Origin: Gloeobacterales cyanobacterium ES-bin-313
GTDB taxonomy: Bacteria; Cyanobacteriota; Cyanobacteriia; Gloeobacterales; Gloeobacteraceae
Direction of reading: 5' to 3'
Length of the DNA stretch: 33,352 nt
Assembly: GCA_014379585.1 (NCBI GenBank)
Contig: JACMLN010000028.1
Span: forward strand, 1-33,352
The notes under the pieces were generated by a model. The model did not search any database. It was not told the origin of the DNA and worked only from the letters and a program-made list of their open reading frames with translations. Each line of letters opens with the position of its first letter. Positions within the stretch are counted from its first letter, which is position 1. Position numbers and translations under genes: made by a program. This document shows positions 1 through 33,352 of this stretch, one piece after another.

Positions 1-135
1 GAGCGCTGCCGAGACAAACAGCTCAAAGTTGGTTTGCTGCCAGTGCTCCAAGACTTGGATACTTGGAAGGATATCGAAGCCCAACGCTCCCTCCTGCAGA
101 CAGGACACACGGGTACACTGTTGCGCGAACTGTAG
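1..135 (+). CDS. C-terminal fragment of a probable TIGR04282/DUF2064-type glycosyltransferase (arsenosugar pathway), cut by window edge
   Basis: An open frame runs from base 1 to a TAG at 133-135 and encodes the last 44 residues of a protein. The segment LLPVLQDLDTWKDIEAQ looks like the C-terminus of the DUF2064/TIGR04282 nucleotide-sugar transferase-like family, which usually ends with a Leu-Pro-x-Leu-x-Asp-x-Asp-Thr-x-x-Asp pattern. Members of this family are annotated as arsenosugar biosynthesis glycosyltransferases when they sit next to arsM, which starts 77 bases downstream on the same strand here. The assignment rests on a short tail plus the neighbour, so it is moderate at best. The start lies outside the window. 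Confidence 0.5.
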   Translation, partial: ERCRDKQLKVGLLPVLQDLDTWKDIEAQRSLLQTGHTGTLLREL

Positions 136-212
136 CCTCATTCCGCATTTTCACTGGTAAACCACGCGCGGCATCCATGTGACATCCTGGAAATAGTACT
201 TAGGAAAAATCT

Positions 213-1265
213 ATGACACCGGCAATCCAGGCAATTCAACAAAACGTCCAGGAATATTACAGCGAAACGCTTAAAACGAACGTCGATCTCAAAACGAGTG
301 CCTGTTGCCCCATCGACACGATGCCAGCCCATCTGCGCCCCTACGTCCAAAAAGTCCACGGCGAAGTACAAGAAAAATTCTATGGCTGTGGTTCGCCGAT
401 TCCACAAGCCCTAGAAGGCATGACGGTACTAGATCTTGGCTGCGGAACGGGCCGTGATGTCTATGTGTTATCTCAACTTGTCGGTGCGCAAGGCAAGGTG
501 ATCGGCGTAGACATGACTCCATCCCAGCTCGCCGTTGCCCAGAAGTATGTCGGCTATCACATGGACGCTTTTGGCTATGAACGGCCAAATGTCACATTTC
601 ACCACGGCTACATCGAAGATCTGCGCACCCTGGGCATCGCCGATGCCTCTGTCGATGTTGTTATCTCAAACTGCGTGATCAACCTTTCCGCGAACAAGAA
701 GGCCGTATTCCAGGAAATTTTTCGCGTCCTGAAGCCCGGTGGCGAACTTTATTTTTCGGATGTCTTCACCAGCCGCCGCGTACCAAAACATTTACAGATA
801 GATCCAGAGCTTTTGGGTGAATGCCTAAGTGGTGCGATGTATGTCGAAGATTTCAGACGCTTGCTCCGCGATATCGGTTGCCTCGACTATCGGATGATAA
901 GCAAAGGACGCGTTGCTCTGAACGATCCAGCAGTTGAACAAAAAGTTGGCATGATCGATTTCTATTCGATTACCGTGCGTGCCTTCAAGTGCGACTTCGA
1001 GGACATCTGCGAAGATTATGGTCATGTTGCCACTTATAAGGGCACGATCGCCGAGACTCCCCACGCATTCCAACTCGATGATCACCATCTATTCAAGACT
1101 GGAAAGCCGATGCTCGTCTGCGGAAATACGACCAAGATGCTTGCCGAAACCCGCTTTGCCCCGCATTTCAGGATTCAGGGTGATTTTTCAACCCATTACG
1201 GGCCATTTGACTGTGCACCTGCTTGGGAAGATGGGACAGCTTTAGCTTCAGGGGCTTGTTGCTAA
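213..1265 (+). CDS. arsM: Arsenite S-adenosylmethionine methyltransferase ArsM (arsenosugar type)
   Basis: The 350-aa protein is a class I SAM-dependent methyltransferase. Its glycine-rich SAM motif VLDLGCGTG lies at residues 72-80, and a PGG...FSD post-motif follows near 190. It has the cysteines expected for As(III) binding in ArsM: Cys31-Cys32 (ACCPID), Cys59, a Cys in ISNCVINLS and a Cys in LGECLSGA. The C-terminal extension ending in a Cys-Cys pair is typical of the longer cyanobacterial arsenosugar ArsM proteins. The family methylates arsenite to mono-, di- and trimethyl arsenicals in the cytosol; dimethylarsenic is a precursor of arsenosugars. The ATG is preceded by AGGA 8 nt upstream. 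The preceding gene ends 77 bases before it, so the two are probably co-transcribed. Confidence is high for ArsM and moderate for a role in arsenosugar synthesis. Confidence 0.9.
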   Translation: MTPAIQAIQQNVQEYYSETLKTNVDLKTSACCPIDTMPAHLRPYVQKVHGEVQEKFYGCGSPIPQALEGMTVLDLGCGTGRDVYVLSQLVGAQGKVIGVDMTPSQLAVAQKYVGYHMDAFGYERPNVTFHHGYIEDLRTLGIADASVDVVISNCVINLSANKKAVFQEIFRVLKPGGELYFSDVFTSRRVPKHLQIDPELLGECLSGAMYVEDFRRLLRDIGCLDYRMISKGRVALNDPAVEQKVGMIDFYSITVRAFKCDFEDICEDYGHVATYKGTIAETPHAFQLDDHHLFKTGKPMLVCGNTTKMLAETRFAPHFRIQGDFSTHYGPFDCAPAWEDGTALASGACC

Positions 1266-1328
1266 ATCTTGGCGCCAACTTAGTTTCCACTTTCTTGAGT
1301 GTGCTGGAGAACTTTGGCTGCTGATTCT

Positions 1329-1784
1329 CTATTCGTTTTGATGTGTAAAAGTAAAGAACGTCACGGGGGACGCAACCCCGCCTAAGGCGCGGTAAAAATC
1401 GAGGGCATGGAGATCATCGTTATCGGCGGAGACGAACAGTACCCGAATTCCACTTTCTACTGCCATGTCCTGTAGGTTCTGTACCAAATTCCGGCCAACA
1501 CCCTTGCGTTGGTGATCGATTCGTACTGCAATATCGTAGATGAACACTTCAGAAACCTCGGTTCTAGTCATTGGCAAGGTATGTGCAGTCACTCCACCGA
1601 TGATCTGGTCGCCATCGAACGCAGCGATCGCCCAAAATGCCTCACAGGCGAGGAGTTGATCGAGATATACATCACTCAGCACTTCACATTCTTCTTCAAA
1701 AACCTCTGCCATCAAGGCAAAAAGAGCTCTTGCTAGATCGTTATCGCCCTGATTGAGTCGGATCAATCTCATCGCATGACTCAC
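1329..1784 (-). CDS. GNAT acetyltransferase, AAC(3)-I-like
   Basis: The protein has 151 residues and a single GNAT domain. Motif A is visible as IAVRIDHQRKGVGRNLV, with the acetyl-CoA pyrophosphate loop (Arg/Gln-x-x-Gly-x-Gly). From memory, the layout FWAIAAFDGDQIIGG, followed by FIYDIAV and ADNDDLHALDFYRALG, matches the aminoglycoside 3-N-acetyltransferase I family unusually well. Chromosomal homologues are common in environmental bacteria and need not confer resistance. The start shown is a GTG; an ATG at 1772 gives a protein four residues shorter, and neither has a strong ribosome site. It converges with arsM. A PPT-acetylating ArsN protein was considered because of that neighbour, but the AAC(3)-I resemblance is better. 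The substrate is unknown. Confidence 0.8.
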   Translation of the reverse strand: MSHAMRLIRLNQGDNDLARALFALMAEVFEEECEVLSDVYLDQLLACEAFWAIAAFDGDQIIGGVTAHTLPMTRTEVSEVFIYDIAVRIDHQRKGVGRNLVQNLQDMAVESGIRVLFVSADNDDLHALDFYRALGGVASPVTFFTFTHQNE

Positions 1785-1849
1785 TGTGGATACACGACAA
1801 TTGTCCTACCATCATGATTTCTCAAAGCGTGAATTTTAACAACAGCAGC

Positions 1850-2332
1850 TTATTTCTGAATACCGTTTTCGAGGACTCTCAAGTAGATCAACTTGTACCC
1901 AGTCAGAAGGTCGTTGTCTTTATCGGTGATTTTGCCTTGGATTGGGGTGCGTCCGTAAGCACTACTGAAATCGTAGGTGTCGCCGACGTAGGAAGCGTCG
2001 TTGACATCGGTGGTTTCGGTGCCACTTCTGAGTTTCCAATGGTTATCGACAAAATCGAAGACATAACGGCCTTTATCGACACTGCCGGATGGTCGGATGA
2101 TATCGGCGCGGATCAATCCTTTGTAGGGATGTTTGGCATCCTTCGATCTGGTCACTTCCCAGCGGATATCTTTGTAGCGGCAACCATTGCTCTGGCAAAA
2201 TCGCAGTTTTTCGAGTTGACCGACGATCTTTGTGAAGCGGGTACGGACTTCTTTTTCGGGGACAGGACTGGCTGCACCGACGAGGAATAGGGCAACAGCG
2301 ACGAGTGGGAGTACTTTAGACAGCGACGGCAT
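1850..2332 (-). CDS. Small exported protein of unknown function
   Basis: The product has 160 residues. An N-terminal hydrophobic stretch ([15 protein letters not shown]) after a lysine looks like a Sec signal peptide, so the protein is probably periplasmic or outer-membrane facing. The mature part is charged and contains two cysteines close together ([11 protein letters not shown]) that could form a disulphide. The middle, rich in Asp, Tyr and Trp ([19 protein letters not shown]), suggests a small beta-sheet domain. The start codon lies inside obgE: the two genes overlap by 17 bases, and AAGGAAG precedes the ATG by about 6 nt, so translation is probably coupled to obgE. I do not recognise the family. 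Confidence 0.7.
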
Positions 2333-3335
2333 CGAGACTTCCTTGGGGCTGATCGAGAAAAGTCCAAACTTGTTGGAGCAAGGGTTCTAAACCCTGGTGG
2401 GCAACAGCGGAGATCACAAAGACAGGGGCAGCGGTTTCATGCATTAAAACTTTGCGCCAATACTCGGCATCTTCTTCCAGACAACTATCAGCTTTATTTA
2501 GAACAACGAGTTGCACTTTTTCGAGTAGACCGTGGCCGTAGCTCTCTAGCTCGCCTTGAACGGTTTGATAATCGGCAAGGGGATCTTCGGAGGTGATGTC
2601 TACGAGGTGGAGGAGAACACGGGTGCGTTCGATGTGGCGCAAAAATTCGTGGCCGAGACCGACCCCAAGGTGTGCCCCCTCGATCAGCCCTGGAATATCG
2701 GCGAAGACGACTCCATCCCCAGTTTGTTTACGCACAACCCCAAGATTAGGCACAAGAGTCGTGAACGGATAATCCGCGATACGCGGTTTTGCCGAGGAGA
2801 GGACTGAGATCAGGGTCGATTTTCCGGCATTGGGCAGACCAATGATTCCAACTTCGGCGAGCAACTTCAGTTCTAGGAGCAGTTTGCGCTCCTGACCAAG
2901 GCGACCTTCGGTGGCATAGTCAGGGGCACGGTTCTGGTTGCTGGCAAAGTGGGTGTTGCCATGACCACCCCGACCACCGATGGCAACCACAAGGCGTTGT
3001 CCATCTTCGGTCAAGTCGCCAATAATTTCCTCAGTCTTGGCATCTTGAACGACCGTCCCGCAGGGCACTCGAATGATCATTTCTTCGCCCTTCGCCCCGG
3101 TCATATTCTTAGGGCCACCCTTGACACCATCGTCTGCCTTGAAAAGGTGGCGAAATTTAAAATCCAAAAGGGTCTGCAAATTGGCTGTGGCCACCAGCAC
3201 CACTGACCCACCATTGCCACCGTCCCCTCCAGCTGGCCCACCTGCTGGCACGTACTTTTCGCGGCGATAGGCAACCATGCCATCGCCTCCCTTGCCGCCT
3301 TCTACTTGAATATCCGCTCTGTCGATGAACTGCAT
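2316..3335 (-). CDS. obgE: GTPase Obg/CgtA
   Basis: This is a 339-aa Obg-family GTPase. The glycine-rich OBG fold fills residues 1-158 (for example [16 protein letters not shown] and [11 protein letters not shown]). The G domain follows, with G1 [10 protein letters not shown]2/switch [13 protein letters not shown]3 [12 protein letters not shown] and G4 NKAD. The length matches other cyanobacterial Obg proteins that lack a long C-terminal extension. The family acts in 50S ribosome assembly and (p)ppGpp-linked growth control. The ATG at 3333-3335 is preceded by AAGGA about 9 nt upstream. The small exported-protein gene overlaps its 3' end. Confidence 0.97.
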
Positions 3336-3578
3336 AGTCGTAATCCTTGTTTATCCATGGTAGCCCTAAGAAATGGCTCAGCCCTGTAAACCTTGGCGAT
3401 AGTCATCAGTCCTCGCATACTTGTCATGACGTTGTTGGACGGAGATTTGCTCACTTCACCCTTATTGCCAGGGGTTAGCTTTAATGCGAGAAGCCCCGCA
3501 CTCTTCCTGCAAGGTGAGTGTCGGGTAATTCACTACTCCCATTGCCCAGATCTTTCTTTAAAGTACTAGTATCAACAA
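3336..3578. other. Gene-free stretch upstream of obgE with insertion-sequence debris
   Basis: No coding region is convincing here. The obgE promoter should lie at its left end. The right half holds the IS200/IS605-like terminal hairpin described separately. The region beyond, to 3830, holds the methyltransferase stump. Confidence 0.5.
3485..3533 (+). mobile_element. Probable IS200/IS605-family right-end remnant
   Basis: The sequence GAGAAGCCCCGCACTC, a short loop, then GAGTGTCGGGTAATTCAC forms an imperfect hairpin (CCCG-CACTC against GAGTGTCGGG with one bulged base). GAAGCCC...GGGTAATTCAC is the signature of the right end found downstream of many tnpB genes of the IS200/IS605 group. No transposase or TnpB reading frame remains upstream, because obgE starts at 3335. 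I read this as a solo end or decayed copy. The identification is from memory of the family pattern. Confidence 0.5.
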
Positions 3579-3794
3579 TCATCGATGCTTTTCAGCTTCT
3601 TGTTTCAGCATTAGGATTAAACAGCGGCCAAGAGAATAGCCAAGATTAACAGGAACGGCGTTTCCAATTTGCTCTGCTGCTGTAAAAACCAAAAATTCGC
3701 ATGTATCAGAATTCCCTGGGAAAACGTGAATACCATCCGCATCTACCCAGGCAAGAAATAGGGACATTTCCCTCCTGAGTAGAGCAGTTGTCAC
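3579..3794 (-). pseudogene. C-terminal stump of a cytosine-5 DNA methyltransferase
   Basis: The reading frame encodes 71 residues. Near its end, QIGNAVPVNLGYSLGRCLI matches motif X of C5 DNA methyltransferases (Gln-x-Gly-Asn-[AS]-Val-Pro followed by a small helix). A complete enzyme has 300 or more residues with the Pro-Cys catalytic loop and the N-terminal SAM motif, and none of that is present. The preceding part (FLAWVDADGIHVFPGNS) may be a degraded RExARLQ/FPxxWxF region. It lies beside an IS-like end and next to a protease gene, so it is best read as a leftover of a lost methyltransferase or restriction locus. Whether it is translated is unknown. Confidence 0.6.
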
Positions 3795-3829
3795 CCATGT
3801 GTTTTCAGGTGAATATTGACAACCTTGCC

Positions 3830-5155
3830 TTATGGCTCCGTGATCACGATTGGCATACTAAAGTTTTTGAGTTTGCCAATATTGAAGTTTTTGAGTTTGC
3901 CAATGTTGCTCGATCCATAACCTGTGGAACCTCCAGGGATAGAGGAACTACCACTTATAAAAGTTGCGCCCAAGCCATTTGCATTCAAACTATTGGTGAT
4001 TGCTTGCTTTGCCACTGTCAGATCTGGATTCCATTCCAATTGGATAGCAAACAACCCGGCAACAAGAGGCGCGGAGAACGATGTCCCACTACCAATGGCT
4101 TGACCGGTATTGCTGTTGTTGAAATCCGAGTAGACATCTACACCAGGAAGGTAGAAGTCAACGAGGTCTCCGTAGTTTGAGAAAACGGCTTGGCTATCTT
4201 GGTTATCCCTGGCTCCAACTGTAATCGCTGAGGGTACACGGGCCGGCGAGACTTCGGAGACATCGACATTATCGTTGCCCGCTGCAAGCACATAGACATA
4301 GCCTGCGTTGATGCCATTCTGCACAGCTGTATCAAGGGGTGCGTTTGCTTCCCCCCCTAAACTCATATTCACAACCGAAGGTATAGGCGCATTCGTTGTG
4401 ATCCAATCGATTGCGGCAATGATATCTGAAGCAGTTCCTTCACCAGTGCAGTCGAGAACGCGTACAGATTTTAGATTGGCCTCTTTGGCAACCCCATAAG
4501 TACTCCCGCCAATCAGTCCAGCAGTGAAAGTACCATGACCATTACAGTCAGTGCCACCGTTCCCATCGTTGATTGCATCGTAGGCAGCAGTCGCCCGACC
4601 CTGAAAATCAGTGTGGGTTGTCAGAATGCCTGTATCCACGATGTAGACATTCACATTTTTGCCGGTGCCAACTTGTGTGTAGTTGCTGTCAAGGGTTGGA
4701 GTGGACTGGTTTAGTCTGTCTATGTTCCAAGAGGGTACCGTTTGGGAGACACAGTTCGGTGTGTGACCGTCGCTTGCAGTGGAACTGCAAGGTGCGAGGT
4801 CTACCTGATTTAAAGACATGCGAGCATCCTCTTCGACGTACTCAACCCGCTCATCTTGGGCGAGTTCTTGTGCCTGTTGCGCACTCAATCGAATCGCAAA
4901 ACCATTCAGAGCTTGTTTGTAAAGATGCAGGATTGGACGATCGTGAGCACCTAAGTCCTTAGCAATTTGAGCGATTTCTGATTTGGTGATGCCATCTCGA
5001 AATTTCACGATGTAACGGTTAGGAATTGCTCGGCGTTGGAGGCGGAGTTTTTGCTGCCCAATAGGATCAGCAGCTTCTTGGGCAAGTGTAGGAGCACTGC
5101 CAAGAGTAGTTAGAGAAAGAGCTATGGCTGCAACCAAAAAGAATTTCGAACGCAT
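3830..5155 (-). CDS. Secreted subtilisin-like serine protease, proteinase K type (S8A)
   Basis: The protein has 441 residues when started at the ATG at 5153-5155, which has GAGG 7 nt upstream; a TTG one codon earlier is less likely. Residues 1-26 form a signal peptide ending in TLAQ. An I9 inhibitor-type propeptide (RYIVKFRDGIT to VEYVEEDARM) spans about 46-112. The catalytic domain has Asp174 (IVDTG), His207 (NGHGT), the oxyanion Asn294 (AAGND) and Ser359 (SGTSFSAP), so the triad is complete. Extra cysteines near 123, 135, 204 and 236 could form disulphides as in proteinase K and aqualysin. The C-terminus carries an in-frame tandem duplication of NIGKLKNF. The protein is expected to be exported and self-processed. 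Confidence 0.93.
   Translation of the reverse strand: MRSKFFLVAAIALSLTTLGSAPTLAQEAADPIGQQKLRLQRRAIPNRYIVKFRDGITKSEIAQIAKDLGAHDRPILHLYKQALNGFAIRLSAQQAQELAQDERVEYVEEDARMSLNQVDLAPCSSTASDGHTPNCVSQTVPSWNIDRLNQSTPTLDSNYTQVGTGKNVNVYIVDTGILTTHTDFQGRATAAYDAINDGNGGTDCNGHGTFTAGLIGGSTYGVAKEANLKSVRVLDCTGEGTASDIIAAIDWITTNAPIPSVVNMSLGGEANAPLDTAVQNGINAGYVYVLAAGNDNVDVSEVSPARVPSAITVGARDNQDSQAVFSNYGDLVDFYLPGVDVYSDFNNSNTGQAIGSGTSFSAPLVAGLFAIQLEWNPDLTVAKQAITNSLNANGLGATFISGSSSIPGGSTGYGSSNIGKLKNFNIGKLKNFSMPIVITEP
3861..3908 (-). repeat. 24-bp direct tandem repeat inside the protease gene
   Basis: Two adjacent 24-bp copies (3861-3884 and 3885-3908) differ at one base. Read on the minus strand they encode NIGKLKNF twice at the protease C-terminus, just before the last residues. 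The unit is a multiple of three, so the frame is kept. Confidence 0.9.
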
Positions 5156-5606
5156 CAAAAAGCCTCTAAATTAGGGAAACAGAAAAGAAGTCGAACAAAT
5201 CATAATGCTGACAGGGAAGAATGCCCAATCGGAGAATACTTACGCACAAACCCATACCCGGAAGAGTGCATTGGTAGATTTACTTCACGTTGAATCGCGT
5301 GCGGCTCAATAGCTATCGTGCAGAAGTTATGGGGGATAGGGTTTCGAGGTTGCGTTAAATACGAGCGTACTTAGCGCACTTCAACAAAAGGAAAAGTAAG
5401 TTTCCTTCACATAGGTTAGTATCTCAGTTTTCCTACGTATTCGGTGAGGTACATATACTGAATCTGAGTATCTGTTTTAATTTGGATTCATGCATTCAGT
5501 ATTTTTCAGGCAAATGAAACCACGCTCATTCGCGTTGCCTATTCGATGCCTGCGTTCTACAAAAACGATTGTTGTGAGGAGACAGAACAGGAGTTTCTCT
5601 CCCTTA
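5156..5606. other. Intergenic stretch between recD2 and the protease gene; no gene seen
   Basis: About 450 bases are rich in stop codons in all frames. The right end lies 3' of recD2 and the left end should hold the protease promoter. I see no transfer RNA, strong terminator hairpin or recognisable repeat. Confidence 0.5.
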
Positions 5607-7808
5607 TTACTGATTTAAAAGTCTCTCACTCAAGCGGGTGTAGCGCTGCATGTCTTTGACTTGTTGTACAGCGATGCGAATTGCTTTACGAGTACCAACA
5701 AGAATGGCCAGTTTTTTCGCCCGTGTCAGCCCGGTATAGAGAAGATTGCGGGAAAGCATCGGAAAATGTTGGGTGTGCATCGGAATAATGCCGACGGGAT
5801 ACTCGCTTCCCTGGCTGCGATGCACACTGATGGCGTATGCCAAAGAAAGTTCGCCGAGATCGGCAAAGTCGTAGTCCACAGTTTTTTCGAAGAACTGCAC
5901 CTGTAACTTTTGCTCTTCGAGGTCAATATCGCGGATCGTACCGAGGTCGCCGTTGAAAACGCCTAAGTCGTAGTTGTTGCGCAACTGAATCACGCGATCC
6001 CCACTGCGAAAGTGGCGTTTGCCCCGTTCGACTTGTTTTTGGTTGGTTTGGGGATTGAGGGTTTCTTGCAAGACGGAATTGAGATGGTTTGCCCCAACGA
6101 TTCCGCGATTCATTGGACAGAGCACTTGGGCATCGCCGTGGGGGGTAAAACCGAGGCTGGGGAGTAGGGTGACAATCGCTTCTTGAATGCGGGCGACAAT
6201 TGTGGTTGGTTCATCGGCTTCTAAAAAGAGACAATCGGTGCCGGAGGCGGAGAGTTCGGGCATCTCGCCACGATTGATCCGGTGGGCATTGGTGACGATC
6301 CGGCTTTGGGCAGCTTGACGAAACACTTGTTGCAAGCGCACTTTCGGGATCTTTGGGGTGCGTACGAGATCGCCTAAGACGTTGCCAGGGCCGACGCTGG
6401 GCAGTTGATCTTGATCGCCAACGAACAAAATTTGGGCAGTGGGGGGAATTGCTTTCATCAAGTTATGGCCAAGCACCAAGTCGATCATCGAAGATTCATC
6501 GATGACGACAGCGTCGCAGGGCAAAGGATTGTCGGCGTTGCGCTTGAAACCCATGGTGCGTGGGTCAAATTCCAAAAGGCGGTGAATCGTCTTCGCTTCT
6601 TGGCCTGTGACTTCGGCGAGGCGCTGGGCAGCTCTGCCTGTCGGTGAGGCGAGCAGAACAGTCCTGCCCATCGCTTTCCAGAGGGCAACGATCACGCGGG
6701 TCACGGTGGTTTTGCCCGTGCCAGGGCCACCAGTCAAGATCATGACCCGCTGCCCAGCCGCCATGCACACTGCCTGGTGCTGTTCAGCGGATAACTGAAT
6801 CTGAGTCTGGGTTGTATAACGTCCTAACCAGGCTTCGACCCGCTCTGTACTCACCAAAAACTCCCCAGCCGCCCCTAAGGTGCGAGCGAGAGCCACTTCG
6901 CACTGCCAGAGGGATGGAGACCAACAGGCCACTTCGGTGTCTGTAATGCGCTCGGCTTTGATCTGCTCACCACGGACGAGAGAACGCGCTGCCGCTTTGA
7001 GCCGTTCATGAATATCCGGAAATTCGCCAATCTGGAGCAATTCTGTCGCTTGCAGGATCATCTCTGGCAGAGGTAAGTAGCAATGCCCATCTTCGGTGGC
7101 ACTTTGGAGGGCGTAGATCAGGCCAGCCTGGAGGCGTTCTTCACTATCGACGGCCACCCCCAAGTTCTGGGCGATCTGGTCTGCCGTTCGAAAACCAATT
7201 CCCCAAATATCCTGCGCCAACTGGTACGGATTGCTCTGCACTTTTTGGATCGCTTCGTCGCCGTAGGTCTTGAAAATCTTGACTGCGTGGGTTGTATTCA
7301 CTTGGTGAGACTGCAAAAAGAGCATCACTTCTTTAATTGCTTTTTGTTCGTCCCAGGCTTTGATGATCAGTTCCACGCGGTAGCTACCCACTCCAGGAAC
7401 TTCGCGCAGACGATTGCCCTGGGTTTCGATCACTTCTAACGTCTCAAGGCCGAAGTGGGCGACGATTCGTTTTGCTGTGACGGGGCCGACTCCTTTGATC
7501 AGCCCTGATCCTAAGTATTTTTCCAGGCCATTGAGGGTGGCTGGCCGAGTTTCTTCGTGCCCCGAAGCAACGAACTGAGAGCCGTACTGAGGATGCTCCT
7601 TCCAAAAGCCCCAAAAGCGCATGGTCTGACCGGGCTGTAATTGGGCAAAGCTGCCAACCACAGTCGTTAAGTCTTCGTAGCCACGCACGTTGACCCGCGC
7701 AATCGTATAGCCGTTCTGCGGGTTGTGATAGGTGACCCGCTCGACTGTGCCTGTAATCGCTTCAGTGTTTCCTGCTTCCACCTTCTGCTCTGCCACCGCT
7801 GCAAACAT
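5607..7808 (-). CDS. recD2: RecD2-type ATP-dependent 5'-3' DNA helicase
   Basis: The 733-aa protein matches the RecD-like/TraA-type superfamily 1B helicases, which work without RecBC. An N-terminal OB-like segment occupies about 1-85. Helix-hairpin-helix motifs follow (GLIKGVGPVTAKRIVAHFG near 102-120 and VPGVGSYRVELI near 137-148). Walker A is GGPGTGKTT at 360-368, Walker B/motif II is VVIDESSM, motif III is FVGDQDQLPSVGPG, and motif VI includes SVHRSQGSEYP. The length is the usual one for RecD2. The family has roles in DNA repair and replication-fork processing. The start is an ATG at 7806-7808. The yjbQ-like gene ends 28 bases upstream on the same strand, so they may form one transcription unit. 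Confidence 0.95.
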   Translation of the reverse strand: MFAAVAEQKVEAGNTEAITGTVERVTYHNPQNGYTIARVNVRGYEDLTTVVGSFAQLQPGQTMRFWGFWKEHPQYGSQFVASGHEETRPATLNGLEKYLGSGLIKGVGPVTAKRIVAHFGLETLEVIETQGNRLREVPGVGSYRVELIIKAWDEQKAIKEVMLFLQSHQVNTTHAVKIFKTYGDEAIQKVQSNPYQLAQDIWGIGFRTADQIAQNLGVAVDSEERLQAGLIYALQSATEDGHCYLPLPEMILQATELLQIGEFPDIHERLKAAARSLVRGEQIKAERITDTEVACWSPSLWQCEVALARTLGAAGEFLVSTERVEAWLGRYTTQTQIQLSAEQHQAVCMAAGQRVMILTGGPGTGKTTVTRVIVALWKAMGRTVLLASPTGRAAQRLAEVTGQEAKTIHRLLEFDPRTMGFKRNADNPLPCDAVVIDESSMIDLVLGHNLMKAIPPTAQILFVGDQDQLPSVGPGNVLGDLVRTPKIPKVRLQQVFRQAAQSRIVTNAHRINRGEMPELSASGTDCLFLEADEPTTIVARIQEAIVTLLPSLGFTPHGDAQVLCPMNRGIVGANHLNSVLQETLNPQTNQKQVERGKRHFRSGDRVIQLRNNYDLGVFNGDLGTIRDIDLEEQKLQVQFFEKTVDYDFADLGELSLAYAISVHRSQGSEYPVGIIPMHTQHFPMLSRNLLYTGLTRAKKLAILVGTRKAIRIAVQQVKDMQRYTRLSERLLNQ

Positions 7809-7836
7809 TGTCGCCTATGCATTTGAGGACAAATGT

Positions 7837-8259
<423 letters not shown>

Positions 8260-8362
8260 AGCAAAGTACGGTTGAACGCATCCCCGATAGCCAGGAAAAC
8301 GGGTGATAATTGATACATGATATTTTAGTTGGCAATCTCAAGGGAGGCTGGAAGGGCTGCTG

Positions 8363-9121
8363 ATGGGTAATTTTTTTATGCAGCGCATGGGTTTCAACAC
8401 TGGTATTGAACCTTGGGATATCGGCATTATTTTTGTGCTGGTTTTTATTGAAGGTGCTTTAAGCGCTGACAATGCAGCCGTTCTGGCTGTGTTGACCCGA
8501 ACATTGCCCACCCCTGCTGAACGCAAGAAAGCTTTGCGCTATGGGATCGTCGGAGCTTTTGTATTTCGATTTATCTCCGTTTTTTTTGCGTCCTGGCTGA
8601 TCGACAACTGGCCTCTCAAACTGGTCGGTGCTGCCTACTTGATCTATCTTTCTTTGAACCACTTTTTGAGCCATAAGAGCGAGGATGTCCAAGCAAATTT
8701 GCCCTTCGCTGGCAGTCCGCTCTTCAACGCCACTCTCGGAAAGCTGTCTCCGTTTTGGCGAGTGATTATCCTTGTCGAATTGACAGACATCGCTTTTTCG
8801 GTGGATTCGATTACCGCTGCTGTTGCTTTTAGCGACAAAGCTTGGGTCGTGATCGCTGGCGGTATCCTTGGCATTATTGCCATGCGTTACATGGCTGGAC
8901 AATTCATTCGACTCATTGTTGAGTACCCACGACTTGAAACGGCAGCCTTTGCGTCGGTTGGGTTTGTGGGCATCAAAATGTTTGTAGAAGTGCTGTTCAT
9001 GGCCTTTGGTAGCGAGTACGAGGTTCCAGAGTGGTTCGTGATTTTAATGGTCGTCTGCATCTTTGCATGGGGATTCTCAAAAAAACGCGAAGAAGCGCTC
9101 GATTCCGAGAAATTTCTTTAA
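8363..9121 (+). CDS. TerC/DUF475-type integral membrane protein, probable metal-ion exporter
   Basis: The 252-aa protein has about seven predicted membrane segments. It shows the family's acidic intramembrane motifs: FIEGALSADNAAVLAVL near residue 28 and VELTDIAFSVDSITAAVAF near 137, each with the Asp/Asn/Ser residues thought to coordinate metal. TerC relatives (Alx, YkoY, MeeF/MeeY) export Mn2+ or supply metal to secreted enzymes. Here the role is inferred from the family alone. The ATG follows a GGAGG/GGAAGGG purine run. I did not see a yybP-ykoY manganese riboswitch in the roughly 100-base upstream region. The stop codon abuts the stop of the convergent M41 gene with no intervening base. 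Confidence 0.88.
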   Translation: MGNFFMQRMGFNTGIEPWDIGIIFVLVFIEGALSADNAAVLAVLTRTLPTPAERKKALRYGIVGAFVFRFISVFFASWLIDNWPLKLVGAAYLIYLSLNHFLSHKSEDVQANLPFAGSPLFNATLGKLSPFWRVIILVELTDIAFSVDSITAAVAFSDKAWVVIAGGILGIIAMRYMAGQFIRLIVEYPRLETAAFASVGFVGIKMFVEVLFMAFGSEYEVPEWFVILMVVCIFAWGFSKKREEALDSEKFL

Positions 9122-9820
9122 CTATACAGAACTCGCTATTTCACATAGAGAAGCATCGATCTTGCTGAGAATCGCCGCAATTGGTTGACGGTGAATCATG
9201 TTTTGGGCAACTGTGTTCACAAGGCTTTCTTGTCCACTGAGTAGCTGCTTGGCGCGCTCTTCACAGGCAGTTTGCCAAAAAGCCTGGCCGAGAGCCTTTT
9301 GCCCCTGCTCTACCAACGCACCGTCAATGGCGGCAACCCATTGGGCAAACTGGCGTAAGTCATGAGAGGCACCGTGGGCTTTGCCAAAGATCAGTTCTTC
9401 GCAGGCTTTCCCGGAGACAAGCACGGTCAGGTTGGTAAGGATTTTTTCGGGATCGAAGTGAAACTGCTCCGCTGCAAATTGGGTGTAGCCACTCGATTGG
9501 CCGAGAGCACTCGCCGCTGGGGTCAATGCATAGCCGCTGACGGTGACACCTAGGCGGTGGGCAACGATCACATGCCCCGCTTCGTGAACCGCAGCCACTT
9601 TTCTCCAGATCGGCCACTCCACATATTGATTGAGACGCAGATGCAAAAAGGTACTGAGGCGCTGCCAGGTTGGCCGGATGATGCGCAAGAGCGTAATGCT
9701 CAAAACGACAAGGCCAAAAGTCACTTCAGCCGAAAATTGCCACATTCCCCAAAACAGAAATCCGAAAACAAGTGCCAACATGCAATCGGCCAATACTTCC
9801 TTGAGAATTGCAATCTTCAA
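9122..9820 (-). CDS. Membrane-anchored M41 (FtsH-like) metallopeptidase domain without an AAA ATPase module
   Basis: The protein has 232 residues. Two hydrophobic segments at about 9-29 and 33-48 form a membrane anchor. The remainder resembles the FtsH protease domain: His79-Glu80-Ala-Gly-His83 is the zinc-binding HEAGH motif, and GASHDL around 150-155 corresponds to the FtsH GASNDL block, which supplies the third zinc ligand, here Asp154. A full FtsH has more than 600 residues with an AAA domain; none is encoded here or nearby. The zinc site looks intact, so this is probably an active ATP-independent peptidase rather than an inactive FtsHi-type protein. The start is TTG with GAGGAC about 5 nt upstream. 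The substrate is unknown. Confidence 0.85.
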   Translation of the reverse strand: MKIAILKEVLADCMLALVFGFLFWGMWQFSAEVTFGLVVLSITLLRIIRPTWQRLSTFLHLRLNQYVEWPIWRKVAAVHEAGHVIVAHRLGVTVSGYALTPAASALGQSSGYTQFAAEQFHFDPEKILTNLTVLVSGKACEELIFGKAHGASHDLRQFAQWVAAIDGALVEQGQKALGQAFWQTACEERAKQLLSGQESLVNTVAQNMIHRQPIAAILSKIDASLCEIASSV

Positions 9821-9894
9821 ACCAGTCCTCGAACAGTATTCAGCGCTAGTATCGTAGCAGATAACAAGTAGATTTTCCCATATTAAATAAAAAT

Positions 9895-10896
9895 CTATCT
9901 TCGGATTGAGGGAAGGTTTTGGTAGTGATAGTAGAGCTGAGAGAGCTTTGAGATCAGTTGATTAGCTCGACGGTCATTGCGCGGACGCTCGACCATAGCA
10001 ACAGCGATGTAGCGTTTGCCATGGGGCAAGATGATGATACCGGCATCACCGACCATTTTGCCGATATCGCCCGTCTTGTGGAGAATCTGTGCACCAGGGC
10101 CAAGACCCGGTGGTAGCAAAGAGCGTATACGGGTGCGGCGCAAAATTTCGTAGGCTTGCTGGTGACTCGCGGCACTAAGCAGGTGGCCACGTTCAAGTTC
10201 GACCAAAAGCAAAGCAAGATCTTGTGGGCTAGAAGTATTTTGGCCTTTGAGGTCTGGCAAGGGCTGCCGCAGGACAGTTTTTTCGAGACCCCAGCGCTGA
10301 AATTGGCGATTGAGGTCTCCCGCACCACCCAAGCGCCGAATGATCATGTTCGTGGCCGTATTATCGCTACGCACGATCATTAAAGTTGCGATGTACAGCA
10401 GTGAGAACTGGGTGCCATTTTTGCGGTATTGCATCCAACCGGAACCACCGCCTTTGTCGGCGGGTTGCAAGATGAGCTTCTCATCGAGGCGAACTTGGCC
10501 TTGATCGACTTGGCGGAAGAGTTCTACGAGAACTGGCAACTTGATGATGCTGGCGGCACTGAAGGCATCCCCTGGACGAAGTGCTGTGTATTCTCCCGTG
10601 GCAGGTTCAAAAAACAAAAAACCACTGCGCAATCTAGAAAGCCCCGTGGCAAATTGCATTTGCTTCTCTAGGGTGCTAACTCTTGTCTTAAGACCCAAGT
10701 CTGGGTATCCCATCCACTCGCGGCGCAAACTGTCCTCAGGCACGATTTGGCTGTCGATCAGAGGAGGGTTTGTTTGCCAAAGCCAGAAAACCAGCAGTCC
10801 GGTCAAGATGCCACTGACCCAAACAAGGCGGCGCATCAGACGCTCCCCCGTCAATGCTCTGCGCTTCTGTCTGCGTTGGTTTAGGGTGTCGGTCAA
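9895..10896 (-). CDS. Membrane-anchored class A beta-lactamase-fold serine hydrolase lacking Glu166
   Basis: The 333-aa protein has a basic N-terminus and one membrane helix at about 23-40, followed by an exported class A beta-lactamase-like domain. The acyl-serine motif is Ser116-Ile-Ile-Lys119, the SDN loop is 177-179, and KTG is 274-276. In the omega loop the sequence LPDLKGQN aligns with the EPELN segment of class A enzymes, so the deacylating Glu166 appears to be Leu213 and Asn170 a Lys. An enzyme of this kind could be a cell-wall carboxypeptidase or penicillin-binding protein rather than an efficient beta-lactamase; that is inference. The start codon is TTG, with AGGA spaced 4 nt upstream; a later in-frame Met at residue 21 is possible. 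Confidence 0.85.
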   Translation of the reverse strand: MTDTLNQRRQKRRALTGERLMRRLVWVSGILTGLLVFWLWQTNPPLIDSQIVPEDSLRREWMGYPDLGLKTRVSTLEKQMQFATGLSRLRSGFLFFEPATGEYTALRPGDAFSAASIIKLPVLVELFRQVDQGQVRLDEKLILQPADKGGGSGWMQYRKNGTQFSLLYIATLMIVRSDNTATNMIIRRLGGAGDLNRQFQRWGLEKTVLRQPLPDLKGQNTSSPQDLALLLVELERGHLLSAASHQQAYEILRRTRIRSLLPPGLGPGAQILHKTGDIGKMVGDAGIIILPHGKRYIAVAMVERPRNDRRANQLISKLSQLYYHYQNLPSIRR

Positions 10897-10948
10897 GGCA
10901 TCCTACAACTTGGTCTTATTTAGGTTAGTAAACACTGGGCATAAACGT

Positions 10949-13756
10949 CTAGTCCTGGATCGGTCTGATCGGCAAAGTTACCCGAAATAGACTACCTTTG
11001 CCGACGATACTTTCAACTTCGAGGCGACCACCCATTTGATCGACGATCTCTTTGCAGATCGCTAGACCCAGACCGGCACCACCTTTGGAGTGATTCATTA
11101 CATCTTGAATGCGCACAAAAGGTTGAAAGAGCATGTCGAGTTTATCGGCGGGAATACCAGAACCGTTGTCCTTGACACTAAACTCGATCCAGTCGTTGCC
11201 AGAGGGGGATGGACCGACGGACAAAATCGCAATACAGCCAGGACGGGTATGTTTACAGGCATTTTCGAGCAGATTGCCCAGCACTTTTTCGACTTTTTGA
11301 TCGTCTACTTCGACGATGAAATCTGGAGGCATGGCGATGCTAGTGCGTACCTCGATCCGGTTTTGTTCAGCGACGGAATGCACCCGCGTAATCGCCAATT
11401 TTAGTAGGCTTTGCACACTAACTTGAACGTACTGCCACTCCGTACGGCGCGATTCAAGAGAAACGAGGGTATTAAGATTGTCGAGGAGATCTGTGAGGCG
11501 AATGCACTCAATTTCCATGCCCTGCATAAACTCTCGAACCATCTCACCGTCAAGATCTGGGTCGGAGATCATCGTCTCCACGTAGGCACGAATCGAGGCC
11601 AAGGGTGTGCGCATTTCGTGGCTCGAAATCGACACCATATTGTTCTTATATTCGTTGAGCTGCTGAAGCTGTCGGCTCAGTTCCTGCAACTTTTCGAACG
11701 CCTCTGCTTGGGAAAAAGCGAGGGCGAATTCACCGGCTAAACGGGTGAGAATTTGACAAAAGCCGTTACCCCAGCGCTTCGATTCGCCGTTGAGGGCAAG
11801 TACCATACCCAGGGTTTGTTTGCCCATCTGGAGGCGCATCCCCAAAATTGAACGCACTCCCTGTTTCCAGAGCAGTCGGTGGGGGCCACCGGGGGCTGTG
11901 GCGGGATCGAGGAGCAATTCTACAGGTTCTGGTGAACCGAAGATCGCCTGGATATAAGGGTTGCTCGCGATCTGGAGGGTCGTATCCTCAGGCAGGCGCA
12001 TCCAATCAGATTGGCTGTAGACATGGTTGAGGGTGACGACTTCATCGTTTGGGTTGCAGAACAGAAAAGCTGTGAGCGGCGCTTCCATAGCCTGGGAGAG
12101 TTCTCGTAGGGAGAACTGTGCTACTTGCCCGATGGGAATGGCAGAGCGCACTGCCCGCCCGACTTGGTTGATGCGCAGTTCGATCTCTGCTTGTTCCTGG
12201 GAGCGGCGATAGAGTTGGGCTTGACCGAGGGCGATACCGACTTGGTCGGCGACGGCCTGAACGATGGATTTTTCTTCGCTAGTCCAACTGTGGGGTTGAT
12301 AGCAGTAGTGCATTACCAAAATCCCATTGGGACGGCCTTGGTAGGCAGTGCCACAGACCATCAAGGAGCGGGTCGAAGAAGTGCGCAGAAAATCCCGCCA
12401 GGACAAGAAGCGAAAATCTGCTTCGATATCGTCGATGGCAACGGGCACTGCTGAAGTCAAAGTCCGCTGTTCAAGTTCATGGGCAGGAGAAGGAATCGTG
12501 CCACTCGCACTGCTGATATTCGTTTTACGGTACTCGTGTAGGACTTCGATCTCTTCGTCCAAGGAAAAGTTGAGCACTAAGCAACGATCTACACCCAGAC
12601 TGCTGCCGAGGCGTTCGACCGCCGCTTGCAACACTTGGTCTGGGTCGAGGGTGTTGCGAATGTCGCGGGTGATCTGGTTGATTAAGGTCTGCTCAAGGGC
12701 TTGTCTGCGGGTGACTTCGTAGAGGCGTGCTTGGGTGGTTGTGACACCCAACAAATTGGCCATTGCCCGCACCAGTTGGTGCTCTTCGGTCTGCCAGACG
12801 CGGGACTGATCGGTCTGTTCGACGGCGAGGTAGCCAAGCAGATCTCCCTGGTAAATAATCGGATGGGCAAGGAGCGAGAGCATCCGAAATTTGACCAGAT
12901 ACGCCTGACTGATAAAGCCGCGCAGGTCGGAGCGCGCATCGGTGATGGCGACGATCCGGTCTTCTTTGAGTTCTTGATACAGACCGTAGAGATCGCGAAG
13001 GGCAAGGCGCGTTCCCGCCACAGGCCCACAGTTAAAGCGCTGACTGACCGCCCGCACCCAAAATTCGCGGCGATCCAGGTCGAGCCAGTAGATCGCTGTG
13101 CGGCTGGGTGTGAGGCGTTGGTACAACTCATCGACCACAGTTTGAAAGACCGGATCCATCTGCTGGGGTTGGCGTAGGCGATCTGCCAGTACCAACAGTG
13201 GAGCGGTTAACATGCTTTGGCGGGCGGACTCTTTTTGGACTTTGTCTTGAGAAATAGCCGATCCGATCAGATCCCCCAGCACTTTTAGGGTCTGCTCGTC
13301 TTCGTTGGAGAGCAAAAGTCCCCAACGCCGTGAACCGAGCAGACACAGGCCAAGGCATTGCCCCTGATAGGTGAGGGGAAAACAGACGGCTCCTTGAATG
13401 CCCCAATCGCGCGTGTTGGACCACCACGCCTTGGAGCGGGGATCTTCTTTAATATTGGCGGTAATGAAATTTTCGCGGTGGCTGGTGACTCGGTCGATGA
13501 ATTCGCCAGGGACAATCGGTAATTTGCTGGTCAACAACGTATGGGTGCTCTCGTGGACAAAGCCACCACGTCCCTGGATACACTTATTCTGTGGGTCGAG
13601 GATGGCAAGCCAGGCGAGATCGAAGCCAAGTTGTTCGCGCAGCACCCCAAAGAATGCCACCTGCTTTTCGGGAAAACCCGTTGCAGCCTGAAGTATCGCG
13701 CTGAGTTCGCCCAACGTTGCTAGTAGTGAGCGGGGTGTAGCCGTCGGTTCGTTCAT
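10949..13756 (-). CDS. Sensor histidine kinase with four GAF domains
   Basis: The 935-aa protein has no membrane segment and is probably cytosolic. Four consecutive GAF-like domains span about 10-170, 195-345, 370-512 and 525-685. A HisKA dimerisation domain follows with the phospho-acceptor His713 (SSHEMRTPLAS), then a HATPase_c domain with the N box (LLENACKHT), G1 (DNGSGIP) and G2 (GGAGLGLAI). The GAF domains lack an obvious Cys-His bilin-binding motif, so a cyanobacteriochrome role is not supported; they may bind small ligands or serve as redox sensors. Its ATG overlaps the stop of the upstream unknown gene in an ATGA arrangement, so translation is coupled. No response regulator is encoded next to it, which makes it an orphan kinase in this window. 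Confidence 0.93.
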   Translation of the reverse strand: MNEPTATPRSLLATLGELSAILQAATGFPEKQVAFFGVLREQLGFDLAWLAILDPQNKCIQGRGGFVHESTHTLLTSKLPIVPGEFIDRVTSHRENFITANIKEDPRSKAWWSNTRDWGIQGAVCFPLTYQGQCLGLCLLGSRRWGLLLSNEDEQTLKVLGDLIGSAISQDKVQKESARQSMLTAPLLVLADRLRQPQQMDPVFQTVVDELYQRLTPSRTAIYWLDLDRREFWVRAVSQRFNCGPVAGTRLALRDLYGLYQELKEDRIVAITDARSDLRGFISQAYLVKFRMLSLLAHPIIYQGDLLGYLAVEQTDQSRVWQTEEHQLVRAMANLLGVTTTQARLYEVTRRQALEQTLINQITRDIRNTLDPDQVLQAAVERLGSSLGVDRCLVLNFSLDEEIEVLHEYRKTNISSASGTIPSPAHELEQRTLTSAVPVAIDDIEADFRFLSWRDFLRTSSTRSLMVCGTAYQGRPNGILVMHYCYQPHSWTSEEKSIVQAVADQVGIALGQAQLYRRSQEQAEIELRINQVGRAVRSAIPIGQVAQFSLRELSQAMEAPLTAFLFCNPNDEVVTLNHVYSQSDWMRLPEDTTLQIASNPYIQAIFGSPEPVELLLDPATAPGGPHRLLWKQGVRSILGMRLQMGKQTLGMVLALNGESKRWGNGFCQILTRLAGEFALAFSQAEAFEKLQELSRQLQQLNEYKNNMVSISSHEMRTPLASIRAYVETMISDPDLDGEMVREFMQGMEIECIRLTDLLDNLNTLVSLESRRTEWQYVQVSVQSLLKLAITRVHSVAEQNRIEVRTSIAMPPDFIVEVDDQKVEKVLGNLLENACKHTRPGCIAILSVGPSPSGNDWIEFSVKDNGSGIPADKLDMLFQPFVRIQDVMNHSKGGAGLGLAICKEIVDQMGGRLEVESIVGKGSLFRVTLPIRPIQD

Positions 13757-14346
13757 ACGATCCAGGGAGAAGCATTGGGCTTATCGTGCCCTGTAACTAT
13801 CAACTCATCGCGTTTGTGCAAGTTTTCGTGGCTTTCGAGGGCGATCATCGCATCGAGGGCTGTCGCTTCGTCTTCAAAGACCTGCAGATGTTCTCCTGTG
13901 GGCACATGCATCAAAATAATCCCTGTTTGGGCATTGGGATCAAGTCCAAGGGCATAGGCACCGATGCTGGTCAAGATCAACACGTCGGGAACTGCCAAAA
14001 AGTTTGCAGGAGCGGCTGATTGCGGGGTAGGAGTAGTGTAACGATCGGCGATTTCGCTGCTAAAAAGATCTTGCAAATCTTGGGGCTGTTTTTGATCGAG
14101 GGCTTCAAGGAGCCAGATCGTGCCAGCAAAATCGACGGGGGCAAGAATCGCCATCACCTCTGTGACCAGATTGGCCAAGTCGTCTGGCCGCATCAACGAC
14201 TCTAGGCGTTTGAGAACTTGCTGGCAAGCGACGGTATTACGCTCTGCGATGACCTGTATCAGGGCCGCAATGTGCGCTTTTTCTTCGCGGCTGAACTGCT
14301 CTTCCATCTCGGTTTCGCCATGCTCCTCATATAAGAGAATGACCAT
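13753..14346 (-). CDS. Unknown protein translationally coupled to the GAF histidine kinase
   Basis: The protein has 197 residues from the ATG at 14344-14346, which has GGAG 7 nt upstream; an in-frame ATG at 14367 would add seven residues. I do not recognise the family. The N-terminal half is acidic and helical (EEQFSREEKAHIAALIQVIAE and following). After a Pro/Ser/Thr-rich linker, the C-terminal half (VPDVLILTSIGAYALGLDP to the end) looks like a small alpha/beta domain. There is no signal peptide or membrane helix. Its last base pairs overlap the kinase start by 4 nt. It may act as a partner or input modulator of the kinase, but that is inference from gene order alone. Confidence 0.75.
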   Translation of the reverse strand: MVILLYEEHGETEMEEQFSREEKAHIAALIQVIAERNTVACQQVLKRLESLMRPDDLANLVTEVMAILAPVDFAGTIWLLEALDQKQPQDLQDLFSSEIADRYTTPTPQSAAPANFLAVPDVLILTSIGAYALGLDPNAQTGIILMHVPTGEHLQVFEDEATALDAMIALESHENLHKRDELIVTGHDKPNASPWIV

Positions 14347-14443
14347 TTTGGTGCTCCGATCCGCCATCGCTTTGTAAATTCTTGGTGCCTGTTGCCAATC
14401 TTGCCAGAAAGTTACTATTTAGAAGACGACGCTCAGGACTTTT

Positions 14444-15625
14444 ATGGTCAACAGTGCCCACCCACGCCCCTCCATCGATGCTCTGCAAACTGAACTGGTG
14501 CAGTGGCGGCGGCAGATTCACCGCTTTCCAGAACTTGGGTTTCAAGAGCAGGTCACGAGCCGATTTATTGCCCAAAAGCTCAAAAGTTGGGGTCTGGAAG
14601 TACGAACTGGTGTGGCCAAAACGGGGGTGGTCGCGACTCTGCGTGGCAACAGTGATGGGCCTGTTTTTGGGATTCGCGCAGACATGGATGCTTTACCCAT
14701 TCTGGAGCGCAATGCCATCGATTACGCCTCCGAAGTTTCTGGAGTGATGCACGCCTGCGGTCATGACGGCCATGTCGCCATTGCCTTGGGGGCTGCGCGC
14801 TGGTGGTCAGAGCATCGCGACCAGTTGCCTGGAACGGTAAAGTTTCTTTTTCAGCCTGCTGAGGAAGGCCCCGGTGGAGCTATACCGATGATCGCTGAAG
14901 GTGCCCTTCAAGATCCCGACGTGGAAGCAATCATCGGTCTACATCTTTGGAACACGCTTCCCCTCGGCCAGATCGGCGTGAAAGCTGGCCCTTCTATGGG
15001 AGATACTGCGAAGTTCACCCTGACAGTGATCGGCAAAGGGGGACACGGAGCGATTCCCCACCAGACCATCGATGCCGTCGTCGTTGGGGCACAGGTCGTT
15101 ACTGCCCTCCAAACCATCGTCTCGCGCAATGTCAGTCCGTTTGAGCCGACCGTCGTCACCGTCGGCAAATTCAATAGCGGCTCGAATTTCAATATCATCG
15201 CCCAGACAGCTCAGATCGAAGGAACGGTACGCTGTTTCAACCTGGAAATGGCTGAATGGCTACCAAAGCGCATGGAGCAGGTGATTCGCGGCATCTGCGA
15301 TGCCCACGGTGCCACCTACGAATTCGACTATAAGCGCCACTACCCAGCGGTGATCAACGATCCACAGATCGCGGCTTTAGTCCGCTTTGTGGCCGAAGAT
15401 TTCTTGGGTCAAGAGCAAGTGCAACCGGAGACAACCTTAGGTGGAGAGGACATGTCCTACTTCCTGCAAAAAGTGCCAGGATGCTACTTCTTTTTGGGTT
15501 CTGCCAATGCAGAACTGGGCCTCGATAAACCCCACCACCATCCTTGTTTCGACTTTGATGAAACGGCGTTAGGGCTGGGAGTAGAGATGTTCGTGCGCTG
15601 CACTGAACGTTTTTTCTCCGCCTAA
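14444..15625 (+). CDS. M20D family amidohydrolase (N-acyl amino acid / IAA-amino acid hydrolase type)
   Basis: The 393-aa protein has the length and motifs of M20D dizinc amidohydrolases. These include GIRADMDALPI at 76-86, HACGHDGH at 103-110 with metal ligands Cys105 and His107, the QPAEEGPGG acid/base segment at 137-145, the lid-domain TVIGKGGHGAIPHQTIDAV, and a late GGEDMSYFLQKVPG with the final His ligand near HHHPCFDFDE. Such enzymes remove acyl groups from amino acids or cleave hippurate-like and auxin conjugates; the substrate cannot be read from sequence. The ATG has AGGAC 5 nt upstream. It is divergent from the kinase-coupled gene, with about 97 bases between them. Confidence 0.92.
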   Translation: MVNSAHPRPSIDALQTELVQWRRQIHRFPELGFQEQVTSRFIAQKLKSWGLEVRTGVAKTGVVATLRGNSDGPVFGIRADMDALPILERNAIDYASEVSGVMHACGHDGHVAIALGAARWWSEHRDQLPGTVKFLFQPAEEGPGGAIPMIAEGALQDPDVEAIIGLHLWNTLPLGQIGVKAGPSMGDTAKFTLTVIGKGGHGAIPHQTIDAVVVGAQVVTALQTIVSRNVSPFEPTVVTVGKFNSGSNFNIIAQTAQIEGTVRCFNLEMAEWLPKRMEQVIRGICDAHGATYEFDYKRHYPAVINDPQIAALVRFVAEDFLGQEQVQPETTLGGEDMSYFLQKVPGCYFFLGSANAELGLDKPHHHPCFDFDETALGLGVEMFVRCTERFFSA

Positions 15626-15740
15626 AGAGCGAGACTGTCGTGACTTGAGTCACGCTGTGAAATATCACTATTTGGCGATGTATGCCTAGTCTCCTCGCCG
15701 TAATATAAAGGAAGAACTCAGACGTTACCAGGAAAACATC

Positions 15741-16289
15741 ATGAAGACATCTTCAGTAGTCGCCGCTAGCGCACTTTTCGCTGCTTACTTAACCTTGGCA
15801 CCGCTGCCTCAAGCCCAAGCTGGCTTCAAAGCCGGCCACACCTCTCAAGGCGCTGCCTCGGCGCGCGTTACGCAAGGAAAGTACGGTACCCAAGGTTGTG
15901 CCCGCGTTGGCAAATACGGTTCAGCAGCAAGCTCAACCTGCGCGAGTACCGTCTCAGGCCCCAACGGTGGTACTTCGACGAGTGCCCGTTCCAAGGGCGT
16001 GAAGGCTGGCACTGGTGCCTACACTACTGGCGGATTTAGCACTACAGGTGCCAATGGTGGAACTGCCTCTGGAACCCGCAAAGGCACTTACAATGCTCAA
16101 ACTGGCACTGGCGCTTACACAGGCCAAAAGAACGCCACCGTAAATGGCCAAACCTACGGCTCTAACACCTCTGCGACCTACCAAAAAGGTGAAGGCGGCG
16201 CTGCCACTGTCAGTACCCAGAATAAGGGCACTGTCACCTGTGCTACGGGTAGCCAATGCGCCAAGGCGCCTGTTACCTCTACCCCCTAG
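15741..16289 (+). CDS. Secreted Gly/Ser/Thr/Ala-rich low-complexity protein
   Basis: The 182-aa product starts with a clear signal peptide (residues 1-27, ending QAQA). The mature protein is almost entirely Gly, Ser, Thr, Ala, Asn and Gln, with degenerate repeats such as GTGAYTTGG, GTGAYTGQK, NGGTSTS, NGGTASG and GTYNAQ. Four cysteines occur as two separated pairs: two near 54-68 and two near the C-terminus (VTCATGSQCAK), which could close two loops. Lysine and arginine are the only frequent charged residues, so the protein is basic. It resembles surface or outer-membrane-associated filament proteins in composition only. It stands alone, with its own terminator directly downstream. Confidence 0.85.
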   Translation: MKTSSVVAASALFAAYLTLAPLPQAQAGFKAGHTSQGAASARVTQGKYGTQGCARVGKYGSAASSTCASTVSGPNGGTSTSARSKGVKAGTGAYTTGGFSTTGANGGTASGTRKGTYNAQTGTGAYTGQKNATVNGQTYGSNTSATYQKGEGGAATVSTQNKGTVTCATGSQCAKAPVTSTP

Positions 16290-16308
16290 TCTGCATGGGG
16301 TAATCAAA

Positions 16309-16343
16309 GCAAAAAAAGAGAGGACAACCCTCTCCTTTTTTGC
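16309..16343 (+). terminator. Rho-independent terminator after the secreted low-complexity protein
   Basis: GCAAAAAAAGAGAGG and CCCTCTCCTTTTTTGC form a long hairpin with a short loop and an internal T run about 20 bases after the stop codon. The A tract on the other arm means it could also work on the minus strand. Confidence 0.85.
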
Positions 16344-16529
16344 AATGTAAATGTACAGACTAAGGCGCGTCATCAATTCTCTAGCTCCGAGTCTTGGGGG
16401 CGCGGTATCGAAAAGATGGTTGCAGCCTGTGAGACAGCGGGTTTCCCCTTGCCTGAACTTTCTCACTCACCAAACTTAAACTAGCGCTCTAGCTCGCGCT
16501 TTCTCCACATTCTAAAACAGTTCCTTGAT

Positions 16530-16601
16530 GGGCAATGACGGGCTCGAACCGCCGACATCCTCGGTGTAAACGAGGCGCTCTACCAACTGAGCTAATTGCC
16601 C
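16530..16601 (-). tRNA. trnV: tRNA-Val (anticodon UAC)
   Basis: Read on the minus strand, 72 bases fold as a complete cloverleaf. The acceptor stem is GGGCAAT/ATTGCCC, and the D arm is GCTC/GAGC with an AGTTGGTA loop. The anticodon stem is CCTCG/CGAGG with loop TTTACAC, giving anticodon TAC, and the T arm is GGCGG/CCGTC with TTCGAGC. The CCA end is not encoded. It reads GUA and probably other valine codons by wobble. Confidence 0.97.
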
Positions 16602-16621
16602 GACGCTTCACATATTAACAT

Positions 16622-17146
16622 CTAAGGCTGGGGTGCTGGATCAGGAGAATTTAATTCGCGTACCAACAAAGCATTTTCTTTGGCAAGACCGAGGGGAAGA
16701 CCGTTGATCGTGCCCTGGAGCCACCAGCCAATGCGTTGTTCATCTTGGGCAATGACAAGCACTAGCTGACGATTGAAGTCCACATCGGCCTGAAAACTTC
16801 CACTGGCTACAGGTGCACTCGCACTTTCGCGGTTGATGGCCATGGAGACGAGGCGGTTTACTTGGCCCTGTAAGCGAGATTGGACTTGGTTCATCTCACG
16901 AAGAGCTTGTTGGCTGTTGTTCGCTGTGCGCGTGCGCAGTTGGCGACGCTGAAAGTCCGAACGTTCAATCGCTTTGGCCATACGCTCCAGGGCAAGGCGG
17001 TTATCTGGATTGTCTTCGAGAATATGGACAATGCCGTTGATATTCGAATCGCTGCCCAAATCGATGCTGCCTGACAGGGGCTCTGCACTGACTGGAAGCG
17101 CCAGAAAAGCCATCCCTAAACTGAAGAGCACGAACTTTTTGAACAT
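16622..17146 (-). CDS. Exported coiled-coil-like protein of unknown function
   Basis: The product has 174 residues from the ATG at 17144-17146; the open frame extends further upstream but without a signal or a better start. Residues 1-21 (MFKKFVLFSLGMAFLALPVSA) form a signal peptide. The middle (about 45-105) is rich in Arg, Gln and Glu and probably helical (NRLALERMAKAIERSDFQRRQLRTR). The C-terminal third appears globular (FNRQLVLVIAQDEQRIGWWLQGTINGLPLG). I do not recognise the family. It ends 20 bases from the tRNA-Val gene on the same strand and diverges from the HIT gene. Confidence 0.75.
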   Translation of the reverse strand: MFKKFVLFSLGMAFLALPVSAEPLSGSIDLGSDSNINGIVHILEDNPDNRLALERMAKAIERSDFQRRQLRTRTANNSQQALREMNQVQSRLQGQVNRLVSMAINRESASAPVASGSFQADVDFNRQLVLVIAQDEQRIGWWLQGTINGLPLGLAKENALLVRELNSPDPAPQP

Positions 17147-17172
17147 TGTCAAACACAGGAAACTTCCCGTAG

Positions 17173-17586
<414 letters not shown>

Positions 17587-17642
17587 TGTCAATCTGCACC
17601 AACACGGTAAAATCAAATGATAGTTATGACCGGGTAAAGCAC

Positions 17643-17945
17643 ATGGCAGTCGCGCAATTCCTCGATGGTGTGAACGAGGAGATCACAGATATCAAGATCA
17701 TGGCCTCCAAGTACGACAGTACGCGCAAAAATGCACTCATCTATATCGGCCAACCCAAAGCGGATCTCAATCGGGTGCTCAGTTTCCGCTTGCGGGACGA
17801 AGAAGGAGAACTGACCATGCGCGATATTCGCAGCAAGCACCTGAATGGCAAATTTACAGGCATTGAAATCAGCTACGAAATGACGACGGAAGGGGCTTGG
17901 GAACGCTTTTGTCGGTTGATGGAACGCCTCGGCTACAGCATGTAG
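17643..17945 (+). CDS. psb28: Photosystem II assembly factor Psb28
   Basis: The 100-aa protein from the ATG at 17643 matches Psb28: AVAQFLDGVNEEI at the N-terminus, SFRLRDEEGELTMRDIRSKHLNGK in the middle and ISYEMTTEGAWERFCRLMERLGY at the end. Psb28 binds the cytoplasmic face of CP47-containing PSII assembly intermediates and is absent from mature PSII. The protein is about ten residues shorter than typical cyanobacterial Psb28-1, which has roughly 110. A second paralogue (Psb28-2) exists in some cyanobacteria, and I cannot say which group this belongs to without a tree. A strong hairpin terminator follows 17 bases after the stop. Confidence 0.9.
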   Translation: MAVAQFLDGVNEEITDIKIMASKYDSTRKNALIYIGQPKADLNRVLSFRLRDEEGELTMRDIRSKHLNGKFTGIEISYEMTTEGAWERFCRLMERLGYSM

Positions 17946-17962
17946 CCACCAATTCAACAACA

Positions 17963-17997
17963 AAAAAAAGCCGTCAGGCACACTGACGGCTTTTTTG
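17963..17997. terminator. Bidirectional terminator shared by psb28 and petA
   Basis: GCCGTCAG-GCACA-CTGACGGC is a perfect 8-bp stem with an A tract on the left and a T tract on the right. It sits between the convergent psb28 and petC-petA units and should stop transcription in both directions. Confidence 0.93.
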
Positions 17998-18011
17998 TAG
18001 CGATAGAACGC

Positions 18012-19049
18012 TTAGAGTCCTTGCTGTTGGGCTTCGTACTCTTGAACCCGTTCCACTTGCTTCTTCTTCAGCACTAAGAGCAACTGGCAGACGAAGGCAA
18101 GAGCGAGCGTCACCAAGACCCAGACGACGCGCTGAGAATCTTGCAGGACGATGTCCTTTTCTTCCGCGCCGTAACCACCGACATTCGGGTTATTGGTCAA
18201 TTCTTGACCAGCTTTGACTTTGGCACCAACTTTGGTGGTGTCGAGCAGTTTTGGCCCAGGTGGGATCTCGATGACAGCAGACTTGCCATTGTCACCTTGC
18301 ACCGTGACCCGTACCCCATTTTCGTACTCTGTCTCTACAGGTTCCGAACCTCCACCAAACTGAAGATTGGCCTTGAACTTGATGCCTGTTTCAACTTTAG
18401 AAATGGTTCCAGCAGCAGGAGAAGTGTAGACAACGTTATTGCTGGAGACACCGTTGGAGTAGACCTGCCCACGTCCGCGATTGCCACCGACATAGATGGA
18501 GTACTTGCCAAACTTGATCTTTGCATCCTTGGCATTCGGATCAGGAGCTTTCACCGGAATGACGATCTCTTGATCTTTGACCGTATCACCGGGCAAAGGG
18601 CCGACGGTGAGGATATTGTCCTGCTTGGGGTGCTTGGGATTGGTGCCATCGTAGAGTAGACCAACAGGCTGGCTTTCCAGCAGTTTTTTCTGCTCTTCGT
18701 TCAGTTCTTTCTCCTCAGCAAGGCGAAATCCAGGTGGCAATTGGACGTAAGCACCGACTTGGATGCCCACTGGTTTACCGTCTCCACCACCCACTTCTTG
18801 AACTTTGGCATCGTAGGGAACTTTGACTTTGACCTCAAAGACATCCCCAGGCATGACTGAGTTGGGAAACTCCACTTCCGTCGGTGCTGCACCCAAGTGG
18901 CAATTGGCACAGACAATCTTGCCAGCGGAGTCGCGTGCTTGATCGTAGGCTGTCGCAAAGGAAGGCCATGCTGAGGCAGAGGGTGCAGCACCCAGCCAAA
19001 CACTCGCCGATAGGACGCTGATTGCCGCAGCAATCGCAAACTTTCTCAT
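18012..19049 (-). CDS. petA: Cytochrome f (PetA)
   Basis: The protein has 345 residues from the ATG at 19047-19049, preceded by GGAG. The much longer open frame upstream runs through petC on the same strand and is not real. Residues 1-27 are a signal peptide ending ASA. The mature protein begins with Trp28, whose amino group would be the sixth haem ligand. Haem c attaches at Cys47-Ala-Asn-Cys50-His51. The large and small lumenal domains follow, and a C-terminal membrane helix (VVWVLVTLALAFVCQLLLVL) lies near 308-327. Most cytochrome f proteins start with Tyr1; here Trp replaces it. It follows petC by 31 bases in the classical petCA order and is part of the b6f complex in the photosynthetic or respiratory membrane. 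Confidence 0.98.
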   Translation of the reverse strand: MRKFAIAAAISVLSASVWLGAAPSASAWPSFATAYDQARDSAGKIVCANCHLGAAPTEVEFPNSVMPGDVFEVKVKVPYDAKVQEVGGGDGKPVGIQVGAYVQLPPGFRLAEEKELNEEQKKLLESQPVGLLYDGTNPKHPKQDNILTVGPLPGDTVKDQEIVIPVKAPDPNAKDAKIKFGKYSIYVGGNRGRGQVYSNGVSSNNVVYTSPAAGTISKVETGIKFKANLQFGGGSEPVETEYENGVRVTVQGDNGKSAVIEIPPGPKLLDTTKVGAKVKAGQELTNNPNVGGYGAEEKDIVLQDSQRVVWVLVTLALAFVCQLLLVLKKKQVERVQEYEAQQQGL

Positions 19050-19080
19050 CTTTCGGTTCTCCAGCAATACTTCAACAGAA

Positions 19081-19641
19081 CTATTCGACCCAGTAGGGCT
19101 TCGGATCAGACCAAAGGTCGGTCTTACGGAAGTCGTTCTCTGTCCAAGCGGTGAAAACGATCTTGTTGTCTTTCGCTTCGGCCTTGACGAGGGGCAAGGG
19201 CTGAGGAGCTGGACCGTGAACCAGTCCACCGTCAGCATTGTACTGGGAACCGTGACAAGGACACTTAAACATCTGAGAACCTTGATCCCAGGGAACAACG
19301 CAGCCGAGGTGCGTACAGACAGCATTGATACCATAGTTGCCGATCTGCTTTTGGTCGTTGATGACAATGTAAGTCGCGTCACCGCCCTTTACAGTCGGGC
19401 CGAGGCTGATGACACGGGAACTTGGCTGCGCTCCAGCCAGCAATTTGTCTACCAAAATATCGTTGCCCGCTTTGTCTTTGGCCGTTGTCCCGCCGCCAGC
19501 ACCACCACCACCGGGGGGAATAAAGTAGCTCACCACCGGATAGAGGGCTGCTACGGTCGTTGCCGCAATTGCACCACCAGTCACGTAGGAGAGCAACTGG
19601 CGACGCCCCATTGGAATTTCGCCTACAGTAGATTCACTCAT
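19081..19641 (-). CDS. petC: Cytochrome b6f Rieske iron-sulphur protein (PetC)
   Basis: The 186-aa protein has an N-terminal twin-arginine-like segment (GRRQLLSYVTGG) and a single membrane anchor (about 16-40). A Gly-rich hinge follows (PPGGGGAGGG, 42-51), then the lumenal Rieske domain. The 2Fe-2S ligands are Cys109 and His111 (CTHLGC) and Cys127 and His130 (CPCHGS), with the disulphide pair Cys114 and Cys129. The length is close to the usual 179. It is the first gene of petC-petA and diverges from the DUF3067 gene, with about 107 bases between them holding both promoters. Confidence 0.98.
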   Translation of the reverse strand: MSESTVGEIPMGRRQLLSYVTGGAIAATTVAALYPVVSYFIPPGGGGAGGGTTAKDKAGNDILVDKLLAGAQPSSRVISLGPTVKGGDATYIVINDQKQIGNYGINAVCTHLGCVVPWDQGSQMFKCPCHGSQYNADGGLVHGPAPQPLPLVKAEAKDNKIVFTAWTENDFRKTDLWSDPKPYWVE

Positions 19642-19748
19642 GGTTTAACCTAGTTGAAAAGGGACAGCTTGAAGTCACCTAAAGATATATTAACGAGATC
19701 CTTAAAAATTCAGAAATAATCTCATGTTAAGAACTGCAACATTTCTTC

Positions 19749-20042
19749 ATGGCTATGACTGGTTCCCAACTTCGTGAAATTCTTGAACGCAAATGGGGTC
19801 GTGCTTACGATGTCCAGTTCTTCCGGCGGGGCGAACGGCTCTACTTGCAGGTGATGTGGCTTTATCTCGGCCAAGGTTCCTTTGTCCTGAGCGAAGCCGA
19901 GTACGATGCACGCCTCGAAAAAATTAGCCATCATCTCTGTGAACTCGGTGTCAAAGATCAAGTGATCACTTTTTTGGAGCGTACCCGCGAGAAACCCCGC
20001 ATCGGTAGAGCCGTTTCGATGCCCCTTGAAGTAGATTGGTAA
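19749..20042 (+). CDS. DUF3067 family protein, conserved in cyanobacteria and plastids
   Basis: The protein has 97 residues. It matches, as I remember it, the cyanobacterial/plant DUF3067 family: an N-terminal helix LREILERKWGRAYDVQFFRRGERLYLQVMWLYLGQGSF followed by LSEAEYDARLEKISHHLCELG. It has no signal peptide or membrane helix, so it is probably cytosolic or stromal-side. The molecular role is not known to me. It diverges from petCA and precedes corA by 10 to 20 bases, so it may be co-transcribed with corA. An ATG two codons downstream is an alternative start. Confidence 0.8.
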   Translation: MAMTGSQLREILERKWGRAYDVQFFRRGERLYLQVMWLYLGQGSFVLSEAEYDARLEKISHHLCELGVKDQVITFLERTREKPRIGRAVSMPLEVDW

Positions 20043-20061
20043 ATCTTCTGGTGTGAGACCA

Positions 20062-21225
20062 ATGGTGAAAGAATCCCGCAAACTCAGTGCCAAAGCCCAG
20101 AAGTTCGCTGCGGAAACGCCCGAAGATTCCTATTTTGAGTACTTCTACGACGATGCCGGGGCGATGCCGGGAACATTGTCGATACCCGAAGATGCTCTGC
20201 CCACGGAGATTGAACTGATCGACTACAGGGATGTCGAGGCTGTCCGGATCCCAATCGAAAAGCCAGAAGACTGTATTCCCTATCTGGATATGGCATCGGT
20301 CTCCTGGGTCGATGTCCGTGGGCTAGGGAGCGAGGATATTCTCAGGCGCATCGGCCAGGTTTTTCATCTCCATCCCCTCGCCCTCGAAGATGTTGTCAAC
20401 GTGCCACAGCGCCCCAAAGTCGAAGAGTATGCAGAACAGATCGTCTTGATCACGCGGATGGTGATCGCGAATCAGGACAGTGAAGGATTTACGAGTGAAC
20501 AAGTCAGTTTTGTTCTCGGTAAAAATTATTTACTCACGATTCAAGAAGAGCCGAAGCGCGACTGTTTTGAGCGGGTACGCGAGCGCATTTGCCAGAATAA
20601 AGGCTCGATTCGTAAGCACGGTCCTGACTACTTGGCCTACGCACTGATTGACGCGATTATTGATGGCTTCTTTCCGGTTCTAGAGCGCTACGGCGAATTG
20701 ATCGAAGAGCTTGAAGACGAAGTTGTCGATAAGCCGACCCGCCAAACCCTCGAAAAGATTCACAACGTTCGGCGAGAACTGCTCAGTCTGCGCCGCGCGA
20801 TTTGGCCCCAACGCGATGCAATCAACACGCTGATCCGCGATGGCAGCGACATGATTAGCCCAGATGTGCTGATCTATCTGCGGGATTGCTACGACCATTC
20901 AGTCCAAATTCTCGATATGGTCGAGACCTATCGAGAACTGGCTTCAAGTTTGATGGATATTTATCTGTCGTCAGTCAGCAATCGGATGAATGAGATCATG
21001 AAAGTTTTGACGATCATCTCGACGATCTTCATTCCCTTGACGTTTATCGTTGGGGTCTACGGCATGAACTTCAATACAGAAAAATCTCCCTACAGTATGC
21101 CGGAGTTGAACTGGTACTGGGGCTACCCCCTCTGTTGGCTGATCATGTTAACGATTGCCTTGAGCTTGCTTTTCTACTTCTGGAAGCGTGGCTGGTTCGA
21201 GAATACACAAAACCTGCGCCGTTAA
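20062..21225 (+). CDS. corA: CorA-type magnesium/cobalt transporter
   Basis: The protein has 387 residues from the ATG at 20062; a GTG at 20053 would add three. The large N-terminal cytoplasmic domain (about 1-320) includes the long stalk helix. Two C-terminal membrane helices follow: IMKVLTIISTIFIPLTFIVGVYGMNF, containing the diagnostic Tyr-Gly-Met-Asn pore motif, and a final helix CWLIMLTIALSLLFYFWKR with the basic tail. This is a pentameric inner-membrane channel for Mg2+, in some cases Co2+ or Ni2+. The N-terminal 80 residues are very acidic, as in many CorA relatives. The start of the terminator stem overlaps the last codons. Confidence 0.95.
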   Translation: MVKESRKLSAKAQKFAAETPEDSYFEYFYDDAGAMPGTLSIPEDALPTEIELIDYRDVEAVRIPIEKPEDCIPYLDMASVSWVDVRGLGSEDILRRIGQVFHLHPLALEDVVNVPQRPKVEEYAEQIVLITRMVIANQDSEGFTSEQVSFVLGKNYLLTIQEEPKRDCFERVRERICQNKGSIRKHGPDYLAYALIDAIIDGFFPVLERYGELIEELEDEVVDKPTRQTLEKIHNVRRELLSLRRAIWPQRDAINTLIRDGSDMISPDVLIYLRDCYDHSVQILDMVETYRELASSLMDIYLSSVSNRMNEIMKVLTIISTIFIPLTFIVGVYGMNFNTEKSPYSMPELNWYWGYPLCWLIMLTIALSLLFYFWKRGWFENTQNLRR

Positions 21226-21243
21226 GTCCCAGCGCAGGTTTTA
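21209..21243. terminator. Bidirectional terminator between corA and rpmB
   Basis: AACCTGCGC (21211-21219) pairs perfectly with GCGCAGGTT (21232-21240), with A and T tracts outside. The left arm lies inside the end of corA. It can terminate both corA and the convergent rpmB. Confidence 0.8.
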
Positions 21244-21258
21244 TAGAAAATCACAAAG

Positions 21259-21501
21259 CTAGACCCGGAACTTGCTCAGATCCAGTCCAGCATCTTTGGC
21301 CATTTCGTGAAGACCCTTGTGCTCCAAGGTCTTGATCGCCTTCGTCGAGAGTTTCAGGCGCACAAAGCAACCATTGCGCTCGTCCCAGATGCGCTTCCAT
21401 TGCAGGTTCGCCATCTGCAGATGCTTATTGCGGCGGTGGGAGAAGGACACCGTGTAGCCGTTATTTGATTTCTTCCCGGTCAACATGCACTTGCGCGACA
21501 T
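21259..21501 (-). CDS. rpmB: 50S ribosomal protein L28
   Basis: The 80-aa basic protein begins [27 protein letters not shown], the L28 signature with the conserved CxxTGK and SHxxxKT-like regions. It continues with NLQWKRIW and [15 protein letters not shown]. It is a structural protein of the large ribosomal subunit. It stands as a single gene between corA and the glnB regulatory region. Confidence 0.96.
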
Positions 21502-21700
21502 TTTTACGCACCCTTGGTCAAAAACACAAGCTCCAATTATTGCACAGTCTTCAAAATTTTGAAAGCTTGCAACCGACTTTGAATAGCGATCCTCTCATTT
21601 CTGGGCTTTCGATGACCGCTTAAGCAGATGCAAACACCGTGCCAAGCAATCGAGTCAGACCTTTTTTGCAAACGATGCTTAAATCTTTATCTTTGATCTT

Positions 21701-21714
21701 GTAACAAACGCTAC
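21701..21714 (+). promoter_or_regulatory. NtcA-binding site upstream of glnB
   Basis: GTAACAAACGCTAC is a perfect match to the NtcA palindrome GTA-N8-TAC. It lies 52 bases before the glnB start. A CATGTT (21734-21739) at the expected distance could be a weak -10 element. The arrangement fits class II NtcA-activated promoters, which respond to nitrogen limitation and 2-oxoglutarate. Confidence 0.85.
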
Positions 21715-21741
21715 TAATTCCCTAGAGTACGGGCATGTTGA

Positions 21742-22124
<383 letters not shown>

Positions 22125-22125
<1 letters not shown>

Positions 22126-22167
22126 CGCTTGCAACATCGATGCAATGAGCGAAACGGAAGCAAGCGC
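22125..22167. terminator. Possible hairpin terminator between glnB and the FMN reductase gene
   Basis: GCGCTTGC (22125-22132) pairs perfectly with GCAAGCGC (22160-22167) across a 27-base loop that contains a further small palindrome. It starts at the last base of the glnB stop codon and lies between convergent genes. No T tract follows, so termination is only a suggestion. Confidence 0.4.
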
Positions 22168-22183
22168 GTACATTCCATTGCCG

Positions 22184-22720
22184 TTATCTCAGCTTCTTCG
22201 CAGTGTCTACGACTGAGAAGGCAAGCTTTTCGATGCGCTCTGCTAATTTTGGGTCGATGAGTTGACCTTGCTCATCAAATTGCTTCCAGGCTTGGCCGAT
22301 GGCCACTTGTTCAGGCACCACCCAGGCATGCACCCAACGGGAGACAGTGCGCAGATCGTTGAGGGCATTGGAGTTCTGGGCACCACCTAAAACGCTGATT
22401 AAGCCGATCACTTTGTCGGTCAGTTCTTCAAAACCAAGCAGATCCAGAGCATTTTTGAGCACACCACTGAAACTGCCGTGGTATTCCGGCGTGGAAATCA
22501 ACAAAGCATCGGCAGCTTTCACTTTCGCTTGCAGCACTGCCACATCTGGATATTCAGAATAATCCTCTCCCCCATGGCAAAAAGGAAGATGCATCTGCTT
22601 GAAATCTAAATACTCGACTTCCGCCTCAGCGCTCTGCGCCGCTGCTAAGGCGAGTTTCAGGGCTTTTTCGGAGGTCGCACTGTCGCGGAGACTACCGCAT
22701 AGACCGATCACTTTGACCAT
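22184..22720 (-). CDS. NADPH-dependent FMN reductase family protein
   Basis: The protein has 178 residues from the ATG at 22718-22720, which follows a strong GAGGTGG ribosome site; the open frame extends eight codons further without one. It shows the flavodoxin-like fold of NAD(P)H:FMN reductases: the phosphate-binding LCGSLRDSATSEKAL at the N-terminus and the flavin-binding ISTPEYHGSFSGVLKNALDLL near 75-95. These enzymes reduce FMN, quinones, chromate or azo dyes with NADPH in the cytosol. The specific substrate is unknown. It is convergent with glnB and divergent from pepA. Confidence 0.92.
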   Translation of the reverse strand: MVKVIGLCGSLRDSATSEKALKLALAAAQSAEAEVEYLDFKQMHLPFCHGGEDYSEYPDVAVLQAKVKAADALLISTPEYHGSFSGVLKNALDLLGFEELTDKVIGLISVLGGAQNSNALNDLRTVSRWVHAWVVPEQVAIGQAWKQFDEQGQLIDPKLAERIEKLAFSVVDTAKKLR

Positions 22721-22923
22721 CTTCCACCTCTTGATTACTTCCACTCTTATCTTAGACTAACTCTAAATTAGGATTTGGTTGGGGTTTCCGATCACGCATC
22801 ACATTTTCGTGATGTCCAAATCCACCACGCTCATGCCCTCGGGGGAAACGGCACAAGCATTAGAGGGTGCACAGGCAAGCAAGCTACTTTGGAGGGATGC
22901 AACAAAAAATTGGAGACGTTGAC

Positions 22924-24390
22924 ATGGAATTTCAGCCAGTCACCCTTGCCCCCGGTGCCTATAGCGGGGATGCTCTGCTTCTCGGTGTTTTTGAAGGAGA
23001 ACTTGAATCAGCGCTTGCTTCTTTGCCTTCAGAAGTGATTGCAACTGTCAAAGAAGTGGTGGAAGAGGAAGAATTTAAAGCGAAAGCACTTGAAAAAATC
23101 ATTGTCCGCGTCAGCGGTGGCTCAGTGCGCAAAGTCGTTCTGGTCGGTCTTGGTGCCAGCGATAAAGTGACCCATGAATCCCTGCGGCAAGCGGCTGGCG
23201 AAGGGGCAAGAGCACTAAAAACCAGCAAAGCTGTCAGTGCTGGTATCGCTTTTCCGGGTAGTGCAGCGCAGGAAATCGTCGAAGGCGTGCTTCTGGCACT
23301 ACACGACGACGACCGCTTCCGCTCGAAGTCTGAGGAGAATGGCGGCGTGGAACCGAAGAAATTGACAACTGTGAGTGTGCTTCTCGAAAGCCTGGAAGGC
23401 GCCGAAGCCGCCATTCGTTGGGGACTCGCCGTTGCTGATGGTACGATCTTTGCCCGTGAATTAGTATCTGCACCTGCCAACTACGTCACACCCATGTACA
23501 TGGCCGATCAAGCAGTGGCCATCGCCGAAGCGGGGGGTTTAGAGTACGAGATCCTCGAACGCGAAGACTGCGAAAAGCTTGGCATGGGTGCTTACCTCGG
23601 GGTTGCTCAAGGTACAGATATGCCTCCGAAGTTTATTCACCTCACCTACAAACCCGCCGATGGCAAGCCTCGTCAACGCCTCGCCTTTGTGGGTAAGGGT
23701 TTGACCTTCGATTCCGGTGGTCTTTCGATCAAGACCAGTGAAGGCATGAAATTGATGAAAGTCGATATGGGCGGCGCAGCCGCAGCACTCGGAGCGGCAA
23801 AAGCCCTCGCTCAGATCAAACCCGATGTCGAAATTCACTTCATTGTCGCTGCCACCGAAAATATGGTTTCTGGCCATGCCATTCGCCCGGGCGATATTCT
23901 CACGGCCTCCAACGGCAAGACCATCGAAGTCGATAACACAGACGCAGAAGGTCGCCTCACTCTGGCCGATGCCTTAGTTTTTGCAGAGAAGCTCGGTGTC
24001 GATGCCATCGTGGATCTCGCCACCTTGACTGGCGCTTGCTTAGTTGCCCTCGGCAACGATATTGCCGGGTTGCTCAGTCCCGATGAAGCCCTCGCGGAGC
24101 GGGTCAAAAAAGCCGCCGAAGAGAGTGGTGAAAAGTTCTGGCAACTGCCCATGGAAGAGAGCTACTTCGAGAGCATGAAGTCTGTGGTTGCGGATATGCG
24201 CAACACCGGAAGCCGTGAAGGCGGAACGATCACAGGCGCACTCTTCCTCAAGCAATTTGTCGAAAAAACCCCCTGGGTGCACCTCGACATCGCTGGCCCT
24301 GTATGGACAGAAAAACAAAAGGGATACATTAACCGGGGCGGAACTGGATTTGGTGTCCGGACGCTCGTGCAACTGGCGCTAGATAAATAG
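22924..24390 (+). CDS. pepA: Leucyl (cytosol) aminopeptidase PepA, M17 family
   Basis: The protein has 488 residues from the ATG at 22924, with GGAGACG upstream; a GTG further upstream is less likely. The N-terminal macro-like domain spans about 1-165. The catalytic domain contains the M17 signatures: VGKGLTFDSGGLSIK (Lys and Asp ligands), MKVDMGGAAAALGA, and the active-site NTDAEGRL with Asp and Glu ligands. A late conserved block reads GTITGALFLKQFV...WVHLDIAGP. The enzyme is a hexameric dizinc or dimanganese exopeptidase that removes N-terminal residues in the cytosol; in other bacteria it also binds DNA. It stands alone, convergent with trpA. Confidence 0.96.
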   Translation: MEFQPVTLAPGAYSGDALLLGVFEGELESALASLPSEVIATVKEVVEEEEFKAKALEKIIVRVSGGSVRKVVLVGLGASDKVTHESLRQAAGEGARALKTSKAVSAGIAFPGSAAQEIVEGVLLALHDDDRFRSKSEENGGVEPKKLTTVSVLLESLEGAEAAIRWGLAVADGTIFARELVSAPANYVTPMYMADQAVAIAEAGGLEYEILEREDCEKLGMGAYLGVAQGTDMPPKFIHLTYKPADGKPRQRLAFVGKGLTFDSGGLSIKTSEGMKLMKVDMGGAAAALGAAKALAQIKPDVEIHFIVAATENMVSGHAIRPGDILTASNGKTIEVDNTDAEGRLTLADALVFAEKLGVDAIVDLATLTGACLVALGNDIAGLLSPDEALAERVKKAAEESGEKFWQLPMEESYFESMKSVVADMRNTGSREGGTITGALFLKQFVEKTPWVHLDIAGPVWTEKQKGYINRGGTGFGVRTLVQLALDK

Positions 24391-24515
24391 AAAGAGAGCC
24401 CAGTTCCCCCTGGTTGTTCAGACACTGGCTGAGCTCTGTCGTGTTTCCCTCTGTAGCCGAGAATACACGCAGAGCTTTACCCGTCCTAGAGGGCGTTACA
24501 CTTCTTAACATGTTC

Positions 24516-25313
24516 TTAAACTGAGAGTGCATCTTTGAGGGAGCGGCAAAATTGGCCAAGGGCGATCAGGCGTTCTTCGGCTGGTTTTTCTTGGAGAAGT
24601 TTGACAAAAGCAGAACCGACGATCACGCCATCCGCCCCCCACTGAGCGACTTGGCGCGCCTGATCTGGCGTAGAGATGCCGAATCCGACAGCGATGGGGA
24701 GGGTCGTCAAGCTTCGTAAATTCTCGATAGATGTCTTGACAGAATCGGCAACTTGGGTGCGCATCCCGGTCACGCCTGTGGTGCTGACGAGATAGATAAA
24801 TCCACCGGCAACGGCGGCAAGATTTTGTAAACGGGCCTGAGGACTGGTGGGTGCTGCCAGCCAGATGATTTCGAGGGCGCGTGCTTGAGCAAGTGTGCGC
24901 AAGGTCTCGCCTTCTTCGATGGGCAAGTCGGGAATGACCATGCCACTTATCCCGCAGGCTTTCAGTCTGTCCAGAAAAGCTTCAGGGCCGACGGCGAGGA
25001 TCGGGTTGTAGTAAGTAAACAGGATGACTGGCGATTTTAACTGAGGTGTAAGTTGGCGGAGCATTTCGAGCACAGCATTCAGCGTCGTACCACGGGCTAA
25101 AGATCGGGTGGCAGCAGCTTGAATCACAGGGCCATCGGCGAGGGGGTCAGAGTAGGGAACACCCACTTCCAAAAAATCTGCCCCCTGCTGATCGAGGGTA
25201 AGAAGCGCTTGAGCAGTGGTTTCCAGGTCTGGATCTCCTGCGGTCACGAAGGGAATCAAAGCGACAGTTCGACGGCTACGCAGTTGGGCAAAATGATCGG
25301 CGATCCGGGTCAT
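24516..25313 (-). CDS. trpA: Tryptophan synthase alpha subunit
   Basis: The protein has 265 residues from the ATG at 25311-25313, with AGGAC 7 nt upstream; a TTG two codons earlier is possible. TrpA landmarks are clear: the catalytic Glu in FLEVGVPYSDPLADGPVIQ, the second acid in MVIPDLPIEEG, YLVSTTGVTGMR, PIAVGFGIS and WGADGVIVGSAFV. It converts indole-3-glycerol phosphate to indole and glyceraldehyde-3-phosphate and passes indole to TrpB. trpB is not adjacent, as is common in cyanobacteria. It diverges from the unknown membrane protein gene. Confidence 0.97.
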   Translation of the reverse strand: MTRIADHFAQLRSRRTVALIPFVTAGDPDLETTAQALLTLDQQGADFLEVGVPYSDPLADGPVIQAAATRSLARGTTLNAVLEMLRQLTPQLKSPVILFTYYNPILAVGPEAFLDRLKACGISGMVIPDLPIEEGETLRTLAQARALEIIWLAAPTSPQARLQNLAAVAGGFIYLVSTTGVTGMRTQVADSVKTSIENLRSLTTLPIAVGFGISTPDQARQVAQWGADGVIVGSAFVKLLQEKPAEERLIALGQFCRSLKDALSV

Positions 25314-25418
25314 GGTCAAAGTCCTGGGTGCAAGCCCATAGTGTACAAGAGCGGTGCGAATCTGAGAATCAATGTTAACTTTGACAATAAATTCTTCTGA
25401 AAAGAGCAGCTTCGAGAT

Positions 25419-25835
25419 ATGCCAGAGAGCGACCCTACACCGAATTTTGGTTCCTACGGCGACCCAGCTTGGTTAACCACCGACGACGAAGACATTGTGC
25501 GGGTGCGTACCCCCTTGGTTGGCGACTACAACATGTGGGTCAACTTGACGGGGGGAAACCGCGACCTAGCGAAGAAGTTGTTGATCAAAGATTTTCCCCG
25601 TGGCCCTCTCGAAGGTGGCTCGGATGAAAACCTCAAAGCCTACCTCAGCGCAAAGTTCCCCTGGCTCTGGGCCTACATCGCTTTTCAGTATCGGGCTGGA
25701 ATTTTCAATACATTGACTTTTGTTGTCCTGATCGCGATCATGGCCTATATTGCCTTTGTCTACGTCCCTCGCGACGAGCGCAACAAAAAATCTGGCACCT
25801 TCGTACCACCGATTGTTCTCGTGCGCAACGCTTAG
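25419..25835 (+). CDS. Unknown single-pass membrane protein
   Basis: The protein has 138 residues and I do not recognise it. The N-terminal 85 residues are soluble and acidic at first, with repeated Asp-Asp-Glu and Pro. A well-ordered-looking segment with Trp and Gly follows (GDYNMWVNLTGG), then a PWLWAYIAFQYRAGIFNT amphipathic stretch and one membrane helix (LTFVVLIAIMAYIAFVYV, about 99-116). The C-terminus is positive directly after the helix (PRDERNKK), suggesting it lies in the cytosol. The size, single helix and WLWAYIAFQYR aromatic run recall small photosynthetic or respiratory complex subunits, but that is only an impression. A TTGACA-like element lies about 40 bases upstream. Confidence 0.75.
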   Translation: MPESDPTPNFGSYGDPAWLTTDDEDIVRVRTPLVGDYNMWVNLTGGNRDLAKKLLIKDFPRGPLEGGSDENLKAYLSAKFPWLWAYIAFQYRAGIFNTLTFVVLIAIMAYIAFVYVPRDERNKKSGTFVPPIVLVRNA

Positions 25836-25918
25836 GCTACCGCGAAAAATAGCCTACCTGAGCCAGGTGCGCTCCCCAGAAACATTAGTGAAAACCGCTG
25901 ATTGTTTCTGGATATATT

Positions 25919-26815
25919 CTACGCTTCGCGTTTGGGAGGTGCGTCGGCACGGTTTCGTAGAGTAAGCAGCAACCCACCTAGCATCAAGCCAGCCATCGGC
26001 ACCATGGGCACAGGTTCAGGCACAACCACAGGATTGCTTGAGGTGTTGAAGCGATGGTTGTCAGAGCGGAACGAAAATTGTCCGCTGGTGCTAAAGTTAA
26101 TGCTAGAAATCAGGGTGTCTGAATAAAAATTGACGTAGCTAGTCGCACTCAGACCAAGCTGTAAAGCAGTGACAGTCGTTGAGCCGCCGCCAAGAAAGTT
26201 GAATACTATTCGGTCATTTGCGTTGGGGCCAGTAGAAGCACCAGTCAGCCCACCGCCTCCCCAGAGCAGCCCAAAATAGCTCGCGTTCGTAGGAGCGATT
26301 GTGATCGCTGGTCGTGCCCCACCACCATTCAGCGTGTCACCTGAAACAAATAAATAACGGGAGGTATTGACTGTGCTTCCTGTGCTGGGTGCTGCAATTG
26401 TCGAACTTGCCGGTTGCACACATGACGTGATTCCATTTGCCCCACTGTCCTGACATGCGATTGAGTTACCAGTAAAACCAGTGTAGGTGTAGCCATTCTC
26501 AACGAACGTGTTGGTGCCATTAGTACCTATATTGAAATTCACTAACGCGGTTGAAAATGAAGTACTAATCGTCAACGCAGTACCGTTTGCAACCCCACTG
26601 TTGCTAGCGATGGATGTAATCGATCCAGGCGTAACAGAGCTTCCCGATAGATAAGGATCGTTACTACCAGTGCTTGAAGAAGAGTAGAGAGTGAAAGCAC
26701 TTGCTGGAGCGCATACAACGCTAACAAATGTTCCGATGCCAATCATCAGTCCAAGAAAACCATGCTTTACCAAGCAATCTTGAGAATAAGTGAGTGCTGA
26801 ATATGTTTTCTTCAT
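25919..26815 (-). CDS. PEP-CTERM sorting domain protein
   Basis: The product has 298 residues from the ATG at 26813-26815, where MKK begins a long signal peptide ending CAPASA at residue 40. The mature domain is rich in Ser, Thr, Gly and Asn with few charges and looks like a beta-sheet secreted domain. The C-terminus has the PEP-CTERM tripartite tag: VVPEPVPMVP, a hydrophobic helix MAGLMLGGLLLTL, and a basic end RNRADAPPKREA. Such proteins are recognised by an exosortase (EpsH/XrtA-like), cleaved and exported to the surface or extracellular matrix. No exosortase gene is in the window. A Cys pair in the middle (IACQDSGANGITSCVQ) could form a loop. Confidence 0.88.
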   Translation of the reverse strand: MKKTYSALTYSQDCLVKHGFLGLMIGIGTFVSVVCAPASAFTLYSSSSTGSNDPYLSGSSVTPGSITSIASNSGVANGTALTISTSFSTALVNFNIGTNGTNTFVENGYTYTGFTGNSIACQDSGANGITSCVQPASSTIAAPSTGSTVNTSRYLFVSGDTLNGGGARPAITIAPTNASYFGLLWGGGGLTGASTGPNANDRIVFNFLGGGSTTVTALQLGLSATSYVNFYSDTLISSINFSTSGQFSFRSDNHRFNTSSNPVVVPEPVPMVPMAGLMLGGLLLTLRNRADAPPKREA

Positions 26816-27108
26816 TGATACGAATGCCCTTGTATTGCGAAAGAATGTGTAAAAAAGAAGTCGCTCAGAAAGCACTCAGCAATTCTAACCGGTTTTGGAA
26901 CACTTAGGATAAACCTACTTAGAGGTTACTTACATAAGCTACCCTGGTTGCTGCGTGAAAGTACCTGGACATCATAAAATTGTCTCGCTAGGGATACTTC
27001 CGTATTTTCACTGGGAAATAGTCAGCTTCATACAAACTTTAAATAGCAAAAGAAATCACTCAGATCTCTATGTCCGTTCCCGAAGCTGGCTCACAGGCTG
27101 CGAGCAGT

Positions 27109-28062
27109 TCACCGATGCAGTTCACTTCTGGCAAACAGTTGACTTGCTTCCATCAGATCGACATTTCCGCCACTAATGATCGCTCCAACTCGCATTCCTG
27201 AAACGTCCACAATATTTTCTAGGATCGCTGCGGTGGCCAAAGCGCCTGTGGGTTCAACGACAATTTTTAAGCGCTCCCAAAGATAGAACATCGCCCGAAT
27301 AATCCCTGATTCCGAGACAGTCACAATGTCATCGACGTTTTGGCGGATGAGTGGAAAAGTGATTTTTCCGAGAGCAGGGGTTCGAGCACCATCGGCAATC
27401 GTGTCGGGGTTGTGAATGGTCTGGAGGATTCCGGTGCGAAAAGAGCGGGCAGCATCGTCGGCTTGTTCTGGTTCAACCCCAATTACCCTGCACTGAGGAT
27501 TGAGGGCTTTGGCTGCAATGGCGCACCCCGAAAGTAGTCCACCACCACCACAACAGACGAGCAAAAGATCGAGTTTGCCAACTTCCGCCAAAAGCTCTAG
27601 AGCCGCTGTTCCTTGACCGGCAATGACGTGGGGATGATCGAAAGGTGGAATGATCGTCAGTCCCCGCGCAGTCGCTAATTCCTGGCTCAATTGTTCGCGG
27701 GTCGTCTGTTGACGGTTGTAGAGAATGATTTCGGCACCATAACTGCGGGTTGCGGCCTGCTTGACCGCTGGTGCATCGTCGGGCATGACGATTGTCGTCG
27801 AAATCCTTAAGAGGGAACCAGCAAGGGCAATCGCTTGAGCATGGTTGCCGCTGGAGTAAGTGAGTACTCCTTTGGTTTGGGCCTGAGCCATGGCATTGTA
27901 GGCACCCCGGAACTTAAACGATCCCGTGCGCTGGAAGTTTTCGCACTTGAAAAAAACCTGGCCATTCCACTGCCGATTCAGGGTTCTTGAAGTCATGACG
28001 GGGGTAGCGTTGGCCACTCCTGACAAACGCTGGGCAGCAGCGCGTAGATCGGCGATGTCCAA
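27109..28062 (-). CDS. PLP-dependent threonine/serine dehydratase
   Basis: The 317-aa protein is a fold-type II PLP enzyme. The Schiff-base lysine lies in RTGSFKFRGAYNA near residue 50, the substrate loop is SSGNHAQAIA, and the phosphate-binding loop is GGGGLLSG near 175. SGGNVDL near the end is the PLP ring-nitrogen region. It has no ACT regulatory domain, so it belongs to the catabolic threonine dehydratase / serine racemase / hydroxyaspartate dehydratase group rather than IlvA. The start codon is TTG with a GGGGGGA ribosome site upstream. It lies downstream of cobU on the same strand with a 36-base gap and may be co-transcribed, though no pathway link is clear. Confidence 0.92.
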   Translation of the reverse strand: MDIADLRAAAQRLSGVANATPVMTSRTLNRQWNGQVFFKCENFQRTGSFKFRGAYNAMAQAQTKGVLTYSSGNHAQAIALAGSLLRISTTIVMPDDAPAVKQAATRSYGAEIILYNRQQTTREQLSQELATARGLTIIPPFDHPHVIAGQGTAALELLAEVGKLDLLLVCCGGGGLLSGCAIAAKALNPQCRVIGVEPEQADDAARSFRTGILQTIHNPDTIADGARTPALGKITFPLIRQNVDDIVTVSESGIIRAMFYLWERLKIVVEPTGALATAAILENIVDVSGMRVGAIISGGNVDLMEASQLFARSELHR

Positions 28063-28098
28063 AGTTCCCCCCCAGTTTCTCTCCAGAGCCTACTCTGC

Positions 28099-28644
28099 TC
28101 AGTCGCGCTCAGCAAGGGCAGTGATCTCGATGGGGAGTCCTGCCACCATCAAGTAGACCAGATCCGCCTGTGCGGCGAGCCATTGATTCAGCCGTCCAAG
28201 CATATCTCGGTAGCGGCGACCTAGGGCGTAGGCAGGCACAATGCCCATGCCAACTTCGTTGCTCACGACGACCAAGCAGGTTTCAGCACGAGCAAGATAC
28301 TCTAAAAGATGCTCCAACTCCAATTTAAGGGCAGATTCTTGATCACTTTTTTCCTGGCTTAGAAGCCAATTCGAACTCAGCAGTGTCAAGCAATCCAAAA
28401 GCACAACGGGGGTCACGGGGGCATTGCGAACGGCCTCAGTTATTTTTAGGGGGCTTTCCACGGTCAGCCAGTGTTCGGGGCGTTCAGCGCGGTGGCGCTC
28501 AATGCGCTCGGCCATCTCCTCATCGGTTGCTTCACCGGTTGCCAAGTAGAGAACAGGTTTGCCAGCCGAATAGCGTGATGCCAACTTTTCAGCGAAATGA
28601 CTTTTGCCACTGCGCACACCACCGAGGACAAGTACCAGTTTCAT
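28099..28644 (-). CDS. cobU: Adenosylcobinamide kinase / adenosylcobinamide-phosphate guanylyltransferase
   Basis: The 181-aa protein matches CobU/CobP. The P-loop GGVRSGKSHFAE is at residues 8-19. LATGEATDEEMAERIERHRAERP contains the histidine that is guanylylated, VVLLDCLTLLSSNWL is the Walker B region, and VVSNEVGMGIVP is a family block. It phosphorylates adenosylcobinamide and then transfers GMP, giving AdoCbi-GDP for CobS. Its ATG overlaps the cobT stop codon by 4 nt, so the two are translationally coupled. Confidence 0.96.
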   Translation of the reverse strand: MKLVLVLGGVRSGKSHFAEKLASRYSAGKPVLYLATGEATDEEMAERIERHRAERPEHWLTVESPLKITEAVRNAPVTPVVLLDCLTLLSSNWLLSQEKSDQESALKLELEHLLEYLARAETCLVVVSNEVGMGIVPAYALGRRYRDMLGRLNQWLAAQADLVYLMVAGLPIEITALAERD

Positions 28645-29753
28645 GAGCTTTTTACCAGACGTTCGTAGACAGATTCGATGGCTGGAATCAAGTTTTCAGG
28701 CACACATTGGTTTGCCAGACAGGCTGCCCAGAGTGCAGCTCCCGCGCCGATACCTTCTTTGACAAAGCCCTGTTCGTAGGCTTGTAAAGGTACATAGTGA
28801 GAAGCGCCCAGATCAAGATTCACCGCCAGGTACGGGACTTTGATCTGTGGATATTTTTCCTCGATCAACTGAGCTAATCCAGCGAGATCTGCGGAAGGAT
28901 CGGTGCTAACCCAGCGCGTCGTCACCAAGGCTAAGTTTCCAGGTTCGCCCAAAGCGCCGATCAAAGCGAGGACAGCAGCCATCTGGGTGCCACCACCAAG
29001 AACCACAGGACAGAACTTGGATGCAGCGAGGGAAATTCCGGCGACGACGGGTTGCATAGCATCGCCGACAGCAGCGACAGCGCCCAAGGGATCGGCACTG
29101 AAATCTCGTCCTGCGAGACCTTTCAGGACGGCAGCGAGCTTTAAATCATGGGCACCTCCTGGCATCGAACTACTTACTTTTCCGGCTGCGTCGATACCAA
29201 GGGCGAGCAATAAGCCAAGGGCAGTGGTCGTTCCACCAGGAACACTCTCTGCCACGATCAAGTAGCGCCCTTCGCGCTTGTAGCGTTCACCCAAGGTTTC
29301 TCCGAGGGCTAGCCCTTCTGCAAATAAGCGCTTCACGATGGAGAGGGGTAAAGCCTGACCAGTGGTTACATCCTGTGCTGGTGTTGCAGCCTCTAAACGG
29401 ATCAGTTTTTTCATGCTCGGCGGAGTTTTTAAGCCAGCATCCACGCACAGGTAGGGCATCTCTGGTAGTTGGTCGAAGGCCGCACGCACCAAGATTGAGG
29501 GGCCAGGAATGCCTGAAGGGTGAGAAGGTACACCAGTTGGCAAAGACTGTGCCCGTCCATGTTCGAGGATCTCGGCATCGGCAGCAGCAGTGGATTCGCG
29601 GAGCAGTTTTGTTGCTCCTGCTGCACTCAGTCCAGGCAACGTAACGGTCGCGGTGTAGGCAACGACGAGGACAAAAGCAGGGCTGCTAAGCTGCGCCTGA
29701 AAAGCCTTGCCTTCGGCGCTGCGATGGACATACAGAGAAACAAGATCGTGCAT
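28641..29753 (-). CDS. cobT: Nicotinate mononucleotide-dependent phosphoribosyltransferase CobT (TIGR00303 type)
   Basis: The protein has 370 residues from the ATG at 29751-29753, with AGGA about 5 nt upstream. It belongs to the CobT branch found in cyanobacteria and archaea, which differs from the proteobacterial CobT in length and motifs. Glycine-rich blocks are visible: VPGGTTTALGLLLALGIDAAGKVSSSMPGGAHDLK and CPVVLGGGTQMAAVLALIGAL. The enzyme activates the lower-ligand base to its ribotide, which CobS joins to AdoCbi-GDP. The gene precedes cobU and diverges from cobS, with about 60 bases between the starts. Confidence 0.92.
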   Translation of the reverse strand: MHDLVSLYVHRSAEGKAFQAQLSSPAFVLVVAYTATVTLPGLSAAGATKLLRESTAAADAEILEHGRAQSLPTGVPSHPSGIPGPSILVRAAFDQLPEMPYLCVDAGLKTPPSMKKLIRLEAATPAQDVTTGQALPLSIVKRLFAEGLALGETLGERYKREGRYLIVAESVPGGTTTALGLLLALGIDAAGKVSSSMPGGAHDLKLAAVLKGLAGRDFSADPLGAVAAVGDAMQPVVAGISLAASKFCPVVLGGGTQMAAVLALIGALGEPGNLALVTTRWVSTDPSADLAGLAQLIEEKYPQIKVPYLAVNLDLGASHYVPLQAYEQGFVKEGIGAGAALWAACLANQCVPENLIPAIESVYERLVKSS

Positions 29754-29812
29754 CAATTCCTAAACAATCGCAAAAGCCAGCACTATAGATCCAATGGTAG
29801 GGCGAGGGGTCG

Positions 29813-30562
29813 GTGTTTCGTGATTTGCGTGTGGCTATTCAGTTTTTGACGACGCTTCCGCTGGGGGATGGCGGCCCTGAGATCACGCTTGACAGCCTTG
29901 GCCGCGCGGTCCGTTACTATCCCCTCGTTGGCTTGCTGTTGGGTGGGATTTTGGTTGGGATGCACTGGTTACTGCATCCTTATTTTCCTGTGCTACTGGT
30001 CAATCTTGGCTGTGTTGCGGGCTTGCTGGGTCTGACGGGAATGCTTCATTTTGACGGATTCCTTGATTCTTGTGACGGGCTTTTTGCTGCGAGATCCCCT
30101 GATGAGCGCCTTGAAATTATGCGAGATAGCCGCGTCGGCAGCTTCGCTGTGGCTGGTGGTTGGTGTCTTTTGAGTCTGAAATTGGCCGCTTTGCACTCTC
30201 TGCCGGAAAATTTGATGATGCCTGCCCTGCTTGTTGCACCAATGCTAGGACGATGGGCTTTGGTCATCGCAGTCGTTCTGTTCCCCTACGGTCGAGAACA
30301 AGGATTGGGACAAAGTTACAAACAATTCACCACGTTTCGAGAGTTGATTTTTCTTAGCTTTGGTGTTTTAGGAATTTGCTATTTTGCCCTGAATCTGCGT
30401 GGAATTATTCTTTCTGTTATCCTCTTTATCATCAGTTTTATATTCGGAAAATGGATTGAGTTGCGACTTCCAAAAGGGCTAACTGGGGATAGTTATGGCT
30501 TCATTACGGAAAGTATCGAAGCCTGTACTTGGTTGGTTCTTTGTTGCTCCCTTGGGAGCTAA
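29813..30562 (+). CDS. cobS: Adenosylcobinamide-GDP ribazoletransferase (cobalamin synthase)
   Basis: The 249-aa integral membrane protein has the CobS signature GMLHFDGFLDSCDGLFAARSPDERLEIMRDSRVGSFAV at about 79-118, with the acidic Asp-x-x-x-Asp metal site, and PMLGRWALV near 143. Five to six membrane helices can be read. It joins AdoCbi-GDP with alpha-ribazole (phosphate) to complete cobalamin or pseudocobalamin. The start is GTG, preceded by GAGGGG. It is transcribed away from cobT-cobU, so the three form one late-pathway cluster. Confidence 0.95.
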   Translation: MFRDLRVAIQFLTTLPLGDGGPEITLDSLGRAVRYYPLVGLLLGGILVGMHWLLHPYFPVLLVNLGCVAGLLGLTGMLHFDGFLDSCDGLFAARSPDERLEIMRDSRVGSFAVAGGWCLLSLKLAALHSLPENLMMPALLVAPMLGRWALVIAVVLFPYGREQGLGQSYKQFTTFRELIFLSFGVLGICYFALNLRGIILSVILFIISFIFGKWIELRLPKGLTGDSYGFITESIEACTWLVLCCSLGS

Positions 30563-31101
30563 CACTGTAGAATTCTAATGCAGCAGCTGTTGCAAACTTC
30601 TGCTTCAAAGTTTTGGTTTCGAATGAAGAGATGGCGAACGGCACCAAAGGGAAGGGGCAAGCCCCTCCCTCTGGACTCCCACCCCGTGGGGGACAGAAGC
30701 CTGTCCCCCACACCCCCTTGGCAACTTTAGTGGCTTGATACTTAGTGTTGCTTGGTGACGCAGTTTTGTGGGCACGTTGCGGGCGGGTGCGCAATCACCA
30801 CAGTCTGTGGACTGGTGGCACGGTAGGTATGACGCTGCGCGTCCCAGGCTCATGGCGAAAACTAGACTAGGATGAAGCGGATCAGCAGATGATTGGGATC
30901 GCGTGAGTTGCACAAAAATCCTTCTTCGTGGAGGATAATAAGAGCTGTAATGTGAATTGAGATCAAACGGAGAAAAAATCTTTGGCATGGTCACAATAGG
31001 TAAAAGTAAATGCTCAGATAAGTATTGTGGGCTGATTGGAGAAATGGTCATGTTTTCTGAAAATGAAACACTGAGAAATCCCTATAATCCGAAGATACGC
31101 C
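30563..31101. other. Gene-free stretch with strong hairpins between cobS and the cupin gene
   Basis: Reading frames here are short or have implausible composition (Pro-, Ser- and His-rich). The left part holds the two hairpins listed separately. The part from about 30770 to 30900 shows further pairing, for example CACCACAGTC against GACTGGTG around 30794-30816. I could not match it to tmRNA, RNase P RNA, SRP RNA or a cobalamin riboswitch. A TATAAT at 31083-31088 lies only 13 bases before the cupin ATG and could be its -10 element. Confidence 0.5.
30648..30711. repeat. Tandem palindromes (REP-like element)
   Basis: Two adjacent hairpins. The first, 30648-30670, pairs AGGGAAGGGG with CCCCTCCCT around a CAAG loop, with one bulged base. 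The second, 30686-30711, is a perfect 10-bp stem GTGGGGGACA/TGTCCCCCAC with loop GAAGCC. The G/C-rich composition differs from the surroundings and resembles repeated extragenic palindromes. Copies elsewhere in the genome cannot be checked here. Confidence 0.6.
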
Positions 31102-31461
31102 ATGGATAAGATCAACATTGCCGAAAAGTTTGCCACTTTTAACGAGTATTGGAGTCCGAAGATTGTTGCCGATGTGAATGGTCAACAGGTGAAGTTGGTC
31201 AAGTTCGTCGGCCCTTTTGTCTGGCATCACCACGAGCATGAGGACGAACTGTTTTTGGTGGTTAAGGGACGCTTCTGTATGGAGTTTCGGGATCGCCAAG
31301 TCTGGCTGGAAACAGGTGAATTTCTTGTCGTGCCGCGTCAAGTGGAACATCGCCCCATGGCAGAAGAAGAAGTTGAAGTGCTGCTCTTTGAACCAGCGGG
31401 AACACTCAACACGGGCAATACCCAGGGGACTCTCACTGTGGCAGAACCTCAACGCCTCTAG
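31102..31461 (+). CDS. Cupin domain protein
   Basis: The 119-aa protein is a single cupin barrel. Motif 1 is visible as WHHHEHEDELFLVVKGRF, with the metal ligands His-x-His and Glu, and motif 2 as GEFLVVPRQVEHRP with the final His. The metal site therefore looks complete. The family ranges from dioxygenases and isomerases to binding proteins, and the substrate cannot be told. It lies upstream of the MarR gene on the same strand, but a palindrome and about 67 bases separate them. Confidence 0.92.
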   Translation: MDKINIAEKFATFNEYWSPKIVADVNGQQVKLVKFVGPFVWHHHEHEDELFLVVKGRFCMEFRDRQVWLETGEFLVVPRQVEHRPMAEEEVEVLLFEPAGTLNTGNTQGTLTVAEPQRL

Positions 31462-31491
31462 CAACTGTCCTACTGGACGCTGATCAAACTT

Positions 31492-31511
31492 TTTGATAGT
31501 TTAATATCAAA
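31492..31511. promoter_or_regulatory. Palindrome upstream of the MarR gene, probable operator
   Basis: TTTGATA-GTTTAA-TATCAAA is a 20-bp inverted repeat with perfect 7-bp arms. It ends 17 bases before the TTG start of the MarR gene, a position that suits autoregulation. It shares the half-site TTTAATRT with the palindrome before the pirin gene. Confidence 0.65.
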
Positions 31512-31528
31512 TCATTCATCACTAAACC

Positions 31529-31981
31529 TTGGCAAGCCACTACGCAGGATCCTTAGAGGAAACCCAGGCACTCGATGCCTACATCAAGTTGGTGCGGGCA
31601 ACCGAGGCAGTGACGACCCGGATTCACCGCCACCTCAACACGGTAGACCTGACGATTAGCCAGTTTGGGGTGCTCGAAGCCCTCTATTTTTTGGGGCCAC
31701 TCTGCCAAAGTGCCCTCGCTGCTAAGATTCTTAGAAGTGGCGGCAATATGACTCTGGTGATCGACAACCTCGAAAAGACAGGGCTTGTGCGGCGGGAACG
31801 CGATTCCAAAGATCGGCGCTACATCACGGTCTCGCTGACGGACGAAGGCAAAAAGCTGATTGCGGAAATCTTTCCGGTGCATGTCAAAGCGGTGATGGCG
31901 GAGATGTCCGCCCTCTCCCCCAACGAACAACAGTTGCTCGAACACCTCTGCCGTAAACTCGGTAAATCTGACTGCCCGTAA
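31529..31981 (+). CDS. MarR family transcriptional regulator
   Basis: The protein has 150 residues if started at the TTG at 31529. It has the winged-helix MarR fold: a dimerisation helix (LDAYIKLVRATEAVTTRIHRHL), the recognition region LTISQFGVLEALYFLGPLCQSALAAKILRSGGNMTLVIDNLEKTGLVRR, and the wing RERDSKDRRYITVSLTDEGKKL. Three cysteines, Cys59 in the DNA-binding core and Cys141 and Cys149 near the C-terminus, could sense oxidants or quinones as in related regulators; that is inference. It is followed by a pirin and an azoreductase, typical targets of redox-sensing MarR proteins, with palindromes on both sides of the gene. Confidence 0.92.
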   Translation: MASHYAGSLEETQALDAYIKLVRATEAVTTRIHRHLNTVDLTISQFGVLEALYFLGPLCQSALAAKILRSGGNMTLVIDNLEKTGLVRRERDSKDRRYITVSLTDEGKKLIAEIFPVHVKAVMAEMSALSPNEQQLLEHLCRKLGKSDCP

Positions 31982-31987
31982 AATACT

Positions 31988-32014
31988 TTGACATTAAATG
32001 ATTTAATGTATAAT
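31988..32014 (+). promoter_or_regulatory. Promoter with embedded palindrome before the pirin-azoreductase genes
   Basis: TTGACA (31988-31993) and TATAAT (32009-32014) are consensus -35 and -10 boxes with a short 15-base spacer. The spacer is almost wholly occupied by the perfect 19-bp palindrome ACATTAAA-TGA-TTTAATGT (31991-32009). A dimer bound there would block RNA polymerase, so this is the likely MarR operator. Confidence 0.8.
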
Positions 32015-32042
32015 GAATTTAGTCGGTCATGGGAGTTGATTG

Positions 32043-32741
32043 ATGATTACTCTGCGCACCAGTGAAGAAAGAGGCCATGCTAACCACGGCTGGCTTGACA
32101 GTTATCATACTTTTTCGTTTGCAAATTACTACGATCCGATGCACATGGGCTTTCGAGCCTTGCGGGTGATTAACGAGGATCGCGTTGCCCCTGGGCAAGG
32201 TTTCGGCACCCACAGCCACCGGGATATGGAGATCATTACCTACGTTCTCGAAGGCTCTTTGGAGCACAAAGACAGCATTGGCAATGGTTCCGTGATTCGC
32301 CATGGCGTGATTCAGCGCATGAGTGCTGGGACTGGGATCGCCCACAGCGAGTTCAATCCCTCGTCCACAGAGCCTGTGCATCTGTTGCAAATTTGGATTA
32401 TGCCTGCAGTGAATGGCATTGTGCCGAGCTACGAAGAAAAGTCCTTCGACCTCGACGAACAGCAGGGCAAATTGCGCCTGATCGTTTCCCCGGAAGGCCG
32501 CGAAGGCTCGTTGAGTATTCACCAAGATCTCGACCTCTACGCAGCGACTTTGAAGGCTGGTGAAGTAGTAACCCATGCTTTGCGCCCCAATCGGCACGCC
32601 TGGATGCAAGTGGCCCAGGGCAGCGTCGATCTTGATGGCAAAGTGTTGACTGCCGGGGATGGGGCTGCTGTCTCATCTACTGAACAGTTATCCCTCAACG
32701 CGATTCAGGACGCTGAAATCCTGCTTTTTGACCTCGCTTAA
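32043..32741 (+). CDS. Pirin family protein (bicupin)
   Basis: The protein has 232 residues from the ATG at 32043, with GGAG 8 nt upstream. The N-terminal cupin contains the pirin signature [18 protein letters not shown] and [14 protein letters not shown]; the iron ligands should be His57, His59, His101 and Glu103, matching human pirin and E. coli YhhW. The C-terminal cupin is degenerate, as usual. Bacterial YhhW-type pirins have quercetinase activity and are commonly linked to electrophile or redox stress. The azoreductase gene starts 20 bases downstream, so the two form an operon. Confidence 0.95.
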
Positions 32742-32761
32742 CTTTCTACAGGACACCAACA

Positions 32762-33352
32762 ATGACCCGTCTTCTCCATCTCGACAGTAGCCCACGGGGT
32801 GAGCGTTCCCACTCCCGTCACCTGAGCGGCCTATTTGTAAATGCCTTCAAAGCAGTACATCCCGATCTCGAAGTCGTATACCGCGACTTAGGCCATAACC
32901 CCGTTCCCCACGTCGATGAAGCCTGGGTCGCCGGAGCTTTCTTGCCGCCTGAAAACCATAGTCCAGAGATGAAGGAACGGATGCAAACGTCCGATGTGCT
33001 GGTCGATGAGTTGATCGCCGCTGACTACGTGGTACTTGGGGCACCGATGTACAACTTCAATGTTCCATCGACCCTCAAGGCCTACATTGACCAAGTGATC
33101 CGCCTAGGCCGTACCTTTGGCATGGACAAAGGTAACTATGTTGCGCTCTTGCCTCCCGGCAAAAAGATGCTCGTCATTACCTCCCGTGGCGGGATGTATC
33201 GTCCGGGTATGCCAGCTGCCCCCTACGATCTGCAAGAACCATTCTTAAAACTCGCCTTCGGATTTATGGGTATTACTGACATCACCTTCGTTCATGCGGA
33301 TGGTCTGAACTTTGGTGACGAGCAACGAGACAAGTCTTTGGCTGAGGCGGAA
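32762..33352 (+). CDS. azoR: FMN-dependent NADH:quinone oxidoreductase / azoreductase, cut by window edge
   Basis: The open frame starts at ATG 32762 and runs 197 codons to the window end without a stop. The usual length is 200-210, so only the last few residues are missing. It has a flavodoxin-like fold with the FMN-phosphate loop LLHLDSSPRGERSHSRHLS at the N-terminus. GAPMYNFNVPSTLKAYIDQVIRLGRTF near 97-121 is highly typical of AzoR/AcpD proteins, and TSRGGMY follows near 140. These cytosolic enzymes reduce quinones and azo dyes by two electrons and protect against thiol-reactive quinones. It lies downstream of the pirin gene in the MarR-controlled unit. Confidence 0.93.
   Translation, partial: MTRLLHLDSSPRGERSHSRHLSGLFVNAFKAVHPDLEVVYRDLGHNPVPHVDEAWVAGAFLPPENHSPEMKERMQTSDVLVDELIAADYVVLGAPMYNFNVPSTLKAYIDQVIRLGRTFGMDKGNYVALLPPGKKMLVITSRGGMYRPGMPAAPYDLQEPFLKLAFGFMGITDITFVHADGLNFGDEQRDKSLAEAE

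Follow-up and report, generated by a model that had tools for sequence, protein, structure and literature searches.

FtsH proteases, which carry two membrane helices, are in the usual account understood to work through their motor, and hexamer assembly may be required for the activity of M41 domains. ATP-independent membrane metallopeptidases with an HExxH motif are represented by HtpX and OMA1 of family M48 and by the site-2 proteases of family M50; these are work-alikes of the protein analysed here, but belong to other peptidase families. An M41-type protein without a motor is VIR3 of the Arabidopsis chloroplast, which excerpts of its report (PMC9166295) describe as membrane-bound and devoid of an ATP-binding domain, with its HEAGH motif facing the stroma. 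According to these excerpts, the zinc-motif variant H239Y fails to bring back the wild-type phenotype in constant light, VIR3 binds both tAPX and GAPB and its zinc-motif mutant does likewise, and the levels of tAPX and GAPB both go down when VIR3 goes up (PMC9166295). In the same excerpts, the authors term VIR3 a putative metalloprotease, and a suggestion cited there has it acting in monomeric form or within small complexes (PMC9166295).

The protein described here is encoded in a window (the whole stretch of DNA that was analysed, 33,352 nucleotides) from Gloeobacterales cyanobacterium ES-bin-313. Set against VIR3 by description, within what the excerpts cover, the window protein is also without an ATP-binding domain and also has a predicted membrane hairpin and an HEAGH motif, but this motif lies at residues 79-83 and not, as in the longer plant protein, at 235-239. 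On the excerpted description, AAA-less M41 proteins are a kind already known through VIR3, and the window protein joins it. In the part of the open-licence literature that was surveyed, no study on cyanobacterial AAA-less M41 proteins was recognised.

An M41 domain without an AAA module

The AAA-less M41 metallopeptidase gene occupies positions 9122..9820 on the reverse strand and encodes 232 aa, from a TTG start to a TAG stop (9122-9124, reading CTA on the forward strand), as defined by its open reading frame, a PF01434 match and orthologs. A GAGG sequence lies 6 bases 5' of the TTG, and the ortholog from Gloeobacterales ES-bin-141 (locus L037) also shows a TTG in the corresponding place. The host genome comprises 4.26 Mb, with a completeness of 95.9%.

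Pfam Peptidase_M41 (PF01434) matches residues 73-161 with 37.8 bits, above its gathering score of 29.9, though spanning only profile positions 8-97 of 191, and no AAA family is found among the Pfam matches at E<=1. These results bear out the initial annotation, which had read the 232-aa protein as an M41 domain with an intact HEAGH site and no AAA motor. The NCBIfam FtsH model TIGR01241, whose cut-off is 600 bits, reaches 34.5 in a match confined to the M41 part, and the Pfam M50 match is sub-threshold (17.8 vs 27.2). When the protein was compared by phmmer with solved structures, the chains matched at E below 0.01 were exclusively those of FtsH, AFG3L2 and YME1; in the best match (FtsH 2dhr), the two HEAGH motifs are aligned and Asp154 pairs with the Asp in GAxxD. 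The M41 domain, the HExxH motif with its Asp and the fold are common to FtsH and the window protein, whereas the latter has no AAA module, a short inter-helix loop and an M41 domain that follows directly after the membrane. On score, on HExxH plus the downstream Asp and on fold, the protein is a member of M41; on the missing AAA module and the FtsH model cut-off, it is not an FtsH.

The HEAGH zinc-binding motif (residues 79-83; 9572..9586, reverse strand) is invariant in alignment A1, which contains six orthologs. GAxHDLR is invariant in the same alignment, as is Asp154 within it (9359..9361, reverse strand), which does not vary in alignment A3 either. Asp154 is the presumed third zinc ligand, and we take the equivalent Asp of FtsH to be a zinc ligand. 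His79, His83 and Asp154, named earlier as a zinc site, are all present, and nothing in the sequences points to a site that would fail to form.

Two membrane segments had also been recognised before, and here the hydropathy maxima (about residues 10-26 and 31-47) and the model helices agree on them. They form a hairpin of two hydrophobic helices at residues ~11-47 (9680..9790, reverse strand), as seen in hydropathy and in the model. The juxtamembrane segment that follows (residues 48-73; 9602..9679, reverse strand) is conserved in A1, with R49, P50, W52, R54, L55, H60, L61, R62, N64, Q65, E68, W69, P70, W72 and R73 invariant, and in the model it joins the second membrane helix to the catalytic helix without a break.

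Prediction of the structure of the protein alone, a check suggested with the initial annotation, returned an FtsH-like M41 fold. The AlphaFold2 model has a mean pLDDT of 82.6, from an input of 10 sequences of which several are just 20-27% identical and which include M41 sequences. It consists of a helix at residues 2-23, a single long helix at 31-93 that takes in both the second membrane segment and the HEAGH helix, and then the M41 helices. Residues 101-119 fall below pLDDT 50; the equivalent stretch of FtsH flanks the active-site cleft. Superposition by VIA-align on FtsH 2ce7_C assigns the M41 fold to residues 67-226 (9143..9622, reverse strand), with Z 16.0 and rmsd 3.1 over 155 residues at 19% identity, versus Z 7.2 for the top row outside the FtsH type. 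Since residues 67-226 of the model superpose on FtsH, the M41 domain seems to be whole and to extend past the part aligned by Pfam. In Foldseek, ranks 1-49 are all FtsH-type chains, chains of the FtsHi complex among them; only 2 chains reach E<=0.001, and query TM-scores among the FtsH-type rows are 0.35-0.53. PDB 5iqj, a Vibrio cholerae protein of 125 residues with unknown function, gives Z 7.2 against the M41 model, a value above those of unrelated rows but one that helical folds can reach by chance.

Distribution of AAA-less M41 proteins

Full-length orthologs are present in all six searched genomes of the window's own family (its own included), and the other five are 52-61% identical to the window protein; the L037 ortholog, at 61% identity, was not counted as independent of that in genome G002. 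Six pairwise comparisons of four relatives, with the own genome left out, give dN/dS values of 0.15-0.21. When the window-type profile was searched against 290 genomes of the class, the best match dropped from E 2.1e-119 to 1.5e-16 outside the family, and the window type, characterised by the signatures EWPxWRR and GAxHDLR, was found in the own family only. The top matches outside the family are AAA-less frames of 222-274 aa, which, among the matches listed, belong to another AAA-less family, here called family B.

The family-B profile A2, built from ten AAA-less proteins with HExxH in 10/10 rows, matches 240 of the 290 class genomes at E<=1e-10. AAA-less M41 proteins are thus common in cyanobacteria, which the initial annotation, although it had proposed a profile search, had missed. 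Among the matches listed, family B consists of open frames of 214-333 aa with an N-terminal hairpin, HEAGH, a conserved Asp and no AAA-sized frame (221-333 aa for those listed from the 290 class genomes); some matches carry 1-2 stops inside the profile match. Among the class genomes that A2 does not match at 1e-10 are small ones of 1.6-1.9 Mb, along with others of 3-5 Mb. The window protein itself is matched by A2 over positions 8-228 (E 8.8e-20). In profile-profile comparison, the window type aligns with family B over 207 columns, the hairpin included (probability 99.5, about 19% identity), and with FtsH over 140 columns of M41 alone. The two AAA-less types have in common the hairpin followed by M41, HEAGH, the Asp, the missing AAA module and a full-length profile match, but the window protein differs from family B in its low identity and its two signatures.

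To place these proteins in the phylum, 146 genomes were drawn and searched at E<=1e-5, 68 of them from the own class and 78 from other classes, which are presumably the non-photosynthetic ones. An AAA-less match was obtained in 62/68 genomes of the own class (the own genome included); four of the remaining six match via an FtsH frame alone and two are without a match. No AAA-less match was obtained at this threshold in the 78 genomes of the other classes (0/78), one of which matches via an FtsH frame. The best E value of FtsH-sized frames against A2 in this draw was 6.1e-9. This distribution is the most useful result of the analysis. A motorless M41 set conserved in this way would mean that the peptidase half has been put to separate use, possibly close to the photosynthetic membrane, and such peptidases would offer a simple bacterial system for ATP-free substrate finding and cutting. 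The distribution alone is no proof of a tie to photosynthesis, because a single ancestral event may explain it.

A wider contig scan, which also reached other phyla, gave 11 loci, namely one window-type ortholog (L037), nine FtsH-sized frames spanning 687-1187 aa and one 232-aa Streptomyces frame, which has a very long branch and was set aside. Within the own genome, the window gene is accompanied by three FtsH-sized M41 frames (639, 623 and 765 aa) and by a second AAA-less M41 frame of the B type on contig C15. Additionally, an M41-like scrap with an internal stop (G000:C155:2791-2979, L006) scores a sub-threshold 12.9 bits and may be decayed or a chance match. A long divergent FtsH with HEAGH occurs in 6/6 genomes of the family as frames of 765-826 aa that form a clade of their own (G000:C14:22137-22661, which is L003, and L070-L074).

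Proposed function, rival readings and origin

We consider it probable that the window protein is a stand-alone, membrane-tethered and ATP-independent M41 zinc endopeptidase, albeit a putative one; the initial annotation had rightly offered a stand-alone membrane peptidase, which is also the reading favoured here. The loop of the hairpin is short and free of Lys and Arg, which lie outside the hairpin. This pattern suggests that the two hairpin ends face the cytoplasm, in which case the peptidase would work on the cytoplasmic side of the membrane. Cleavage would proceed without ATP and therefore would reach accessible substrates only, with no unfolding or threading as in FtsH. Candidate targets would be accessible tails or loops of membrane proteins, unfolded segments, and soluble partners held by binding. 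By analogy with what has been proposed for VIR3, specificity may come from binding partners and from location near the membrane. Its likely role would be to clip proteins at the photosynthetic membrane, for regulation or quality control, beside FtsH.

An alternative source of substrates, also raised in the initial annotation, would be a borrowed motor, with the window protein entering a hetero-oligomer with an FtsH of its own genome and being fed by the AAA ring. The three FtsH-sized frames of the genome speak for such an arrangement, as do the heterocomplexes reported for cyanobacterial and chloroplast FtsH in the excerpts of PMC9020784. The guest would, however, have to bridge the depth of an AAA domain with a linker (residues 48-73) that is short, strongly conserved and helical in the model, and we regard this alternative as unlikely. 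It is likewise doubtful that the protein is a non-cleaving adaptor or scaffold for partners, in which zinc would be structural only. In favour of such a role are the zinc-motif mutant of VIR3, which in the excerpted report keeps its binding of tAPX and GAPB (PMC9166295), and the plant FtsHi proteins, which excerpts of PMC8197885 present as pseudo-proteases with functions. But a scaffold could do without the catalytic Glu, whereas HExxH with this Glu is retained in 6/6 orthologs and in 10/10 rows of A2, and the function of VIR3 requires the zinc motif as far as the excerpts go (PMC9166295). That the gene is merely a fragment of a disrupted ftsH, a pseudogene, is almost certainly wrong. The missing AAA module is the sole point in its favour, and it is contradicted by orthologs of similar full length in every searched genome of the family, by purifying selection among the four relatives compared, by the protein's own hairpin and by its whole M41 fold; moreover, the gene is flanked by a beta-lactamase-like gene and terC, with no AAA remnants. 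On these grounds the fragment was excluded.

The origin of the protein, as distinct from its function, was addressed with two unrooted trees. The first left the window group unplaced, with a support of 30/0; the second, from which ten non-cyanobacterial loci (L038-L047) were dropped and to which eight rows were added, split 26 AAA-less rows from 16 FtsH rows with a support of 98/95. Long branches drew a warning from the tree program. Separate descent from the family's divergent long FtsH, and not a paralog of the AAA-less family, would be suggested by two observations: the long FtsH is the sole FtsH of the own genome that the window protein matches at E<=0.001 (32% identity, E 1.9e-6), and a single clade uniting the long FtsH with the window type is not rejected (p-AU 0.099). 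Against this origin, which we hold to be improbable, the window type matches the AAA-less family over its full length, hairpin included, in profile comparison, and the well-supported branch of the second tree has 26 AAA-less rows together on the same side, subject to the low support in the first and to the long-branch warning. It is therefore likely, though not proven, from the sequences that the window protein is a second, family-restricted paralog inside the AAA-less group; we go no further than likely because the trees differ in support, the branches are long and the grouping with the long FtsH is not rejected.

In the thylakoid-less Gloeobacter lineage, photosynthesis takes place at the plasma membrane. 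A tentative scenario, which we would not yet put on an equal footing with its negation, is that an ATP-independent M41 branch was present in the class ancestor, was inherited by chloroplasts as the VIR3 type and was duplicated in this lineage; the window protein would then be the second copy, with a plasma-membrane target of its own.

Genomic neighbourhood

The M41 gene is convergent with terC (8363..9121, forward strand). Their stop codons abut at 9119..9124, TAA at 9119-9121 and TAG at 9122-9124, with zero bases between them, exactly as had been pointed out before, and a terminator scan gave no site near this junction. When the 34 ORFs of the window were compared by tblastn (E<=1e-5) with the 17-18 kb around the ortholog in five relatives, the M41 gene alone was matched. 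Because the link to terC is not kept in these relatives, we take the stop-to-stop contact as incidental. A mobile origin was rejected: scanning viral contigs yielded 40 pattern matches and no relative, and tblastn against plasmids matched 5 of 72,556 records, none covering >80% of the query.

In four of the five relatives, G001 (L065), G002 (L069), G003 (L066) and G005 (L068), the gene immediately upstream of the M41 ortholog, in the same orientation, is CobB/CbiA-like. The copy in G002 shares 64% identity with the other three, and the assignment comes from a Pfam run on one copy. No such gene lies within 17 kb around the ortholog of G004, and a single protein query, run without a positive control, gave no CobB/CbiA match in the own genome; for these two reasons a functional pairing of cobB with the M41 gene is not claimed.

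In the window, a gene of the Beta-lactamase2 family (9895-10896, reverse strand) precedes the M41 gene in the same orientation, at a distance of 74 bases. It remains under the cut-offs of those NCBIfam beta-lactamase models that were listed (25 vs 83) and has, by eye, an N-terminal membrane segment. Around family-B AAA-less M41 genes, one related gene adjoins in 6/20 loci (L018, L019, L025, L027, L033 and L034), and both copies tested are VanY-type D,D-carboxypeptidases.
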